From an uncultured Bacteroidia bacterium (GTDB lineage Bacteria; Bacteroidota; Bacteroidia; Bacteroidales; F082): a DNA stretch of 64,000 nt. The notes under the pieces are model-generated. The model saw nothing but the letters and a program-made list of their open reading frames with translations. It did not search any database and was not told the origin of the DNA. The stretch covers positions 53,695-117,694 of the forward strand of contig CACXQV010000005.1 of the NCBI GenBank assembly GCA_902769875.1, written 5' to 3'. How positions within the stretch are numbered: the stretch's first letter is position 1; each line of letters starts with the position of its first letter. This document shows positions 1 through 64,000 of this stretch, in pieces. The translations under genes and the position numbers were made by a program.

Positions 1-1
1 T

Positions 2-313
2 ATTCCGTTAGCGTTGCTTATGAATTATTTAGATGAAAGATTCTCAGCTCCAAAAGTGGAGAAAGTGTATAATTATCCAAGGTATAAATATCCAGATGAT
101 ACCATTTTAGCACACCCGGAAAGAATCCCTAAAAAAGGAGAATCTATTATGCCAAGGGTAAATAGCTATGATGGGAACAATGGTGTAGTCTTAACTCTAC
201 CTGGTGGTAACAAGATAAATACCCACCTGTCTCCAGAGGAAATCTTAGAACAATTAGACTTGGATTATCAAGATGTCTACGATTACTATGGTGGGGCTGA
301 GGAATTATACTAA
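2..313 (+). CDS. Unknown protein, 5' end outside the window
   Basis: The frame is already open at the left edge and runs to a TAA at 311-313, so only the C-terminal part (about 103 codons) is seen. A TTG at 14 and an ATG at 20 could serve as starts, but the frame continues upstream without a stop, so truncation is more likely. The peptide is rich in Tyr, Pro and acidic residues and ends with an acidic, Tyr-rich tail. No signal peptide, membrane segment or recognisable motif is visible. It lies 31 nt before the glycosylase gene on the same strand and could share its transcript. Function unknown. Confidence 0.5.
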   Translation: MPLALLMNYLDERFSAPKVEKVYNYPRYKYPDDTILAHPERIPKKGESIMPRVNSYDGNNGVVLTLPGGNKINTHLSPEEILEQLDLDYQDVYDYYGGAEELY

Positions 314-344
314 TCTATCTTATCTTCATTAAAATTAAACTGAC

Positions 345-851
345 ATGAAAAAGAATGATTCAACTATTGTAGAAGGTTTTCCTCCACTAATGTGTCATGA
401 GCCTCGAGTATTGATTTTGGGAACAATACCAGGGGAGAAGTCTATTAGTGCCAATGAGTATTATTATGATAATGGCAATCGGATGTGGAAGATGTTGGCA
501 AAATTATCAAAACAAAAAATGCCTACAAATTACACCGAGAAAAAGGTGATATTAGAACATTTGCATGTCGTAATTTGGGATTATTATCAGTGTGTTGAGC
601 GAACTAATAGCACGGATAAAGGTATCCTAGAAGGAATTCCAAACGACATTGTTGGTTTTGTTAGAAAAAATCCGACTATAACAAAGATTGCCATAAATGG
701 TTATGGAAAATTCAAAGAGTTTGGAGAAAAACTACAAAATCAGTTCGGACAATCCATCAAAGTGTTTCGTTTGCCAGAAACAAGCGGTCTCAACGCTTCT
801 TGGACTTTAGAAAAACTGTGTAAGGAATGGAGCGTTGTATTTGAACTATGA
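345..851 (+). CDS. DNA-deoxyinosine (hypoxanthine-DNA) glycosylase, uracil-DNA glycosylase superfamily
   Basis: A 168-residue protein of the size expected for the hypoxanthine-DNA glycosylase branch of the UDG superfamily. The family signature is seen near the N-terminus: LILGTIPGEKS (residues 23-33) followed by YYYDNGNRMWKML, which corresponds to the GSxPGxxS...YYxxxxNxFW pattern. A second conserved stretch, the LPETSGLNASW segment near residues 142-152, matches the C-terminal LPSTSPAN-like loop. The expected role is excision of deaminated adenine (hypoxanthine) from DNA in the cytoplasm as the first step of base-excision repair. No signal peptide. It is followed by a strong hairpin at 899-932. 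The family call is from motifs only; substrate specificity is inferred. Confidence 0.8.
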   Translation: MKKNDSTIVEGFPPLMCHEPRVLILGTIPGEKSISANEYYYDNGNRMWKMLAKLSKQKMPTNYTEKKVILEHLHVVIWDYYQCVERTNSTDKGILEGIPNDIVGFVRKNPTITKIAINGYGKFKEFGEKLQNQFGQSIKVFRLPETSGLNASWTLEKLCKEWSVVFEL

Positions 852-898
852 CCTGTTGAAGCTCCGCCTCGGCATCTGCAATACGAGACAAAAGTTAA

Positions 899-932
899 AC
901 AAAAGGCGCGGCATCAGTGTCGCGCCTTTTGT
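899..932. terminator. Bidirectional intrinsic terminator
   Basis: A 12-bp perfect stem (arms 899-910 and 921-932, arm core AAAAGGCGCG/CGCGCCTTTT) with a 10-nt loop and flanking A/T tracts on both strands. It sits between two convergent genes, the glycosylase and the XRE regulator region, and can end transcription from either side. Confidence 0.8.
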
Positions 933-934
933 GT

Positions 935-1078
935 TTAGTCGGTTTTCTCCATTTTCTCCATAATAGGAATCTGCTCCATCAAATCCTCCGATACAAATTC
1001 CCAGTATTTGCCTTTTGGACATCTTATTTCTGTATAGTCGTTGAGAGAGAGTATTCTTTTGAAGCCATGGAGGCAATG
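935..1078 (-). pseudogene. 47-codon open stretch following the stop of the XRE gene
   Basis: Directly after the TAA of the XRE gene (1079-1081) the same reading frame stays open for 47 codons to a TAA at 935-937. It has no ATG, GTG or TTG near its beginning; the first Met is about two-thirds along. The sequence looks protein-like (a run with CPKGKYWEFVSEDLM) and contains a short duplicated ATGGAGAAA. It could be the remnant of a downstream partner gene with an internal deletion, or an ancestral C-terminal extension cut by the stop codon. DUF6922 regulators often precede AbiEii-type nucleotidyltransferase toxins, but I cannot recognise that family here. Confidence 0.3.
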
Positions 1079-1609
1079 TTAGTTCTCAATCTTATGGCCT
1101 AAATACTTTTTGATGTTGTTTTCTCTGCTTTCTGAATTCCAAGTGCCTTTGATACCGTCTAAAACCTTGGTAATCTTTCTTTTGCCATAATAACGAATGG
1201 TTTCTTTGATTTCGTTTTCGTTACCGTATTCAAAAACCCTTTGGATAATCCATTCTGCATTGCGTTGCCAGTCAAGCGACTCAAGATCAGTGTCCCAAAA
1301 CAAGGCTTTCCTGAATCTTGACTTGTCGGGTTGCGGTTGTTCAGAGATATGACTCGTCGCGAGGAAAATCTCATAATTGGTTTGGATTTGGTAAAAGAAA
1401 CATTGATAATCAACACCTAAAGCCTTTTCCAGTTTAAGAGAGTTCTCGGGAGAAATCCTTCTGCGGTTGGCAATAAAATCGTTGATTCTTTGGTAAGGTA
1501 TTTCGGAACGGGATGCAAGTTCGCGTTGGGTGAGATGCTCTTTTGTCCTGATTCTGTCAAGTACCGCACCGCAGGGTATGTGATGATATGTCAGGTATTG
1601 TTCGTACAT
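1079..1609 (-). CDS. XRE-family HTH regulator with C-terminal DUF6922-like region
   Basis: A 176-residue protein. Residues about 10-70 form an XRE/Cro helix-turn-helix (LTQRELASRSEIPYQRINDF is the core), followed by a C-terminal region with FWDTDLESLDW and a YGNENEIKETIRYYG segment, typical of the DUF6922 domain found in antitoxins of nucleotidyltransferase-type systems. I chose the ATG at 1609 rather than the in-frame start at 1651. A TATTTTTG promoter box (1630-1637 on the minus strand) and an 18-bp palindrome (1644-1661) lie just upstream of 1609, which puts the longer version inside the promoter. It is probably an autoregulated antitoxin or repressor. No intact toxin gene follows; only a short open stretch does. 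Confidence 0.7.
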   Translation of the reverse strand: MYEQYLTYHHIPCGAVLDRIRTKEHLTQRELASRSEIPYQRINDFIANRRRISPENSLKLEKALGVDYQCFFYQIQTNYEIFLATSHISEQPQPDKSRFRKALFWDTDLESLDWQRNAEWIIQRVFEYGNENEIKETIRYYGKRKITKVLDGIKGTWNSESRENNIKKYLGHKIEN

Positions 1610-1629
1610 TGGAAAAAGCTTTTCGGTTG

Positions 1630-1661
1630 CAAAAATAGTAAAAGTAACCAAATCTGGTTAC
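1630..1661 (-). promoter_or_regulatory. Promoter and candidate operator of the XRE gene
   Basis: The -7 box TATTTTTG is at 1637-1630 on the minus strand. A perfect palindrome GTAACC-N6-GGTTAC (1644-1661) lies directly upstream of it. The position fits autorepression by the XRE protein; binding itself is inferred. Confidence 0.55.
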
Positions 1662-1670
1662 AATTCGAAT

Positions 1671-1699
1671 AAAAAAAACCGCCCCAAAATGGAGCGGTT
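1671..1699 (-). terminator. Intrinsic terminator after the lipoprotein gene
   Basis: Hairpin with 6-bp outer stem AACCGC (1677-1682)/GCGGTT (1694-1699) extended by an inner CC/GG. It is followed on the minus strand by eight T (1678-1671). It ends the transcript of the lipoprotein gene that stops at 1738. Confidence 0.65.
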
Positions 1700-1737
1700 C
1701 ATTGTTTTAACCTGCGTGAGGAATCAACTTCACTGTG

Positions 1738-2424
1738 TCAATTGAACTTTCTGAGGAGGCTCTTCATCTGATTGTTCACATCTCTTCTGCTCAACGGGTG
1801 GTCGGCATTGGAAAGGATGCTGTTGAAATAAACGACCCTGTCCGTTTGCGTGTCGATGACAGCCGTGTAGAGCGCATTGCCTACCTGGTCGCCTGCGGTG
1901 TAGCGCTTGGGCTCGTCGAAAACTGTTCTTATGATGTTGCCCACAAGCTCTTCTAGTTTTTTCTGGTCATAAAGTTCATTGCTCATGATATAGCCGTATG
2001 CATGTACAACGATACCATAGCGGTGCCCCGTGGACTTAATCAACTCGGTAAGTGCTTTTGGGACTCTAAGATGCTTGATGTCTGATGATTCGAGGTCCGG
2101 GAAGGTGCCAATCCATTTCGCGATGGGTGCGCCTTCGCCCTCATAGTCGGCAGGAACGGGGTCTGTGAATGGGTATCGGTTGGTCGTCAACAGGTCGGTA
2201 AGCAGTTGCTCAGAAGCGGTGGCCAACGACGGGTCGTGATAGCCGGAGTTCGGCTTGTCGTAATAAACAATAGTCGACATTGGCTCAATCAGGGCAAGTT
2301 CGTCGATTTTGGAAACATTCGTGCCGCTGGCAGTGTAGGTGGCTCCACAAGAGGAGAATATGGTTGCTATGAGCAGGATTCCCAATATCGACACGAAAAA
2401 TCTTTTGCTCTTGTTCATAAACAT
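1738..2424 (-). CDS. Conserved Bacteroidales lipoprotein of unknown function
   Basis: A 228-residue protein with a type II signal peptide: basic start (MNKSKRF), a hydrophobic core and the lipobox FSSC near residue 26, so it should be acylated and anchored in the cell envelope. The mature part has no motif I can assign. A second in-frame ATG lies two codons downstream (2418). It begins 17 nt after the stop of urocanate hydratase on the same strand and may be co-transcribed with it, although nothing in it suggests histidine metabolism. A terminator follows at 1671-1699. Confidence 0.7.
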   Translation of the reverse strand: MFMNKSKRFFVSILGILLIATIFSSCGATYTASGTNVSKIDELALIEPMSTIVYYDKPNSGYHDPSLATASEQLLTDLLTTNRYPFTDPVPADYEGEGAPIAKWIGTFPDLESSDIKHLRVPKALTELIKSTGHRYGIVVHAYGYIMSNELYDQKKLEELVGNIIRTVFDEPKRYTAGDQVGNALYTAVIDTQTDRVVYFNSILSNADHPLSRRDVNNQMKSLLRKFN

Positions 2425-2441
2425 AGTGGTTTAATCATTCA

Positions 2442-4442
<2,001 letters not shown>

Positions 4443-4503
4443 TATGTTTAATTGTTGATTGATTAATCGTTGAATTGTTTAATTGTTGATTCTGAAGAGC
4501 TTT

Positions 4504-4582
4504 GCGTCATTGCGAGGAGGAACGACGAAACAATCCAGAGTAAAACAGGTTTACTGGACTGCTTCGTGCCTCGCAGTGACGC
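4504..4582. repeat. Interspersed palindromic repeat (copy 1 of the GTCATTGCGAGGAGG family)
   Basis: Left arm 4504-4538 begins GCGTCATTGCGAGGAGGAAC and ends CAATCCAG. The right arm, from 4554, begins CTGGACTGCTTCG and ends GCAGTGACGC. It forms a long imperfect hairpin. Its left arm matches 33 of 35 bases of a second copy at 31891-31972, which lies inside a coding sequence. It occupies much of the 325-nt gap between hutU and the secreted-protein gene. Confidence 0.8.
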
Positions 4583-4664
4583 GAAGCCACCCAAATTTGG
4601 CTGCAAATTTAGGGAAAATTTCATCATTTCTCAAAAATTCGTATGATTTTCCCAAATAAATCAC

Positions 4665-4672
4665 TATTTTTG
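4665..4672 (+). promoter_or_regulatory. Promoter -7 box for the secreted-protein/lipoprotein module
   Basis: TATTTTTG lies 95 nt before the ATG at 4768 and matches the Bacteroidetes -7 consensus. The leader in between is AT-rich. No clear -33 TTTG was placed with confidence. Confidence 0.5.
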
Positions 4673-4767
4673 CCCACCATCAATATGACAGCAAAAACGC
4701 ATAAACCAGTTCAGCATCCCGAGTCAAAACAGACAAATTATATACATATAACTAATTCAAAGTCAAA

Positions 4768-5067
4768 ATGAAACGAGTGAAACTAAAGAGAAGAGCCTTC
4801 GTGGTCTTGGTGGCAGCCTTGGTGCTGTCGGCCAACACCCTCTCGGCTCAAGGCGGCCTATTCAAGCGTGGTGTCGTCGCGGAAGAAAATGGCTACGGCT
4901 ATTCCGGCCATAGCCAAAACGATCTTTTGGGCCGCAGCGGTGGAACCGAAGGAATCATCAACAACCAGACCTTTGGCCAAGAAGTGCCATTGGGCAGCGG
5001 ATTAGTCCTTTTGATGGCCGCTGGCACGGGTTATGCGCTCTTGAAGAGAAAGGAGGACGAGCAATGA
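4768..5067 (+). CDS. Small secreted protein with C-terminal hydrophobic anchor (module copy 1)
   Basis: A 99-residue protein. It has an N-terminal signal peptide ending near SANTLSAQ, then GGLFKRG, a short polar middle with NNQTFGQEVPLGSG, a hydrophobic segment (LVLLMAAGTGYALL) and a basic tail KRKEDEQ. The PLGSG-hydrophobic-basic ending has the architecture of a C-terminal sorting or anchoring signal; it resembles PID-CTERM-like tails of Bacteroidetes, but the match is by eye. The gene overlaps the next one by ATGA at 5064, so they are translationally coupled. A paralogue with the same AQGGLF start, NQTFG motif and PLGSG anchor occurs at 63536, also followed by a lipoprotein gene. Confidence 0.7.
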   Translation: MKRVKLKRRAFVVLVAALVLSANTLSAQGGLFKRGVVAEENGYGYSGHSQNDLLGRSGGTEGIINNQTFGQEVPLGSGLVLLMAAGTGYALLKRKEDEQ

Positions 5068-6695
5068 AAAAGCTGTGCATTATCATGATGGTATTGGCCT
5101 TGCTGACGAGCATGGCGCAATGCAAGAAGGAAAACACGCCCACTCCCGCCAACGGCGAAAAGGTGAATATCACGCTCAATGTGGGCGGCGGTGCTTCGAA
5201 AGGTTCAGCCACAGGCAACGGCTCAAAGGCTGGCGTGAACACTGAAAACGGTGAAGTCAACTTTGAGGAAAACGACGTGATTTATGTGGGCAGCGGCGGC
5301 GTGTTTGTCGGCTCGCTGACCTACGATGGCAGCCGTTTCAGCGGCGACATCGCCGAACCGACAGAAGGACAGAAACTGCATTTCTATTTCCTCGGCAACG
5401 TGGATCCGACCGAAACCCTGACCGAAGGGACCTCCACCGGCTGCTCGGTGGTCATCAGCGACCAGAGGACCAAACTCCCTGTGATTTCCTACGCGCCTTC
5501 GCGTGAAAACTATGAAACGGGCCGGACGGCCTACAACGCCACCCTGCTCAACAAGTGCGCTTTGGTGAAGTTCGACGTGACCACGATTTCCGAAGCGGCC
5601 ACCTGCATCACAGGCTTGAACAACAAGGTGACGGTGGATTTCGCGACCAACGGTTTCACATACAGTCAAGAAGGCGCGGGCAGCATCGCGTTGCCCGCCG
5701 GCAACGGCGAGCGCTGGGCCATTCTGTTGCCGCAAGACGAGGTGACAGATGCTGTGGTCAATTCTTACGACGGCATTTATGCCGGCACTTGTGGCACCAT
5801 TCCAGCGATTGCCGCGAATGATTACCTTACGGAAGGCATAGCCGCAAACACCAGCCATCGAGCCGGCGTCATTGAAGGGCTTTTCTCTGTGAGTGCCACC
5901 AAACAGGTGCGCTTCTCGAAAGGCAACCTACAGTACATCGGCAGCGCGGGCAACGGCGATGACAACAACACGGGCGGCTACTGGAAGTTTGCCGACCACC
6001 AATGGGACTACATTGGCGAGACCACGCCACAGGCCACCGACAACAAAACCATCGACCGCGACCTCTTCGGCTGGGCCACGAGCGGATATGAACGCAATGA
6101 TGTCTACTATCAGCCTTGGAGCGTAAGTGCAAATAATAGTATGTATAGATCTTACGAAACTCAGGCAAACCTTTACGACCAGACGGACTGGGGCTACAAC
6201 GCGATACGCAATGGCGGCAACGCCGAGAACAGCGGCTGGCACACCCCGTCACGGAGCAACTGGGTTTACTTGTTCAACACGCGTACCACTGCATCCGGCA
6301 TCCGTTGGGTGGTGGCTTCGGTGAACGGCGTGAACGGCTACATCCTATTGCCTGACAACTGGTCGGTGGACTATTACGCGCTGAACTATCCCAATAACAA
6401 CAGCAATGGTTGGAGCAGCAACACCATATCCGCCGAGGATTGGATCAACTCTCTTGAGGCCCATGGCGCGGTGTTCTTGCCCGCCGCAGGCCAGAGAGAA
6501 GCAGAGTTTGAGTATTTAAGTGGGATGGAGATTATTTACATTAATGGTGTTGGTCGTTATGGCCACTATTGGTCGTCAGACTATTACAATGCTTCAAATG
6601 CGTATGAGATGTATCTTGCCAGCACAAATTCTAGCACAAGTTGGGAATTTCGCAGTTCCGGTTTGTCTGTGCGTTTGGTTCGCGATGCGGAATGA
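5064..6695 (+). CDS. Fimbrillin-like lipoprotein with C-terminal FISUMP-like domain
   Basis: A 543-residue protein with a lipoprotein signal (hydrophobic core then SMAQC, Cys near residue 20). Residues about 30-280 resemble the N-terminal part of Bacteroidales fimbrillin-like proteins (NVGGGASKGSATG, FEENDVIYVG). Residues about 290-540 carry the pattern of the Fibrobacter major paralogous (FISUMP) domain: VRFSKGNLQY, WKFADHQWDYIG, GWHTPSRSNWVYLF, GYILLPDNW, VFLPAAGQRE and a terminal YWSSDYY...VRLVRD. It probably sits on the outside of the cell as an adhesin or surface-structure component; that is inference. It is coupled by ATGA overlap to the preceding small secreted protein. The same pair begins again at the right edge of the window. 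Confidence 0.75.
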   Translation: MKKLCIIMMVLALLTSMAQCKKENTPTPANGEKVNITLNVGGGASKGSATGNGSKAGVNTENGEVNFEENDVIYVGSGGVFVGSLTYDGSRFSGDIAEPTEGQKLHFYFLGNVDPTETLTEGTSTGCSVVISDQRTKLPVISYAPSRENYETGRTAYNATLLNKCALVKFDVTTISEAATCITGLNNKVTVDFATNGFTYSQEGAGSIALPAGNGERWAILLPQDEVTDAVVNSYDGIYAGTCGTIPAIAANDYLTEGIAANTSHRAGVIEGLFSVSATKQVRFSKGNLQYIGSAGNGDDNNTGGYWKFADHQWDYIGETTPQATDNKTIDRDLFGWATSGYERNDVYYQPWSVSANNSMYRSYETQANLYDQTDWGYNAIRNGGNAENSGWHTPSRSNWVYLFNTRTTASGIRWVVASVNGVNGYILLPDNWSVDYYALNYPNNNSNGWSSNTISAEDWINSLEAHGAVFLPAAGQREAEFEYLSGMEIIYINGVGRYGHYWSSDYYNASNAYEMYLASTNSSTSWEFRSSGLSVRLVRDAE

Positions 6696-6789
6696 TTCGC
6701 TACCTTTCTAATCCTTATTGGATGATTTGTATATCCGCCCTTCCGTTCTTTGGGAAAACCTTGGAGGAGGAGGGCGGATTTGTTTATGG

Positions 6790-6853
6790 CGGCTGCCGTG
6801 GTACGACAGCCCTACAGCCCAGCCGTTGTAGGGCTGTCGCATCGCGGCAGCCG
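6790..6853. repeat. Composite palindromic repeat (GTAGGGCTGTC family)
   Basis: Nested inverted arms: CGGCTGCCG (6790-6798) with CGGCAGCCG (6845-6853), and CGACAGCCCTACA (6804-6816) with TGTAGGGCTGTCG (6827-6839). The same two arm sequences occur at 46326-46391 in the opposite nesting order. This is one of several repeats filling the 449-nt gap 6696-7144. Confidence 0.75.
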
Positions 6854-6927
6854 CGTTTTGGGAATGCACCGTTAATGGGTATCCTTTCGCCCCGCTGGGG
6901 CTTTGTTCGGAATTTGTTTTTTGTTTT

Positions 6928-7058
6928 GCAGGGGTTGCATTGCATTTCACCGCTTGCCTAAATTCCTTCGTCACTCCGTGACTTGGGCTGTGGCACGAAG
7001 GAACCCCAGAGGGGTGACAGGATGTTAGGCAGGTGGTGGAGCATGGCGGAACCCCTGC
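6928..7058. repeat. 131-bp imperfect inverted repeat (MITE-like)
   Basis: Ends GCAGGGGTT (6928-6936) and AACCCCTGC (7050-7058). Further inside are GCTTGCCTAA (6952-6961) against TTAGGCAGGT (7025-7034) and ATTCCTTCGT against ACGAAGGAA. No coding potential is convincing. It is probably a non-autonomous repeat; target-site duplications were not resolved. Confidence 0.5.
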
Positions 7059-7119
7059 CGAGGAAAACAACGCAAACCAACTCGAAAAACAAAAATGCGC
7101 CAATGTTGGCAAATTTGTT

Positions 7120-7127
7120 TATTTTTG
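7120..7127 (+). promoter_or_regulatory. Promoter -7 box of the AAA-ATPase-like gene
   Basis: TATTTTTG 18 nt before the ATG at 7145, followed by GCAG. The very short leader is typical for this phylum. Confidence 0.55.
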
Positions 7128-7144
7128 CAGCAAAATAGATTATT

Positions 7145-8743
7145 ATGGCAGACATCAAAATGGCGGAAAGACGCTATCCTGTTGGTATACAGACATTTGA
7201 AAGGATTATTAAAGACGGCTATCTTTACATTGACAAAACGGACTTGGTGTGGAAACTGGCACATCTAAGCCCGTATGTCTTCCTCAGCCGTCCGCGCAGG
7301 TTCGGAAAGAGCCTGCTGACCACCACCTTGGATTCCTATTTTAAAGGCCAAAAGGAATTGTTCGAGGGATTGAAAATCATGGCGTTGGAACAGGATTGGG
7401 AGTCTTATCCTGTCATTCATTTGGACTTGAGCATGGCGAAGGGGCGCGAAACTGCTGGTGAATTGCGGCGGGTACTATTGTTGCTGTTAGACCCGTTGGT
7501 CAAGAAATACGGCAGGCAAGCCAACGAAGAGTTCCCTGGCGATGTGCTGAGGGGCATCATCCAACGTGCTTTCGAGAAAACGGGTAAGCAAGTGGCCGTC
7601 ATCATCGATGAGTACGATGCGCCTATGCTTGAGGTGTTGCACGAAGAGCAGCGACTCCCCGAATTTCGGCGCGTGATGCAAGAGTTCTACCAACCCCTGA
7701 AGGCGAGTGAGGCGATGGTGCGCTTCTGCTTCATCACGGGCATCACAAAGTTTTCGCAACTCAGCATCTTCTCCACTATCAACAACCTCACCAACATCTC
7801 TTTGCAACCCGAATATGCTGCACTTTGTGGTATCACCGAGGAGGAATTCACCACTTGCATGGCTCCCGATATTGCGATGCTGTCCGAGCGTTACCGTTGC
7901 ACGTCCGAGGAGATGCACACCCGACTGAAGGAGCAATACGACGGCTACCGTTTTTCGGAAGAAGCTCCCGATGTTTACAATCCTTTTAGCCTGCTAAAAT
8001 GCTTCTTGCAGAAGAAGATGGCCAACTATTGGTTTGAGAGCGGTACGCCTACTTTTCTCATTCGGCAGATGCGAAAATTCCGCACCGATGTGACGGCGAT
8101 GGATCGCTTCGAGGCTTCTGCGTCTTCATTTGACTGCCCCACAGAGGCGATGAACAGTGCGCTCCCCCTGCTCTATCAGAGTGGTTATCTCACCATAAAG
8201 GATTTCAGTTTTAGGTCGAACACTTATTTTCTTGGCATCCCAAACAACGAAGTGCGCACAGGTCTCGTCAGCGGATTGATTCCAACTTATACGGGGTTAA
8301 TCAGTGAAGATATTCAGGATGGGTTTGCGCTCAGGTTGTGGCGGGCTTTGGACCAAGACGACATCGAAGCCGCTATGGAAGAATTGAAAACTTTTATGGC
8401 GAGCATTCCGTATGTGGAAGGCTTTCAGAAAAAATTGGAGGAAGTCAAGAACTACGAAGGTTTCTATGAATACACTTTTTGGCTCATTTTCAATGTGTTG
8501 AATGTGTTTGCACAAACTCAAGTGAAATGCAAGGGAGGCCGTATTGACTTCGTTGTGAGGATGTCCGAAACCACCTACGTTTTTGAACTGAAGGTGAACG
8601 GCACCGCTGCCGAAGCTATGCAGCAAATCAACAGCAAGGGCTATGCGCTGCCGTATCAATCCGAGGGCAAGAAGGTGGTGAAAATCGGGGTGCAGTTCGA
8701 CCGCGATACAATGACTATTGGGGAGTATTTGGTTGAAAAATAA
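7145..8743 (+). CDS. AAA-ATPase-like protein with C-terminal PD-(D/E)XK nuclease-like domain
   Basis: A 532-residue protein of the AAA-ATPase_like plus PDDEXK_9 type that is abundant in Bacteroidetes. The N-terminus has YPVGIQTFERI and YIDKTDLVW, then a Walker A-like SRPRRFGKSLL (about residue 48), Walker B VAVIIDEYDAPM (about 152-163) and a sensor-like FCFITGITKFS. The C-terminal domain shows GGRIDFVV and YVFELKVNG, the D...ExK arrangement of PD-(D/E)XK folds. The biological role of the family is not settled; DNA-related or mobile functions are usually suggested. Unlike the other ATPases in this window, I found no private palindrome at its promoter. Confidence 0.8.
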   Translation: MADIKMAERRYPVGIQTFERIIKDGYLYIDKTDLVWKLAHLSPYVFLSRPRRFGKSLLTTTLDSYFKGQKELFEGLKIMALEQDWESYPVIHLDLSMAKGRETAGELRRVLLLLLDPLVKKYGRQANEEFPGDVLRGIIQRAFEKTGKQVAVIIDEYDAPMLEVLHEEQRLPEFRRVMQEFYQPLKASEAMVRFCFITGITKFSQLSIFSTINNLTNISLQPEYAALCGITEEEFTTCMAPDIAMLSERYRCTSEEMHTRLKEQYDGYRFSEEAPDVYNPFSLLKCFLQKKMANYWFESGTPTFLIRQMRKFRTDVTAMDRFEASASSFDCPTEAMNSALPLLYQSGYLTIKDFSFRSNTYFLGIPNNEVRTGLVSGLIPTYTGLISEDIQDGFALRLWRALDQDDIEAAMEELKTFMASIPYVEGFQKKLEEVKNYEGFYEYTFWLIFNVLNVFAQTQVKCKGGRIDFVVRMSETTYVFELKVNGTAAEAMQQINSKGYALPYQSEGKKVVKIGVQFDRDTMTIGEYLVEK

Positions 8744-8759
8744 GTAAATACGTGATTAA

Positions 8760-10496
8760 ATGAACCGTTTCATCAAAACCCTACTTTTCTTTTTGGCAAT
8801 GCCTCTTGTAGCATTATCCCAAAACCATAGACTCGCTTTTGAAGCCTCTTACGAGGCCATCCCTGATATTCCAAAAGGCCTCCTCGAAGCCATCTCCTTC
8901 ACCAACACGCACTGCAACCATCTCACCGACGCGAACTATTTCCACGACGGCCCCGATGTCATGCCACGTGCCTACGGCTTGATGGGCTTGGTGAAGGACG
9001 GCAAAGGCTATTTCCGTGAAAACCTGCATCTTGTGTCGGATTTGTCGGGGATTTCGGAAACGGAGATTTTGCAAAGTCCCGAAAAGAATGTGCTGGCCTA
9101 CGCGAAGGCTTTTGAACGTTTGGCTGAGGAAAGCAAAGCTAATCAAATAAAAAGCTATCTTTCAGTCATCCAGCGACTTTCGGAATTGCCAATAGGGGAG
9201 GAGAAGGATGTTTATCCTATGCAAAGCATGTTGTATTCGGTGTGCCTTTTCCTGAATGACGAGAAAAAGGCGGAACAATTTGGTTTTCAGAAATATGACA
9301 TCGACCTGAAAGCGGTTTTCGCCGAGCATTACGATATGCTTACCGCGCCTGAGTTGGGCATTTTCCGCAGTCCCGACTATCCGCCTGCCATTTGGGACCC
9401 CGCGCCAGAGTGTAATTGGGAGCCGCGCACCAAAGAGGTGAGTGCGGTCGTAATCCATTATACAGAAGGTAGTTACGCAGGCTGCATCAGTTGGTTCAAG
9501 AATTGCGATGCTGAGGTTTCGGCGCATTATGTCATCCGCTCCGTTGATGGGCAGATTACCCAAATGGTGCGGGAAAAAGACAAGGCTTGGCACGCGGGCA
9601 CGGCCAACGGCTACACCATTGGCATTGAGCATGAAGCCTACGGCAATGTCTGGGAGTTTTTCACGGAGGAAATGTACCAGTCGTCGGCGGCATTGGTGCG
9701 GAGCATTTGTTCTCGTTACAGACCTATCAACGGGCAACGCACCCACGACCGCGACACTTTAGACAACGGTTTTTGCCTCAACAATGGCCTCTACAACCTT
9801 GGTGGGGAAGGGGCTTGCGTGCAAATTCGTGGGCATCAGCATTATCCCGACCAAACCCACACTGACCCGGGGCCATATTGGGACTGGAACTATTACTACA
9901 AACTCATCAACGAAGGCTCGTTAGTGACTGTTTTGGAGGGCGACTCAGGCAGCCTCGACCACCAAAACTACGGCAACGACGAGCGCAGGATTTGGGTGAT
10001 TCGCGGACCGGAAGGCTCAATCATCCAATTGGATTTCAGCAGTTTCAGTTTGGAAAACGATTTTGACTTCCTTTGGGTTTATGATGGCGACAACGAGTTT
10101 GCCCCGAAAATCGGACGATGGAACACGCAAAGTCCGGGCTCGGTGCAGTCCTCGTCGAACGTGATGTGCATCGAGTTCCGCTCCGATTGCCTAACTACCG
10201 ATTCGGGCTGGGAAGCCTCGTGGACGGCCATCGACACCACCCCAGTCGCGCCTGAAATCGAAGAGTCCATGACGGGCGTATTCCCCAATCCCACCGACGG
10301 CAAATTCACCATCAAGTCGGGTAGTGAAGGTTTCACAGACGTGACGATTTCCGATATGTATGGCAATGTGATGGCTTCGGAACGTTTCGTCAGCTCAATC
10401 GAAATCGATGCAAGCAGTTGGGCAGCTGGCATTTATGTAATCAATTACGGCACTCCCATTACATTAGGCAAGGTGGCCAAATTGGTGAAGATGTAA
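8760..10496 (+). CDS. Secreted N-acetylmuramoyl-L-alanine amidase with CUB-like domain and T9SS type A sorting domain
   Basis: A 578-residue protein with a signal peptide (ends near VALSQ). Residues about 215-375 form an Amidase_2 domain: SAVVIHYTEG with the first zinc His, AHYVIRSVDG, WHAGTANGYTIGIEHEAYG, and the C-terminal HQHYPDQTHTDPGPYWDW carrying the further His and the catalytic-site TDPG. It should cleave the amide bond between muramic acid and the stem peptide. A CUB-like domain follows (RIWVIRGPEGSII, FDFLWVYDGD). The last 80 residues, VFPNPTDGKFTI to KLVKM, are a type A T9SS sorting domain, so the enzyme is exported across the outer membrane. An N-terminal 200-residue region has no clear assignment. 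Confidence 0.85.
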   Translation: MNRFIKTLLFFLAMPLVALSQNHRLAFEASYEAIPDIPKGLLEAISFTNTHCNHLTDANYFHDGPDVMPRAYGLMGLVKDGKGYFRENLHLVSDLSGISETEILQSPEKNVLAYAKAFERLAEESKANQIKSYLSVIQRLSELPIGEEKDVYPMQSMLYSVCLFLNDEKKAEQFGFQKYDIDLKAVFAEHYDMLTAPELGIFRSPDYPPAIWDPAPECNWEPRTKEVSAVVIHYTEGSYAGCISWFKNCDAEVSAHYVIRSVDGQITQMVREKDKAWHAGTANGYTIGIEHEAYGNVWEFFTEEMYQSSAALVRSICSRYRPINGQRTHDRDTLDNGFCLNNGLYNLGGEGACVQIRGHQHYPDQTHTDPGPYWDWNYYYKLINEGSLVTVLEGDSGSLDHQNYGNDERRIWVIRGPEGSIIQLDFSSFSLENDFDFLWVYDGDNEFAPKIGRWNTQSPGSVQSSSNVMCIEFRSDCLTTDSGWEASWTAIDTTPVAPEIEESMTGVFPNPTDGKFTIKSGSEGFTDVTISDMYGNVMASERFVSSIEIDASSWAAGIYVINYGTPITLGKVAKLVKM

Positions 10497-10526
10497 AGCC
10501 CCATTTGAACAATAATCGGCCAAATG

Positions 10527-10558
10527 TTGCGTTTTTCTTTGGAATTTTCCTATTTTTG
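10527..10558 (+). promoter_or_regulatory. Promoter of the T9SS type B-sorted protein operon
   Basis: TTG (10527-10529) and TATTTTTG (10551-10558) are separated by 21 nt, a good match to the Bacteroidetes -33/-7 arrangement. The ATG follows at 10577. This supports that start over an in-frame upstream ATG that would overlap the amidase gene. Confidence 0.6.
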
Positions 10559-10576
10559 CACCCTATTTCAGAAAGA

Positions 10577-11794
10577 ATGAGAAATCACACCGCCATATTC
10601 AAGGGCTTGACGCTCTTTGTGTTGCTGGCTTTCTCGGCATTTGCGAAGGCTCAAGAACCCTGCGAAATCACTTGCAGTGCCGAGTTGCCCATTTGCAGTG
10701 AGGCAACCATAACGCTCAGCGTGCCAAACAATTATCTCTACACTTACTCTTGGTCGCCGGGCGGACAAACCACCAATAGCATCGTCGTGAAACCTTTTTC
10801 GACCACGACCTATCGGGTTGAGATTCGCGTGGCGGAAACGGATAGCCTGATATGCAACCCTGAACTCAGGGTGGAGGTGATGCCCCGTTTTGAGGTGGAT
10901 TTCCGCCAAATCAAGCTCACTTGCAGCAATCGCGAGGAGGAGAATGGCCGCACCGCCCAAGTCATCGCTTGGGTCGACTCGACGGCGGCGGTGTATGAGC
11001 CCCCGTTCATCTACCAATGGGAGGTCAGCCCGTTGCATATCGCCCCCAACGACCCCACTTGGGCCATCGGATTGGAGGCTTTCAAGTATTATCACATCAA
11101 GGTGACGGATGGCCGGGGCTGTGTGCAGCACGACAGCGTCAAGCTGAAGGCCTACCCCAATCCTTTGGTCGAAATCTCGACCGACCCTGGCGACACGGTT
11201 TATCTGCAAAACCCGCACGAGACCTATTCTTTCGAGAACCTGTCGGCTGACACGTTGGATATCAGCAATTTCTATTGGATTCTGAACAGCACCTACAACA
11301 TCACATCGACTGAACTGGAGCCACGGTTCACCTATGTGGAGACGGGCGATTTCACCACCGAGTTGAAGGTGTATAACCCGCAAGGCTGCGACACCTCTTA
11401 TTATAAGACGATCAAAGTGGAGCCTGTGAAGCTGAAAATCCCGAATGTCTTTACGCCTAATGGCGACGGCACCAACGACTATTTCATCATCTCGCTCGAC
11501 GGTGGATCCGATATGGGCGGCGGCAGCCATGGCGGCGGCACACGCGACGATGACGGCGGCCACCAGTATGAATATGAAGGCTACGAGCCTTTGAACCGCT
11601 ATTACGAGTCGACGGAACTCACCATTTTCAACCGCTGGGGGCGTGTCGTTTATCATTCAAAGGACTACCACAACGATTGGGATGGCGGCGGCCTCTCCGA
11701 CGGCACCTATTTCTATGTGCTGAAATGCCACGGCCTGAAGCAAGACGCCACCTATCAAGGCTCGGTGATGATCATTAAAACCCAAAGACAATGA
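10577..11794 (+). CDS. Gliding-motility-associated C-terminal domain (T9SS type B sorted) protein
   Basis: A 405-residue protein from ATG 10577. It has a signal peptide (LLAFSAFAKAQ), a PKD-like middle region (YSWSPGGQTTNSIVV; YEPPFIYQWEVSP) and a C-terminal CHU_C/type B sorting domain: IPNVFTPNGDGTNDYF, then LTIFNRWGRVVYHS, NDWDGGG, SDGTYFYVL and a short end. It is expected to be exported by the type IX system and attached to the cell surface. An unusual Gly/Asp/His-rich insert of about 35 residues (GGGSHGGGTRDDDGG and after) splits the sorting domain between its first strands. It overlaps the next gene by ATGA. Confidence 0.85.
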   Translation: MRNHTAIFKGLTLFVLLAFSAFAKAQEPCEITCSAELPICSEATITLSVPNNYLYTYSWSPGGQTTNSIVVKPFSTTTYRVEIRVAETDSLICNPELRVEVMPRFEVDFRQIKLTCSNREEENGRTAQVIAWVDSTAAVYEPPFIYQWEVSPLHIAPNDPTWAIGLEAFKYYHIKVTDGRGCVQHDSVKLKAYPNPLVEISTDPGDTVYLQNPHETYSFENLSADTLDISNFYWILNSTYNITSTELEPRFTYVETGDFTTELKVYNPQGCDTSYYKTIKVEPVKLKIPNVFTPNGDGTNDYFIISLDGGSDMGGGSHGGGTRDDDGGHQYEYEGYEPLNRYYESTELTIFNRWGRVVYHSKDYHNDWDGGGLSDGTYFYVLKCHGLKQDATYQGSVMIIKTQRQ

Positions 11795-12258
11795 ACCGTC
11801 AAATGATACTTATTCTTCCTGTTTTGGCTTTGGCCATGGGGCTGCTCGTTTCGTGTGGAGGCCACGGCCACAAAGGCCATCTCTCCACCGATTTGGTGAC
11901 CAATCCCAAGTCGGCCACGGAGAACTCCGACAAGCAAGCCGTCATCAAGTTCGACAAGGAGGAGCACGACTTTGGCACTTTGCTGCAAGGCGAGGTGGTG
12001 AGCTATTCTTTCCGTTTCACCAATACGGGCAACGTGCCGCTGATCATCAGCCAAGTGACCTCGACTTGCGGTTGCACGGTGGGCGACTATCCCCGCGAGC
12101 CTATCGCACCGGGCAAAAGCGGTAGCATCAAGGCGACCTACAACAGCTCAGGGCATCACGGGTTCCAAAGCCGCACGCTGACCGTCATGTCGAACACCAT
12201 TCCCGCCAAGACCTCTTTGGTGATGAAAGGCAAAGTGAAGACGCCTGACCAATATTAG
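11791..12258 (+). CDS. DUF1573 lipoprotein
   Basis: A 155-residue lipoprotein (LLVSCGGHGHKGH lipobox, Cys near residue 22) with a DUF1573 immunoglobulin-like domain: HDFGTLLQGEVVSYSFRFTN, GNVPLIISQVTSTCGCTV, YPREPIAPGKSG. In Bacteroidetes this family commonly lies next to yajC and the YbbR-like gene, as it does here. A short His-rich stretch follows the lipidation site. Its molecular function is unknown. ATGA overlap with the preceding gene implies coupled translation. Confidence 0.85.
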   Translation: MNRQMILILPVLALAMGLLVSCGGHGHKGHLSTDLVTNPKSATENSDKQAVIKFDKEEHDFGTLLQGEVVSYSFRFTNTGNVPLIISQVTSTCGCTVGDYPREPIAPGKSGSIKATYNSSGHHGFQSRTLTVMSNTIPAKTSLVMKGKVKTPDQY

Positions 12259-12361
12259 TGACGATGGCTCTTGAGCCTGCCGGAAGGGCCAACCCAATGC
12301 TGAACCTTGAATTTTGAATATTAAAGCATAAATTTGAATATTAAATCTTAAATAACACATT

Positions 12362-12682
12362 ATGAACAACTTGTTTATTTTACTTCAAGACCAAATGCAA
12401 CCCCAAGGCGGCTCTCCATGGTCGAGCTTGGTATTCATCCTTTTGCTCATCGTCGTTTTCTGGCTGTTCTTCATCCGTCCCCAGTCGAAGAAAGCCAAGG
12501 AAGAGCAGAAATTCCGCGAAGGCCTCCAAAAAGGCGACAAGGTGGTCACCATCGGTGGCTTCCACGGCAAGGTGGTCGAGGTGAAGGAAACCACCGTCAT
12601 GATTTCGATTGCCCCTAATACGGAAGTCGAAGTGGAAAAGACAGCCCTCGTCCAGACCGGTAGCAAAGTCGGTCAGGCATAA
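12362..12682 (+). CDS. yajC: Preprotein translocase accessory subunit YajC
   Basis: A 106-residue protein with one N-terminal membrane helix (LVFILLLIVVFWLFFIRPQ) and the conserved cytoplasmic stretch FREGLQKGDKVVTIGGFHGKV. It joins SecDF in the accessory complex of the Sec translocon in the inner membrane. It overlaps the YbbR-like gene by TAATG at 12680-12684. The leader 12300-12361 contains the recurring AAATCTTAAAT-type sequence found before several starts in this window. Confidence 0.95.
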   Translation: MNNLFILLQDQMQPQGGSPWSSLVFILLLIVVFWLFFIRPQSKKAKEEQKFREGLQKGDKVVTIGGFHGKVVEVKETTVMISIAPNTEVEVEKTALVQTGSKVGQA

Positions 12683-13656
12683 TGGATATGACCGAACCAT
12701 TCGCAAACATCAAGTACAAGGTGGAGCGCAAGGACAAGCGCTCCATCGGCACTTTTCTGGTGTTTTTGATGCTGTCGACGGTGTTGTGGTTTTTCGTGAA
12801 ACTGTCCGAAACCTACACCACACAGACCACCTTTGGCATACAATTCGCCGAGGTGCCTGCCGACAAGTGGATTTCGTCGCCCGAACAATCGGTCAAGATG
12901 TCGTTGAAAATCGACGGATTCCACACGCTGCGCTACAAGATGATTCGCGAGCAGAACCGTTTCGTGACGATTGCCTTGAACCAAGTGCCTTATCGTCTGG
13001 AAAACGCCAACACCTATTCGTTTAGCAGCCAGTATGTGGCGGAACAAATCGCTGAGCGTTTGGGTATTAGCGTTTCTGACATTTCGATGAACGAGGCCAT
13101 GGTTTATTTCAATATGGACTTGTTGCAATCAAAGGTGGTTCCCGTCGTGCTCAACTCCGATATCAAGACTCAACAGCAATACGAAGTTTATGGCATTCCT
13201 ACGCTCGAACCCGCCTCGGTGACGATTTTCGGCCCAAAGGAAGTTATTGACACCGTGAAGAGCGTGAAAACCGAATTGCTTTCAAAACTGAATGTGAATC
13301 AGAGTTTTACGGAAACTGTTCCCTTGAATTTGTTCAACGGCAAGATTCGTTCAAGCATCAAGGAAGTGAAGGCGGAAGTGCAGGTCGAAAAATTCACCGA
13401 GATGGATGTCGCGGTCCCGATTCGGGTCAACGACAGTGTGAAGGTCCGTTTCTTCCCGGAGGCGATGACGGTGAAATGCCTCGTGGCCATCAAGGACTAT
13501 GCTTCCATTGTGCCTGAAAACTTCAGCGTGGCGGTTGACATGAAGCAGTTGAAGGAAATGCAACCTCTTTTGGACGTGAGTCTCGAATCGTGGCCGAAAT
13601 ATGTCCAAATCTTGAAAACCCGCCCCGACAAGGTGGAATACCTCATCGTTCAATGA
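12682..13656 (+). CDS. YbbR/CdaR-like domain membrane protein
   Basis: A 324-residue protein with one N-terminal transmembrane helix (IGTFLVFLMLSTVLWFFVKL, residues about 21-40) and a long extracytoplasmic part of YbbR-like repeats, for example VVPVVLNSDI, GIPTLEPASVTIFGPKEVID, and VAVPIRVNDSV. Members in Firmicutes (CdaR) regulate diadenylate cyclase; in Bacteroidetes the role is less clear. The order DUF1573-yajC-YbbR-coaE is conserved in the phylum. Start and stop codons overlap with both neighbours (TAATG before, ATGA after), so the four genes form one operon. Confidence 0.85.
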   Translation: MDMTEPFANIKYKVERKDKRSIGTFLVFLMLSTVLWFFVKLSETYTTQTTFGIQFAEVPADKWISSPEQSVKMSLKIDGFHTLRYKMIREQNRFVTIALNQVPYRLENANTYSFSSQYVAEQIAERLGISVSDISMNEAMVYFNMDLLQSKVVPVVLNSDIKTQQQYEVYGIPTLEPASVTIFGPKEVIDTVKSVKTELLSKLNVNQSFTETVPLNLFNGKIRSSIKEVKAEVQVEKFTEMDVAVPIRVNDSVKVRFFPEAMTVKCLVAIKDYASIVPENFSVAVDMKQLKEMQPLLDVSLESWPKYVQILKTRPDKVEYLIVQ

Positions 13657-14237
13657 AAAAGATAGCAATCACTGGCAACATCGGCAGCGGCAAGTCGTGG
13701 GTTTGCGCCCTTTTCGAGCATTGCTTGGGCATCCCCGTCTACAACAGCGACGAGAAGGCGAAGAAAATGTATTTCCTTCCCGAGGTCAGGCAGCAGTTGG
13801 AGCATCGTTTTGGCAGCGATTTCTATATTTCGGACACGCTGCTGAACAGGAAGCATATCGCCGACCTCATCTTCAACGACGAGGCGGCGCAACACGATTT
13901 GGAGGCCATCCTCTATCCGGCCCTGTTCGACGACTTTGGGCTATGGGCCGAGGAACAGGAGGCCGACTATGTCTTGTTTGAGTCGGCATTGGTTTTCGAG
14001 AAGGGCTTGGAACATTGTTTCGATGCCATCGTGCTCGTGACAGCCACCGAGGAAACGCGCCTGCGCAGGGCCATGATGCGTGACCGCTGCGATGCCGAAA
14101 CCGTCAGGCAACGCATGGCGAAGCAATGGCCTGAGTCAGAGAAGCTGGCCAAGGCCGATTATGTCATTCAGCATGAAAACGACGACGAAGACGAGGCCCT
14201 TTTGGAGCAAATTGTGCGCCTCAATGAATTGTTCTGA
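13653..14237 (+). CDS. coaE: Dephospho-CoA kinase
   Basis: A 194-residue P-loop kinase that phosphorylates dephospho-CoA in the last step of coenzyme A synthesis. The P-loop is at the start (ITGNIGSGKSW, residues 6-16), followed by YNSDEKAKKMY, where the conserved Asp contacts substrate, the FESALVFEKGL segment and the lid-region MMRDRCDAETVRQRM. The ATG at 13653 is chosen because it overlaps the stop of the YbbR-like gene and begins directly with the P-loop strand. An upstream in-frame Met would add 21 residues read from inside that gene. Confidence 0.9.
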   Translation: MKKIAITGNIGSGKSWVCALFEHCLGIPVYNSDEKAKKMYFLPEVRQQLEHRFGSDFYISDTLLNRKHIADLIFNDEAAQHDLEAILYPALFDDFGLWAEEQEADYVLFESALVFEKGLEHCFDAIVLVTATEETRLRRAMMRDRCDAETVRQRMAKQWPESEKLAKADYVIQHENDDEDEALLEQIVRLNELF

Positions 14238-14247
14238 ACATTTTTTC

Positions 14248-14277
14248 TTGTTTGCTTCGTTTTTTTCCGTATCTTTG
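14248..14277 (+). promoter_or_regulatory. Promoter of iorA
   Basis: TTG (14248-14250), 19-nt spacer, TATCTTTG (14270-14277); the ATG follows at 14312. It matches the Bacteroidetes consensus spacing and separates iorAB from the coaE operon. Confidence 0.6.
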
Positions 14278-14311
14278 CCCAAATTCATTTTTGAACAAGA
14301 ATCTTACAGAT

Positions 14312-15892
14312 ATGGAGAAATTATTGCTTTTAGGCGATGAGGCCATTGCACAGGGCTTCATCGATGCTGGCGGCTCGGCCATCAACAGCTATCCGGGCAC
14401 GCCTTCTACACAAATCACAGAGTATGTCATCAACTCGAAGCAGGCCAAGGAACAGGGCGTGATCGCCAACTGGTGCGCCAACGAGAAGACGGCCCTTGAG
14501 GCCTCCATCGGCGTGGCCTACGCCGGCAAGCGTGCAATGACCTGCATGAAACACGTTGGCCTCAACGTGTGCGGCGACCCCTTCATGAACGCTGCCATCA
14601 TCGGCACGAAAGGTGTCCTCGTTGTGGTGGCCGACGACCCGAGCATGTTCTCTTCGCAAGACGAACAGGACAGCCGCTTCTACGGCCATTGGGCCATGAT
14701 TCCCATGCTTGAGCCTTCCAACCAACAGGAAGCCTACGATATGGTTCACTACGGTTTCGAGCTCAGCGAACAGCTCGGAACGCCGGTGCTCTACCGCATC
14801 CCCACCCGTTTGGCCCACAGCCGCGCCGGAGTGGTGCGCAAGCCCGTCCGTCCGCAAAACGAGCTCACCGAGCCCGCCGACGCCAAGTCGTTTGTGCTGC
14901 TGCCTGCTAACGCCAAGCGCCTCTATCGCGACCTCATCGACAAGCAACCCAAGTTCACCGAGGCTTCGGAAACCTCTGGCTACAACAAGTTCATCGACGG
15001 GCCGAAGAAGAATCTCGGCATCATCACCACGGGTATCGCCTACAACTACCTGATGGAGAACTTCCCCGACGGCAAATGCCCCTATCCTGTTGTCAAGGTG
15101 ACGCAGTATCCGTTGCCTTACGATATGATCAGCAAGCTGTATGACGAGTGCGACGAAATCCTCGTCCTCGAAGACGGCCAACCCTTTGTTGAGGAGCATA
15201 TCAAGGGCTTCCTCGGCAAGGGCAAGAACGTGATGGGCCGTTTGGACGAGACCATCCGCCGCGATGGTGAGCTGAACGCCGAAAAGGTGGCCAAGGCCCT
15301 CGGTATGGATGTGCCTACGATGTTCAAAGTGCCGGAAGTGGTCACCAACCGCCCGCCCGCGCTTTGCCAAGGTTGCCCGCACGTCGACAGTTACAATGCT
15401 TTGAATGCCGTGATGGCCAACCACAAGGGCGGCAAGGTGTTTGGCGACATTGGTTGCTACACTTTGGGCTTCAACATGGGTGCCATCAACACCACCGTGT
15501 GCATGGGAGCCTCCATCACCATGGCTAAGGGCGCCAGCGAGGTGGGCATCTTCCCGAGCGTGGCTGTCATCGGCGATGGCACTTTCGGCCACAGCGGCCT
15601 GACGGGTCTCATGGACTGCGTCAACGAGAAGGCCAATGTTGTGGTCATGATCCTCGACAACGACATCACCGCCATGACGGGCGGCCAGCCTTCGTCGGCC
15701 CACAACAAGATCCGCCGCATTTGCGAAGGCCTTGGCGTGGAACCCGAACACATTCGCGACATCGTCCCGTTGCCGAAGAACCACGAGGAGAATGTGAGAA
15801 TCATTGAGGAAGAGGTCAACTACAACGGCGTGTCGGTCATCATCCCGCACCGCACCTGCATCGTGGAATTGAAGAAACACATGAAAAAATAA
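14312..15892 (+). CDS. iorA: Indolepyruvate ferredoxin oxidoreductase, alpha subunit
   Basis: A 526-residue thiamine-diphosphate enzyme subunit that, with IorB, oxidatively decarboxylates aryl pyruvates to aryl-acetyl-CoA with ferredoxin (or runs in reverse for aromatic amino-acid synthesis). Seen: LLLGDEAIAQGFIDAG, SYPGTPSTQITEY, the RPPALCQGCPHVDSYNAL motif (about residues 345-360), and the thiamine-diphosphate binding GDGTFGHSGL...DNDITAMTGGQ. Archaeal IorA usually continues with a C-terminal pair of 4Fe-4S clusters; this protein ends at IVELKKHMKK with no such cysteines, so electron transfer must use another route or partner. The start at 14312 is set by the promoter just upstream. Confidence 0.9.
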   Translation: MEKLLLLGDEAIAQGFIDAGGSAINSYPGTPSTQITEYVINSKQAKEQGVIANWCANEKTALEASIGVAYAGKRAMTCMKHVGLNVCGDPFMNAAIIGTKGVLVVVADDPSMFSSQDEQDSRFYGHWAMIPMLEPSNQQEAYDMVHYGFELSEQLGTPVLYRIPTRLAHSRAGVVRKPVRPQNELTEPADAKSFVLLPANAKRLYRDLIDKQPKFTEASETSGYNKFIDGPKKNLGIITTGIAYNYLMENFPDGKCPYPVVKVTQYPLPYDMISKLYDECDEILVLEDGQPFVEEHIKGFLGKGKNVMGRLDETIRRDGELNAEKVAKALGMDVPTMFKVPEVVTNRPPALCQGCPHVDSYNALNAVMANHKGGKVFGDIGCYTLGFNMGAINTTVCMGASITMAKGASEVGIFPSVAVIGDGTFGHSGLTGLMDCVNEKANVVVMILDNDITAMTGGQPSSAHNKIRRICEGLGVEPEHIRDIVPLPKNHEENVRIIEEEVNYNGVSVIIPHRTCIVELKKHMKK

Positions 15893-15894
15893 GC

Positions 15895-15960
15895 TGTCAG
15901 CCATCAGCAGTCAGCTATCAGCTCGATTATAGCGTGCTGAAAGCTGATTGCTGAGAGCCA
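15895..15960. repeat. Palindromic intergenic repeat between iorA and iorB
   Basis: Opposed arms built on CAGCTATCAGCT and AGCTGATTGCTGAGAGC give an imperfect hairpin. It sits within the operon-like gap (108 nt) and is followed by the recurring CTTGAAATCTTAAATTC leader sequence before iorB. Confidence 0.5.
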
Positions 15961-16000
15961 ATCTTGAAATTAGAAATCTTGAAATCTTAAATTCAGAAAT

Positions 16001-16573
16001 ATGAAAAAAGACATAGTATTATGCGGCGTGGGTGGCGACGGCATCGTTTCGGTGGCCAAGATTATCTCCGACGCAGCCCTCAATATGGGTATGAACCTGA
16101 AACAATCTGAAATCCACGGCATGTCGCAGCGTGGCGGCTCGGTGTTCTCGCACCTTCGCATCTCCGACGACGAAATCTTCGCCGACGTCATTCCCGAAGG
16201 CCAAGCCGACATCATCCTCTCTTCCGAGCCTATGGAAGCCTTGCGCTATCTGCCTTGGCTGAGCAAGGAAGGCTGGGTCATCACCAACAACGACCCCTTC
16301 ATCAACATCGGCAACTATCCTGATATGGAGTTGATTAATGCTGAGTTGGGCAAACTCGAACACGTTGTTTCCTTCAATGCCAACGAGATTGCCAAGCAGC
16401 TGAAAGCCCGCTCCAATATGGTGCTGTTGGGTGCCACGGTGCCTTATCTCGGCATTTCGATGGAGAAGGTCGAGGAAGCCATCGCCCACATCTTTGGCAA
16501 GAAAGGCCAAGATGTTGTCGACCTCAATTTGCAAGCCGTGCGTGCCGGTTACGAACAGGCTACAGCAAAATAA
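16001..16573 (+). CDS. iorB: Indolepyruvate ferredoxin oxidoreductase, beta subunit
   Basis: A 190-residue gamma-type subunit of 2-oxoacid:ferredoxin oxidoreductases. The N-terminus IVLCGVGGDGIVSVAKIISDAA is the family nucleotide/CoA-binding-like start, followed by SEIHGMSQRGGSVFSHLR, the most conserved block (HGMxQRGG). The rest, with MVLLGATVPYLGISM, fits the family. It pairs with IorA upstream to form the active enzyme. In many relatives a phenylacetate-CoA ligase gene follows; here a strong terminator follows instead. Confidence 0.92.
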   Translation: MKKDIVLCGVGGDGIVSVAKIISDAALNMGMNLKQSEIHGMSQRGGSVFSHLRISDDEIFADVIPEGQADIILSSEPMEALRYLPWLSKEGWVITNNDPFINIGNYPDMELINAELGKLEHVVSFNANEIAKQLKARSNMVLLGATVPYLGISMEKVEEAIAHIFGKKGQDVVDLNLQAVRAGYEQATAK

Positions 16574-16611
16574 ACGTAGGGGCGTGCCACGGCGCATCTC
16601 TGCCACAAAGA

Positions 16612-16645
16612 AAACTGCCCGATTGGCTTTCCAGTCGGGCAGTTT
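16612..16645. terminator. Bidirectional intrinsic terminator between iorB and cstA
   Basis: A 15-bp stem (16612-16626 with 16631-16645, one G-U pair) closed by a CTTT loop; arm core ACTGCCCGA/TCGGGCAGT. T-rich on the plus side (TTTGTTTTTGTTTC) and A-rich before it, so it can serve both convergent genes. Confidence 0.85.
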
Positions 16646-16664
16646 GTTTTTGTTTCTTTTGTGA

Positions 16665-18140
16665 TTAGGATAATGACCCCTGAGCCTGTCGATGGGCCTT
16701 GTTCTTCTTTAAGAACGCCAAAAACAGCGCCAACCCCAATATTGTAATGGCTGCACCGATACCATAGCCCACGGGACGGGGCAGGATGGAGCCCAAACCG
16801 CCGTCGGCAGCCTTGGCCACGAAAAGGAAACTGCCCGTCACCATCGTCATGAACAGGGCGGGGATGAGGGTGATGAGATACCACATTTTGCCCTTGTTCT
16901 TGACAAGATAGACCGAAATGGCCCAAAGCGTCACCGTGGCAAGGACTTGGTTGGCCCAAGCGAAATAACGCCAAATGACTTGGAAGCCTTTGGCATCGGA
17001 AATGCTGTAAACCAAGATGATGGCTGTGACGATGAACATCGGGACGGCCACAATCAGGCGGTTCTTGATGGGCTTTTGGTCATAGTGCATGAAGTCGGCG
17101 ATGATGAGTCGGGCCGAGCGCAATGCCGTGTCGCCCGAAGTGACCGCCGCACTGATGACACCCAAAATGGTGATGGTGGCGATGACCGGCGTGAACCAAG
17201 TGTTGGCGATGATGCCCACGATGGCGGCACCGCTCTTGCCAGTGACGTCGACCACACTGTCAGGGCCGAAGAAATAGGCGGCGGCGGCAGCCCAGATGAG
17301 AGCTACGATGCCTTCGGTAATCATTGCACCATAGAAAATCGGGCGGCCTTGCTTCTCGTTCACCATGCAACGCGCCATCAGCGGCGATTGCGTGGCGTGG
17401 AAGCCCGAAATGGCGCCACAAGCGATGCTGATGAACATCATCGGGAAGATGGGGTTGTTGGCAGTGTCGGGATGGCGGTTCTGCAAGCCGCTCCAAAGTT
17501 CGGGTATTTCTGGCTTGTAGATGATGAAGGCGATGAAGATGGCCACGGCCATTCCCAACAGCAGGATGCCGAAGATGGGATAAATCTTGCCGATGACTTT
17601 GTCAATAGGCAACAAAGTGGCAATCAAGTAGTAAGCCAAAATAATCCCAATCCAAATATACGGATTCCAGCCTTGGGTGAAGTGCGCGTTGAGCAAGGTG
17701 GCGGGCGTGTTTACGAATACCACTCCCACCAAGATCATCAGCAGAACGGTGAAGCCACGCATCACCTGTTTGGCTCCGTTGCCGAGATAGGTGCCGTGGA
17801 TTTCAGGCAGGCTTGCACCCTTGTCGCGCAACGAAATCATTCCGGCAAGGTAGTCGTGGACGGCACCTGCAAAGATGCTTCCCAACACAATCCAAAGGAA
17901 CGAGGCGGTGCCGAATTGGGCACCCATAATGGCTCCGATGATGGGCCCGACTCCCGCAATGTTGAGGAATTGGATGAGGAAGATGCGCCAAGGTTTCATC
18001 GGCACATAGTCCACGCCATCGGCCATAGTGGTGGCGGGCGTGGCGCGTTGTGGGTCGGCGCCAAAGAGTTTCTCGACGAGCGTCCCGTAAACGAAATAGC
18101 CGATAATCAGTACGGCCAAAGCGATGAAGAAAGTAATCAT
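16665..18140 (-). CDS. cstA: Carbon starvation protein A family peptide/pyruvate transporter
   Basis: A 491-residue polytopic membrane protein of the CstA family (shorter than the 701-residue E. coli CstA). Recognisable stretches: VPMKPWRIFLIQFLNIAGVGP, FLWIVLGSIFAGAVHDYLAG, FISIACGAISGFHATQSP, and GAAIVGIIANTW. About 14 to 16 hydrophobic segments are visible. Members take up peptides or pyruvate. I chose the ATG at 18140, directly before the first membrane helix ITFFIALAVLIIGYFVYG; longer in-frame versions would read through the promoter box at 18162-18169. Confidence 0.88.
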   Translation of the reverse strand: MITFFIALAVLIIGYFVYGTLVEKLFGADPQRATPATTMADGVDYVPMKPWRIFLIQFLNIAGVGPIIGAIMGAQFGTASFLWIVLGSIFAGAVHDYLAGMISLRDKGASLPEIHGTYLGNGAKQVMRGFTVLLMILVGVVFVNTPATLLNAHFTQGWNPYIWIGIILAYYLIATLLPIDKVIGKIYPIFGILLLGMAVAIFIAFIIYKPEIPELWSGLQNRHPDTANNPIFPMMFISIACGAISGFHATQSPLMARCMVNEKQGRPIFYGAMITEGIVALIWAAAAAYFFGPDSVVDVTGKSGAAIVGIIANTWFTPVIATITILGVISAAVTSGDTALRSARLIIADFMHYDQKPIKNRLIVAVPMFIVTAIILVYSISDAKGFQVIWRYFAWANQVLATVTLWAISVYLVKNKGKMWYLITLIPALFMTMVTGSFLFVAKAADGGLGSILPRPVGYGIGAAITILGLALFLAFLKKNKAHRQAQGSLS

Positions 18141-18161
18141 AGGCGTTTGTTTTAATTGCAG

Positions 18162-18169
18162 CAAAAATA
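18162..18169 (-). promoter_or_regulatory. Promoter -7 box of cstA
   Basis: TATTTTTG on the minus strand, about 22 nt before the ATG at 18140. It decides the start codon. No convincing -33 element was seen. Confidence 0.5.
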
Positions 18170-18210
18170 CGTTTTTTGGGAAAGCCATTGGTCGGTTTGG
18201 GCCATAAAAA

Positions 18211-18245
18211 ACAAAAAAAAGCGGCCTGAAATCCTTCAAGCCGCT
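18211..18245 (-). terminator. Terminator of the PepSY-like gene array
   Basis: Stem AGCGGC (18220-18225)/GCCGCT (18240-18245) with an inner TGAA/TTCA extension, followed on the minus strand by a T-rich run. It closes the leftward transcript of the 18269-18700 gene. Confidence 0.75.
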
Positions 18246-18268
18246 CAAAAACTGTCGAATGAATGGAA

Positions 18269-18700
18269 TCAGTCGTCAAAATCCACGACATTATACCTTT
18301 TGTCGAACTCGATTTCGATGCCGTTGCTCAGCTCGATGTCCCAACCAAGGTTGTCTTTGGAGATTTTGGTGATGGACTGGGTTCCGTGGATGCGGTTCAC
18401 ATAGTCGGCGATTTCGGCAGGGACCAACGTGGAGGGCACCTCGGTGTAGATCGATGCGTGTCGGCAGTCCACCTCTTCCCATTCGAGCTTGCCGAACATG
18501 TTGCCGTCAAACCCGATTTGGGTGTAATCGTTGAGGGTCACGTCGTAGTCGAATCCCTCTTTGATGGTGGAAAGTATCTCAGCTTGAGGGAAATAGGTTC
18601 TGACGAAATCGTTCATTATGCCGACTTGCTTGTCTTTGCTGCATGATGTGTTGGCCAATGCCAATCCCACGAAAAGTGTGCAAATGAATAGCTTTTTCAT
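18269..18700 (-). CDS. PepSY-like (DUF2874-type) lipoprotein
   Basis: A 143-residue protein with a lipobox (LANTSC, Cys near residue 20). The mature part carries two PepSY-like halves: VRTYFPQAEILSTIKEG with YDVTLNDYTQIGFDGNMFG, then VPSTLVPAEIADYVNRI and WDIELSNGIEIEFDKRYNVVDFDD. This family of Bacteroidetes periplasmic proteins folds like beta-lactamase inhibitor/PepSY domains; its ligand is unknown. It is the last of four tandem paralogues downstream of a two-component system. Confidence 0.8.
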   Translation of the reverse strand: MKKLFICTLFVGLALANTSCSKDKQVGIMNDFVRTYFPQAEILSTIKEGFDYDVTLNDYTQIGFDGNMFGKLEWEEVDCRHASIYTEVPSTLVPAEIADYVNRIHGTQSITKISKDNLGWDIELSNGIEIEFDKRYNVVDFDD

Positions 18701-18718
18701 AGTTGTTGCATGTTTGGG

Positions 18719-19141
18719 TTAGTCGTCGATTTTGGTCATTTTGAAATTTTTGTTGAAGTTGACTTCAAGGCCGTTGTCCAGCTCGATTTCCCACCCGAAG
18801 TATTTCTTCTCCAGCTTCATGATGTTGGCGTTGTTGAAGTTGGCGTTCACATAGGCTGTGATTTGTTCGGGAACGAGTGTGGCGGGCACTGCGGGGCTGG
18901 TCGTGGAGTGTTCGCAGTCCACTTTCTTCCACTCATTGTTGAGCTTGAACTCGATTTTGGTGTAATCGCTCAATACGACGTCGATGTCGTCTTCATCAGG
19001 CATAACCATCTTGATGGTGGTGTTGGGGAAATGCTGCTCAACAAACTGGGTGATGGCAGGATTGGTGTTTGTGTTTTGCGCCATTGCCGTTGACAAACCA
19101 AAGCATACGATGGCGATGAAAGTTAAAATAACCTTTTTCAT
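18719..19141 (-). CDS. PepSY-like secreted protein
   Basis: A 140-residue paralogue with a type I signal peptide (AIVCFGLSTAMAQ) instead of a lipobox. Two PepSY-like halves are seen: VEQHFPNTTIKMVMPDEDD with VVLSDYTKIEFKLNNEWKKVDCEH, and VPATLVPEQITAYVNANF with GWEIELDNGLEVNFNKNFKMTKIDD. It is likely periplasmic. A TAATTTTG -7 box (19182-19189, minus strand) lies 40 nt upstream, so it may have its own promoter. It lies 18 nt before the following paralogue. Confidence 0.8.
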   Translation of the reverse strand: MKKVILTFIAIVCFGLSTAMAQNTNTNPAITQFVEQHFPNTTIKMVMPDEDDIDVVLSDYTKIEFKLNNEWKKVDCEHSTTSPAVPATLVPEQITAYVNANFNNANIMKLEKKYFGWEIELDNGLEVNFNKNFKMTKIDD

Positions 19142-19181
19142 TTTTTAATTGGATTTAGATTTGTGAATTGGATAATCGAGG

Positions 19182-19189
19182 CAAAATTA
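19182..19189 (-). promoter_or_regulatory. Promoter -7 box for the two short PepSY-like genes
   Basis: TAATTTTG on the minus strand, about 41 nt before the start at 19141. It suggests that the last two genes of the array can be transcribed separately. Confidence 0.4.
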
Positions 19190-19232
19190 GTAAAAATATG
19201 CAAAACAACCGACAAGGATCGGAAAACAATTC

Positions 19233-20546
19233 TTATTGTTTCTTGTCGTCGAACCCTGTCACGTTGAAATTGGCGTCGAAAGTGATTTCAAGGCCGTTGT
19301 TCAGTTCGATTTCCCAACCGCCATTGTTCTTTTTCTCGATGCTGTCGATGTGCTTGTTGGGGAAGTTGGCGGTCACATAGTCAGTGATTTGCACTGGGAC
19401 GATGCTTGCCGGGACGCTGCCGTAGACATTGGACTTGTCGCAGTCGACTTTCTTCCATGCGAAACTGAGACTGAAGTCGATTTCGGTGTTGTCGGTGAGA
19501 TCGACTTCGTACTTGTTGCCGTCGCGTTTCACCTTGCGGATGCTGACCTGTGGGAAATAGGTGCCAACGAAAGTGTTGATTTCAGGATAGTTGGAGTTGT
19601 TGCCTCCACCGTTTCCACCGCCGCCATTTCCACCGCCGCCATTTCCGCCGCCGCTGATGACGTTGAAGCTGTGGTCAAACTTGATGTCGTGGTCGTTGTT
19701 CAACTCGATTTCCCAGCCGAAATTTTTCTTCTCGATTTGGTCGATGTGGTTGTTGGGGAAGTTGGCGGTCACATAGTCAGTGATTTGCGCGGGGACGATG
19801 CTTGCCGGGACGCTGCCGTAGACATTGGACTCGTCGCAGTCGACTTTCTTCCATTCGAAGCTGAGACTGAAGTCGATGTCGGTGTTGTCGGTGAGTTCGA
19901 CTTCATACTTGTTGCCGTCGCGTTCCACCTTGCGGATGCCGACCTGTGGGAAATGAGTGCCAACGAAAGTGTTGATTTCAGGATAGTTGGAGTTGTTGCC
20001 TCCACCGTTGCCTCCACCATTTCCGCCACCGCCGTTTCCACCGCCGCTGATGACGTTGAAGTTGTGGTCAAACTTGATGTCATGGTCGTTGTTCAACTCG
20101 ACTTCCCAGCCATAGTTTTTCTTTTCGATTTGGTCAATGTGCTTGTTGGGGAAGTTGGCGGTCACATAGTCAGTGATTTGCGCGGGGACGATGCTTGCCG
20201 GGACGCTGCCGTAGATAATGGATTTGTCGCAATCCACTTCAACCCACTCAAACGAATGCTTGAATGTCAGCTTGGTTCGGTCGTTGAGTTTCACCTTGTA
20301 GTAATGTTGCGTCTGATGGCAGTTGTTGATGCCGGTTTGCGGGAAATGTGTCTCCACAAACGTCATGATTTCTGGGGCGATTTCACTGTATTCGACAGGT
20401 ACACCAGCCTCCTCGCTTTGCCATTGCTGCTGGTTGGCAGCGGCTCTTTCGGTGTTTTCGTAGGTCGCGGCTCCATTTTCCTTGCCACAGGCCGTAATGA
20501 TGAGGGCCAATGCCGCGATTGTGGCGATTACGCTTAGTCTTTTCAT
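19233..20546 (-). CDS. Three-unit PepSY-like lipoprotein with glycine-asparagine linkers
   Basis: A 437-residue lipoprotein (LIITACGKEN lipobox near residue 20). After a polar stretch it holds three tandem units of about 110 residues. Each has two PepSY-like halves: a start like TFVETHFPQTGI and an end like GWEVELNNDHDIKFDHNFNVI. Units are joined by linkers made only of Gly and Asn (GGGNGGGGNGGG type, about residues 170-187 and 295-315). Units 2 and 3 are nearly identical in protein and DNA, which points to recent duplication by unequal exchange. The array resembles beads on a flexible string reaching into the periplasm or outward. Ligand unknown. Confidence 0.85.
   Translation of the reverse strand: MKRLSVIATIAALALIITACGKENGAATYENTERAAANQQQWQSEEAGVPVEYSEIAPEIMTFVETHFPQTGINNCHQTQHYYKVKLNDRTKLTFKHSFEWVEVDCDKSIIYGSVPASIVPAQITDYVTANFPNKHIDQIEKKNYGWEVELNNDHDIKFDHNFNVISGGGNGGGGNGGGNGGGNNSNYPEINTFVGTHFPQVGIRKVERDGNKYEVELTDNTDIDFSLSFEWKKVDCDESNVYGSVPASIVPAQITDYVTANFPNNHIDQIEKKNFGWEIELNNDHDIKFDHSFNVISGGGNGGGGNGGGGNGGGNNSNYPEINTFVGTYFPQVSIRKVKRDGNKYEVDLTDNTEIDFSLSFAWKKVDCDKSNVYGSVPASIVPVQITDYVTANFPNKHIDSIEKKNNGGWEIELNNGLEITFDANFNVTGFDDKKQ
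19591..20060. repeat. Long intragenic tandem duplication with Gly/Asn-codon minisatellites
   Basis: Within the PepSY-like gene, the region from the linker at about 20010-20055 to the linker at about 19605-19655 repeats with near-identical bases in the next unit. The linkers themselves are runs of CCACCGCCGCCATTT-type units (plus strand), differing in number between the two copies. Such runs are prone to slippage. Confidence 0.7.
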
Positions 20547-20591
20547 TGCGTTTTTAGTTTAAATGATTGATAATTATTTGGTTAAGTGTTT

Positions 20592-21032
20592 CTAATCGTC
20601 GTATCTTAGGAATTCCCCGTTTTTGTTGAAAACGATTTCCAACCCGGTTGCCAATTCCACTTCAATCTTATGTCGGTCCCTTGCTATTTCGTTCAGGCAA
20701 AAGTTAGGATGGTTCTTTTCCAAGAAATTGAGTATCATTTCGTTGAGAAATCCAGATGGCAGGCATTCCGAATGGCTTTCCACCTCTTCCCAGTCGCCGT
20801 TGCTGTTGAACTCGATTTCCATGCCGTTCTCGAAGCGCACGGTGTATTCGGTCTTGGTCACGTCAATTTCCATCCTGACGAAACGGATGGTTTGGCCTGA
20901 AAAATAAGTGGTTACAAACTCTTGGGCCTTTATGGGAAGATCCTCGAAGGTGATGATGCGATGTGCGTCTTTGGCGTGGAGGGCGAAGGCGTTTATTAAT
21001 AAGGTGGCGAGTATGAGCAATGTTTTCTTCAT
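20592..21032 (-). CDS. PepSY-like secreted protein, first of the array
   Basis: A 146-residue protein with a signal peptide (LLINAFALHAKDA). PepSY-like halves: FVTTYFSGQTIRFVRMEID with YTVRFENGMEIEFNSNGDWEEVE, then LPSGFLNEMILNFLEKNHP and KIEVELATGLEIVFNKNGEFLRYDD. It starts 76 nt behind the histidine kinase gene on the same strand. The arrangement suggests that the two-component system controls this family or is controlled by what it binds; this is inference from position. Confidence 0.8.
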   Translation of the reverse strand: MKKTLLILATLLINAFALHAKDAHRIITFEDLPIKAQEFVTTYFSGQTIRFVRMEIDVTKTEYTVRFENGMEIEFNSNGDWEEVESHSECLPSGFLNEMILNFLEKNHPNFCLNEIARDRHKIEVELATGLEIVFNKNGEFLRYDD

Positions 21033-21108
21033 GGTTTCAGAACTGTTTTCGGCTGCAAAATTCCAAACCGAATCTGAAATAATTCTGAAATGGGAGACTT
21101 TTTTTCGG

Positions 21109-22386
21109 TTATTTGAATTTTACCGAAAAAGTATGTTGGTTTTCAATGAATTGGTAATTGATTTCGAAGCCGTATTCTGTGCAAATGGCTTTGGCGATGG
21201 CCAATCCGAGGCCTGTGGAATGGGTGTTTTCGCCTTTTCTGTAGAAGGTCTTGAAAACGGATTCGGCATCCAAGGCTTCGTTTTTGCCCGTGTTTCCGAT
21301 GGTCAAGGTGTTGTCGCTCAGGGTGATGGCAATGTTTCCGCCTTGCAGGTTGTGGATGAAGGCGTTTTTCAGCAGGTTGTTCACAAGCGATGAGGCCAAA
21401 GTCGGGTCCATTTTGACGACGATGCGTTGTTTTTCGGCTACTGAAACGCCGACTTTCGTGCTCTCGTAAATCTCTTCAAGATTTTCAAGTGCTTGATTCA
21501 CAACTTTGTTGATTTCGATTTCGGTTTCTTCCTTGAACTGGTGGTTGTCGATTTTCGAGAGGAGGAGCAAGGATTTGTTGAGCCTCGAAATGTAGCCCAA
21601 AGTGTCTAAGGTTTTCTCGATTTCGGTGAGTTGATGCTCGTCAAGTTGGGTTTCGTCCACCAAAAGTTCAAGGCGGTTACGACAGATGGCGATGGGGGTC
21701 TGGATTTCGTGAGATGCGTTCCCGATGAAGCGTTTCTGCTCCTCATAAACCTGTTTCGACTTTTCGGAGGCTTCCAAGACTGCGGTTTCTATCTCCTTGA
21801 ATTCCTGTACTTTGATTCTGCTGTCGGGTTTGGGGACTTCTTCGGTGTCTTTCCTGCTGCGGAGCCAGTCGGTGAGCCGATAGAGCGGGCGCATGTTGCC
21901 GATGATGATGAAACTGACGATGAGGATGATGGCGACGAGCAGCGCGACGGCGAGGGTGAGGATGCTGAAAATGGCGAAGTCCAAGGTGTCGTTCCATGCG
22001 AAGACATGCGTGGACAAAGTCAGTTCGTAGTCGATGCCTCGCTTTTGGAAAACGCTGCTCATTTCCCTGACGATTTCGTCTTCCTGAATATCGTCGATGA
22101 ATTCCTCATCGGTCTGAAACACTGGAATTTGATGGCTTTTTGCGTATTCGGGCGACACTTTCTCGATGAAAAACTCCATCGTTCCCGACATTCCCGAAAG
22201 TGAGTTGGGAAGGCTGTCGTTTTCTATGAATCGGGTGATGATTTTGTCGGACTGTTGGGTCAGGAGGAGGTCGATGTGGCTGTAAATCTGGCGTTTGGCT
22301 GTCTGTGTGAAAACGATGGCCCAAATGGCAAACAGCACAACCAAGGCAATGGAAATCGACATTATGATGCGGCGCGATAGTTTCAT
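21109..22386 (-). CDS. Sensor histidine kinase of a two-component system
   Basis: A 425-residue kinase: two membrane helices (about residues 7-27 and 137-163) enclosing a periplasmic sensor of about 110 residues, a HAMP-like linker, the phosphoacceptor FIGNASHEIQTPIAICRNRLELL (His about residue 226), N-box NNLLKNAFIHN and G-box STGLGLAIAKAI. The ATG at 22386 overlaps the regulator stop (ATGA at 22383-22386). It probably senses an envelope signal and phosphorylates the adjacent OmpR-type regulator. Proximity to PepSY-like genes, whose domain is often found near sensor kinases, suggests a regulatory link. Confidence 0.9.
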   Translation of the reverse strand: MKLSRRIIMSISIALVVLFAIWAIVFTQTAKRQIYSHIDLLLTQQSDKIITRFIENDSLPNSLSGMSGTMEFFIEKVSPEYAKSHQIPVFQTDEEFIDDIQEDEIVREMSSVFQKRGIDYELTLSTHVFAWNDTLDFAIFSILTLAVALLVAIILIVSFIIIGNMRPLYRLTDWLRSRKDTEEVPKPDSRIKVQEFKEIETAVLEASEKSKQVYEEQKRFIGNASHEIQTPIAICRNRLELLVDETQLDEHQLTEIEKTLDTLGYISRLNKSLLLLSKIDNHQFKEETEIEINKVVNQALENLEEIYESTKVGVSVAEKQRIVVKMDPTLASSLVNNLLKNAFIHNLQGGNIAITLSDNTLTIGNTGKNEALDAESVFKTFYRKGENTHSTGLGLAIAKAICTEYGFEINYQFIENQHTFSVKFK

Positions 22387-23060
22387 TGCCGCTCCAGTTT
22401 GTAGCCGTAGCCATGCACGGTCTTGATTTCGATGTCGGCTTGCGCTTCGGCCAAGCGTTTGCGCAGGTTCTTCATTTGGGCGTAGATGAAGTCGTAGTTG
22501 TCGGCTTGGTCGATGTAGTCGCCCCAAACAGCCTCAGCCAAAGTGCCTTTGCTGACGGCGCGGTCGGGTCGGGTCATGAAGAATTGCAGAATGTCAAACT
22601 CTTTTTTCAACAGTTCCAAGGGCTTCCCGTTGATGAGGATTTGCCGAGTGTCGGGCATGATTTTCACATTTCCGAATTCGATGAAATGTTCGCCGTGTTG
22701 TTGTTTGCGTCGGAAAACGCTTTTCACCCGGGCGGAAAGTTCAGCGATGTGGAAGGGCTTGGCGAGGTAGTCGTCGGCACCAAGGTCGAGGCCTGTTACC
22801 TTGTCTTCCAATGAATCCTTGGCCGAAATGATGATGACACCGGCGTTTTTGCGGGAGGCCTTCAGCTGGCGGAGCACATCGAGGCCGTTGCCGTCGGGAA
22901 GCATGATGTCCAATAGGATGCAGTCGTAGTCATAAACTTCGGCTTTCATCATGGCAGTTTTGGCGTTGGCGGCGGTTTCCACGACGTGGTGTTCTTCCGC
23001 CAACGCTTTTTTCATCAACTCCCTCAGGCTGTTGTCGTCTTCGATGATAAGGATCTTCAT
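22383..23060 (-). CDS. OmpR-family response regulator
   Basis: A 225-residue regulator. The receiver domain starts MKILIIEDDNSLRELM with the acidic pair, the phospho-Asp in CILLDIMLPDGNGLDVL (about residue 51), the Thr/Ser position in VIIISAKDS and Lys in YLAKPF. A C-terminal winged helix follows (LELLKKEFDILQFFMTRPDRAVSK, and the DNA-recognition region ending VHGYGYKLE). The ATG at 23060 begins exactly at the receiver strand. It lies 7 nt after the prfB stop on the same strand and could be read from the prfB transcript. Confidence 0.93.
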   Translation of the reverse strand: MKILIIEDDNSLRELMKKALAEEHHVVETAANAKTAMMKAEVYDYDCILLDIMLPDGNGLDVLRQLKASRKNAGVIIISAKDSLEDKVTGLDLGADDYLAKPFHIAELSARVKSVFRRKQQHGEHFIEFGNVKIMPDTRQILINGKPLELLKKEFDILQFFMTRPDRAVSKGTLAEAVWGDYIDQADNYDFIYAQMKNLRKRLAEAQADIEIKTVHGYGYKLERQ

Positions 23061-23067
23061 TTCCCGA

Positions 23068-24187
23068 TCAATTCTCCTTTTTTCCGCCAAATTCCATCAA
23101 ATATGCCTTCAAAAAAGCATCAATATTTCCATCCATAACGCTTTGGACATCAGATGTTTGGTAGTTGGTGCGATGGTCTTTTACGCGGCGGTCGTCGAAT
23201 ACGTAGCTGCGAATTTGGCTGCCCCATTCGATTTTCAGCTTGCCCGCCTCGATTTTGTTCTGTTCTTCCATACGGTGACGCATCTCGCGGTCGTAGAGTT
23301 GCGACTTCAAGAGGCGCAATGCGTTCTCGCGGTTCTTGGGTTGATCACGGGTTTCGGTGTTCTCAATGAGGATTTCCTCTTCCTCGCCCGTGTAGGGGTC
23401 TTTGTATTGGTAGCGCAAACGCACGCCCGACTCCACCTTGTTCACGTTCTGGCCGCCTGCACCGCCGCTGCGGAAGGTGTCCCACGACAGCCGCGACTGC
23501 TCGACCACAATCTCAATCGTGTCGTCGACGAGGGGAGTGACGAACACCGAGGCAAAGGAAGTCATTCGCTTGCCTTGTGCGTTGTATGGGCTGACGCGCA
23601 CCAAGCGGTGAACGCCGTTTTCGCCTTTCAGGTAGCCGTATGCATAATCGCCTTCAATCTTCATCGTCACCTGCTTGATACCGGCATCGTCGGCTTCCAA
23701 GAGGTTCGAGATGGTGAGTTTGTACTTGTGGTTCTCGGCGTAGCGCATATACATACGCATCAGCATCTGTGCCCAATCTTGAGCCTCGGTGCCGCCTGCG
23801 CCCGCGTTGATTTTTAGCACGGCACTCATTGGGTCGGCTTCCTCGCGAAGCATATTCTTGAACTCCAAGTTCTCCACAATTTGGATGGCCGCGTTGTATT
23901 GCTCGTCCACTTCCTCCTCGGTGGCCTCGCCTTCCTTGGCGAAATCAAACAGCACGGCGAGGTCGTTGTAGGCATCAGAGGCTTCCTTGTAGCCGTTGAG
24001 CCAGCCTTTCACCTCGCGCACCTTTTTCATTGTGGCTTCGGCGGCTTTGGGGTCGGTCCAAAACTGCGGGTCTTGGGTCTTTTCGTCTAATTCCTGTGCT
24101 TCGATGGTACGTCTGTCGACGTCAAAGATACCTCCTCAAGGCATCAATCCTCTTACATAAGTCTTTAAGTTGGTCTTGGGTAATCAT
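23068..24187 (-). CDS. prfB: Peptide chain release factor 2, expressed by programmed +1 frameshift
   Basis: The gene starts at ATG 24187 and reads 21 codons to an in-frame TGA at 24122-24124. The context is AGGAGG-TAT-CTT-TGA-C (24136-24121), which is the classic RF2 autoregulatory frameshift site with internal Shine-Dalgarno. After a +1 slip at CTT, translation continues as DVDRRTIEAQELDEKTQDP to the end, giving about 372 residues. The GGQ motif for peptidyl-tRNA hydrolysis is seen in SGGAGGQNVNKVESG. The stop-codon recognition tripeptide is SPY here (LVRVSPYNAQGKR) where E. coli has SPF. Low RF2 favours the slip, so the protein controls its own level. Confidence 0.95.
24121..24136 (-). promoter_or_regulatory. 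prfB: Programmed +1 ribosomal frameshift site of prfB
   Basis: Minus strand AGGAGG TAT CTT TGA C: internal Shine-Dalgarno three nucleotides before the slippery CTT, and a TGA followed by C, a poor termination context. It differs from the E. coli site only in the Shine-Dalgarno (AGGGGG there). Confidence 0.95.
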
Positions 24188-24224
24188 ATCTAAAGTATTT
24201 TTCAGGCTGCAAAGGTAAAGATTT

Positions 24225-24255
24225 TTGCGCGATTTGCGTGGATTTTGTATTTTTG
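24225..24255 (+). promoter_or_regulatory. Promoter of the LRR T9SS-cargo gene
   Basis: TTG (24225-24227) and TATTTTTG (24248-24255) with a 20-nt spacer; the ATG follows at 24299. It lies divergent to the prfB start. Confidence 0.55.
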
Positions 24256-24298
24256 TCCCTCTGAAAAAGCATTGTGTCACCCGTTAAACCTTTGAATT

Positions 24299-25936
24299 AT
24301 GATGAAAAATTACTTGAAACACGTTGTTTTGCTGGTCTTGTTGGCTTTTGGCCTGACCCAATTGAATGCCCAAACCTTCACTTACGGCGACTTGATTTAT
24401 GAAGTCAATTACGGCGGCGCTTCCGTAACCGTTTTGGAACACGTGGACGGCACCGATGCCACGGGTACATTGACCATTCCTGATTATGTGGTCTATGATG
24501 GAAACAACTACGCTGTCACCATCATTGACGGCTATGCTTTTAGCTATTGCAGGGGACTTGAAGGTGCTTTGATTCTTCCTAACAACCTTGAGGAAATCGG
24601 CGACGATGCCTTTGATTATTGCGGCTTCACTGGCGTGGTGACCATTCCCGCATCGGTGGAATGGATTGGCTACACGCCTTTCTATGGTTGTGATGGCATT
24701 GAGGGCTTTGTGGTGGACCCTGCCAACGAGGACTTCGACTCGCGCGACAACTGCAACGCCATCATCAAAAAATACAACGACGAGCTGATTGTCGGTTGCA
24801 AAAACTCGACGATTCCTGACGGCGTGGTGTCTATTGCCGACGATGCCTTTAACCGTTGCAGCGGCCTGACTTCCATCACCATCCCAAGTTCGGTCACCGA
24901 AATCGGCGGTTGGTCGTTTTGGTTCACAGGGTTGACGAGCATCAACATTCCCGCTTCGGTGACTTACATCGGCACAAACCCGTTTGGCGGATGCGCCGAA
25001 CTGACAGAAATCACCGTGGAAAGCGGCAATACGGTTTTCGACTCAAGAAACGGTTGCAACGCCATCATCAGGACGAGCACCAACGAACTGGTTGCCGGCT
25101 GCCAAAACACCGTGATTCCTGACGACGTTACTCGTATTGGCGACAACGCTTTTTACTATTGCAGCACCCTCACTGGCGAATTGGTGATTCCCGAAAACAT
25201 CACTTCCATCGGAGGATATGCCTTTGAAAGATGCACGGGTTTGACGGGTTCTTTGATTATTCCGAATACGGTTGTCGAACTTGGAGAGTCGGCTTTTGCC
25301 TATTGCACGGGCTTTGATGGCACTTTGACCCTCAGCGAGAGTTTGACTTTCATCGGAGGCTGGACTTTTGAGGAATGTGGAGGTTTCAAAAGTTCATTGG
25401 TGATACCCAATTTGGTGACAGAAATCGGTTCCAGCGCGTTTGAAGGCTGCCACGGATTCGAAGGCACCTTGACCCTCTCCAAGAGCTTGGAATATGTAGG
25501 AGGTTTCGCTTTTGCAAGTTGTTCGGGTTTCACAGAGGCAGTCATTTTGGCCGAAACGCCGCCCACGCTTGATATGTTTCCTTTCGGTGGCTTCGGCAGC
25601 AACAAACTCATCGTGCCTTGCGGCTGTGTTTCGGTTTACGAGAACTCCGACTGGAGCGAGCAGTTCACAAACATTGTTGATGATTGCGTGGCGATTCCGG
25701 AAATGGAAGCCAAGGGAACGGCTGTCTATCCCAACCCGACCCAAGGCCGCGTGACCATCACGGCGGAGGGCATCCGCCACATCAGCATCTATAATATAAT
25801 AGGTGTGAAGGTGTTTGAAAGCAACGTCAATGGCGATGTTTTCGACTATGATTTCAGCGGCCATAATGCCGGGGTTTATCTGATTAAGATGGAAACTGCG
25901 AAAGGCGTTGAGAATAAATTGGTTACGGTGGAATAA
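24299..25936 (+). CDS. BspA-type leucine-rich-repeat surface protein with T9SS type A sorting domain
   Basis: A 545-residue protein with a signal peptide (ALLAFGLTQLNAQ region). Residues about 60-440 are repeats of the BspA/LRR_5 kind: ITIPSSVTEIGGWSF, LVIPENITSIGGYAFERC, LTLSESLTFIGGWTFEEC and similar, at about 23-residue spacing. The last 75 residues (VYPNPTQGRVTI to ENKLVTVE) form a type A T9SS sorting domain. Expected on the cell surface, possibly in adhesion; ligand unknown. ATG at 24299 or 24302 are both possible (MMK). The repeats also appear partly at DNA level. Confidence 0.88.
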   Translation: MMKNYLKHVVLLVLLAFGLTQLNAQTFTYGDLIYEVNYGGASVTVLEHVDGTDATGTLTIPDYVVYDGNNYAVTIIDGYAFSYCRGLEGALILPNNLEEIGDDAFDYCGFTGVVTIPASVEWIGYTPFYGCDGIEGFVVDPANEDFDSRDNCNAIIKKYNDELIVGCKNSTIPDGVVSIADDAFNRCSGLTSITIPSSVTEIGGWSFWFTGLTSINIPASVTYIGTNPFGGCAELTEITVESGNTVFDSRNGCNAIIRTSTNELVAGCQNTVIPDDVTRIGDNAFYYCSTLTGELVIPENITSIGGYAFERCTGLTGSLIIPNTVVELGESAFAYCTGFDGTLTLSESLTFIGGWTFEECGGFKSSLVIPNLVTEIGSSAFEGCHGFEGTLTLSKSLEYVGGFAFASCSGFTEAVILAETPPTLDMFPFGGFGSNKLIVPCGCVSVYENSDWSEQFTNIVDDCVAIPEMEAKGTAVYPNPTQGRVTITAEGIRHISIYNIIGVKVFESNVNGDVFDYDFSGHNAGVYLIKMETAKGVENKLVTVE

Positions 25937-25992
25937 AACCTGTGGGGATTGATGAAGCGTGGAAGAAGATGGAACTATGGTGATTTTCTTGT

Positions 25993-26028
25993 TATAATGG
26001 AAAAATATTATATTTTTTTTCCGTTATA
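25993..26028. promoter_or_regulatory. Palindrome upstream of the AAA ATPase gene (candidate operator)
   Basis: Arms TATAATGGAAAAA (25993-26005) and TTTTTCCGTTATA (26016-26028), one mismatch, 10-nt AT loop. It lies 14 nt before the -7 box TATTTTTG (26042-26049) of the ATPase gene. Confidence 0.6.
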
Positions 26029-26041
26029 TCATAAAAAGTTG

Positions 26042-26049
26042 TATTTTTG
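26042..26049 (+). promoter_or_regulatory. Promoter -7 box of the AAA ATPase gene
   Basis: TATTTTTG, 22 nt before the ATG at 26072. Confidence 0.5.
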
Positions 26050-26071
26050 CTGTTGTCTAACACATTAAAAT

Positions 26072-27205
26072 ATGATTGAACGACGACTGAAGCAACTCAT
26101 TCTTCCACGGCTTTTTAAGGGGAAAGCCATTGTGCTGACGGGACCTCGTCAGGTAGGAAAGACCACTTTGCTCCGAATGTTGATGGCTGAGACTGACAAA
26201 AAAACACTGTTCTGGAATTGTGATGAACCTGACATACGGCAAAAACTGACAAATCCTACCTCAACGCAACTACAGGCTGAAACTGCCCAATATGAACTCG
26301 TCTTCATAGATGAGGCGCAACGTGTGCCAAATATAGGCGTTACGCTGAAATTGCTCATCGACAATCTTCCGATGAAGCAAATCGTTGTCACAGGATCGTC
26401 GGCTTTGCAACTCTCCAATTCCATTAACGAGCCCTTGACAGGAAGGAAATATGAATACAATGTGTTTCCTTTTTCTTCAGAGGAACTTATTGACAATCAC
26501 GGCTCTATGGAGGAAAAGAGACTTTTGGAACGTAGATTGGTGTATGGCGCATATCCTGAAGTGGCCAATTCGCAAGGGGAGGAGCGCGAAACTTTGTCGA
26601 ATCTCGTCAATAGTTATCTTTACAAGGACGTCTTCGCTTTTCAGGATGTGCGTAAGCCTGAGATTATTGAGCAATTGTTGCAGGCTTTGGCTCTGCAAAT
26701 GGGTAGCGAGGTGTCATTTAATGAACTATCCAAGTTGTTGGGTCTCAATTCACAAACGGTTCAGCGCTACATTGATTTGTTGGAGAAGTCATACATCTTA
26801 TTTCATCTGCGTTCGTTCAGCCGCAATTTGAGAAATGAGTTGAAGAAAAGTCGGAAAATCTATTTCTACGACAATGGGGTGCGCAATGCGATTCTTGGCG
26901 ATTTCAAGCCGCTTCAACTTCGACAAGACGCGGGGGCGTTGTGGGAAAACTTTCTTGTGAGTGAGCGCTTGAAGCACAATTCCTATAGCCTTTTCTATGG
27001 GAAAAATTACTTTTGGCGAACCCAGCAGCAACAGGAAGTCGATTATATAGAAGACATCGACGGTGTTTTGCATACCTACGAGTTCAAATGGAGTAAGGCC
27101 AAACAGCCAAAACTTACCGAAACTTTCGCCCGTAATTATCCTGAGCATACCTTCACGGTTGTCAATCCAGATAATTACCAGGACTTTGTAACTGGCAGAA
27201 TCTGA
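26072..27205 (+). CDS. AAA ATPase with C-terminal DUF4143 domain
   Basis: A 377-residue protein of the AAA_14/DUF4143 type. Walker A is at VLTGPRQVGKTTLL (about residues 20-33), Walker B at YELVFIDEAQRVP (about 80), sensor I at IVVTGSSALQL. The C-terminal DUF4143 part has FFYDNGVRNAIL-like KIYFYDNGVRNAI and the nuclease-fold-like end QEVDYIED...YEFKWSK (D...ExK). The function of the family is unknown. A paralogue of the same type lies at 48330. Both have a palindrome at the promoter. A terminator follows at 27234-27261. Confidence 0.85.
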   Translation: MIERRLKQLILPRLFKGKAIVLTGPRQVGKTTLLRMLMAETDKKTLFWNCDEPDIRQKLTNPTSTQLQAETAQYELVFIDEAQRVPNIGVTLKLLIDNLPMKQIVVTGSSALQLSNSINEPLTGRKYEYNVFPFSSEELIDNHGSMEEKRLLERRLVYGAYPEVANSQGEERETLSNLVNSYLYKDVFAFQDVRKPEIIEQLLQALALQMGSEVSFNELSKLLGLNSQTVQRYIDLLEKSYILFHLRSFSRNLRNELKKSRKIYFYDNGVRNAILGDFKPLQLRQDAGALWENFLVSERLKHNSYSLFYGKNYFWRTQQQQEVDYIEDIDGVLHTYEFKWSKAKQPKLTETFARNYPEHTFTVVNPDNYQDFVTGRI

Positions 27206-27233
27206 CTTGATGGGAAGAAGTGGCTGAGTATGA

Positions 27234-27261
27234 AAAACTCCCACCTTCTCGTTGGAGTTTT
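27234..27261 (+). terminator. Intrinsic terminator after the AAA ATPase
   Basis: 8-bp stem AAAACTCC (27234-27241)/GGAGTTTT (27254-27261), 12-nt loop. A second hairpin TGTTGCCT/AGGCAACA (27319-27326 and 27362-27369) lies further on, in the 258-nt gap before the GLPGLI genes. Confidence 0.6.
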
Positions 27262-27463
27262 CTGCTAATAAAATCCTGATGGAAGGACTTTCTTTGGAGG
27301 AGGTGCAGTTTGAAAAAGTGTTGCCTCCAACCAATACTTTTCCATAAAAACTGCTGTCTGTAGGCAACATCTTTTATTTTTATTGCGTTATGTCACAAAA
27401 CGCCGCCCTTATGCGTCATATTGACAAAGATAGTTTTTACCGACAATTCCAAAACAAATCATT

Positions 27464-28357
27464 ATGAATAAAAAAATGTGTTTCGTTATGTTGCTGACGC
27501 TCGCCATTCCGCGCTTGGCGTTTCCGCAAAATCCCATCAACATTGATGAGTACAAGGTCATTGACCAAAGCCGTTTCATCATCACCTACGAAGCGATGAT
27601 GACCGAAGACTCGCTGAAGCCTGCCAAACAGAAGTTCGACCGCCTTGTCCTGATGGTAGGTGACTCCATTTCAAGATGTTACAGCAACACTATGCACCGT
27701 TATGATTCCGCCTTTACGATAAGCGAGCGAAAAGGCCAAGACAGTTATAAAAACATGAGCCATTTTGTTGGTGAAAACGGCGGCGTTTGGGTACCCGATG
27801 TGTACAAGTATTATGGTAGGAAGCAGATGACAATTATGCATCGAATCATGGAGGGTCGTGTGCCGATTTATTTGTACGATGAGTCTTTGGACATGATGGA
27901 TTGGAAGATGTCGTTTGAGACGAAAGAAATCCTTGGCTATCTGTGCTTCAAGGCCGAATGCGACTTTCGAGGACGGCATTGGACGGCTTGGTTCACGATG
28001 CAGATTCCCGTGAAAGACGGTCCGTGGAAATTCGGTGGCTTGCCCGGACTGATTCTCGAAATGGAGGAATCGCGAGGGCATTACGCTTTCCGTTGCATTG
28101 GCATTGAAAACCAGCAAAAACCGATGATCTGGTATGATGGCCCTCGTTTTGAAGATTATCAGCATTGCACCCGTGCTGATGTCATGAAGCAAGAGGAGGA
28201 TTATCATGCGGATTTTATTGGCTATATTCGGATGGCGAATCCTGGTATCAAGATACATATCGCCAAAACGGACGCTTCTGGCAAATATGCTGGTTCAGAG
28301 GAAGCTCCCGAAGGCTATAAAAAAGCGTTGCCTTATAACCCTGTGGAATTGGAGTGA
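27464..28357 (+). CDS. GLPGLI family protein, copy 1
   Basis: A 297-residue secreted protein with a signal peptide (LLTLAIPRLAFPQ). The family-defining block is WKFGGLPGLILEMEESRGHY (about residues 188-207), preceded by CFKAECDFRGRHWTAWF, with two conserved Cys and Trp positions. The family is widespread in Bacteroidetes and commonly lies next to TonB-type barrel genes, as here; its function is not known. It is the first of three tandem paralogues and is about 70 per cent like the second by eye. Confidence 0.88.
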   Translation: MNKKMCFVMLLTLAIPRLAFPQNPINIDEYKVIDQSRFIITYEAMMTEDSLKPAKQKFDRLVLMVGDSISRCYSNTMHRYDSAFTISERKGQDSYKNMSHFVGENGGVWVPDVYKYYGRKQMTIMHRIMEGRVPIYLYDESLDMMDWKMSFETKEILGYLCFKAECDFRGRHWTAWFTMQIPVKDGPWKFGGLPGLILEMEESRGHYAFRCIGIENQQKPMIWYDGPRFEDYQHCTRADVMKQEEDYHADFIGYIRMANPGIKIHIAKTDASGKYAGSEEAPEGYKKALPYNPVELE

Positions 28358-28378
28358 AGAATTGAAAATCATAATATT

Positions 28379-29254
28379 ATGACTAAAAACGCCCATTTCG
28401 TTTTGTTGCTGATATTCGCCGTTTCGCGTTTGGCGTTCTCGCAGCCGCCTATCAACCTTGATGAATACAAGGTTCTTGACCAAAGCCGCTTCATCGTTAC
28501 ATACGAGGCGATGATGCCTAAAGACTCTCTGAAACCCACAGAACACAAGTTTGACCGTCTTGTTTTGATGGTAGGCGATTCAATTTCAACTTGTTACAGT
28601 AACACCATGCACCGATATGACTCCGCATATACAATAAGGTGTGTACACAAGGGAAGGGATTCCTATCAAGGATTACGCAATTTCGTTGGAGAAAAAGGAG
28701 ATGTCTGGATGCCTGATGTTTACAAGTATTATGTGAAGAAGCAGATGACGATTATGCATCGGATGGAGGTGCCAGGAAACTTTGTTCCAGTTTATCTGTA
28801 TGAAGAACCATTGGACTTGATGGACTGGAAGGTGTCGTTTGAGACGAAGGAAATCCTTGGTTATCAATGCTTCAAGGCCGAATGCGACTTTCGTGGAAGG
28901 CATTGGACGGCTTGGTGTACGATGCAGATTCCCGTGCAGGACGGCCCGTGGAAATTCTGCGGCTTGCCCGGACTGATTCTCGAAATGGAGGAATCGCAGG
29001 GGCATTATGCTTTCCGTTGCATTGGCATCGAAACGCGAAAAAAGCCGATTGTATGGTATAATGGTGTTGATTATCAATATTGTACACGCACCGATGTCGT
29101 CAAGCAAATGGAGGATTATCATGCCGATTGGAATGCCTATGTTCTCAGGGTCTTTCCAGGAAAAATTGTGCGTGCCAAGAATGATGGTTCTTTTGAAGAA
29201 GTATCTGTGGGTGAAAAGAAAGTGTTGCCTTATAACCCTGTGGAATTGGAATGA
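28379..29254 (+). CDS. GLPGLI family protein, copy 2
   Basis: A 291-residue paralogue starting 21 nt after copy 1. Signal peptide VSRLAFSQ, then a closely similar INLDEYKVLDQSRFIVTYEA start. The family block reads WKFCGLPGLILEMEESQGHY, with an extra Cys in place of Gly before LPGLIL. Many stretches match copy 1 at DNA level, which indicates a rather recent tandem duplication. It overlaps copy 3 by ATGA at 29251-29254. Confidence 0.88.
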   Translation: MTKNAHFVLLLIFAVSRLAFSQPPINLDEYKVLDQSRFIVTYEAMMPKDSLKPTEHKFDRLVLMVGDSISTCYSNTMHRYDSAYTIRCVHKGRDSYQGLRNFVGEKGDVWMPDVYKYYVKKQMTIMHRMEVPGNFVPVYLYEEPLDLMDWKVSFETKEILGYQCFKAECDFRGRHWTAWCTMQIPVQDGPWKFCGLPGLILEMEESQGHYAFRCIGIETRKKPIVWYNGVDYQYCTRTDVVKQMEDYHADWNAYVLRVFPGKIVRAKNDGSFEEVSVGEKKVLPYNPVELE

Positions 29255-30114
29255 ATATGAAAAGAAAACTGCTTGTTATGGTTTCGCTTTGGGCGGCACT
29301 TCCATTGTCGGCTCAAAGATTTATGCGGACGGACGATTTCACGCTTTTGGATGAGGGTGTTTGTTCGGTTTCCTATGAAGTGAGTTATGTTATTGATTCA
29401 ACGAAGACCGATGAAAAAGAAAAGGATGTGTTTCGTCTCGACATTGGGGAAAGATGGTCGAAATCGTATAGTTATGCTTTGTTCCGCTACGATTCCATTT
29501 GCACGATGCGGACAATAAAAGGGCAAGATGTTTTGGGTGGTGTGGACACTTGGTTTTTTATGGAAGTCTATAAAGACCGCTGGAAGCACGAAATGACGGT
29601 CACGCATCGGGCATACGACATTGGACCGGTTTTCAAATATCGAGAGCCGTCAGATGTCCTTATGGATTGGACTTTTTCTGATGAGGTTTGCACGATTTTG
29701 GGTTATCGTTGCCGAAAAGCGGTTTGCAGGTTTCGAGGTCGCACTTGGACAGCTTGGTTTGCTCCGGAAATTCCTATCTCTGATGGCCCGTGGAAATTCG
29801 CGGGGTTGCCAGGATTGGTTTTGAAAGTGGAGGACGACCGTGGGCATTATTCCTTCTCTTGTATCGCCATTAGAAACAAGGTCCAGCCGATTGCGATGTG
29901 GAATTACGATTACAAGGAAACGACAAGGGAAGATACTTGGAAATTTGACCAAGACTGCTACAGCGATTTGTACGACTATGCGTTACGCCTTGATCCTAAT
30001 GCCCAACTGCTGGCAGATGAGGTGGATGCGTCGGGGCGAATGGTGGAGGTGGAGATTACTCGAGGCGGTTCATACAAATTGGTTTGGCCTTATAACCCTT
30101 TGGAACTTAAATGA
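29251..30114 (+). CDS. GLPGLI family protein, copy 3
   Basis: A 287-residue, more diverged paralogue. Signal peptide VSLWAALPLSAQ, family block WKFAGLPGLVLKVEDDRGHY. ATG 29251 overlaps the preceding stop; a second ATG two codons on (29257) would also give a normal signal peptide. The three genes probably form one transcript. The barrel gene at 30354 follows after a gap with short palindromes. Confidence 0.85.
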   Translation: MNMKRKLLVMVSLWAALPLSAQRFMRTDDFTLLDEGVCSVSYEVSYVIDSTKTDEKEKDVFRLDIGERWSKSYSYALFRYDSICTMRTIKGQDVLGGVDTWFFMEVYKDRWKHEMTVTHRAYDIGPVFKYREPSDVLMDWTFSDEVCTILGYRCRKAVCRFRGRTWTAWFAPEIPISDGPWKFAGLPGLVLKVEDDRGHYSFSCIAIRNKVQPIAMWNYDYKETTREDTWKFDQDCYSDLYDYALRLDPNAQLLADEVDASGRMVEVEITRGGSYKLVWPYNPLELK

Positions 30115-30122
30115 TTTAGGTG

Positions 30123-30294
30123 CATCCCTATGGGATGCTATGACAATAACTACAATAATTCAACCGAACGAGTTTCCCTACGGGAAAAAGATGATACAAA
30201 CCATTGTGCAGCAAATTAATATGAAAAGTATTCATCCCGTAGGGATGCTCGCTCGGTAAAAAAACAGATAGTAAAAAGACATCCCGTAGGGATG
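30123..30294. repeat. Cluster of short palindromes (CATCCCGTAGGGATG type)
   Basis: Four small palindromes in the 239-nt gap before the barrel gene: CATCCCTATGGGATG (30123-30137), TTTCCCTACGGGAAA (30173-30187), CATCCCGTAGGGATG (30233-30247 and 30280-30294). The last two are identical. They look like interspersed repeats; no gene is seen in the gap. Confidence 0.7.
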
Positions 30295-30353
30295 AACCTG
30301 TTTATGTTATACGAAATCAAAAAGTGACGCATTACTTTTGATAACTGACTGAT

Positions 30354-33035
30354 ATGAAACGATTTGCCTTATTTTTAATGGTTTTCATCTGCCTTCCAGC
30401 CTTCGCCCAAACGACCATTTCCGGCGAGGTAAACAACGAGAAGAAACAGCCCGTTTATAATGCCTCGGTGATGCTCTTGCGCGTGACGGACAGCCTGCCG
30501 ATGGCCTATACTTTTTCGGACGAAAAAGGTCATTATCAGTTGGTTGCGCAAAGCGAAGAGGCGAAACTGCTCATTGCGGTTTATGGCTTCAACCTTAAGC
30601 GGCAGCTCAAGGAGGTGGAAAACAAGACGCAGACGGTCAATTTCACGGTGGTGGAGGAAGCATTGCAACTGAAAGAGGTGGGCGTGAAGTCGGAGAAGAT
30701 TTGGGGCGGCAACGACACGGTGAATTATGTGGTGGATGCCTTCCGCGACACCACCGACCTCGTCATCGCCGACGTGCTGAAGAAGATGCCCGGTATTGAG
30801 GTGAAGGACGACGGCAAGGTGGAATACAAGGGCAAGCCCATCTCGAAGTTCTATATCGAGAATATGGATATGCTGCAAGGCCGCTACAACCTCGCCACCA
30901 CCAGCATCGCTGCCTCCGATGTGGCCTCGGTGCAGATGATGGAGAACCATCAAGAGGTGAGGGCGTTGCAAAACATCCAGTTTTCCGACAATGTGGCCCT
31001 CAACATCAAACTGAAGGAAAACGCCAAAGGCACCTTCGCCTTGATGGCCGACCTTGGCGCGGGTTGGGCCGACAGCCTACAATACGAGGACGGCTTGACA
31101 GGGATGTATTTCGCAAAACGCAATCAGTTTCTAGGCACTTTGAAAGCCAACAATGCAGGCGTCAATCTCGTGGATAACGAGAATGTTACGGTTTATCCGA
31201 TGGCTTTGATGGTCAAGCCGAGTGCCCCAGGCATTTCGGGGGTGCGGCACACGCTGAACCAATCGCAAGGGATTACCCTCAACAGCCTCCACAAACTGAA
31301 AAACGACGCAGATCTCTCGTTCAATCTCCTTGTTGGCGGTGACCGCAACCGCAAGTCAAGCGAGTCGAGTACGCTCTATCTCCTTCCTGACGACACGCTC
31401 AACCTCGTTGAACGGATGCAATCCTTGGAAACGGCCAAAATGCTCGAAGGCAGCATCAACTACAATCTCAACAAGGACTTGGACTATCTGACAATCAGCC
31501 TCATCGCTTCGGGGCACCGCAACTGGGGTGAGGGCTTGGTAGACAACGGCGAACTGATTCGGCAGGAGGAAAGCTACCAGTCGCTGTGCGCCAAGGCCAA
31601 CATCCATTGGATTCGCAAGAGCCGCCGCGACCCTGAAAGCGGTGTGGAAATCAACTCCAACACGAGTTATGGCACTTTGCCCTACGGCCTGCAAGTCGCG
31701 CCGGGCTGCTTCCCCGAAGTGTTCAACGATGGCGAAAATTACCCTATGACCTTACAAAACATAGGTTTTCAATCCTTTAAGAGTGAAAATTTTCTCCGTT
31801 TCCTCACTAATGTGGTTTGGAAACGCCTCCGCATTATGCCTTATTTCAATTTCAATGTAGAAGAGCAGGCACTCAATTCAGACGCGCTTGTCGTCATTGC
31901 GAGGAGGAACGACGAAGCAATCCAGGGGCTCAATATGTTTTCTGGATTGCTTCGCTCCGCTCGCAATGACGACACACGAGAGAATCAGTTCAGTAATGAC
32001 ATCCGTTGGCATAAATACCAGCCTGCCGCAGGTGCCTATTTCACTTACGACCGTCGCCGTGTGAATGTGACGCTTGTTTTGCCTGTTCAGTTGCGTTATC
32101 TGCATTTGGACGACCGCCTCGGCAACAGTTCCCACCCACAATTCAAGGTTCTGTCCCAGCCTTCGCTCTCGTTCCGTTACGACTTCAACCACAATTGGAA
32201 GGTGAGCGCCAAAGTGGCCACCTACAACAACACCCCGAGTTTGCGGATGCTTTATTCAGGTTACATCTTGCAGAATTACAGAACCTTATCACACTACGAC
32301 TGCCCATTGTCCGACGCATACGGTGCCAACGGTTCGCTAACTTTTTCATACAAGAACGTGATGAAATATTCGTTTGGCGACTTCTCGGTGAACTACAACC
32401 GCTACCGCAACGAGGTGATGTACGCGCAAAGTTTTGAGGGCAACGCTATGGTCATCAATGCCGTGGAGTTGCCGAGTTGGGGCAATTACCTGTCTGTTTC
32501 GCTGTATGCGGGCAAAGGCTTCAGTTGGAAGCGGTTGAACATCAACGCGAAATGCTCCTACGGGTTGGGGCGGTCGCCACATTTGGTGCAAAATCAAGTG
32601 GCTACTTATTACAACCAAGGCTGGAACGCCAACTTGACCGTTACCATAGCTTTGACAGACTACATCTTCTTCACCAACAAAGGCAGTTTTAGTCGGATGA
32701 TTTCTTCCTTGGACGGTTTCAATGGTGACAGTCAGCCGATTGTGAGCCTCATCGACAACGCCAATCTGAGTGTGGTGTTGCCTTTCGGCTTGACCGTCAC
32801 GCCCTCGGTGGAGTTCTATCACACCCGTTCCGAAGGGCGTACCGGCAATTTTGTGCTTTTGGATTGCAGTTTGGACTACACTTTCCGAAAGGTCAAGTTT
32901 AGCCTTGATGTGAATAATATCCTCAACACTGATAGTTTCGTTTACTCCTATTATTCAGGGATTTATGGATATTATTCGGCTTACTCGATTCGCCCGAGAA
33001 GTGTGATGTTGACGGTGCGGTTTAAGGTGTTTTAA
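30354..33035 (+). CDS. Outer-membrane beta-barrel (TonB-receptor-like) protein with N-terminal regulatory-like domain
   Basis: An 893-residue protein: signal peptide (FICLPAFAQ), an N-terminal carboxypeptidase-regulatory-like domain (TISGEVNNEKKQPVYNASVM to LQLKEVGVKSEKI), a plug-like segment (VIADVLKKMPGIEVKDDGKV, YIENMDMLQGRYNL) and a long barrel ending in aromatic residues (MLTVRFKVF). It lacks an obvious SusD partner. GLPGLI genes just upstream are a usual companion. Near residues 513-540 the sequence LVVIARRNDEAIQ...LLRSARNDDT is the translation of an interspersed palindromic repeat (31891-31972) that has inserted in frame, likely in an extracellular loop. Confidence 0.85.
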   Translation: MKRFALFLMVFICLPAFAQTTISGEVNNEKKQPVYNASVMLLRVTDSLPMAYTFSDEKGHYQLVAQSEEAKLLIAVYGFNLKRQLKEVENKTQTVNFTVVEEALQLKEVGVKSEKIWGGNDTVNYVVDAFRDTTDLVIADVLKKMPGIEVKDDGKVEYKGKPISKFYIENMDMLQGRYNLATTSIAASDVASVQMMENHQEVRALQNIQFSDNVALNIKLKENAKGTFALMADLGAGWADSLQYEDGLTGMYFAKRNQFLGTLKANNAGVNLVDNENVTVYPMALMVKPSAPGISGVRHTLNQSQGITLNSLHKLKNDADLSFNLLVGGDRNRKSSESSTLYLLPDDTLNLVERMQSLETAKMLEGSINYNLNKDLDYLTISLIASGHRNWGEGLVDNGELIRQEESYQSLCAKANIHWIRKSRRDPESGVEINSNTSYGTLPYGLQVAPGCFPEVFNDGENYPMTLQNIGFQSFKSENFLRFLTNVVWKRLRIMPYFNFNVEEQALNSDALVVIARRNDEAIQGLNMFSGLLRSARNDDTRENQFSNDIRWHKYQPAAGAYFTYDRRRVNVTLVLPVQLRYLHLDDRLGNSSHPQFKVLSQPSLSFRYDFNHNWKVSAKVATYNNTPSLRMLYSGYILQNYRTLSHYDCPLSDAYGANGSLTFSYKNVMKYSFGDFSVNYNRYRNEVMYAQSFEGNAMVINAVELPSWGNYLSVSLYAGKGFSWKRLNINAKCSYGLGRSPHLVQNQVATYYNQGWNANLTVTIALTDYIFFTNKGSFSRMISSLDGFNGDSQPIVSLIDNANLSVVLPFGLTVTPSVEFYHTRSEGRTGNFVLLDCSLDYTFRKVKFSLDVNNILNTDSFVYSYYSGIYGYYSAYSIRPRSVMLTVRFKVF
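31891..31972. repeat. Interspersed palindromic repeat inside a coding sequence (copy 2)
   Basis: Left arm 31891-31925 starts TCGTCATTGCGAGGAGGAAC; right arm 31942-31972 starts CTGGATTGCTTCGCTCCGC and ends GCAATGACGA. The left arm matches the intergenic copy at 4504-4538 in 33 of 35 positions. The frame of the barrel gene stays open across it. Confidence 0.85.
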
Positions 33036-33180
33036 GGCGTCAGTTGGAACATTCGTAAGCCACCATTAAACGGAATACATAGAAACCGACCATATTGGTG
33101 CCATTCCAAATATGGTGAATGAATTGCACAAAGTTTTATCAATGAAATAAATTGTTTTCCATTGATAATCAATGCAATAC

Positions 33181-33200
33181 AACTATTTTCAAAAATAGTT
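33181..33200. promoter_or_regulatory. Palindrome and promoter before the membrane protein/HTH pair
   Basis: AACTATTTT (33181-33189) and AAAATAGTT (33192-33200) form a 9+9 palindrome, 34 nt before the -7 box TATTTTTG (33235-33242). The ATG is at 33294. It could be the operator of the HTH protein encoded second in the operon; inferred from position only. Confidence 0.45.
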
Positions 33201-33293
33201 TGAAAAATAGTATAGTTTATAACATAAACTTGTTTATTTTTGCAGCGTCAAATGACACAAACACTAAACATCTTAACCTAAACTTTACGCATT

Positions 33294-33881
33294 ATGGAAA
33301 AAAGTATTGGACAAAACAAGGAAATGACGGCTCAAGAGAGCCTCGACCTGATCAGTGAAATGTTGAACAACAACCGCCGCTGCATTCTTCAAAACAGTGC
33401 AAAGCACTTCATCCTGTGGGGAGCGTTGCTTTTGGTGTTCTCCATCGTCATTTACGAGTTGCTGCACGTCACAAGAGACCTCCGTTGGAATCTGTTGTGG
33501 TTTGCGATGCCTGTCTTGGGCTTCCCTTTGGCGCGACTTCTCGGAAAAAAGGGAACCGTCGTTCCGCAAAACGTCATCAGCAGCCAACTTCACTATGTTT
33601 GGCTCGCTTACTGTGCTTTTGCGGTTGTCATCAGCATCGTCGCAATGTTCGAGATGCCATCGTGCATCACGCTCCTCCTCGTCGCACTCCTCGGCTTTGC
33701 AGAATGTTCGTCGGGACTTTTGCTGAAAAACTGGCCTATTATAATAGGTGGGTTCATCCTTGGCGTGGGCGGTGCTGTCGTGGCGATGTTGGTTAGGTCT
33801 GAAGCGCAGTTGCTCGTCTTTGCCGCAGGCGGACTTATCCTCGCCGCTACTGGTCTGATTGTCAAACGTCAATACCAATGA
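33294..33881 (+). CDS. Integral membrane protein, partner of an HTH_34 regulator
   Basis: A 195-residue protein with a polar N-terminus (about 35 residues) and six hydrophobic segments: HFILWGALLLVFSIVIYELL, LLWFAMPVLGFPLARLL, LHYVWLAYCAFAVVISIVAMF, ITLLLVALLGFAECSSGLLL, WPIIIGGFILGVGGAVVAML and LLVFAAGGLILAATGLIV. No catalytic motif is visible. It overlaps the next gene by ATGA (33878-33881). Pairs of such a membrane protein with a small winged-helix regulator are frequent in Bacteroidetes; the function is unknown. Confidence 0.75.
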   Translation: MEKSIGQNKEMTAQESLDLISEMLNNNRRCILQNSAKHFILWGALLLVFSIVIYELLHVTRDLRWNLLWFAMPVLGFPLARLLGKKGTVVPQNVISSQLHYVWLAYCAFAVVISIVAMFEMPSCITLLLVALLGFAECSSGLLLKNWPIIIGGFILGVGGAVVAMLVRSEAQLLVFAAGGLILAATGLIVKRQYQ

Positions 33882-34174
33882 CTATGTTCCCGAAACTCGA
33901 CCCGATTCTCCATTCGGAACTGAGATTGGCCGTGATGTCCATCTTGATTGGAGTAGATGAAGCCGACTTTACCTATCTCAAGAAACAGACTGGTGCCACG
34001 TCAGGAAACCTCAGCGTGCAGATTGACAAACTTATGGCTGCTGGATACATCACGGTGGAAAAAGGCTTCAAAGGAAAGATGCCCCACACTACCTGCAAGA
34101 TTACCACGACTGGCCAGGAGGCTTTCAACAAATATGTGGAATCGCTGAAGGAATACCTTTCGGCAAATAAATAA
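33878..34174 (+). CDS. Winged-helix transcriptional regulator (HTH_34, MarR-like)
   Basis: A 98-residue single-domain DNA-binding protein: FPKLDPILHSELRLAVMSIL, the recognition region FTYLKKQTGATSGNLSVQID, and the wing GYITVEKGFKGKMPHTTCKIT. Starts at 33878 or 33884 are both possible; the first overlaps the membrane-protein stop. It probably represses its own operon. It ends 7 nt before the Ntn hydrolase gene, which may belong to the same transcript. Confidence 0.88.
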   Translation: MTMFPKLDPILHSELRLAVMSILIGVDEADFTYLKKQTGATSGNLSVQIDKLMAAGYITVEKGFKGKMPHTTCKITTTGQEAFNKYVESLKEYLSANK

Positions 34175-34181
34175 TCGAAAA

Positions 34182-35252
34182 ATGAAAAAGATAGTCAAAA
34201 CCGTTTTATGGAGTGTGTTTGTGTTTCTTATCGGAGCAAGCGCAAGGGCACAAGTCGATCCGCTTGAACAGGGCGCGATGTCCGTCAGAAAACTTGACGA
34301 CGGACTGTATTATATGGAATATAAAGGAGATGACGGCTTCGCTGGTCTGATGGAGAACGGCGGCGGACGCAGTGCCAGTGAACTGTCAGGATACGTTATG
34401 CGTTTCCTCTCAAAGGGTTTCTATCAACCGAAGGAGGGAAAAACCACACCGGCGAAGTACGGTTGTTCAGCCTTGACGGTACGGACGCAAGAAGGCGGCG
34501 TCTTGATGGGTCGCAACTTCGATTCCTCTCCAGCGACAGGAATTGTACTTCACACGGTTCCCGAGCAGGGTTATGAGACCTACACCACCTTCAACCTCGA
34601 CTACCTCGGTTTCGGGGAAGGGTGGCTTCCGGAAGGTTTCAAGAATCAGTATATGGTGCTCTCCGTGCTGTTTTTCGCCTTGGACGGCATCAACGAAAAG
34701 GGTCTGGCCGTCGCCGACTTGATGGCGGGAGACGACGTTCAGACCCACCAAAACAGCGGGAAGCCAGCCCTGACCACAACATCGGCCATCTGCTACCTTC
34801 TTAAAAATGCCGCCACAGTGGACGAGGCTTTGGATTTGCTCCAAGGAATTGATATGAACTCGGACATTGGTGCCGCTCATCACTATGCTATTTCCGATGC
34901 TTCTGGCCGGAGTGTCGTAGTCGAGTATGTTGACAACCAAATGGAAGTCGTAGAATCAGCCGCCGTAGCCAATCACTATCTGTGTGCTTTCAAGCTGAAC
35001 GTTGGCCTGAAAGAAGGAGACCGTCGATATGAATTCCTGTGCAGCCAGCTCAATGCCGCCGAAGGCGTAATGGACAGGCAGCAACTCACCCAAGCAATGG
35101 CTTCCGTTTCTTTGCCGCCAATGGAGGGCAAACCTATAGGCACTGCCTGGACTCTTGTAATGGACTTGAAAAACCCGTCCATAACCTACTACTCCCGCCG
35201 CCATTTCGACAAGCCGTTCCACTTTGAATTTGTTCGCAAGAGCGAAAGGTAA
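34182..35252 (+). CDS. Linear amide C-N hydrolase (choloylglycine hydrolase/penicillin V acylase-like, Ntn fold)
   Basis: A 356-residue protein with a signal peptide (VFLIGASARAQ). The candidate nucleophile is Cys95 in AKYGCSALTV, followed by GGVLMGRNFDSSPATG, where Arg and Asp are the usual active-site residues. A further family block is MNSDIGAAHHYAISDASGRSVVVEY. The nucleophile must become N-terminal by processing, so a propeptide of about 94 residues (including the signal) would be removed. It is likely secreted or periplasmic and cleaves amide bonds in bile-salt, penicillin or acyl-amino-acid type substrates; the true substrate is unknown. Confidence 0.82.
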   Translation: MKKIVKTVLWSVFVFLIGASARAQVDPLEQGAMSVRKLDDGLYYMEYKGDDGFAGLMENGGGRSASELSGYVMRFLSKGFYQPKEGKTTPAKYGCSALTVRTQEGGVLMGRNFDSSPATGIVLHTVPEQGYETYTTFNLDYLGFGEGWLPEGFKNQYMVLSVLFFALDGINEKGLAVADLMAGDDVQTHQNSGKPALTTTSAICYLLKNAATVDEALDLLQGIDMNSDIGAAHHYAISDASGRSVVVEYVDNQMEVVESAAVANHYLCAFKLNVGLKEGDRRYEFLCSQLNAAEGVMDRQQLTQAMASVSLPPMEGKPIGTAWTLVMDLKNPSITYYSRRHFDKPFHFEFVRKSER

Positions 35253-35452
35253 TCCATCCTTATAGTATGAATACCCGTCCACTTACTACACGTTAGGGCA
35301 AACATCTCTTCCGTGTAAATAGTGGACGGATTGTTTATAGGGTAGCCGATAATCCAAAATCGCTGCGGGGGCAGTTGGCATATTCGTGTGGTTTAAGGCG
35401 TTTTGATTGCAAAGATTGATGTTTTGCTCTTCCAATTTTACCGATACGGACT

Positions 35453-35540
35453 AAATTTGGCGTAAATTTTGGACTTTAATATCTAAATTTGGCGTAAATT
35501 TAGGACTATAAGGGAAAAATTCGGCGTAAATTTTGGTACT
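35453..35540. repeat. Three iterons upstream of the ECF sigma gene
   Basis: Copies of AAATTTGGCGTAAATTTTGG at 35453-35475 and 35484-35506, and a variant AAATTCGGCGTAAATTTTGG at 35517-35540, spaced 31 and 33 nt (about three helical turns). Each has AAATTT on both sides of GGCGT. They lie just upstream of the promoter at 35553-35584, in a 369-nt gap without genes. Confidence 0.75.
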
Positions 35541-35552
35541 ATATCAAAAAAG

Positions 35553-35584
35553 TTGGTTTCCGTGGTAATTTTTCCCTACTTTCG
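35553..35584 (+). promoter_or_regulatory. Promoter of the ECF sigma operon
   Basis: TTG (35553-35555), 21-nt spacer, TACTTTCG (35577-35584), 38 nt before the ATG at 35622. The context TTTCCCTACTTTCGCTGTCTAA recurs in nearly the same form at 39427. Confidence 0.5.
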
Positions 35585-35621
35585 CTGTCTAACCTGATGA
35601 ACGTTGCAACGAAAACGCATT

Positions 35622-36110
35622 ATGAACAACGACAAGGAACATCAGTTTGAACTTTTGGTGCGGCAGCACAAGCGGACCATCTACACGGTGTGCTATATGT
35701 TCTCGCGCAACAAGGCCGAAATCGACGACCTGTTTCAGGAAATCCTCATCAGGCTTTGGAACGGCTTCGACAACTACGAGGGACGCAGCACCGCGCAGAC
35801 TTGGATCTATCGCGTCGCGCTCAACACGGCCATCAACCAGGACAAGAAGGAACGCCGGCGCATCGAGACCGTCCCGCTGACGGTGGACATCGACCCTTAC
35901 GAGGCCGACGACCCCAAGACGCAGCAAATCCGTGAACTCTACGACCGCATCTCGCGCCTCGACCTCATCGACCGAAGCCTCATCCTGCTTTGGCTCGAAG
36001 GCGTCAGTTACGACGAAATCGGGGCCATCATCGGCATCACACCCAACAATGTGGGGGTGAGGCTGGCGCGCATCAAGGAAAAATTGGTGAAAATGTCGAA
36101 AAAAGAATGA
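35622..36110 (+). CDS. ECF-family RNA polymerase sigma factor
   Basis: A 162-residue sigma-70 family protein. Region 2 is seen as HKRTIYTVCYMFSRNKAEIDDLFQEILIRLWNGF with the FQEI polymerase-binding motif and RSTAQTWIYRVALN; region 4 as YDRISRLDLIDRSLILLWLEGVSYDEIGAIIGITPNNVGVRLARIKEKL. The ATG at 35622 is chosen over an upstream TTG. It directs RNA polymerase to a regulon that is not evident; the downstream membrane protein at 36123 may be its anti-sigma factor or a target. Iterons lie upstream. Confidence 0.92.
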   Translation: MNNDKEHQFELLVRQHKRTIYTVCYMFSRNKAEIDDLFQEILIRLWNGFDNYEGRSTAQTWIYRVALNTAINQDKKERRRIETVPLTVDIDPYEADDPKTQQIRELYDRISRLDLIDRSLILLWLEGVSYDEIGAIIGITPNNVGVRLARIKEKLVKMSKKE

Positions 36111-36122
36111 AAGGGAATCATT

Positions 36123-37403
36123 ATGGAAAACAATGAAAACAACAATCTGAACGAACTGGACCAACTGAAGGCCCAATACGAGACGCTAAAACAGCAGTTC
36201 GACCAACAGGAAATCGTCAACGATAGGTTAATGAAGTCGTCCATCAGGCATAGCATCGATTTCTACAAGAGATACCGTTGGTTGCAAGTCATCCTTTACC
36301 CATTGGCTGCGATTTTGGGACTGCTGATTGTCAAAGAGTACCTTGGCAATAGCCTTTCAATACGAGTGTTTGTGGTGTCATTCTGCTTGACCTGTCTTTT
36401 CATAGAGTTGTGGATGACCCGAAAAATTCGATACAAAGTATTGGAAAACAATGATTTGCTAAATCTCATATATTATGCCAGAAGTTTCAAGAAACTTTTC
36501 TCTGTCTTTACAATACTCAACTATTCCACGGGGCTAATCTTGACTTTTGGAATTTTTTTGGCTCTGTTGGGTAAGACAATCTCTTTACCGAATATGACCG
36601 CATTGCCTATTGCTATAGGTTTCATAATTGTAGCGTTTGTGTCTATAGGCATCGCAGAAGTCCGTTATAAGACAAGACCTTGCAACGAAATCATACGACA
36701 AATTGAAGCATCTGATGAAACGCCGGACAAGAAATCGGATTTCGACAAAAAGCAAAAGTGGTTCTGCATCGTTATGATTGTCGCATTCATTGGTCTCGAC
36801 ATTTGGGCTTACACGATTGTCGGAACCTACCTGAAACTGCCGCCGATGTGGCAAACCGTGGAATATGTACGGGCTGCAGATGACCATTTGACGGAAGGGA
36901 AACTGGCAATCTGGGAAGTCTTTGCCGATACGGTCGTCCCCGAAAAGGATGTCGATGATTCATATATTCTGATGGAAGCATGGCAGGAGGAAAAAATGGA
37001 AATCGGCGATGATGCGATGCATAGCTGGAGACAAGACGAAAGTAATCCTAAGGGAGTGCAACTATATTTGCTGAAAAAGAACTCCCAGGAAGGTCCGGCG
37101 ATCAGTTCGATAGCTATGGAAGGCAAGCCGATGGTGCAAAGGGTGGATGTAACCAAACCTCCCAAATACCCAAGCAACGTCTCCGTTCCGATGATCGTGT
37201 GGCTGACTCCCGAAGCAGGCCAACTATTGCGTGAATTTGCCAAGCATCTCACTGGCAAAAGAGGTGCAGTTTCCATCGATGGCGTGGTAGTTCAGGAATG
37301 GAAAATCATGAGCAACCTTGAGAATGGCTGTTTCTTCATCATGCGGGAATGGTCATCGAAAGAGGAATTGGAGGCGTTCTGCGAGCGTATGATTAAGCAA
37401 TAA
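36123..37403 (+). CDS. Membrane protein of unknown function in the ECF sigma operon
   Basis: A 426-residue protein, 12 nt after the sigma gene. It has an N-terminal coiled-coil-like stretch (NNLNELDQLKAQYETLKQQF), then four to five membrane helices (LQVILYPLAAILGLLIV; VFVVSFCLTCLFIELWM; LILTFGIFLALLG; LPIAIGFIIVAFVSIGI; FCIVMIVAFIGLDIWAYTI) and an extracytoplasmic C-terminal part. That part contains MIVWLTPEAGQLLREFAKHL and RGAVSIDGVVVQEWKI, which recall the SecD periplasmic head domain. It could be an anti-sigma factor by position; neither role is proven. Confidence 0.65.
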   Translation: MENNENNNLNELDQLKAQYETLKQQFDQQEIVNDRLMKSSIRHSIDFYKRYRWLQVILYPLAAILGLLIVKEYLGNSLSIRVFVVSFCLTCLFIELWMTRKIRYKVLENNDLLNLIYYARSFKKLFSVFTILNYSTGLILTFGIFLALLGKTISLPNMTALPIAIGFIIVAFVSIGIAEVRYKTRPCNEIIRQIEASDETPDKKSDFDKKQKWFCIVMIVAFIGLDIWAYTIVGTYLKLPPMWQTVEYVRAADDHLTEGKLAIWEVFADTVVPEKDVDDSYILMEAWQEEKMEIGDDAMHSWRQDESNPKGVQLYLLKKNSQEGPAISSIAMEGKPMVQRVDVTKPPKYPSNVSVPMIVWLTPEAGQLLREFAKHLTGKRGAVSIDGVVVQEWKIMSNLENGCFFIMREWSSKEELEAFCERMIKQ

Positions 37404-37449
37404 AAACTCGGAATTATGCGTTTGATAAGCATTAAAAACTCAAAATCCT

Positions 37450-38520
37450 ATGGAAAGAACCATTAAACAGAGAACAAATAAACCGAATCTTTTTAGATGG
37501 GCTTTGTGGTGGGGACTTGGCATCATCGTGGTTTGCCTTACTATTATAATAATTAAAGGTGAGAGTTTAGAAGGGTTTGACACTCCACTGATGGATGCTA
37601 TCTATAGTATGGTATATCGGTTTGGCATTTTGCCTGTCGTTCTGTATATTGGCATCATTGGCCCTGTCATGGAGGAGTTTGTTTTCAGGTTATGGGGAAA
37701 CGGAAAACTATGGACAGGCATAACATCAATAATTCTGATGGCTTTGTTTGCTCTTGCTGTTGGATGGTGGCTGTCTTTATTAACCATAGTTTGCGGAGTG
37801 TCTATACTCGTTTATTTCCGTGAAGACAGGGAAAAGAAGTTGTTCTCTCTTATGCTGCTTTCATCGGCAGTGTTCGCAGTGGCTCATGCGGGCAATTACA
37901 ATGGTGAAGGACAGAAATTCATATTGTTCGTTTCTGTTTTGGAAAAATTCGGTTTTGGCTTGGTGGCCTCATATCTTGTGATTAACTACAATCTTTTTTG
38001 GTCGATTGTGTTGCATGTGGCAAACAATTCACTTCTGGCCATACCCTTTTTCATTGGCTTCAATTCCATCAATAAAGAGGTGAGGGTTATCGAAAACGAA
38101 GATTTCCGCCTTGAAATGCGCACGGTGTTGGTTGAAGATAAGGATTTGGACAGGTCAAACAAGTTTTACACGAACTATGTCGAGAACTCTTATTTCGGAA
38201 ATGTGGCAGGCTTTGCCAACCAAGCCATGTTGTACGATGTGCGGAGCCAAGGCATGGACCCCAATTATGACACGTTAACACTTGCTATGGTCAACTACGA
38301 AGAATATCCCAAATGTCATTTTAACCTGTCGTTTAAGCAGGAGCCCATAAACTATCATCGGCTAATCAACACGCTTGCAGAAGAAGGTTTGATAGAAATA
38401 GACACGACGGTGACACAAGCATATAGGATGCACATAACCGACCCGTCGAAGCTTGTATATGGCCAACATGGAGGGTTGATGCCTTATAAAATGTTGATTG
38501 GGCTGATTGTCAGAATATAG
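37450..38520 (+). CDS. CPBP-family intramembrane metalloprotease, probably frameshifted near the 3' end
   Basis: 356 residues to the TAG at 38518-38520. The CPBP (CAAX protease-like) motifs are seen: GPVMEEFVFRLW (EExxxR), FAVAHAGN (FxxxH) and VLHVANNSL (HxxN), spread over about seven membrane helices. A soluble C-terminal region follows the helices (VRVIENEDFRLEMRTVL on), with a DUF3738-like feel: INYHRLINTLAEEGLIEIDTT. The frame that opens at 38490 carries on with a protein-like sequence to 38771, so the original protein was probably about 440 residues and a single-base indel lies between 38490 and 38520. Confidence 0.7.
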   Translation: MERTIKQRTNKPNLFRWALWWGLGIIVVCLTIIIIKGESLEGFDTPLMDAIYSMVYRFGILPVVLYIGIIGPVMEEFVFRLWGNGKLWTGITSIILMALFALAVGWWLSLLTIVCGVSILVYFREDREKKLFSLMLLSSAVFAVAHAGNYNGEGQKFILFVSVLEKFGFGLVASYLVINYNLFWSIVLHVANNSLLAIPFFIGFNSINKEVRVIENEDFRLEMRTVLVEDKDLDRSNKFYTNYVENSYFGNVAGFANQAMLYDVRSQGMDPNYDTLTLAMVNYEEYPKCHFNLSFKQEPINYHRLINTLAEEGLIEIDTTVTQAYRMHITDPSKLVYGQHGGLMPYKMLIGLIVRI

Positions 38521-38771
38521 GCTTGCCTGTCTTTGCCGAAATCCCAAGTGATACTTATAGGGTGAGCACCACCAATGCCTATGCAGGAAGCAGCTTGTAT
38601 GATAGTCTGTATGTGAAGGATATTGGTTATTCGAATTATAGAAAGGATTACACCATTGATGATTTGAGGACGATTCTCGAACCGCAAGGCATCGCTATTG
38701 AACCGACGGATAGGAAAATGACGTTTATTGCCATTAAGAACAAGTACAATCCGTTGGAGGAATTGGAATGA
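38490..38771 (+). pseudogene. Out-of-frame 3' part of the CPBP protease gene
   Basis: The frame opens after a stop at 38487-38489 and encodes CQNIGLPVFAEIPSDTYRV..., DYTIDDLRTILEPQGIAIEP and TDRKMTFIAIKNK, ending at TGA 38769-38771. It has no good start or ribosome-binding site of its own and overlaps the upstream frame by only 31 nt. The simplest reading is that it is the C-terminus of the same protein, separated by an indel (true mutation or sequencing error). Confidence 0.6.
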
Positions 38772-38851
38772 TGATAGGTGTTGGCGCTTCTGCAAACGTC
38801 TGATTAATCAGGTTTTGATGGCTTTGCAAATTCGCCAGAACTGGATTTTCC

Positions 38852-39190
38852 CTATTGTGACTCTATGTCGTTGTCGCGGGCAATGGTTTGTGCTGCTTGT
38901 TTTTCCGGTTCTCGTCGGCAGTCCCAGAAATCAACAACATCGATACGCTCGTTCTCGATGCGGTAGATAATCTTGTTCAGTCGTGCGACCACTACGCTAC
39001 GGTAGGTTTTTGGCTGGCCGGAAAGATAAGGTTCGATGGGTCCAAGATAAGAATTGACCGATAGCAACCGTTTTGTTTCGCGGACACTTTGAATGAAGTT
39101 GCGTCTGTGGTTTTTGCCGAACTCCCGTTGGATGTATCTTGCAGTTTTGTTGATTTGCTGCTGTGCAAAAGGGGTAATGATTACCTTCAT
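38852..39190 (-). CDS. RelE/ParE-superfamily toxin
   Basis: A 112-residue protein of the RelE/ParE fold: MKVIITPFAQQQINKTARYI at the start, RNFIQSVRETKRLL, TYRSVVVARLNKIIYRIENERIDVVDFWDCRR near the C-terminus. It would be an mRNA interferase or gyrase inhibitor when free. The ATG overlaps the stop of the upstream antitoxin gene (ATGA at 39187-39190), the usual antitoxin-first order. Confidence 0.85.
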   Translation of the reverse strand: MKVIITPFAQQQINKTARYIQREFGKNHRRNFIQSVRETKRLLSVNSYLGPIEPYLSGQPKTYRSVVVARLNKIIYRIENERIDVVDFWDCRREPEKQAAQTIARDNDIESQ

Positions 39191-39366
39191 GCCACTACCG
39201 CCATTTTAAGTTCTTCTTGTTCTTCCTTGTCGAGTTCTCTCTCGATTTCGTCCATTGCTTCATCAAAATCCATCCATTCTCCGTTGGCAAGTTGCTTCTC
39301 GCTTATGGCAATTCTTTCCTGAAGTTCTTCAATGGTGTATGGCCTTACATCTGTTTCTGTGAACAT
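39187..39366 (-). CDS. Antitoxin of the RelE/ParE-type pair
   Basis: A 59-residue acidic protein, ATG at 39366: MFTETDVRPYTIEELQERIA at the start, then KQLANGEWMDFDEAMDEIER and DKEEQEELKMAVVA. Rich in Glu, Asp and Lys, mostly helical, typical of the small antitoxins that partner RelE-like toxins in Bacteroidetes. It overlaps the toxin gene by 4 nt. A -7 box TAACTTTG (39391-39398, minus strand) lies 25 nt upstream. Confidence 0.8.
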   Translation of the reverse strand: MFTETDVRPYTIEELQERIAISEKQLANGEWMDFDEAMDEIERELDKEEQEELKMAVVA

Positions 39367-39390
39367 GGCATTCCATTTTAATTACGGCTG

Positions 39391-39398
39391 CAAAGTTA
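39391..39398 (-). promoter_or_regulatory. Promoter -7 box of the toxin-antitoxin pair
   Basis: TAACTTTG on the minus strand, 25 nt before the antitoxin ATG at 39366. Confidence 0.5.
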
Positions 39399-39494
39399 CA
39401 ATTTTTCGCTGAAATTTTGTAGCATTTCCCGACTTTCGCTGTCTAATTGGACAAAGGCTGTCCAAGAAAATTTTCAAAAAAATCAACTTTTCCC

Positions 39495-39524
39495 TTGACA
39501 GTATCAAAAAAAGCTGTACTTTTG
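39495..39524 (+). promoter_or_regulatory. Promoter of the outer-membrane barrel gene
   Basis: TTG (39495-39497), 19-nt spacer, TACTTTTG (39517-39524), 98 nt before the ATG at 39622. Confidence 0.6.
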
Positions 39525-39621
39525 CAGCGTAATAGTTCACTAACACACTAAAAACAAAAATTGTATCCATCCATACGAAAAACAAAATTCATCAGTTAAT
39601 ACCTTGTAAAATAGTTCAGTC

Positions 39622-42081
39622 ATGAAAAAACTTGTATTATCGTTCATTATCGCTTTGATGGGCATTTCGTCAACGGCATTTGCCCAAAGCAAGATCACGG
39701 GAACCATCGTCGAGGAGGCCAATGGCAAGACGATTCCCTTCGTCAATGTAGGTTTGTTCAGGCAGGCGGATAGCGTCTTCGTGAGCGGTGCCGCCAGCGA
39801 CGACAAAGGCCGTTTTGAGCTTTTGGCGCCCAACGGCGACTATCGATTGGCGGTTTCGGCCATCGGTTTCCAAACCTTTGAGCAGCTTTTGACCGTGAAA
39901 GGCAACCAAGACCTTGGCCAACTGAAACTTACTGAAGGCTCCACCAAACTCAGCGAGGTGGTCATTGCCGAGAAGCGTCCGTTGTTTGCCGTGGAAGGCG
40001 AGAAAACTATGTATAATGTGGCCGAAGACCCCAGCATCCAGACGGGAACTGCCTCCGATGCCTTGCAGAACGCGCCCGGCGTGGAGGTGGACGTGGAAGG
40101 CAACATCACCCTGCGCGGCACGTCGAGTGTGGAGGTTTGGATCAACGACAAGCCTTCGCACATGACCGCCGAAAACCTCAAGACCTACATCCAGACGATG
40201 CCCGCCAACAGTATCGACCGTGTGGAGGTCATCACCAACCCCTCGGCGCGCTACGGCTCCAATGCCGACGGCATCATCAACATCGTGACCAACGCCAAAA
40301 TCCAAAAGAACGAGTTTTTCAGCTTCGGCGTGAACGGCTCCACGAGGCCTTCGGTAACGCCTTGGATGTCATACGTTTGGTCGAACGACAAACTGACTTT
40401 CAATGCCTACATCAACGGCGGCTATTCCATTTGGAAGGGCAGCCGGTTCTCGGATCAGTCGCTGTTCAACGAAGCGCACCAGTTGGCCAATCACGAAATC
40501 GACACTTCCATTTACAGCAACAAGGGTTATAACACAGGCGGTTATTTCAGCCTTGATTATGAGATAGATACGGCCAACAGCATCAATGTTTGGCTCAGTG
40601 GTTGGCCCAATTTTGGGCGCAATACCAACAGTATGACGATGCATCGCGATGAGTTCCTGCCAGATACTTTGACAACTAAGTTTGACGAAAACAGTACCGC
40701 ATGGGATCGTAGTTATTTTCTTAATGGCGGACTGTATTACCAACACAAGTTCGACAATGATGGCCACAACTTGTCGGTCAGTATAAATGCCATGGGTTGG
40801 GGCAGTGGCGACGGCGGCGTGGTGACGCGGTCATTCACTTCACCCTACACCTATCGCAAAATCATGCGTCAGGAGAGCCAATACAGTTCCTTCGGGGCGG
40901 AAGGTGAAGTCATCTATAACCGCCCCTATTCCGAGAACGGCGAGGTTTCGGTGGGCTACACTTTCGGCATCGACCCCGAAAAGCGGTATCTCATCACCGA
41001 CACCGTGACCAACCCCTACATTATTGGCCCTTACAATTGGGAAAACGACGTTTACCGTTCCTACAGAGCCAACTTCAACAAACTGAACAACGAGGCTTTC
41101 ATCACCTTGCAGCACAAGTTTGGTGGTTTCACGGTGAAGCCCGGCATCCGCTTCGTCAGCGAATTGGTCAGCGGCGCCTATCCCGACTCGTCGAAATACG
41201 ATTTCCGCAAGCATTTCTTCAGTGTGAGGCCATCGTTGCACCTTTCTTACAGGACGGAGTCGATGCACAACTTCAAGTTGAGTTACACGCGCCGCATTGC
41301 CGCGCCCGAAGCCGAGCAATTGAGTGCCTTCCCGATGTATCACGAGGACAACTACAGCAGCGGCAATCCCGACTTGGAGCGCATCTACACCAACTCGTTT
41401 GAAGCCGGTTGGACCAAATATTGGATGAGTTTCGGCTCGGTGGGCTTGTCGGCCTACTATCGCGGCAAGTCAAACGAAGTCAATACGATAACGATTTCTT
41501 CTGATAGCACTATGTATTGGCTTTACGGTCGCCCGGTGTCGTACAGCTATCCCGTCAATGTGGGCAAGAGCTATAGCTCGGGCTTGGAGGCCAATGTGAT
41601 GTATCGTCCGAGCGGCTTCTTCAACCTGCGCTTCTACGCCAACCTTTACGATTCCTACATTTATACGGAATACAATGGGAAACCCTACGAGTCTGATATG
41701 TGGTCGTACAGCTTCCGCCTCAATATGTGGGCCAAACTTTGGAACAAGATCGAGGTGACGGCTTCGGGTTATTACAGTTCGCCGACGCAATCGCTGTTCA
41801 GCGAGCGTCACGCCCGCTATGGCATCAATGCCGGACTTCGCGCCGACTTCTTCGACCGCAAACTTTCGGTGTTCGTCAATGCCAGCGACATCTTCAACTG
41901 GAACAGTTGGGGGTGGTCGAACAACAGCCCGTATGTGGAATCCACGTCTGACTCCAAGTATAACAGCCGCAGTGTGTCCGTCGGCGTGACCTTCCGTTTC
42001 GGCAAGATGGAACTCGAGCAGCGCGCCCGCCAAGGTGCCGACGACTCGCAAGGTGCCCCGCAGGGGATGGGAGGGATGTGA
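39622..42081 (+). CDS. Outer-membrane beta-barrel family protein (OMP_b-brl_3) with regulatory-like domain and plug
   Basis: An 819-residue protein: signal peptide (GISSTAFAQ), carboxypeptidase-regulatory-like domain (ITGTIVEEANGKTIPFVNVG to KLTEGSTKLSEVVIAEKRP), a TonB-type plug (SDALQNAPGVEVDVEGNITL, RGTSSVEVWINDKPSH, SIDRVEVITNPSARYGSNADGIINI) and a barrel ending GVTFRFGKMELEQRARQGAD. A Gly/Met-rich tail (GAPQGMGGM) follows. It probably imports or exports an unknown ligand across the outer membrane. No SusD gene is adjacent. Confidence 0.88.
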   Translation: MKKLVLSFIIALMGISSTAFAQSKITGTIVEEANGKTIPFVNVGLFRQADSVFVSGAASDDKGRFELLAPNGDYRLAVSAIGFQTFEQLLTVKGNQDLGQLKLTEGSTKLSEVVIAEKRPLFAVEGEKTMYNVAEDPSIQTGTASDALQNAPGVEVDVEGNITLRGTSSVEVWINDKPSHMTAENLKTYIQTMPANSIDRVEVITNPSARYGSNADGIINIVTNAKIQKNEFFSFGVNGSTRPSVTPWMSYVWSNDKLTFNAYINGGYSIWKGSRFSDQSLFNEAHQLANHEIDTSIYSNKGYNTGGYFSLDYEIDTANSINVWLSGWPNFGRNTNSMTMHRDEFLPDTLTTKFDENSTAWDRSYFLNGGLYYQHKFDNDGHNLSVSINAMGWGSGDGGVVTRSFTSPYTYRKIMRQESQYSSFGAEGEVIYNRPYSENGEVSVGYTFGIDPEKRYLITDTVTNPYIIGPYNWENDVYRSYRANFNKLNNEAFITLQHKFGGFTVKPGIRFVSELVSGAYPDSSKYDFRKHFFSVRPSLHLSYRTESMHNFKLSYTRRIAAPEAEQLSAFPMYHEDNYSSGNPDLERIYTNSFEAGWTKYWMSFGSVGLSAYYRGKSNEVNTITISSDSTMYWLYGRPVSYSYPVNVGKSYSSGLEANVMYRPSGFFNLRFYANLYDSYIYTEYNGKPYESDMWSYSFRLNMWAKLWNKIEVTASGYYSSPTQSLFSERHARYGINAGLRADFFDRKLSVFVNASDIFNWNSWGWSNNSPYVESTSDSKYNSRSVSVGVTFRFGKMELEQRARQGADDSQGAPQGMGGM

Positions 42082-42103
42082 TTTGCCGATAGACCCGACA
42101 TTG

Positions 42104-42206
42104 CACATCGGGTTTGTAATAGGGTCGCCCTTTCAGGGCTTTGTGAAGCCAAGCCCTGAAGGGGCGAATTACCATAGCCCGACGCGAAACGTCGAGAAAC
42201 ACGGCG
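42104..42206. repeat. Interspersed palindromic repeats in the gap between convergent genes
   Basis: TCGCCCTTTCAGGGCT (42125-42140) pairs with AGCCCTGAAGGGGCGA (42152-42167), one mismatch, and a smaller CCCGACATTGCACATCGGG lies before it. Together with GACGCGAAACGTCGAG after it, they fill the gap between the barrel gene and the T9SS-cargo gene. Confidence 0.7.
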
Positions 42207-42216
42207 GATGCCGGAA

Positions 42217-43734
42217 TTAATCGATGACGATTTTTTGCACCCGAACACTATTCCCGTCCATCAGCCGCAAAACATACACGCCCTTGGGCAAATCGGCGGT
42301 AGAGACGGTGCATGCACCGTCTCTACATAATACCACGCGCCCCGTCATGTCAATCACCTGTAGGGACACAGTGCCTGCGTCCGCTACAAGGCGGATTTCC
42401 CCGTTTGAATAATAGGCAAATGCCTGATTCTGATATTCTTCCACACCATAGTGAGGGTCGAATATCAGTTTGAAACGCGAGGCGTAGTCGTTGGTGTTTG
42501 CGTTGAAGGTGTAATTGGGCGTGCCCAGCAGGTCGATGTTGCTGCCCGCAAGGTTGTCTACAAGGTGCAGAAAGCCCAAATCCAATCCTTTAGGCTCGAA
42601 ACGGAGCGTGTATGAACCATTTTCGCCAGCCTTGAATTTCAAAGGTAGTGCATCCACGCTGTCGATGCTGATGATGGCCAATTCCTTGCTTTCCTTGGAG
42701 AAATAAAGGCTCGGTTGGCCTTGAAACATGGTGATTTGGCCCAAGTCGTCGCCCGCATTGAAACTGATGATGGCATTGTCGATCGACACATCTTGCTCCG
42801 TGGTCTTGCTGACGGAAAGCTCGACATAACCCCTGTTTTCAGCAATCTGGACATTTTCCGTTTTGCTGAACGAAACGACTTCGCCCGCACTTTCGGCCTT
42901 TACGAAAATGCCTTTGCAAGGTGGGATGGCCGTGGCCGAAGAGGCTGGAACGGCCAACAGCGACTTGCCTTTTTCGTCCAAGGCATAATAACTGCGTTCG
43001 GTCAAGGCGTTGCAAGGCAGCGGATTACCCACCATATTGCATCCTGCAATGGCGCCATTGCTTGAATGGTAATCGAGCTCCACTTCAACAGGGGCGGCGC
43101 TTCCCCTGACTGTGCCTTCAAAAAGCAGCACAGTGTCGAAGGCATTGATGTAGGCATATCCACGCCCGTTTTCCAAGCTGAAAGGCGTGTCGTGGAATTT
43201 CACCCATTGGCGATTCTGCTCATCGTAATAGACGAGGTCGAAGCCAGTGTCAGGGTCGGTGAGAAAGCCGTTTTCGATGGTAGGGGCGATAGGCTCCTTC
43301 ACTGGCGAAGCGATGAATTCCAAGGCATGCGCGTCTTCGTTATAGGCAACGATTGCCTTTTTCACGATGGCATTCAAATCCTGCTGATACACCAATTGGG
43401 CCCCGTCCTCAAGGATGAAGTCGCCATCGTGCCAATCGATAGAGGCCAAAACGGTCAGTTTCTTGCCCGCTTTCACGGCAAGGGTGCAAGGCGAGGCATC
43501 GCGAAGGTTTTGGATGGTCACGTCTTCATCGATGACCACGTCTGCGTTGATGGTCACCTGATTGATGTTTTCGTTGGGTTTCAATCCGTCGGCCCAGTTG
43601 CCGGGATTAGACCAAAGTGAATCGATGTTGCCAACGAAAGTGGCCTCCTCTTGGGCATTGGCAAATGCCGTGATGAGGAGGAAAAACGCAACCGCGATAG
43701 CGCGGGAGAGGATGACAAATCTGCTTTTTTTCAT
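42217..43734 (-). CDS. Secreted protein with T9SS type A sorting domain
   Basis: A 505-residue protein from ATG 43734: signal peptide (VAFFLLITAFANAQ), a region beginning with DSLWSNPGNWADG and repeated beta-like stretches (TINADVVIDEDVTI), a long middle part with no clear family, and a C-terminal sorting domain (YYSNGEIRLVADAGTVSLQV to VRVQKIVID). Inside the sorting domain the residues RVVLCRDGACTVST are encoded by a perfect 28-bp palindrome (42299-42326), an in-frame interspersed repeat. Surface function is unknown. Confidence 0.8.
   Translation of the reverse strand: MKKSRFVILSRAIAVAFFLLITAFANAQEEATFVGNIDSLWSNPGNWADGLKPNENINQVTINADVVIDEDVTIQNLRDASPCTLAVKAGKKLTVLASIDWHDGDFILEDGAQLVYQQDLNAIVKKAIVAYNEDAHALEFIASPVKEPIAPTIENGFLTDPDTGFDLVYYDEQNRQWVKFHDTPFSLENGRGYAYINAFDTVLLFEGTVRGSAAPVEVELDYHSSNGAIAGCNMVGNPLPCNALTERSYYALDEKGKSLLAVPASSATAIPPCKGIFVKAESAGEVVSFSKTENVQIAENRGYVELSVSKTTEQDVSIDNAIISFNAGDDLGQITMFQGQPSLYFSKESKELAIISIDSVDALPLKFKAGENGSYTLRFEPKGLDLGFLHLVDNLAGSNIDLLGTPNYTFNANTNDYASRFKLIFDPHYGVEEYQNQAFAYYSNGEIRLVADAGTVSLQVIDMTGRVVLCRDGACTVSTADLPKGVYVLRLMDGNSVRVQKIVID
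42299..42326. repeat. Perfect 28-bp palindrome inside a coding sequence (GTAGAGACG type)
   Basis: GTAGAGACGGTGCA followed directly by its reverse complement TGCACCGTCTCTAC. GTAGAGACG-type palindromes are known as dispersed repeats in several bacterial genomes. Here it lies in frame in the T9SS sorting domain of the 42217-43734 gene. Confidence 0.85.
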
Positions 43735-43780
43735 ATCTGAAATGGTGTTATAATTCAAAAAACTGTCTGTTTTAAGGTTG

Positions 43781-43788
43781 CAAAAATA
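43781..43788 (-). promoter_or_regulatory. Promoter -7 box of the T9SS-cargo gene
   Basis: TATTTTTG on the minus strand, 47 nt before the ATG at 43734. Confidence 0.5.
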
Positions 43789-43820
43789 GGGAAAACTGGC
43801 CTAATGAAGGGAGGAAAGAT

Positions 43821-43900
43821 GGTTTTTCGCCACAAAAACTGCCGAATTTCGCCACAAATAGCCGAATTTCGCCACATTTTGCCCGTATTCGGCACATTTT
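43821..43900. repeat. Four-copy 20-bp iteron array between divergent promoters
   Basis: The core TTCGCCACA starts at 43826, 43848 and 43868, with the variant TTCGGCACA at 43888, giving spacings of 22, 20 and 20 nt. The full unit in copies 2 and 3 is GCCGAATTTCGCCACA plus AT-rich bases. It lies between the minus-strand -7 box at 43781-43788 and the fabH -7 box at 43924-43931. Confidence 0.8.
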
Positions 43901-43923
43901 TCATATAGCAAGGCACGATGCTG

Positions 43924-43931
43924 TACTTTTG
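43924..43931 (+). promoter_or_regulatory. Promoter -7 box of the fab operon
   Basis: TACTTTTG, followed by GCAGCG, 49 nt before the fabH ATG at 43980. Confidence 0.55.
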
Positions 43932-43979
43932 CAGCGTTTTATCAAACCGAAAACGAGTTTTATTTTAATCGAATCGAAA

Positions 43980-44933
43980 ATGAAAATAATTGGAACAGGA
44001 AGCGCACTGCCTGCCTTGACGGTGACCAACGAGGACTTGACCAAGTTTTTGGACACCAACGACGAGTGGATCACTACCCGCACTGGCATTCAGGCGCGTC
44101 ATCTTTTATCGACGGAAGATTTGTACGACATTGCCGTGGAAGCTGCCACGAAAGCCATCAAGGCTTCGGGCTTGCGTCCTGACGAAATCGACTTTCTTTT
44201 GGTCTCGAATGTGGCCAACCGCCACGTCACCCCCGGACTGAGTTGCATCGTGCAGAAACGCATCGGCCTCACCTGCGCCGGCCTCGACATCAACGTGGCT
44301 TGCGCCGGCTTCGTCAATGCGCTGATGCTTGCCGACGGCATGATGAAGGCGGGTCATGCCAAGAACATTTTAATACTGTGTGCCGAGGAACCCACCAAAT
44401 ACTGCAACTGGAAGGAACGCGATTGCAGCGTTTTATTCGGCGATGGTGCTGGGGCAGTGGTTCTCACAGAGGGCAACGCCTTCAAGGATGTGAAGCTCAC
44501 CATGATCAGCGACCGCGATGTGCTCTATTATGAAAGAGGTATGGAACCCACGCCTTTTCAGGAGAAATACATCGTTGGGCAGCCGTTGGTGATGAGAGGC
44601 AAGGAATTGTTCCGCACCGCCGTTACCGAATCGGCCAAGGACATTCAAGCCCTGCTGAAACGTAACGACTTGCAGAGCGACGACATCGACTGGTTCTTGC
44701 TGCATCAGGCCAACAAGCGCATCATCGAGGGCATCCGCAACATCGTGGGCGGCCCGGTGGCGAAATATCCGACCATCATCGAGAAATACGGCAACACCTC
44801 CTCGGCAAGCATCCCGATTATGCTTGACGAAATGATTGCCGACAACAAAATCAAGGCTGGCGAAAAGATTGTGATGAGTGCTTTCGGCGCGGGATTCGTT
44901 TCCGCCGCCTGCCTTTGGGAATGGGAGTTTTAA
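43980..44933 (+). CDS. fabH: Beta-ketoacyl-ACP synthase III
   Basis: A 317-residue condensing enzyme that starts fatty-acid synthesis by joining acetyl-CoA (or another acyl-CoA) to malonyl-ACP. The catalytic Cys108 is in LDINVACAGFVNAL; the His is in WFLLHQANKRIIEGI and the Asn in KYGNTSSASIPIMLDE. The start MKIIGTGSALPALTVTNEDL is standard for the family, so ATG 43980 is chosen rather than an upstream in-frame Met that falls at the promoter. First gene of a fatty-acid operon; the acyl-CoA preference cannot be read from the sequence. Confidence 0.93.
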   Translation: MKIIGTGSALPALTVTNEDLTKFLDTNDEWITTRTGIQARHLLSTEDLYDIAVEAATKAIKASGLRPDEIDFLLVSNVANRHVTPGLSCIVQKRIGLTCAGLDINVACAGFVNALMLADGMMKAGHAKNILILCAEEPTKYCNWKERDCSVLFGDGAGAVVLTEGNAFKDVKLTMISDRDVLYYERGMEPTPFQEKYIVGQPLVMRGKELFRTAVTESAKDIQALLKRNDLQSDDIDWFLLHQANKRIIEGIRNIVGGPVAKYPTIIEKYGNTSSASIPIMLDEMIADNKIKAGEKIVMSAFGAGFVSAACLWEWEF

Positions 44934-44954
44934 TTGAATGCGGAATGATGAAAT

Positions 44955-45060
44955 CGAAGATTCGACGTGGTTAATATCGCGATGCGACGCTGGGCTTTGC
45001 CCTATTCCGCATTCAGCATTCCGAATTCCGAATTATGATTATGATAATGATAACAGAGAA
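44955..45060. repeat. Intergenic repeat region between fabH and fabF
   Basis: Contains CGCTGGGCTTTGCCC and the series of related words ATTCCGCATTCAGCATTCCG. No gene is seen. It separates two genes of the same pathway that otherwise would be tightly packed. Confidence 0.4.
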
Positions 45061-45077
45061 GAATAACTAACAAGAAC

Positions 45078-46319
45078 ATGAATACTGATATAAGAAGAGT
45101 TGTGATTACCGGCATGGGTGCCGTTTCGCCGATTGGAAACGACCTGCCGACCATTTGGGACAACCTGATGAAAGGCTATTGCGGCATCGATTTCATCAAA
45201 TCATTCGACCCGACCGACCTGCCCGTCAAGATTGCCGCAGAGCTGAAAGACTTTGATGCTGAGGCTTGTGGGGTTGACAAGGGCTTCGTGAAGCGTAACG
45301 ACCGTTTCGCCATTTATGCCATGGCGGCGGCCTACCAAGCCATGAAAGACAACGAAGATATGCAAATGGAACCGTCTCGCTTGGGCGTGTATGTCGGGTC
45401 GGGCATTGGCGGTTTCGATACCATTATGCGCGAAATCAAGAAGTTCTACAGCGAAGGCGCTCGCTGGATTTCGCCCCTGATGATTCCCACGATGATTGGC
45501 AACATGGCTTCGGGCAGTGTCGCCATCCGTTACAATGCCCAAGGCCCTTGCGTTCCCATCGTGACGGCTTGCGCCACGGGCACGCATTCCATCGGTGAAG
45601 CCTATCGCGCCATCAAACACGGCTATGCCGATGCCATTATCTCAGGCGGATGCGAGGCGGGCATCAATCCCATCTCAATTGCCGGATTCGCCAACTGCAA
45701 GGCTTTGACCAAGTCGGAAGACCCGAAACATGCTTCTTTGCCGTTCAACAAGAACCGCGCCGGCTTCGTCATTGCCGAGGGTGCAGGCATTGTGCTCCTT
45801 GAGGAATACGAACACGCCAAACAGCGTGGCGCAAAGATTTATGCCGAGCTTTGCGGCTATGGCAACTCGTGTGATGCCTACCACAACACGGCTCCGCGCC
45901 CCGATGGCACCACCCAGTCATTGGCCATCAAGCAGGCTTTGGACGAGGCCCAATTCAAGGCCGGCGAAAGCATCTACATCAACGCCCACGGCACGGGCAC
46001 GCCGATGAACGACAGCGGTGAGACCAAAGCCATCAAGATTGCAATGGGCGAGGAAGAAGCCCGCAAGGCCCACATCAGCTCCACGAAGTCCGAAATGGGT
46101 CACGCCCTCGGTGCCGCTGGAGCCATCGAGCTCATCATCAGTGTGATGACTTTGAACAACGGCATCATTCCGCCCACCATCAACTTGGACGAACCCGACC
46201 CCGAATGCGACCTGAACTATACGCCTAACCAAGCGGTGAAGGCCAACGTGGACATCGCCATTTCCAACTCGTTGGGCTTTGGCGGACACAATGCATGCTT
46301 GGCTGTCCGGAAAATATGA
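45078..46319 (+). CDS. fabF: Beta-ketoacyl-ACP synthase II
   Basis: A 413-residue elongation condensing enzyme. Catalytic Cys165 is in VTACATGTHSIGEAY; the two His are in INAHGTGTPMNDSGE and KSEMGHALGAAGAIEL. It condenses malonyl-ACP with growing acyl-ACP chains in the cytoplasm. Length and motifs match E. coli FabF. Second gene of the fab operon. Confidence 0.95.
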   Translation: MNTDIRRVVITGMGAVSPIGNDLPTIWDNLMKGYCGIDFIKSFDPTDLPVKIAAELKDFDAEACGVDKGFVKRNDRFAIYAMAAAYQAMKDNEDMQMEPSRLGVYVGSGIGGFDTIMREIKKFYSEGARWISPLMIPTMIGNMASGSVAIRYNAQGPCVPIVTACATGTHSIGEAYRAIKHGYADAIISGGCEAGINPISIAGFANCKALTKSEDPKHASLPFNKNRAGFVIAEGAGIVLLEEYEHAKQRGAKIYAELCGYGNSCDAYHNTAPRPDGTTQSLAIKQALDEAQFKAGESIYINAHGTGTPMNDSGETKAIKIAMGEEEARKAHISSTKSEMGHALGAAGAIELIISVMTLNNGIIPPTINLDEPDPECDLNYTPNQAVKANVDIAISNSLGFGGHNACLAVRKI

Positions 46320-46325
46320 TTGGTG

Positions 46326-46391
46326 TTGTAGGGCTGTCACACCGTGGCAGCCGTGCCGAAAAACGGCTGCCGTAATACGACAGCCCTACAA
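46326..46391. repeat. Composite palindromic repeat (GTAGGGCTGTC family, second copy)
   Basis: Outer arms TTGTAGGGCTGTC (46326-46338) and GACAGCCCTACAA (46379-46391); inner arms GGCAGCCGT and ACGGCTGCC. The same arms occur at 6790-6853 with inner and outer exchanged. It lies between fabF and fabZ. Confidence 0.8.
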
Positions 46392-46432
46392 GCCAAACAA
46401 TCAACAATTAAACAACTCAACAATTAAACAAT

Positions 46433-46864
46433 ATGAACAGAGACGAAATCAAACAGTATCTCCCTCACCGCGAGCCTATGCTCCTCGTCGACGAAATGAC
46501 CTTGGACGAGAACCATGTGGCCCATTCCAAGTACCATGTGACGGGCGAGGAATTCTTCCTGCAAGGCCATTTTCCGGGCGAACCCGTCGTGCCGGGCGTC
46601 ATCCTTTGCGAAATCATGGCCCAATCGTGCGCCCTGCTGATGAAAGACGACCTCATCGGCAAGCTGACCTTCTACACCGGCATCGACAAGGTACGTTTCA
46701 AGAACAGTGTGAAGCCGGGCGACACCGTTGAGGTGGAAGCCACGCTGACCTACCATCGTGCCAACATCTACATCTGCTCTGCCGTGCTCAGCGTGGGGGG
46801 CAAGATGTGCGTCAAAGGCGAGCTTTCCTTTGCACTGCTCCCCGACACGAGGAACAAGCAATGA
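46433..46864 (+). CDS. fabZ: 3-hydroxyacyl-ACP dehydratase (FabZ type)
   Basis: A 143-residue hot-dog-fold dehydratase. Catalytic His46 in FLQGHFPGEPVVPGVILCEIMAQ, with Glu60 in the same helix. The N-terminus IKQYLPHREPMLLVDEM is the family start. It removes water from 3-hydroxyacyl-ACP in the elongation cycle. In Bacteroidetes FabZ is often fused to LpxC; this is a separate short copy that belongs to the fab operon, so a second copy elsewhere in the genome is likely (inference). Confidence 0.9.
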   Translation: MNRDEIKQYLPHREPMLLVDEMTLDENHVAHSKYHVTGEEFFLQGHFPGEPVVPGVILCEIMAQSCALLMKDDLIGKLTFYTGIDKVRFKNSVKPGDTVEVEATLTYHRANIYICSAVLSVGGKMCVKGELSFALLPDTRNKQ

Positions 46865-46897
46865 ATCCAGAATCTTGAATTTTAAATCTTAAATCGG

Positions 46898-47140
46898 ATG
46901 TCACGGATTCAATACAAGACGCGGGCGTTGATTGCCTCGAAGATGAAACTCAACGAGAGCGAAGTTACGCCGGAGAAGAATCTTTTCAACGACTTGGGTG
47001 CCGATTCGTTGGACTTCGTGGAACTTTCCATGCTTTTGGAACGCGAATTCAACGTGAAGTTCACCGAAAAAGACACCGCTAATGTAAAGACCGTCAGCGA
47101 CTTGTACGAACTGATTGAGAAATACACAAGTAAACAATAA
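46898..47140 (+). CDS. acpP: Acyl carrier protein
   Basis: An 80-residue carrier protein with the phosphopantetheine attachment Ser37 in GADSLDFVELSMLLEREF. It carries the growing acyl chain as a thioester. Start at ATG 46898 (MSRIQYKTRALIASKM); the stretch is a little more basic than usual at the N-terminus. Its leader has the recurring TTGAATTTTAAATCTTAAAT. Confidence 0.93.
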   Translation: MSRIQYKTRALIASKMKLNESEVTPEKNLFNDLGADSLDFVELSMLLEREFNVKFTEKDTANVKTVSDLYELIEKYTSKQ

Positions 47141-47184
47141 TGGGCAAGAGACCTAAAGAGAACACGTTCATCCCTTTCGCCTTC

Positions 47185-47263
47185 ATAGCGGGCTTGCCCC
47201 GCTATCTCTCAAGCACAAGGCCGCACCTTTCTGAGTAGGGGATTGCGGGTCAGTGCCCGCAAT
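47185..47263. repeat. Two short hairpins between acpP and fabG
   Basis: ATAGCGGG (47185-47192)/CCCGCTAT (47198-47205) and ATTGCGGG (47242-47249)/CCCGCAAT (47256-47263). They look like interspersed palindromes and could attenuate transcription within the operon. The gap of 202 nt holds no gene. Confidence 0.6.
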
Positions 47264-47342
47264 GATGGTGAAAGTTGTATTGTTGTGTTCCAAGATCTAA
47301 TGCCAAACATCGGAAAAACAATCTTAAATCTTTAAATCTGAA

Positions 47343-48089
47343 ATGAAACTCTTGGAAAATAAAGTGGCTCTGATTACGGGAGCCGGTCGTGGCATCGGCA
47401 AGGCCATCGCCCTGCGTTTTGCCCAAGAAGGCTGCAACATTGCCTTCACCGACATTGCCTTGAACGATGTCGTCATGGAAACGGAAAAGGAACTGCAAGC
47501 CCTCGGCGTGAAGGTCAAGGCTTATGCCTCAAACGCCGCCAACTTCGAGGAAACCCACAAGGTGGTGGACGAAATCGTCAAGGACTTTGGTCGCATCGAC
47601 ATTCTTGTCAACAATGCTGGTATCACCAAGGACACCGCCCTCAAGCGTATGACCGAGGACCAATGGGATGCCGTCATCAACGTGAACCTCAAATCGGTGT
47701 TCAACTTCACCAAGGCCGTGCAGCCCGTGATGTGGAAGCAGGCTGGCGGCAGCGTCATCAACATGAGCTCGGTGGTGGGCGTTTCGGGCAATGCCAACCA
47801 GTGCAACTACAGCGCCTCGAAGGCCGGCATCATCGGCTTCACGAAGAGCGCGGCCAAGGAGATGGGCGTGCGCGGCATACGCCACAACGCCATCGCCCCC
47901 GGCTTCATCATCACCGCTATGACCGACGCTCTTCCCGAGGATGTCCGCAAACAATGGGAAAGCCAGATACCACTGCGTCGCGGTGGCACGCCTGAGGATG
48001 TGGCCAACGTGGCCCTTTTCCTTGCCAGCGACCTCAGCTCGTATGTCACGGGGCAAGTGATTCACTGCTGCGGCGGTATGAATTGCTGA
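47343..48089 (+). CDS. fabG: 3-oxoacyl-ACP reductase
   Basis: A 248-residue short-chain dehydrogenase. NADPH-binding TGAGRGIGKAIAL (residues 12-24), catalytic Ser143 in NMSSVVG, Tyr156 and Lys160 in CNYSASKAG. It reduces 3-oxoacyl-ACP in the elongation cycle. Last gene of the fab operon; the terminator at 48183-48206 follows. The C-terminus YVTGQVIHCCGGMNC has an unusual pair of cysteines and a third at the end. Confidence 0.93.
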   Translation: MKLLENKVALITGAGRGIGKAIALRFAQEGCNIAFTDIALNDVVMETEKELQALGVKVKAYASNAANFEETHKVVDEIVKDFGRIDILVNNAGITKDTALKRMTEDQWDAVINVNLKSVFNFTKAVQPVMWKQAGGSVINMSSVVGVSGNANQCNYSASKAGIIGFTKSAAKEMGVRGIRHNAIAPGFIITAMTDALPEDVRKQWESQIPLRRGGTPEDVANVALFLASDLSSYVTGQVIHCCGGMNC

Positions 48090-48182
48090 TTTTTTGACGC
48101 GAGACTACGGGACTTCGTGACGCGAGTTGGCTCCACCGAAGTAAGGCATTTTGAAAACATTTTGAAAACGATAGCAGAAGGA

Positions 48183-48206
48183 AAGCCTCGCCAAACGGTG
48201 GGGCTT
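48183..48206 (+). terminator. Intrinsic terminator of the fab operon
   Basis: 10-bp stem AAGCCTCGCC (48183-48192)/GGTGGGGCTT (48197-48206), two G-U pairs, AAAC loop, then TTTT. Confidence 0.8.
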
Positions 48207-48274
48207 TTTTGGTTTATAATCTGCTTGTGCTTATTTTTTAAGGTGAATAAGTATTGTAGTATCAAATAAAATCG

Positions 48275-48311
48275 TATTTTTGCAAAAATGAAGTAATACT
48301 TCAGTTTTGCA
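48275..48311 (+). promoter_or_regulatory. Promoter and 31-bp palindrome of the DUF4143 ATPase gene
   Basis: -7 box TATTTTTG (48275-48282), with TTG 18 nt upstream (48254-48256). A near-perfect palindrome, TGCAAAAATGAAGTA (48281-48295) and TACTTCAGTTTTGCA (48297-48311) with one mismatch, covers the predicted transcription start. The ATG is at 48330. It is a strong operator candidate. Confidence 0.65.
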
Positions 48312-48329
48312 AAAATCATAGATAAATAT

Positions 48330-49472
48330 ATGTATTCCAGAGAATTAAATAATGAACTATTGCGCTTGAAAGCCTATTTTCCTGTAATCGTAGTGACAGG
48401 CCCGCGTCAATCGGGAAAGACAACTTTGTGCAAAATGGCCTTTCAGGATTATGCCTATGTCAATCTTGAGGATGAACTGGTTAGGGATGAAGTTGCCACC
48501 AAGCGCAAAGAGTTTTTGATGGCAAAGGGAAACCTCATCATTGACGAGGCACAAAATATGCCTGAGGTTTTTTCCATGTTGCAGGTGATGGTGGATGAAA
48601 ACCCTGAGCTGCGGTATGTCGTCACAGGCAGCAACAATTTCTCCTTGATGCAGAACATTACCCAGTCGATGGCTGGTCGTGCAGCTATGCTGATTTTGTT
48701 GCCTTTGTCGTTTTCGGAAATTACGGCTGAAGACAAATCCATTGATGTGGATTCCATGATGCTACGCGGTTTTTATCCCGCAGTGCTGGCCAAGAAAATT
48801 CCGGCAAGGGACGCTTATAGACAATATTACAACACCTATTTGCAACGCGACATTTTGCAGGTTTTGAACATCAGAAACATGGATGAATTTAGGAGGTTTG
48901 TGGTGTTGTGTGCGGCTCGTGTGGGAACCGAGTTCAATGCCCAGGGGCTTTCCAACGAAATCGGGGTTTCAATACACACCATACAATCATGGATGAATGT
49001 GCTGGAAGCATCTTACATAGTTTTCCATTTGCGTCCGTTTTATCGCAACATCGGCAAAAGGTTGGTGAAAAAACCAAAAATCTATTTTTATGATTCTGGC
49101 TTGGTGTGTTATCTGCTTGGAATACAAAATGCTGAACAACTGTCCTCACATCCGTTAAGAGGACAAATCTTCGAAAACATGGTGGTCGCTGACATGATGA
49201 AAGGGCTTTTCAACAAAGGGCTTGACAACAATTTGTTTTTCTTCCGCGATAGTTCGCAGCATGAGGTGGATGTCGTTCAAGAAGACGGATTGCAGCTGAA
49301 GGCGTACGAAATCAAGTCGGCGCAGATGACACATGCCAGTTTCTATCAGAATCTTGACTATTTTCGGAAGTTGATAGGCGACGATGTTGTTTCAACGCAA
49401 ATTGTCTATGCAGGGAAAGATGAACTCCCTATCCCGAATAACGGCTTCGTCAATTACCAGCATCTTAAATGA
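48330..49472 (+). CDS. AAA ATPase with C-terminal DUF4143 domain
   Basis: A 380-residue paralogue of the gene at 26072. Walker A VVTGPRQSGKTTLCKM (about residues 21-36), Walker B NLIIDEAQNMPEV (about 72-84), sensor YVVTGSNNFSLM. DUF4143 part: YNTYLQRDILQVLNIRNMDE, VHTIQSW-like SIHTIQSWMNVLEASYIVFH, KIYFYDSGLVCYLLGI; nuclease-fold-like end HEVDVVQEDG...YEIKSAQ. Cellular role unknown. It lies in an accessory stretch together with a second, different ATPase (49608). Confidence 0.85.
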   Translation: MYSRELNNELLRLKAYFPVIVVTGPRQSGKTTLCKMAFQDYAYVNLEDELVRDEVATKRKEFLMAKGNLIIDEAQNMPEVFSMLQVMVDENPELRYVVTGSNNFSLMQNITQSMAGRAAMLILLPLSFSEITAEDKSIDVDSMMLRGFYPAVLAKKIPARDAYRQYYNTYLQRDILQVLNIRNMDEFRRFVVLCAARVGTEFNAQGLSNEIGVSIHTIQSWMNVLEASYIVFHLRPFYRNIGKRLVKKPKIYFYDSGLVCYLLGIQNAEQLSSHPLRGQIFENMVVADMMKGLFNKGLDNNLFFFRDSSQHEVDVVQEDGLQLKAYEIKSAQMTHASFYQNLDYFRKLIGDDVVSTQIVYAGKDELPIPNNGFVNYQHLK

Positions 49473-49495
49473 TTCTGAAGCGGGATTTAATAAAG

Positions 49496-49519
49496 AAGCC
49501 CCGCTGATTGGCAGGGCTT
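49496..49519 (+). terminator. Terminator after the DUF4143 ATPase
   Basis: Stem AAGCCC (49496-49501)/GGGCTT (49514-49519) with an inner GC/GC, followed by TTCT. The sequence around GGGCTTTTCTGGCTTATAATC also resembles the one at 48200-48226 before this gene. Confidence 0.6.
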
Positions 49520-49526
49520 TTCTGGC

Positions 49527-49575
49527 TTATAATCTGCTCAATTTGGGTAAAAAACAGCAAATTGAGCAGATTATG
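49527..49575. repeat. Palindromic element, left copy, flanking the 49608 ATPase
   Basis: Perfect 17-bp arms ATAATCTGCTCAATTTG (49529-49545) and its complement (49558-49574), loop GGTAAAAAACAG. Nearly identical to the block at 51048-51097 on the other side of the gene, in the same orientation. Confidence 0.9.
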
Positions 49576-49589
49576 ATTTCAAAAATCCC

Positions 49590-49597
49590 TATCTTTG
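49590..49597 (+). promoter_or_regulatory. Promoter -7 box of the ATPase gene
   Basis: TATCTTTG, 15 nt after the palindrome and 11 nt before the first ATG (49608). Confidence 0.5.
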
Positions 49598-49607
49598 CAG
49601 GCGTAAA

Positions 49608-51038
49608 ATGTTTTGCAAAATGATAGGAAGAGATAAGGAAAAGCAGGAACTGCTGGATGCGTATCACTCTGAATGTTCGGAGTTTGTGGCTGTTTATGGT
49701 CGTCGGCGCATTGGCAAGACATTCCTCATCAGGGAAACTTTCGACTACCAATTCACCTTCCAACATTCAGGCAACTCACATGCGCCTATGGAGAAGCAGC
49801 TGGAGGCTTGGCTTGCATCGCTCAAAAATTGCGGTTGGAAAGGGGAGAAGATTCCAGCAAGTTGGATTGAAGCCTTTTCCATGCTCAACGAGCTCATCAA
49901 GGCTTCGCGCCGGAAACGCAAGGTGGTTTTCATCGACGAGATGCCGTGGATGGACACGCCGCGCTCGTTTTTCGTCTCGGCGTTGGAGTATTTTTGGAAC
50001 AACATGGCCTCAGCCCGCAAGGACGTTTTGCTCATCGTGTGTGGTTCGGCCACTTCGTGGGTCATCAACAAGATTATCAAGAATCACGGCGGACTGCATA
50101 ATCGGGTGACGCGACAGATACAACTTCTGCCGTTTACGTTGGACGAGTGTGAGCGTTATGCCAACAGCATGAAATTGGCTTTCGACCGCTATGCCATTAT
50201 CAAGGGCTACATGGTGTTTGGCGGCGTGCCTTATTATTGGTCGTTGCTGAAAAAAGGACTTAGCATCGACCAAAACATTGATACCCTTGTGTTTAATCCG
50301 ACAGGCCGCTTGCATGGCGAATTTGAGGAACTGTATGATTCCTTGTTTCGCTCGCCTGATGACTATATCAAGGTGGTGACGGTGCTTGGGCGGATAAAAA
50401 TCGGCATGACGAGGGAGGAACTCATCGAGAAAGGGAAAATCACCAACAACGGCAAACTGAGCAAGATTCTCGGCGACCTTGAATATTGCGGATTCATCAG
50501 GAAATACAGGGCTATAGGCAGTGCCAAATATAAGGCAATGTACCAGTTGATGGACAATTTCACCCTCTTTCATTTCAAGTTTGTCCGGGAGAACAAGACC
50601 AACGACCCCGATTTTTGGATGCATAGCATCGACACACCAATTTATAACGCTTGGAACGGCTTGGCCTTTGAGCGCGTGTGTTTCCAGCATATAGCCCAAA
50701 TAAAGCAGGCTTTGGGCATTTCAGGAGTGCAGACAAACGTTTTCGCTTGGCAGGTCGAGGCTTCGGGCAAGAACAACCCTGGTGCGCAGATTGATATGGT
50801 AATCGACCGCGACGACCATGTGGCCAACCTTTGCGAGATGAAGTTTGCCGACGAGGAATACTGCCTCACTTTGTCTGATGACAAAAGTTTAAGGCATAAG
50901 AAAAACAGGCTTCTGGAAGTGCTCCCCAAGCGGAAATCCATCTTTGTGACCTTGGTCACGCCATACGGCTTGACACCTAATGTTTATGCAGGTAATATTC
51001 AGAATGATATTTCTGTAAATGAGTTGTTTGCGTTCTGA
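49608..51038 (+). CDS. AAA-type ATPase (ATPase_2/DUF234-like) with C-terminal PD-(D/E)XK-like region
   Basis: A 476-residue protein. It starts with IGRDKEKQELL, then Walker A AVYGRRRIGKTFLI (about residues 28-41), Walker B KVVFIDEMPWMDTP (about 105-118) and sensor LLIVCGSATSWVI. A winged-helix part follows (GMTREELIEKGKI, LSKILGDLEYCGFIRKY) and a nuclease-like end AQIDMVIDRDDHVANLCEMKF. The alternative start at 49620 (MIGRDKE) fits the family better. Family function is unknown. The gene is framed by identical palindromic blocks at 49527-49575 and 51048-51097, so gene plus one block may be a transposable or exchangeable unit. Confidence 0.85.
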   Translation: MFCKMIGRDKEKQELLDAYHSECSEFVAVYGRRRIGKTFLIRETFDYQFTFQHSGNSHAPMEKQLEAWLASLKNCGWKGEKIPASWIEAFSMLNELIKASRRKRKVVFIDEMPWMDTPRSFFVSALEYFWNNMASARKDVLLIVCGSATSWVINKIIKNHGGLHNRVTRQIQLLPFTLDECERYANSMKLAFDRYAIIKGYMVFGGVPYYWSLLKKGLSIDQNIDTLVFNPTGRLHGEFEELYDSLFRSPDDYIKVVTVLGRIKIGMTREELIEKGKITNNGKLSKILGDLEYCGFIRKYRAIGSAKYKAMYQLMDNFTLFHFKFVRENKTNDPDFWMHSIDTPIYNAWNGLAFERVCFQHIAQIKQALGISGVQTNVFAWQVEASGKNNPGAQIDMVIDRDDHVANLCEMKFADEEYCLTLSDDKSLRHKKNRLLEVLPKRKSIFVTLVTPYGLTPNVYAGNIQNDISVNELFAF

Positions 51039-51047
51039 ATATTGAAA

Positions 51048-51097
51048 TTATAATCTGCTCAATTCGGTTAAAAAACAGCAAATTGAGCAGATTATAA
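51048..51097. repeat. Palindromic element, right copy, flanking the 49608 ATPase
   Basis: Arms TTATAATCTGCTCAATT (51048-51064) and its exact complement (51081-51097). The stop codon of the radical SAM gene (51092-51094, minus strand) lies within the right arm. Confidence 0.9.
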
Positions 51098-52186
51098 GTT
51101 GAGGTTCGCTTCCGTTATCCGTTTCTCAATATGCGCGAAGATTTTCTTGTAGGCTGTGCAAAGGAAGGTCTTGCTGCTGAAGTCGCCTGATTTGAGGAAG
51201 CCATCGTGAAGACAACCTCCGTGGCAGATGTCCAACCATTTGCAATTCTTGCAACTGCCTTTTTCGATATACTCTGAACGTTTGTAGATTTCGGATTGCT
51301 TGATGCGGGGCAGTATTTCTGAAAGCGTTTCCTCGTGTAAGTTGCCGTAAGAATAGTGCAGCAAGTCGTCATCGCAGAAGCGGCCGCAGGGCATCACGTC
51401 ACCCGTGGGTGCAATGGCGAAGAAGTTGTCCTGACAGTTGCGGCTGAACATGCAGCCCGTGGTCTTCTTGGAAACGATGTTGCTGGCAATCTCCACGAAG
51501 TTGGATTCTGTGATTTCGCCTTGGTTGTCGTCGAACCACAAATCGAACAGTTCTATTGACATTTGGGCGTACTCCGCAGGCGTGATGCCGTATTCGTCTA
51601 TGTTGTTTGTGGCCTCGCCTGCCGAAAACAAAGGATTGAACTTGAAGTTCAACTTGTTTTCCTTCATAAAGTTGTAAAGTTCCGGAATATGTCCGATGTG
51701 TTTCTTTCCGGCCACGACGATGCAGCCGGGACTGATGCCTTTCTCCCTGCAAAGCGCGAGTTTCGACATAATAAGGTCGAAAGTGGGTTGGCCGTTGATG
51801 CCTACGCGCTGTTGGTCGTGGACTTCTTTTGTGCCATCCAAAGAGAAGCCAGGACGGACATTGTATTGCAAGAACAAATCCGCAAATTCCTCCGTGATGA
51901 GTGAAAGGTTGGTTTGGATGGTATTGTGATAGTTGATGCCTTCCAGTTCCTGCTGCATGAAGGCAAAAATCTCCCGATAGTTCCCGATGCCCCAAAGCAA
52001 CGGCTCTCCGCCGTGCCAAATGATCGACACTTTTCGATTCGTTCCGAAGGCCTCTTTTAATTGCAATACGATTCGCTTGGCAAATTCTATGTCAAACTTA
52101 TCTGTATGTGCCTTCGTCCCGTTGCTCAAATAGCAATATTTGCAACGGAAATTACATGCGTATGTGGGCTTAATAATAATTATCAT
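51092..52186 (-). CDS. Radical SAM/SPASM enzyme, putative RiPP-modifying maturase
   Basis: A 364-residue radical SAM protein. The 4Fe-4S site for S-adenosylmethionine is C11-N-F-R-C15-K-Y-C18. The barrel continues with SIIWHGGEPLLWG and FSLDGTKEVHDQQRVG. A C-terminal SPASM domain binds extra clusters: PCGRFCDDD, GSCKNCKWLDICHGGCLHDG and a final C. The same class includes anaerobic sulfatase maturases and peptide-crosslinking enzymes. It starts 8 nt behind a 60-residue peptide gene whose core is made of aromatic-X-acidic triplets, so I read it as that peptide's maturase. No sulfatase gene is nearby. Confidence 0.85.
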   Translation of the reverse strand: MIIIIKPTYACNFRCKYCYLSNGTKAHTDKFDIEFAKRIVLQLKEAFGTNRKVSIIWHGGEPLLWGIGNYREIFAFMQQELEGINYHNTIQTNLSLITEEFADLFLQYNVRPGFSLDGTKEVHDQQRVGINGQPTFDLIMSKLALCREKGISPGCIVVAGKKHIGHIPELYNFMKENKLNFKFNPLFSAGEATNNIDEYGITPAEYAQMSIELFDLWFDDNQGEITESNFVEIASNIVSKKTTGCMFSRNCQDNFFAIAPTGDVMPCGRFCDDDLLHYSYGNLHEETLSEILPRIKQSEIYKRSEYIEKGSCKNCKWLDICHGGCLHDGFLKSGDFSSKTFLCTAYKKIFAHIEKRITEANLNL

Positions 52187-52194
52187 TGTTTAGA

Positions 52195-52377
52195 CTAATC
52201 AGGCTGCTCATAATAACCACTATCAAAATAGTCGGAATAATCATTGTAGTATTCCTCATACTCAGTCCAATCGCTATAGTCATCATGAAAATCTTGAAAT
52301 TTTCCAGATTTGACAGCCCTAAGTTTCATCTCTATTCTTTCAATAATAGCTTTTTGTGCAAATGTGTTTTTTGTCAT
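52195..52377 (-). CDS. Putative RiPP precursor peptide with aromatic-X-acidic triplets
   Basis: 60 residues. Leader-like half (1-26): MTKNTFAQKAIIERIEMKLR then AVKSGK, helical and basic. Core half (27-60) contains nine triplets of aromatic-X-Asp/Glu: FQD, FHD, YSD, WTE, YEE, YND, YSD, YFD, YYE, mostly back to back. Such Omega-X-Asp-type motifs are the substrate pattern of radical SAM enzymes that form three-residue cyclophanes (triceptides). The maturase gene follows after 8 nt. No cysteines, no signal peptide. No exporter or protease gene is next to it. Codon-level signs of coding are good, and the length alone would make it easy to miss. Product structure is inference. Confidence 0.75.
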   Translation of the reverse strand: MTKNTFAQKAIIERIEMKLRAVKSGKFQDFHDDYSDWTEYEEYYNDYSDYFDSGYYEQPD

Positions 52378-52409
52378 GATAATTTTCTTGTTTGTAATAG
52401 TTTGATAGT

Positions 52410-53090
52410 TTATTTGTCATTTATATATTCTGTAAAATCTATTTCTCTGGTTGTCATAGTGCCATCAATAAAACGGGAATTAAAACGGATGCATTCTATG
52501 CCTTTGTATTGTTTTGTTTTTAATCTTTGAACATTCCCAAATATCTTATGTGGGTCGTCATAAGTGATGACTATCTCTAAAACTCTATCCTTATTTCTAT
52601 CGAAAAACTCTTTGATAGATTCTTTTTGTGTCTGCTCCTCTTGTTCTAATTCGTTTTTTTTGTTGATATTTGCAACATAACTGGTCACTTTTCTTTTTCG
52701 TACTTCATCAATCTCTATTTCAGATTCATACATTCCAAAGTATTTTTTTTCTACGCCATCTTCTTTCATACCACGTAATATTGGAACTTTATCATTAGTA
52801 AATGTTGGAGACCCGTTTGTCGGTGTGCGGTATGTAATGCGAATATGAATATTTAATAATGTGCGTTTAGATGCATTTTGAATTTTGAATTTATACTTAC
52901 CATTATTTTCCACAATAACATCTGAAATGTCAAATTTTGGTTTAAACTTAGTTATTCTAATATAGAGACATAATGTAGCGATAATTCCAGATAAAATACC
53001 AGACATTATCCCAACAATCAATTCGAGGTAAAATGGGATTTCTTGAGCCAGTGAAACACTGATTTCCATAATAATATAATTAGTTACCAT
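52410..53090 (-). CDS. Single-pass membrane protein of unknown function next to the RiPP locus
   Basis: About 226 residues from ATG 53090 (or 53069, MEISVSLAQ). One membrane helix (LELIVGIMSGILSGIIATLCLYI), then a cytoplasmic part of beta-rich character (DISDVIVENNGKYKFKIQN, TLLNIHIRITYRTP) and a charged, helical segment (NKKNELEQEEQTQKESIKEF). Longer in-frame versions start within the promoter box TACTTTTG (53137-53130). It ends 33 nt before the peptide gene on the same strand, so it may share the transcript; a role in immunity or export is possible but unsupported. Low G+C compared with neighbours suggests acquisition. Confidence 0.6.
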   Translation of the reverse strand: MVTNYIIMEISVSLAQEIPFYLELIVGIMSGILSGIIATLCLYIRITKFKPKFDISDVIVENNGKYKFKIQNASKRTLLNIHIRITYRTPTNGSPTFTNDKVPILRGMKEDGVEKKYFGMYESEIEIDEVRKRKVTSYVANINKKNELEQEEQTQKESIKEFFDRNKDRVLEIVITYDDPHKIFGNVQRLKTKQYKGIECIRFNSRFIDGTMTTREIDFTEYINDK

Positions 53091-53129
53091 GATTGTGTTT
53101 AGTTTTACATAACATTCTGTTTTGTTGAG

Positions 53130-53137
53130 CAAAAGTA
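53130..53137 (-). promoter_or_regulatory. Promoter -7 box of the membrane protein/RiPP transcript
   Basis: TACTTTTG on the minus strand, about 40 nt before the ATG at 53090. No other clear promoter was seen before the peptide gene. Confidence 0.45.
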
Positions 53138-53437
53138 CAACAATAATTCATATACGATCAAAAAACACTAAATTTTTACAAGAAAGAACAAGAGCGTAAA
53201 GCTCTGGAGTTATGTTATGATGCTTATGGGCATTTCTAAAAAATTGCAGGCAATTTTTATCTCAAATTTAATAAAATTCATATAATCAACAAATTAGAAA
53301 AATCTTAAATTCTCAAATTCTTGATAATTAGAAATCCCCAATTCTATTATCTTTATTCTATTGGTTTATAGTTTGTTATAATATCGTTATTCAATCATCT
53401 GTCTTGCCCATTCAGGCATTTCATTCACATATTTTTA
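53138..53437. other. AT-rich gap without an intact gene
   Basis: Holds a small hairpin AGAGC-GTAA-GCTCT-type sequence (about 53192-53207), the recurring AAATCTTAAATTCTC words and, on the minus strand, the short open stretch VNEMPEWARQMIE that is in frame with the small gene at 53438-53617 after two stops. No tRNA or larger gene seen. Confidence 0.4.
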
Positions 53438-53617
53438 TTACTTGTTTCCGTATTTTTGTTGGTACATTTCATTGATTTCGTTGAAATAGCGTTTAAGTGC
53501 CTCGTCATACTTCTGGTTGGTTTCCTCCGCCACTTCCCGCATGATATACGCTAACATCTCGTCCGTTGGCTCTTCCAACGAAGTCAAACGGTAGGCATTG
53601 ATTTCTTTCTCTGACAT
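53438..53617 (-). CDS. Small hypothetical protein, possibly truncated
   Basis: 59 residues, ATG at 53617: MSEKEINAYRLTSLEEPTDE at the start, then MLAYIMREVAEETNQKYDEA and a charged helical end. The EPTDEML segment is seen in small Bacteroidales proteins that accompany toxin-like genes, by recollection and not verified. It stops at a double TAA, after which the same frame continues with KYVNEMPEWARQMIE to another stop, which suggests a once longer protein. Confidence 0.45.
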   Translation of the reverse strand: MSEKEINAYRLTSLEEPTDEMLAYIMREVAEETNQKYDEALKRYFNEINEMYQQKYGNK

Positions 53618-53679
53618 GGTGCGGCTTTTTATTCTGCAAGCAAAAGTAGTAATTATTTCTGAAATAGCGGCTTAAATAA

Positions 53680-53868
53680 TCAAAACAAGTGATCTAACGT
53701 GACCACTTGCTGGAAAGCACCGCTATGGTAGCCGTATTTCAACCCGAAAGTGGTGACGAAGGTCATCTGTAGGCTTTGCTTGCGGTTGATATGGTCTAAC
53801 ATCCATTGCAGATGATGGCGCAGTTAGCGTTCGTTCATTTCACGAATTTCTTCTTCTCTGCCTATCAT
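53680..53868 (-). pseudogene. Deletion relic of an ATPase_2/DUF234-like gene
   Basis: It begins with ATG 53868, MIGREEEIREMNER, the N-terminus of the same ATPase family as 49608 (MIGRDKEKQELL), then hits TAA at 53824-53826. In the same frame it goes on with HINRKQSLQMTFVTTFGLKY and VVTLDHLF to TGA 53680-53682, matching the C-terminal end of the family (compare IFVTLVTPYGLTP ... ISVNELFAF). The whole middle, with Walker motifs, is missing. Its promoter (TATCTTTG, 53905-53898) and palindrome are still present. Confidence 0.7.
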
Positions 53869-53887
53869 TTTTCACGAAAAGTGTTTT

Positions 53888-53931
53888 TATTTTTCTGCAA
53901 AGATACAAAAAATACCAATTGCAGAAAAATA
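53888..53931. promoter_or_regulatory. Palindrome and promoter of the ATPase relic
   Basis: Perfect 13-bp arms TATTTTTCTGCAA (53888-53900) and TTGCAGAAAAATA (53919-53931), overlapping the minus-strand -7 box TATCTTTG (53905-53898). Confidence 0.65.
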
Positions 53932-53972
53932 AAACGATGTTTTTGTTTGAAATCCTTCTGAAATAAGAATTT

Positions 53973-54851
53973 TTACTTCTTATTAAACGCCTCCAAAACC
54001 TTCGCCGAATAGGTCTTCGAAACAGGCACCGAATCCAATCCCTCGCGCTCGAAGTCCATAACAAAGCCATCAGCCTCGTTGTGCAATACGCTCACTTTCT
54101 TGATGTTGACGATATAAGAACGGTGGCAGCGCATCAAGCTGCTGGAATCCACGCAGTTGTCGGCGATGGTCTGCATTTTGCACCGTAGCATATAGCTCGC
54201 AATGTTGCCGCTGCGCTGGTAAAACACGTTGATGTAGTTGTCCTCCGCCTTGATGTAATAGAGATTGTCCAATTTGACCGACAGTTTCAGGTTGCCGTTG
54301 TTGTCCATCAGGTTGATGATTTCGGTGTGTTGGGGCATCACTTCGTCGTCCGACTCAACCGTGTCGCTCTTGGTGAGCATAAGGCGTTGTCGTGTGTCTT
54401 TCAGCAAGATAGAAAGAATGGTGACAGTGTAAGGCACACCCAGTGCCACAAAAGTGATGAGCACGCATTTGGCAAAAAGGTAGCCAAAACTATGGTCGGT
54501 GGACCGGATTTCGAAATAGGAAATCAGGGTGTGGCACACCGCAATAATCATGATTTCGAGGAACAGCCACAAGAGATATAACCAAAACGGGAAATGCCGG
54601 CTCTTTCTGATGACCCAGTTCATCATCATTCTGCTAAGGACCAAAAACATAGTACCCGCCCCGACGAAAGCGGCGGTGATGAAGAAATAATGGCTACGTC
54701 CCACCTGAAACCAAGCCGTTTCCGAAAACGGGACGTATGCGGTCAGGAACACCAAGGCGAACAGCGTCGAGATAATCACATTAAGCACCTGCCCGACGGG
54801 TTCTGTCAGGCATTCAGGCGTTTGAGTTATCAGGCGTTTAGGGAATCTCAT
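53973..54851 (-). CDS. LytTR-family transcriptional regulator with N-terminal membrane domain
   Basis: A 292-residue protein from ATG 54851. Four membrane helices (VLNVIISTLFALVFLTAYV; HYFFITAAFVGAGTMFLVL; FWLYLLWLFLEIMIIAVCH; CVLITFVALGVPYTVTILSI), then a cytoplasmic LytTR DNA-binding domain: LDNLYYIKAEDNYINVFY, MLRCKMQTIADNC, LMRCHRSYIVNIKKVSVL and VPVSKTYSAKVLEAF. It lacks a receiver domain, so it is a membrane-bound one-component regulator. Its start is set by the promoter box TATTTTTG at 54881-54874; a divergent promoter serves the antitoxin gene. Confidence 0.88.
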   Translation of the reverse strand: MRFPKRLITQTPECLTEPVGQVLNVIISTLFALVFLTAYVPFSETAWFQVGRSHYFFITAAFVGAGTMFLVLSRMMMNWVIRKSRHFPFWLYLLWLFLEIMIIAVCHTLISYFEIRSTDHSFGYLFAKCVLITFVALGVPYTVTILSILLKDTRQRLMLTKSDTVESDDEVMPQHTEIINLMDNNGNLKLSVKLDNLYYIKAEDNYINVFYQRSGNIASYMLRCKMQTIADNCVDSSSLMRCHRSYIVNIKKVSVLHNEADGFVMDFEREGLDSVPVSKTYSAKVLEAFNKK

Positions 54852-54873
54852 TGCTGTTTGTCGAAATTTGCCG

Positions 54874-54901
54874 CAAAAATACAAAAAAATGCTTATTTTT
54901 G
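54874..54901. promoter_or_regulatory. Divergent promoters of the LytTR and PIN-antitoxin genes
   Basis: Minus-strand TATTTTTG (54881-54874) and plus-strand TATTTTTG (54894-54901) stand 12 nt apart, back to back. Starts follow at 54851 (minus) and 54920 (plus). Confidence 0.6.
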
Positions 54902-54919
54902 CGCCAAAATAACAACGCT

Positions 54920-55150
54920 ATGGAACAGAGAACGGTATTAAACGAAGCACAATTGAGCGTTTTGCGGTTGCTGGCTACGATGAAGTCTGTAGATGAGGTA
55001 CACGAGCTGCGGCAAATCATTTCCAACTATTACGCCCAAAAAGCCACTGAGGAAATGGATAAACTTTGGGAGTCGGGGGAATGGAGCGAGGAAAAGAATG
55101 AAGCCGTTTTGAAAGAACATCTTCGTACACCTTACTCTTATGCAGAATAG
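54920..55150 (+). CDS. Antitoxin of a PIN-domain toxin-antitoxin pair
   Basis: A 76-residue protein from ATG 54920 (MEQRTVLNEAQLSVLRLLAT). Helical: SVDEVHELRQIISNYYAQKA and EEMDKLWESGEWSEEKNEAV. It resembles small Bacteroidetes antitoxins encoded before PIN toxins. The toxin gene starts inside its last codons (overlap 55140-55150). Confidence 0.75.
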   Translation: MEQRTVLNEAQLSVLRLLATMKSVDEVHELRQIISNYYAQKATEEMDKLWESGEWSEEKNEAVLKEHLRTPYSYAE

Positions 55151-55559
55151 GATAGTGTTGGATACCAATTGTTTGCTTGCTTCTTTGTCTTCGAAAAGCG
55201 AGAATTTCCGAGTTTGGAAAGATTTCCAGAAAGGAAAGTATACATTATGTGTTTCCAATGAGATTTTGGAGGAGTACCAAGAAATCATTGCTCAGAAAAC
55301 CACGCCGAGCATTGCACAAAATGTGGTTAGGGCTATCGTAGAGAGTGAAAACGTGGAGTTCATAGATCCGCATTTTCACGTTTATGCCATTTTTGCCGAT
55401 CCGGATGACAACAAGTTTGTGGATTGTGCTTTTGCTGCCAATGCAGCATTCATCGTATCCGAGGATAGCCATTTCGAAGCCCTCAAAACTTTGGCTTTCC
55501 CCAAGATTATGGTGTTGAAACTCAAAGCCTTTTTGAAGTTTTTGGAAAACAGGGATTAA
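55140..55559 (+). CDS. PIN-domain toxin (putative RNase)
   Basis: A 139-residue PIN protein of the TIGR00305 type: RIVLDTNCLLASLSSKS carries the first catalytic Asp; LCVSNEILEEYQEII the conserved Glu; ADPDDNKFVDCAFAANAAFIVSEDSHF the further acidic residues (Asp-Asp-Asn-Lys-Phe and Asp). It would be a Mg-dependent RNase, held in check by the antitoxin. It converges with recX, whose stop codon region overlaps its end by 4 nt. Confidence 0.88.
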   Translation: MQNRIVLDTNCLLASLSSKSENFRVWKDFQKGKYTLCVSNEILEEYQEIIAQKTTPSIAQNVVRAIVESENVEFIDPHFHVYAIFADPDDNKFVDCAFAANAAFIVSEDSHFEALKTLAFPKIMVLKLKAFLKFLENRD

Positions 55560-56029
55560 AGTTCCTTCAAGACCTCCCAAACCAAAGAACCCTCAAAACC
55601 CTTCTGCATAGCGTATGCGGCCAATTTGCGCTTTTTCTCAAAATCGTTTTCGGCCTTCACGGTCTTGGATTTTGTTTTCAAAATGTCGATGAGACGTTGG
55701 CGATAGGTTTCTTCGTCGGTTTGGCCAAGGACTTCGTCAATTATCTCTTTATCAATGCCTTTCTGAATAAGGTGGAAACGGATTTTGTTCACGCCCCAGC
55801 CGCTTTGGTTGATTTTGCCGCGCACGAAACTTTTGGCAAACCGCTCATTGTCGACAAAACGGTTATCCAACAGATAATCAAGGATTTCGTCTTTTTCTTT
55901 TTGTGGAATGTCGAAGGTTTTCAGTTTGTCGCGCACATCCTTTACGCAACGTTCCTGATAGGCGCAATACTTGGCCATCTTGTCCAAAACTTGGTCGGGG
56001 GTGAGCGGCTTGTCAGGTTGCTTGGGCAT
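55556..56029 (-). CDS. recX: Regulatory protein RecX
   Basis: A 157-residue RecX-family protein of tandem three-helix repeats: MAKYCAYQERCVKDVRDKL, EILDYLLDNRFVDNERFAKS, FVRGKINQSGWGVNKIRFHL, and IIDEVLGQTDEETYRQRL. RecX limits RecA filament activity. recA is not adjacent. Start ATG 56029 overlaps the stop of the transporter-like gene upstream (TAATG). Confidence 0.9.
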   Translation of the reverse strand: MPKQPDKPLTPDQVLDKMAKYCAYQERCVKDVRDKLKTFDIPQKEKDEILDYLLDNRFVDNERFAKSFVRGKINQSGWGVNKIRFHLIQKGIDKEIIDEVLGQTDEETYRQRLIDILKTKSKTVKAENDFEKKRKLAAYAMQKGFEGSLVWEVLKEL

Positions 56030-57048
56030 TAGCAGTCGATTTTAAGATCTCCGTCTTTTATCCAGCCTATCTTCCTTAGAATCAAGCCAAAAAGCCAAGT
56101 GAGGATGGCAGGCAGCACGAAGCAAACAAGCAACATCCCAATCCACATATTCGCGCCGCCTTCAGGCATCGCGGTGTAGATGCCGATAGGCCCAACGAGG
56201 CCACAGGTGCCCATACCTGAACCGATAGGGATGTTTTGCAAATGGAAAATACAAGTCGAAATAGGGCCGGTGATGGCTGCAGTCAGAAGCACCGGAAGCC
56301 AGATGCGCGGGTTTTTCACGATGTTGCCCATTTGCAGCATAGAAGTACCCAAACCTTGCGCAACAAGTCCGCCCCAGCGGTTTTCCCTGAAACTCAGTAT
56401 GGCGAAGCCAATCATCTGTGCGCAACAGCCCGCTGTGGCCGCCCCGCCTGCTAGTCCGCCTAATCCAATGGCGAGGCAGATGGCCGCTGAACTGATGGGC
56501 AAAGTGAGCACCATACCGATGACCACCGAAACGACGATGCCCATAAGGAAAGGCTGCATCTGCGTGGCATTTTCGATGAAAGTGCCAAGCGCAGTCATTA
56601 CCTTTTGAATGGGTGCTCCCACGGCGTATGCCACCAACACTCCGCTGATGATGACCACTGCAGGGGTGACTAAAATGTCGACTTGGGTTTCCTTGTAGAC
56701 CATCTTGCCCAGCTCGATGGCCACGATGACAGCGGCGTAGGCTCCCATCGGGCCGCCGAGTTCGTTGCCCGCAATGCCCACGGCAATCGCGCTGAACAGC
56801 ACCAAACCCTCACAGCCGAGTTTGTAGGCGATGGCCACCGCAATGGCGGCTCCCGTGGCGGCTTTGGCGTATTTCGCGATGGTAACGAAAGCCTCAATGC
56901 CAGTTTTGTCGCCCAAGGTCTGGAAGATGGTGCCGATGAGCAGCGAGGCGAACAGGCCCAACGCCATAGCACCAAGAGCGTCGACAAAATAGGCCTTCCA
57001 GGTCATATCGATGCCTTTGCGCTGTAGAAAAGTTTTGAATGTGCTCAT
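56029..57048 (-). CDS. PTS sugar transporter subunit IIC-like membrane protein (PTS_EIIC_2)
   Basis: A 339-residue polytopic protein with about ten membrane helices. Family-like blocks: MALGLFASLLIGTIFQTLG, GAAIAVAIAYKLGCEGLVLF, GGPMGAYAAVIVAIELGKMV, GCCAQMIGFAILSFRENRWG and PIGSGMGTCGLVGPIGIYTA. No IIA, IIB, HPr or EI gene is nearby, so it may transport without phosphorylation. It forms an overlapping pair with recX, an unusual but translationally coupled arrangement. Confidence 0.8.
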   Translation of the reverse strand: MSTFKTFLQRKGIDMTWKAYFVDALGAMALGLFASLLIGTIFQTLGDKTGIEAFVTIAKYAKAATGAAIAVAIAYKLGCEGLVLFSAIAVGIAGNELGGPMGAYAAVIVAIELGKMVYKETQVDILVTPAVVIISGVLVAYAVGAPIQKVMTALGTFIENATQMQPFLMGIVVSVVIGMVLTLPISSAAICLAIGLGGLAGGAATAGCCAQMIGFAILSFRENRWGGLVAQGLGTSMLQMGNIVKNPRIWLPVLLTAAITGPISTCIFHLQNIPIGSGMGTCGLVGPIGIYTAMPEGGANMWIGMLLVCFVLPAILTWLFGLILRKIGWIKDGDLKIDC

Positions 57049-57055
57049 GCTTTTT

Positions 57056-57163
57056 GACTATTGACTATGACCATTGACAATGACTATGACCGCTTTTACT
57101 TAGATGAAGAAGTTCTTCCGTATGGTTAAAGCGGTCATTGTCATAGTCACAAGTCATTGTCAA
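57056..57163. repeat. Repeat region with TGACTATGAC words and a hairpin
   Basis: ATGACCGCTTT (57086-57096) pairs with AAAGCGGTCAT (57128-57138). Around them TTGACTATGACCATTGACAA-type words repeat on both sides. It fills the 120-nt gap between the transporter and the nicotinamidase gene. Confidence 0.6.
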
Positions 57164-57168
57164 AAAAA

Positions 57169-57891
57169 CTAAAACTCAATGCCTTTGATGCCGTTTTCCT
57201 TCATCAGGTCGGCGAGTTTGGTGTCGTTGTCGTCGACGGCGGCGAGGCAGTTGGTGACGATGCGGATTTGCTTGGCGGGATAGAAAGCCATCAAATCCTT
57301 TGTGGTTTCATAAACGCAGTAATCCGTGGCGATGCCGCAGATGTCGATGCCTTCGAATTTCTCTTGGCCAATGACAGTCCGCAACTTTTCACCGCTTTGT
57401 TCATTTTGGAAGATGCTAAACTCCTCTTTCTCAGGCAGGTTGCCTTTTTGCATATAATGGATGTTCGGAATGTCGGCCATAAGGTCGTTCAATACCTCTT
57501 GCAGGGCAGGGTAGACGTTCATACCCTCGGTGCCTTGCACGCAGTGGGGCGGAAACACTCCGCCTTGCTCAACAAACGAGCAGTGGTTGGCTGGGTGGAA
57601 GTCTTGGGTGACCACAATCCATCCATAGTTTTTCCCTGCGCCTTCTTTGAGGGCTTTGGCGAGATAGTCCATAGCGGCAGGGCCTTTTGCCGTGGCGAGG
57701 CTGCCTGTGGTGAAGTCAACTTGCGGATCGACGATGATGAGCAAACGGTTGGGCAGCTTCGGCTTTTCGGCCTTCGCTTCGGTCTTTTCCATTTTCTCTT
57801 TTTCTTTCTTGTCTTTTTGTTCATTGTTGCCGCAGCTACTCATAGCGAGGGCGGCAATGAGCACGATGGCTCCGATGAGGTTTTTCTTCAT
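57169..57891 (-). CDS. Lipoprotein nicotinamidase/isochorismatase-family hydrolase
   Basis: A 240-residue protein from ATG 57891 with a lipobox (ALAMSSC, Cys about residue 20), a Lys/Glu-rich tether, then a nicotinamidase fold: LLIIVDPQVDFTTGSL (catalytic Asp), VVTQDFHPANHCSF (metal-binding Asp and His), FPPHCVQGTEG, and GIATDYCVYET with the catalytic Cys. The expected reaction is nicotinamide to nicotinate. Usual nicotinamidases are cytoplasmic, so a membrane-anchored form outside the cytoplasm is unusual and suggests scavenging of outside nicotinamide. The promoter TTG-N21-TACCTTTG (57924-57917) lies upstream. Confidence 0.85.
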   Translation of the reverse strand: MKKNLIGAIVLIAALAMSSCGNNEQKDKKEKEKMEKTEAKAEKPKLPNRLLIIVDPQVDFTTGSLATAKGPAAMDYLAKALKEGAGKNYGWIVVTQDFHPANHCSFVEQGGVFPPHCVQGTEGMNVYPALQEVLNDLMADIPNIHYMQKGNLPEKEEFSIFQNEQSGEKLRTVIGQEKFEGIDICGIATDYCVYETTKDLMAFYPAKQIRIVTNCLAAVDDNDTKLADLMKENGIKGIEF

Positions 57892-57916
57892 TTTATTATG
57901 TGTTAGAAATTTGCGG

Positions 57917-57924
57917 CAAAGGTA
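57917..57924 (-). promoter_or_regulatory. Promoter -7 box of the lipoprotein nicotinamidase
   Basis: TACCTTTG on the minus strand with TTG 21 nt further upstream; ATG at 57891. Confidence 0.6.
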
Positions 57925-57980
57925 GTGAATTTTTTGTTTTTGTGGCAACAGCATTTGTGTTCGTGCTTTGATGTTTGCTC

Positions 57981-58083
57981 GATACCATAGCCAAATCTAC
58001 CAAAAATAGGACACTTTTGGCTTTATAATCGAAAATACTATAGCCAAATCCATCAAAAATTGGGTACTTTTGGCTATAGTATC
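57981..58083. repeat. Two-unit palindromic block, 3' side of the 58101 ATPase
   Basis: Unit 1 starts ATACCATAGCCAAATC and ends CTTTTGGCTTTATAATCG; unit 2 starts ATACTATAGCCAAATC and ends ACTTTTGGCTATAGTAT. Nearly the same block, same orientation and same two-unit order, is found at 59615-59718 on the other side of the gene. Confidence 0.9.
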
Positions 58084-58100
58084 AGAAGCCGAAACGCCCC

Positions 58101-59558
58101 TTATAGTTCCACTTTGGCGAAGAGGTCGTTCAAGATGATTTCAGAATGAACGACATCTGACCATTCGTTTCGTTTCACGCCGTATGTGGTGATAAACACA
58201 TGCTGGAGTGCCTTTCGCGTCTTGGTGACCTGACGGAAAGTCGCTTCGCGCGACCACAATTTGCGCTCGTAATCCTCAGTGATGACGTATGGCGATTTGG
58301 AGTATTTAATTTCGCAGATGTTGATTACCTCGTCGTTGCGGTCGATGAGCAAGTCGATTTGGCCGCCTTCCCATTCGGTTCCGTCGCTGTCGGTGAAAGT
58401 TTTGCACGACCACGAATAGGCGTTGCTCAACACACCGAGAACGCCAAGTTTTGCCTTGATTTGGCGCAAATGTTGCAGGCAGACTTGCTCAAAAGCATAG
58501 CCTTTCCAAGTGTTTTGGGCGGGCAGGCCGTGGTTGTTTTGCCAAAATTGCTCGTCTTGATGCGTCGATGAGCCAGCGTAACGCAAATAAAACAACGTGA
58601 ACGGGTCGGAAAGTTGATAGAGCGCGTCCTTGTCCGACTTCCCAATGGCACTGTATCTCCTGATGAAGTCGCAACTGCACAGTTCGTTGAGGATGGTGGT
58701 CAGTCGGCCTCCGCTCTTCATTTTCAAAGCCTTGATGAGTTCTTCGCGGGTCATGCCCTTGGTTTTTTCGGCCAAGATTTCCACCACCTGCCGGTATTGC
58801 TCCGAGTCTTTGAACAAACTGCGGTAAAGGAACTCAAATTCAGTGCTTAACGGTGCGCCTTCGCGGAAAATCAAGTTGTCGATGCTCTTTGCGAAAGGTT
58901 GGTCTTTCTCCAGCATGTCCAAATAATATGGGATGCCGCCCAAAATCATGTAGGCCTCCGTGATTTGGTAACGGTTCCAGCGTATGCCCTTGGTTTTGAC
59001 GAGAAATTCCTCCGTCTCGTTCAGCCGGAATGGAGCCAAGTAAATCTGCCGCGTGACTCGTCCGTAAAGGCCGCCTTTGTCGCCGATGATTTTCGACAGC
59101 ATCCAAGTCGTGGAACTTCCGCAAATGAAAAGTTTCATGCCTTTTTGCGTCGAGGCCCACGAGTTCCAAAAATACCCAAAGGCTTGGATGAAGTGGCTTT
59201 TGGGTGTGTCCATCCACGGCAATTCATCAAGAAAGACCACGATTTTCCTCTTGCGAAGTGTGCTCAGGTATTTACGCAAGAGGCTGAAAGCCTCAAACCA
59301 AGTCTTGGGCACAGGCGTTGCTTCGCCGGTCTTTTTCTCGATTTCGGCGGCGAATACCGAAAGTTGCACTTGCTTTGGCGTTTCATAAAGTCCGGTGAAG
59401 TAAAAGTCGAATTGCTCGTCGAAAAAGCGCTTCACGAGATAGGTTTTCCCGACCCGTCGTCGCCCGTAGATGGCCACAAGTTCCGCCTTGTCGGATTGGT
59501 ACAGTTTCTTGATGAGGGATTGCTCGTAATCTCTTCCAATTATGTTGCGATTTTTCAT
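58101..59558 (-). CDS. AAA-type ATPase (ATPase_2/DUF234-like) with C-terminal PD-(D/E)XK-like region
   Basis: A 485-residue protein from ATG 59558 (MKNRNIIGRDYEQSLIKKLY). Walker A AIYGRRRVGKTYLVK (about residues 29-43), Walker B KIVVFLDELPWMDTP, sensor LFICGSSTTWML. Winged-helix GMTREELIKALKMKSGG; nuclease-like end GGQIDLLIDRNDEVINICEIKY. It is a clear paralogue of 49608 and 61568. The -7 box TATCTTTG (59591-59584) fixes the start. Direct repeats of a two-unit palindromic block lie on both sides. Confidence 0.87.
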   Translation of the reverse strand: MKNRNIIGRDYEQSLIKKLYQSDKAELVAIYGRRRVGKTYLVKRFFDEQFDFYFTGLYETPKQVQLSVFAAEIEKKTGEATPVPKTWFEAFSLLRKYLSTLRKRKIVVFLDELPWMDTPKSHFIQAFGYFWNSWASTQKGMKLFICGSSTTWMLSKIIGDKGGLYGRVTRQIYLAPFRLNETEEFLVKTKGIRWNRYQITEAYMILGGIPYYLDMLEKDQPFAKSIDNLIFREGAPLSTEFEFLYRSLFKDSEQYRQVVEILAEKTKGMTREELIKALKMKSGGRLTTILNELCSCDFIRRYSAIGKSDKDALYQLSDPFTLFYLRYAGSSTHQDEQFWQNNHGLPAQNTWKGYAFEQVCLQHLRQIKAKLGVLGVLSNAYSWSCKTFTDSDGTEWEGGQIDLLIDRNDEVINICEIKYSKSPYVITEDYERKLWSREATFRQVTKTRKALQHVFITTYGVKRNEWSDVVHSEIILNDLFAKVEL

Positions 59559-59583
59559 GGCATGAATTTTCGTATTTCGCTGG

Positions 59584-59591
59584 CAAAGATA
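59584..59591 (-). promoter_or_regulatory. Promoter -7 box of the 58101 ATPase
   Basis: TATCTTTG on the minus strand, 26 nt before the ATG at 59558 and about 24 nt after the palindromic block. Confidence 0.55.
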
Positions 59592-59614
59592 GAGATAAAT
59601 TCTGAAATAGGATG

Positions 59615-59718
59615 CAATACTATAGCCAAATCTATCAAAAAACACATACTTTTGGCTTTACAATCGATAATACTATGGCCAAATCTATCAAAAAATTGGT
59701 ACTTTTGGCTATAGTATC
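59615..59718. repeat. Two-unit palindromic block, 5' side of the 58101 ATPase
   Basis: Outer arms ATACTATAGCCAAA (59617-59630) and TTTGGCTATAGTAT (59704-59717) are exact complements. Inside are the end of unit 1 and the start of unit 2 (about 59647-59682). The core CCAAATCTATCAAAAA occurs in each unit. Confidence 0.9.
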
Positions 59719-59750
59719 GTGAATAAAAATATGCTTTGATTTTAATGTAT

Positions 59751-61571
59751 CTATTTGAATAACAACCTAATCCAATCCGAATGACCAATGCGCCGCAATG
59801 CATTTTTTACCCACTCTCTATTCTCAGGCTTGTACCAGAAAAAGAAGCGTTGTTGGGCGAGTTTTTCCTCTTTCGTTTTGGCGCAAAAGACGGGTTCCAA
59901 GGTGTAGGGGTCGTAGCCGGAGTAATAGATTTCGGTGGCCAAAGTCATGGGGGTGGGGGTGAAGTCTTGCACTTGCTCTAGATGATAGCCTAATTCCTTG
60001 GTTCTCACTGCTAAATCGGCCATATCTTCAAGGTAGCAGTCGGGGTGCGAGGAGATGAAATAAGGGATGAGTTGCTGGTTCAGATGCTCCTTTTCGTTGA
60101 TTTGGTCGAACTTCTTTTTCAGTTTGACAAACATATCGAATTTGGGCTTTCGCATCAGTTTCAGGACGGCATCGCTGGTGTGTTCGGGCGCGACTTTCAG
60201 CCTCCCGCTGACGTGCCGCGTGACCAATTGGCGGAAATATTCGTCATAGCCCATCGCCTTGTTTTCTTCAGGTGTGCTGTCGTGCAGAAACAGGTCGTAG
60301 CGAATGCCTGAGCCGATGGTGGCTTTCTTCACCTTCGGGTGCTTGTCCACCTCTTTATATATGTCAATCAGCGGGTGATGGTCGGTGTTGAGGTTTTTGC
60401 AGACGGTAGGTTGCAGGCAGGTCGGACGGGCGCATTTCTCGCATAGGCGTTCATCTTTACCCTTCATACTGTACATGTTGGCCGACGGACCGCCCAAGTC
60501 GCTGATGTAGCCCTTAAAGTCCTCCATTTCAGTGACTTTTTCCACCTCGCGCATGATGGATTCCTTGCTTCGCGAAGCCACAAACTTGCCTTGGTGTGCC
60601 GAAATGGTACAGAAAGCACAACCGCCAAAGCAGCCTCGGTGCAAGTTCACCGAGTGCCGAATCATCTCGTAAGCGGGGATGACGCCGCGCTTGGCGTATT
60701 TCGGATGCGGCAGCCTCGTATAAGGTAAGTCGAAGGAAGCGTCAATCTGTTCGGTGGTGAAAGTCGGCAAGGGTGGGTTGATGACAAGCCTTTGGTTGCC
60801 AACGTCTTGTATCAGCCTTGCCGCGTGTTTCTTGTTCGATTCTTCTTCGATGTGGCGGAAATTGGAGGCATATTTCTTTTTGTCTTTGAGGCAGACTTCG
60901 TGCGACACAAGTTCAATAGTTTCGCCCTCGAAATCAGGCAAAGGTTGTTTTTTGTCTTGCAAAAAGAAAGTCTGCTGAATGTCAGTCAATTCGCTGACTT
61001 TCTTTCCGCTTTGGATGGCCTTCGCGATTTCCACCATAGTGAGTTCGCCCATACCGTAAACGCCAATGTCGGCCTTTGAATCGACCAAAATGCTGGGTTT
61101 CAGGCAGTCGTCCCAATAGTCGTAATGTGTCACGCGCCTTAATGACGCTTCGATGCCGCCAATGACGATGGGCACGTCGGGATAGAGTTGCTTGAGGATG
61201 TTGCTGTAAACCACTGTGGCGCGGTCGGGACGGAAGCCCGCCTCGCCGCCTGGGGTGTAGGCATCGTTGCTGCGCAAGCGTTTGTTGGCCGTGTAGTGGT
61301 TCACCATCGAGTCCATGCAGCCTGCCGACACGCCGAAATAGATTCTCGGCTTGCCGAATTTCTTGAAGTCGCGCAAATCATCCCTCCAGTTGGGCTGCGG
61401 GATGAGCGCCACACGGAAACCATTGTGTTCCAATACTCTTCCAATGACCGCTGCACCAAAAGCTGGATGGTCAACATACGCATCGCCCGTGACGAACACG
61501 ATGTCCACCTCGTCCCAACCGCGCAAATCGGTTTCTTTTTTCGTTATGGGGAGCCAATCGAGTAGAGTCAT
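59751..61571 (-). CDS. YgiQ-family radical SAM protein
   Basis: A 606-residue UPF0313/YgiQ protein, shorter than E. coli YgiQ (739). N-terminal MTLLDWLPITKKE and DIVFVTGDAYVDHPAFGAAV; IVIGGIEASLRRVTHYDYW; the radical SAM cluster motif in HRGCFGGCAFCTISAHQGKF (CX3CX2C). Further blocks PTCLQPTVCKNLN and VAPEHTSDAVLKLM. The reaction is unknown. Its ATG overlaps the stop of the upstream ATPase (ATGA at 61568-61571), so it is translationally coupled to that gene, probably as a result of the ATPase's insertion. Confidence 0.92.
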   Translation of the reverse strand: MTLLDWLPITKKETDLRGWDEVDIVFVTGDAYVDHPAFGAAVIGRVLEHNGFRVALIPQPNWRDDLRDFKKFGKPRIYFGVSAGCMDSMVNHYTANKRLRSNDAYTPGGEAGFRPDRATVVYSNILKQLYPDVPIVIGGIEASLRRVTHYDYWDDCLKPSILVDSKADIGVYGMGELTMVEIAKAIQSGKKVSELTDIQQTFFLQDKKQPLPDFEGETIELVSHEVCLKDKKKYASNFRHIEEESNKKHAARLIQDVGNQRLVINPPLPTFTTEQIDASFDLPYTRLPHPKYAKRGVIPAYEMIRHSVNLHRGCFGGCAFCTISAHQGKFVASRSKESIMREVEKVTEMEDFKGYISDLGGPSANMYSMKGKDERLCEKCARPTCLQPTVCKNLNTDHHPLIDIYKEVDKHPKVKKATIGSGIRYDLFLHDSTPEENKAMGYDEYFRQLVTRHVSGRLKVAPEHTSDAVLKLMRKPKFDMFVKLKKKFDQINEKEHLNQQLIPYFISSHPDCYLEDMADLAVRTKELGYHLEQVQDFTPTPMTLATEIYYSGYDPYTLEPVFCAKTKEEKLAQQRFFFWYKPENREWVKNALRRIGHSDWIRLLFK

Positions 61572-62998
61572 TTGCTGGGATTATAAAACAGGTCGTCCAT
61601 TGTTACTTGGTATTGCACGGAAGCGGAGTGCTCATTTTTGAACAATCCATGAGGTGTTATCCAAGTGGGAATGATGCCGCATTTGGTTTTCGTTGCGTAG
61701 CTGAAAGCAGAGATACGGGCTTTCAGTTTTTTGTCCTCGCTTGCCGTGATGGTGTATTCCGAATAGGTGTATTTGATTTCGCAAAGGTTAATCAAATGAT
61801 CGGCGCGCTCGATGATGAGGTCGATTTGGGCTTTTGGCGTAGTGTTGTTTCGCCAGGAATAAAACTCCACAGCAATACGGTCAAGCCCCAAAGCATGGCG
61901 GATTTGGTATTGGTGGGCGACACAGATTCTCTCGAAGGCAAGTCCCAACCATGTGTTGGCTACGGGGGTGTTAAGGTGTTGCTCCCAGTAGTCCTCCGTA
62001 GTGATTTTCTTGGAGAAAGTGAGGTAAAAGAACGAGAAGAAGTCCACCAATTGGTAATAGGCATCCTTCACCTTTGGCTTTCCGTTCACTTTGGAGATGT
62101 ACCGTCTGATGAGGTCGCAGTGTACAAGGTTGTCAAGTTGCTTGGTCAAGGAGCCGCTTGACGGGGTTTTCAGTGCTTCCTCTAATTCGGATCGGGTCAT
62201 GCCCTGCTTGTTTTTCCCCAAGACTTCCACGGTGCGGAGATAAGGCTCAGGCGATTTGAAAAGCGAGGCGTAAAGGCGGTTGTATTCTTGGCTGAGTTCG
62301 GCATTTTTTCGGAAATAGAGCCTGTCGATATTCTGGGCAAGACTTTCCTGTTTGTCCAAAAGACTGAGATAATAAGGAACGCCGCCCAACATCATGTAGG
62401 TTTCCACCACGTTTTGCCGAGGCCAATAGATGCCCAAGGTGTGCAGATAGGCCTCGGTTTCGGCGAGGTTGAACTGCCTTAGATAGATGCTGTGCGTGAT
62501 GCGGTTGTGCAGCCCTCCGTGGTTGTTGATGATGTTGCTCACCATCCATGAGGTAGCTGACCCGCATACGATGAGGGTGACATTCTTCCGCAATGAAGCC
62601 CAAGTGTTCCAAAAATGCCCCAACGCCTTGATGAAACCCGATTTTGGCGTGTCGAAGCAAGGCAGCTCGTCTATATAGATGATGCAACGGCCTTTACGGT
62701 TGTGTTGCTCCAAAGTCGTTTTGAGCATCTCAAAGGCTTCGAGCCAGTTTTTTGGTTTTTTCCCCTGATAGCCTGCCACGGCCAAGGCACTTGTGAAGGC
62801 GAACATTTGGTCTTCTTTTTTCCCGCCGATGATGCCGGAGGCTGCAAAGGAAAACTTGTTCTCGAAAAACTGTTGGATGAGATAGGTCTTGCCCACGCGT
62901 CTTCTTCCGTAAACCGCAACAAACTCAGGCTTTCCGGATTTTTGCAGTTTTTGGAGGAGTCGTATTTCTTCTTGTCGTCCGATGAAGTTCTTATCCAT
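61568..62998 (-). CDS. AAA-type ATPase (ATPase_2/DUF234-like) with C-terminal PD-(D/E)XK-like region
   Basis: A 476-residue paralogue. Start MDKNFIGRQEEIRLLQKLQK, Walker A AVYGRRRVGKTYLIQQ (about residues 28-43), Walker B CIIYIDELPCFDTP, sensor LIVCGSATSWMV. Winged-helix GMTRSELEEALKTPSSG; end AQIDLIIERADHLINLCEIKY. It is read into ygiQ. The promoter TATCTTTG (63031-63024) and a two-unit palindromic block (63044-63154) lie upstream; no block is seen on the 3' side. Confidence 0.87.
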   Translation of the reverse strand: MDKNFIGRQEEIRLLQKLQKSGKPEFVAVYGRRRVGKTYLIQQFFENKFSFAASGIIGGKKEDQMFAFTSALAVAGYQGKKPKNWLEAFEMLKTTLEQHNRKGRCIIYIDELPCFDTPKSGFIKALGHFWNTWASLRKNVTLIVCGSATSWMVSNIINNHGGLHNRITHSIYLRQFNLAETEAYLHTLGIYWPRQNVVETYMMLGGVPYYLSLLDKQESLAQNIDRLYFRKNAELSQEYNRLYASLFKSPEPYLRTVEVLGKNKQGMTRSELEEALKTPSSGSLTKQLDNLVHCDLIRRYISKVNGKPKVKDAYYQLVDFFSFFYLTFSKKITTEDYWEQHLNTPVANTWLGLAFERICVAHQYQIRHALGLDRIAVEFYSWRNNTTPKAQIDLIIERADHLINLCEIKYTYSEYTITASEDKKLKARISAFSYATKTKCGIIPTWITPHGLFKNEHSASVQYQVTMDDLFYNPSK

Positions 62999-63023
62999 GT
63001 TTTTTTTGTCTGAAATTCAGCCG

Positions 63024-63031
63024 CAAAGATA
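63024..63031 (-). promoter_or_regulatory. Promoter -7 box of the 61568 ATPase and ygiQ
   Basis: TATCTTTG on the minus strand, 26 nt before the ATG at 62998. Confidence 0.55.
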
Positions 63032-63043
63032 CAAAAAAATATA

Positions 63044-63154
63044 TTCGATAGCTCCCCAAAACTCATTTTTTTTGATAGATTTGGGGAATTATCGATGCTA
63101 TAAATCCCCAAAACTCAAAAAATTTGATAGAAATGGGGGATTATCGAATCGATT
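63044..63154. repeat. Two-unit palindromic block upstream of the 61568 ATPase
   Basis: Ends ATTCGATA and TATCGAAT are complements. Each unit has CCCCAAA or CCCCAT, a TCTATCAAA core (minus strand) and GGGG at the other side. One unit contains, on the minus strand, CCAAATCTATCAAAAA, identical to the core of the block at the 58101 ATPase. Confidence 0.85.
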
Positions 63155-63222
63155 AGGATGACATTTGTGGCAGATTTCCGCAAGATTTGTTTCTTTTTTC
63201 CTTGCCCAATCCGAAAATTCTG

Positions 63223-63535
63223 TATTTTTGCCCCTGTCATTCCGGGAGAAATCGGAACGGCCAGAGAAAGCGCATTCTTCGCTTTGTTCCTAAGTAGTGA
63301 ATCTGGACAATTCGCTTGAAGTGAAAGGAATAATGGGTTGATTGATGCTTTCGCTGTTATGTAAGTGTATGTATTTACACAACATAAACAGCGGAGCATT
63401 ACCCTATCCGTTATTTTTCACTTCATGGGAGTGCAAGCCCAACTACTGGAAATAAGGATAAGTTTGGGAGGCTCCGCTCTGTAGTCGTTTTCAGAACTGC
63501 CCGATTGAGCCAAAGGGCAAAAACGGTTTCAAATC
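63223..63535 (+). promoter_or_regulatory. Promoter and long structured leader of the second secreted-protein module
   Basis: TATTTTTG (63223-63230) starts a leader of about 300 nt. Visible stems: TTCCG/CGGAA (63240-63244, 63253-63257); CCAGA/TCTGG (63261-63265, 63302-63306) enclosing AAAGCG/CGCTTT; a long nested stem GAAGTGAAA/TTTCACTTC (63318-63326, 63416-63424), AATAA/TTATT, ATGCT/AGCAT and CGCTGTTATGT/ACATAAACAGCG (63352-63362, 63372-63383). It may be a cis-regulatory RNA or a separate small RNA. No known riboswitch class is recognised. Confidence 0.4.
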
Positions 63536-63871
63536 ATGCAAAACATCAAGACAAAAAAGAAACTTAAAATGTTGGCAATGGTGATGGCATTGTCTATTCC
63601 GATGGCAGCAACGGCTCAAGGCGGTTTGTTCCAACGCGGCGATGAACCTGCTGGACCACGAAACAACGGCGCGGCAGCCTTGACCAACCAAGGCTTTGGC
63701 AATCCCTTGGACGGAAGCATTGTCACCAATCAGACTTTCGGCAATCCGACCGATGGCGTGAATGTCACCAACCAAACCTTTGGCGCACCGCTTGGAAGTG
63801 GACTATTCACCCTGCTTTTGGCCAGTGCAGGCTATGCAGCAATAAACAAACAAAAGAAACAACAAAAGTAA
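63536..63871 (+). CDS. Small secreted protein with C-terminal hydrophobic anchor (module copy 2)
   Basis: A 111-residue protein. Signal peptide (VMALSIPMAATAQ), GGLFQRG, then three imperfect 14-residue repeats: TNQGFGNPLDGSIV, TNQTFGNPTDGVNV, TNQTFGAPLGSGLF. The last runs into a hydrophobic segment (FTLLLASAGYAAI) and a basic tail NKQKKQQK. It shares AQGGLF, NQTFG and PLGSG with the protein at 4768, which has only one repeat. A lipoprotein gene follows after 15 nt. The tail may be a sorting signal; function unknown. Confidence 0.7.
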   Translation: MQNIKTKKKLKMLAMVMALSIPMAATAQGGLFQRGDEPAGPRNNGAAALTNQGFGNPLDGSIVTNQTFGNPTDGVNVTNQTFGAPLGSGLFTLLLASAGYAAINKQKKQQK

Positions 63872-63886
63872 AAAGGAGAAAATAAA

Positions 63887-64000
63887 ATGAAGAAAATCAG
63901 TATGATTCTGATGGCTTTTGCATTGGCCATGATGATGTCGCAATGCAAGAAAAACGAAGGACAAACGACCTCCAACGACGAGGTTGTGACCATCACCCTT
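63887..64000 (+). CDS. Lipoprotein, paralogue of the 5064 gene, cut by the window edge
   Basis: The first 38 codons are seen: MKKISMILMAFALAMMMSQC is a lipoprotein signal with Cys20, followed by KKNEGQTTSNDEVVTITL. This parallels MKKLCIIMMVLALLTSMAQC KK... VNITLNV of the gene at 5064. The ribosome-binding site AAGGAG (about 63873-63878) is well placed. It probably encodes a second fimbrillin/FISUMP-like lipoprotein. Confidence 0.65.
   Translation, partial: MKKISMILMAFALAMMMSQCKKNEGQTTSNDEVVTITL

Follow-up and report, generated by a model that had tools for sequence, protein, structure and literature searches.

The window, the whole 64-kb stretch of DNA analysed here, comes from a gut bacterium and carries on its minus strand three genes in the order M, A, B, encoding a small membrane protein, a precursor peptide and a radical SAM/SPASM maturase. 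We read this locus as encoding a triceptide-like RiPP of the poly-cyclophane kind whose membrane partner, M, matches the core and probably acts as immunity protein or receptor, and give this reading a probability of roughly two in three. The RiPP layout of a short precursor with a common leader and a diverged core, adjacent to a modifying enzyme, was found at all 23 loci of the family (26 precursors), and the cores have the triceptide motif layout (Omega-x-X, at i and i+2). Judged from the sequences, B probably closes each triplet of A into a ring, and related bacteria appear to keep the enzyme while exchanging the peptide together with its membrane partner.

Operon structure

The initial annotation had described a 60-codon peptide gene 8 nt before a radical SAM/SPASM gene. 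Its coordinates were confirmed, with both genes on the same strand and a gap at 52187-52194. The M gene upstream was absent from that annotation. As listed in Table 1, a promoter match lies upstream of M and a hairpin with a T-run lies at the end of B, and M-A-B was therefore read as one operon (53162 to 51045) whose genes would be co-transcribed. The Bacteroidetes promoter consensus is TTTG N17-22 TANNTTTG; this pattern was used for the search and matched seven times on both strands of the whole 64 kb. For M, the listed open reading frame starts within the promoter match (TTG, 53132), and we chose the ATG at 53090 as its start. A leader-like TFAQQ lies before M, at about 53120-53150; it overlaps the promoter match and was not counted as a second precursor. 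Within A, TFAQKAIIERIEMK matches the family leader (alignment A3), and the border between leader and core was provisionally placed at residues 26/27. No NCBIfam or Pfam family matched A over cut-off.

Near-identical hairpins at 49527-49579 and 51048-51100 bracket an AAA ATPase gene (49608-51038), and a partial third copy of the repeat lies at 48209-48225.

Table 1. Positions of the operon features and of the remnants of B
Feature	Position	Strand	Basis
A, precursor peptide gene, 60 aa (MTKNTFAQKAIIERIEMKLRAVKSGKFQDFHDDYSDWTEYEEYYNDYSDYFDSGYYEQPD)	52195-52377 (stop included)	minus	
Leader part of A, residues 1-26	52300-52377	minus	alignment A3 and split table
Core part of A, residues 27-60, nine [FYW]x[DE] triplets	52198-52299	minus	
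B, radical SAM/SPASM maturase gene, 364 aa	51092-52186	minus	
M, membrane protein gene, 226 aa from the ATG at 53090	52410-53090	minus	
Bacteroidetes-type promoter match before the operon, TTTG-N21-TACTTTTG	53130-53162	minus	
Terminator-like hairpin and T-run directly 3' of B, overlapping the last B codons	51045-51100	minus	inverted repeat I9
3' end of B in the window and its remnants in relatives	window 51092-51170; L135:3507-3584; L136:3236-3316; L154:1320-1400		

Triplets of the precursor cores

All nine triplets originally reported for A (FQD, FHD, YSD, WTE, YEE, YND, YSD, YFD and YYE) were found. The core holds nine [FYW]x[DE] motifs, whereas shuffles that preserve its composition average 3.78 (p 0.001). 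A chance run of triplets was ruled out by the core shuffles, both single and pooled. The synonymous codons of A are mixed (Tyr, six TAT and two TAC; Asp, six GAT and two GAC), which argues against recent tandem repetition at the DNA level.

When the 26 cores from the 23 loci were pooled, 142 [FYWH] residues had [DE] at +2 versus 60.6 expected (z 13.8), and none of 1000 shuffles reached this number. Dereplication to 18 cores left 97 pairs against 40.5 expected (z 12.2). The spacing seen in the window is a trait of the family. Of the eight offsets tested, +2 was the strongest; enrichment was seen at -1 and +5 too, and depletion at +3 and +4, which is what contiguous triplets would produce. The third residue of the 142 motifs was Asp in 111 and Glu in 31, and the middle residue varied widely, with Ser, Gly and Asn commonest. 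Aromatic residues took part in +2 motifs to differing degrees (Tyr 94/144, Phe 19/38, Trp 9/14, His 20/35).

Tested one by one, 13 of the first 21 cores gave a shuffle p < 0.05; the eight that did not were the second copies of L055 and L058, L063 to L067, and L069. Cores contained 2 to 10 [FYWH]x[DE] motifs, with just two in L066 and L153, and the longest contiguous run was five triplets (L062). The nine motifs initially described hold for the window peptide and lie at the high end of the family instead of being its rule. The cores are rich in Tyr and Asp, and net charge was -4 to -11 in 20 of the 21 cores read, the remaining one having been split at the wrong place.

A common C-terminus, DYNDCHGDYYD, which includes a Cys and an H-G-D triplet, was shared by the precursors of L056, L057, L059, L063, L065, L068, L151, L152 and L161. 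Seven of these have enzymes in the tree, and those enzymes do not form one branch. Precursors of this kind are a second, conserved product type.

Distribution of the family and control loci

A scan of one genome per species retained 80 loci. B was present at 56-91% identity in 17 of them; the next match by score had 27% identity, and shorter partial matches reached 36%. The leader [FYCW]AQ..I..[RK]..K or a close variant was found upstream of B or M at all 17 loci and in the window, and L055, L058 and L060 each have two precursors. Remote members were sought with the enzyme alone in whole genomes, which added G405, G123 and G267 from an order sample (393 genomes) and G498 and G546 from a family sample (198 genomes). 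A leader-bearing peptide was present at each of these five loci, although that of G267 (L153) is motif-poor. In total, 26 precursors were confirmed verbatim, with at least one at every one of the 23 loci, so that conserved precursor-maturase pairs, which the initial annotation had proposed to look for in other Bacteroidales, do occur. The named loci come from assemblies of metagenomes or uncultured bacteria; the L056 and L057 enzymes are frameshifted in the record and were left out of enzyme counts.

Control loci were screened for an open reading frame of 30-110 aa with the leader pattern and at least two [FYWH]x[DE] motifs. All 23 family loci matched, compared to 1 of 89 distant radical SAM loci, with a leader pattern that had been fitted to the family, the five remote members being the blind part. 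The 89 controls comprised 63 loci of the species scan and 26 loci with paralogues found in the genus and the order, and offered three times more sequence than the family side. Motif count alone gave 3 matches in 65 control loci (39 of the 63 distant loci and the 26 paralogue loci), and 19 of the 26 precursors passed its threshold.

The sole control match was a 76-aa open reading frame at L003:1256-1486 (the same as L157:1343-1573, genome G047), adjoining the nearest outside relative of B (35% identity). It ends in a Cys/Gly-rich stretch (GQCGCVMGCLGG), lacks acid triplets and is plausibly a Cys-rich precursor itself. G047 also encodes a Tyr-rich peptide (YYDYYNYYSYYYYY...) with a twin-arginine-like start (L158:1-373); a further radical SAM gene that is DynA-like (L158:2189-3334, 169 bits) lies about 1.8 kb away.

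Among 99 genomes of the window's genus, a close B (E 2.5e-145 or better) was present in seven. Strong A matches occurred in the same seven, with one weak extra match (E 0.04), and strong M matches in six of them, the seventh having a weak match on another contig. No strong orphan A or M was found in the 99 genomes, and this absence is the informative part of the comparison, as the A and M profiles include several of the genus rows. In a phylum sample of 395 genomes, only the window's own genome matched at E 1e-80. Searches for mobile carriage matched 340 plasmid and 43 phage records, all below 60% identity (at most 28% in the eight plasmid and eight phage records listed), and 10 viral-contig loci at 32% at most. 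The tree does not fix the deep order of the family, as long outgroup branches meet in it, and we claim no single origin from it. No published description of a repeat family of this kind was found in the open-access library searched.

The maturase

Pfam Radical_SAM and SPASM domains were identified in B, with CxxxCxxC at residues 11-18, the signature PCGRFC at 266-271 and eight auxiliary Cys residues (245, 251, 267, 312, 315, 321, 325 and 343). As CxxxCxxC begins at residue 11, there is no room for an RRE domain N-terminal of it. B fell under the NCBIfam cut-off for each of the best 25 of 74 matches listed. The best model was DynA (dynobactin maturase, NF041298; 288 bits, cut-off 450), which was also best for five further members (four remote members and L066; 256-278 bits), and matched 15 of 15 members of A1 with the lowest E-value of the scan. 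Second best was sulfatase_rSAM (TIGR03942; 227 bits, cut-off 349), and DarE-type models gave 146-150 bits. Scores against cyclophane models were all below cut-off: XyeB 99/450, GrrM/OscB 121/310, FxsB 85/370, YhhB 139/445 and AmcB 123/425 bits. No YxdB-named model was among the best 25 of 74 matches listed. The core motif of the ranthipeptide PapB is Cys-x3-Asp; B scored 127 bits against a PapB-type cut-off of 340, and the window peptide is devoid of Cys. Placement of B in the described triceptide groups, as first suggested, was therefore not borne out by the models shown, with DynA nearest.

PCGRF was present in 20 of 20 family enzymes, which places Gly, not Asp, after the third SPASM Cys. 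Asp occupies this catalytic-type position in 22 of 29 distant paralogues, and we take it to correspond to the catalytic Asp277 of anSMEcpe. Cys 146, 155 and 271 are typical of the family and missing from nearly all distant paralogues; B differs from anSMEcpe (PDB 4k36-4k39) both in the Gly and in these Cys residues. Identity to ChlB, which was compared in its structures with the ChlA leader (PDB 9gm3, 9gmc) and which we assume to be a cyclophane former, was 19%. The dynobactin precursor presumably has a core of another kind than those of the A family. By these comparisons B appears to represent a new subfamily, with DynA and the anaerobic sulfatase maturases as its neighbours.

The membrane protein and its co-variation with the core

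M consists of one predicted transmembrane helix and a predicted beta-sandwich, and its soluble domain would face the cytosol. It was found at 18 of 23 loci, one of which (L057) has it in two pieces, with a short open reading frame at a nineteenth (L152), and was absent at L066, L069, L153 and L160, which keep A and B. The soluble part is net positive in 15 of 18 members and the cores are acidic. No NCBIfam or Pfam family matched M over cut-off, and its best PDB sequence match had an E-value of 0.3. The predicted domain resembles the cytosolic domains of Kir channels, with a Foldseek TM-score of just 0.41. Unlike Kir and KirBac proteins, the window's M has a single predicted helix and is too short for a pore, and a Kir-like fold, if common to M, shows no function for it. 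No report of a Kir-like immunity protein was found in the open-access library searched.

Co-variation was assessed at the 15 of 23 loci with all three proteins. Those left out were L056 and L057 (frameshifted enzyme), L089 (partial enzyme), L152 (short M) and L066, L069, L153 and L160 (no M). Core similarity did not track enzyme similarity (r -0.10), while leader similarity did (r 0.42, p 0.0015), a correlation that lost significance in the 10-locus set. In L062 and L064, for example, the enzymes are 95% identical and the cores 39%; the exception was L064 and L067, with enzymes at 92% and identical cores (100%). The 30 pairs with enzymes at least 75% identical had a mean core identity of 44%, and the three bins below them gave 42, 41 and 35%, levels at which low-complexity cores align by composition.

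M tracked the core when the enzyme was held constant (partial Mantel r 0.69, 0/2000 permutations), and to a lesser degree also the enzyme (0.25, p 0.0025). With near copies dropped, the partial r between M and core was 0.61 (14 loci), 0.38 (12) and 0.53 (10), with p <= 0.0035, and rank versions gave 0.48-0.70. The L059 and L060 pair illustrates the pattern, with an enzyme similarity of 0.92, M of 0.04 and core of 0.25. Adjacent A and M genes may simply move together, and the M-core result denotes coupling, not yet binding. Because the core co-varies with a third gene, there is a partner to test, which an orphan enzyme-peptide pair alone would not offer.

Proposed pathway and alternative explanations

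We propose that the M-A-B operon makes a RiPP. B would recognise the leader of A (FAQKAIIERIEMK) and join the aromatic ring of each Omega-x-Asp/Glu to the C-beta of the acid at i+2, with two hydrogens lost per ring. The window peptide would become an acidic product with up to nine small cyclophanes, lighter by 18.1 Da at full conversion. M, with one helix and an Ig-like domain, would be the partner that handles the product in question, and an immunity protein or a receptor is its likeliest role. We infer the crosslinking and its chemistry, the removal of the leader, the export step and what M does. The proposed ring chemistry follows reported three-residue cyclophane enzymes and the repeated action of TvgB, which was shown to act on each unit of the repeated TVGG motif in TvgA, at minus 2 Da per unit (PMC9062424). 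TvgA and TvgB differ from A and B in having TVGG repeats and cyclopropylglycine, without aromatic-acid triplets. The triceptide/cyclophane enzymes XncB, OscB, MscB, YxdB, HaaB and YhhB are likewise SPASM radical SAM enzymes beside a short precursor and share the aromatic-to-i+2 geometry; the window system differs from them in its nine motifs, the frequent Glu at the third position, the diverged cores and the M partner.

Against this preferred reading stand the 7 of 26 precursors under the strict motif threshold (L055 second copy, L064, L066, L067, L069, L089 and L153), the scores of B below every cyclophane-family cut-off shown, and the Glu third in 31 of 142 motifs, a residue on which we know of no triceptide ring. 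The eight cores that do not exceed their own shuffles, the two-motif cores of L066 and L153, the identical cores of L064 and L067, the four loci lacking M, the possible co-transfer of A and M, and the leader-enzyme correlation that fades at 10 loci also weigh against it. The operon showed no gene for a transporter or a protease. The C39 peptidase (PF03412) had no match in the window's genome (82.6% complete, 5.7% contamination), while 8 of 14 control genomes were positive. A RiPP survey of 1,136 Bacteroidales genomes lays stress on C39 transporters together with GG leaders (PMC10352776). In the 26 precursors of the A family, Gly-Gly is confined to two cores, those of L058 and L060.

B could instead be a radical SAM RiPP maturase that makes another change on the same triplets, such as an aromatic ether, a C-N or C-O bond to the acid, epimerisation or desaturation, which we consider unlikely, though far from negligible. 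The Glu-containing motifs fit such a change, Glu being to our knowledge unusual for C-beta rings, as do the DynA and DarE-type scores: DynA is part of the dynobactin pathway, and the radical SAM enzyme of that pathway, under the name DynE, is reported to form one C-C and one C-N bond (PMC11002830). The +2 spacing with a variable middle residue is, however, the layout of three-residue cyclophanes, and YxdB is described in the same source as joining Tyr C3 to Asp C-beta (PMC11002830). That B is an ordinary anaerobic sulfatase maturase, or serves some other protein with the peptide as a chance neighbour, is so improbable as to be practically negligible. Sulfatase_rSAM is its second-best model and anSME its best structural match, but the score lies below cut-off, Gly replaces the catalytic-type Asp in 20 of 20 enzymes, and a peptide whose core diversifies while the enzyme stays accompanies it at 23 of 23 loci; the candidate was rejected, in agreement with the initial annotation, which had preferred a RiPP maturase.

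Two further readings concern the product. The acidic aromatic peptide might be a metal-binding or surface product (a metallophore or matrix peptide) rather than a weapon. The charge and the Tyr/Asp richness of the cores would suit this, and several loci adjoin secreted or outer-membrane-type genes, but core diversity far exceeds what metal binding would seem to need and the core co-varies with M, and we regard this account as improbable. It is quite improbable, too, that A-M-B is a toxin-antitoxin-like or phage-defence cassette in which the modified acidic peptide controls M as effector. Such a cassette would agree with the patchy presence of the locus (7 of 99 genus genomes), with a zeta-toxin scar and an antitoxin-like gene next to it and an AbiGi-like gene in G498, with a small, membrane-bound and mostly net positive M facing acidic cores, and with the co-variation of M and core. 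Yet PADLOC gave only two weak matches in 16 M proteins, one member each and none in the window's M, five A and B loci have no M or a short frame in its place, and the nearby toxin-antitoxin genes may merely mark a variable site.

If the triplets are closed as the cyclophane reading proposes, one small enzyme would build a ribosomal peptide dense with rings, as many as nine in the window version. The system would then offer a direct test of how far one maturase works along a repeat and, with relatives of B serving very different cores, a useful tool for peptide engineering. More doubtful than probable, and offered as a tentative extension, is a combinatorial system in which one conserved enzyme makes contiguous rings from almost any aromatic-x-acid string and the core is swapped with a matching Kir-domain M while the enzyme is kept. 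If true, it would be a polymorphic pairing of poly-cyclophane and partner, like bacteriocin-immunity or self-recognition sets.

Genomic site and neighbouring genes

The fabG and LytTR genes of G018 are 98% and 99% identical to those of the window, and the operon was not found there. G019 and G118 likewise gave no operon, and all three relatives have the last 26-27 codons of B left beside fabG (Table 1), which suggests loss or exchange of the M-A-B locus at a single place. Weaker B remnants were seen in G016 and G021 (L137, L138). In the window itself, a remnant of about 15 codons of a zeta-toxin-like gene (window 53390-53434) lies behind an intact 59-aa antitoxin-like gene (53438-53617), and the zeta-toxin-like gene is whole in G118 (L154:3375-3974). 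From these sequences the site looks like a variable spot at which genes are exchanged and short 3' ends stay.

Directly upstream of the L151 precursor is a pair of CsgG/FlgO-like secreted proteins (L151:5007-6481), with weak Pfam matches, one just over cut-off. Pairs at L152:4615-6271 and L161:5446-6984 resemble it by eye, and lipoproteins upstream at other loci are presumably LPP20-like or FISUMP-like. In G498, an AbiGi-antitoxin-like gene (PF10899; L160:5768-6526) follows 5 nt behind the radical SAM gene.
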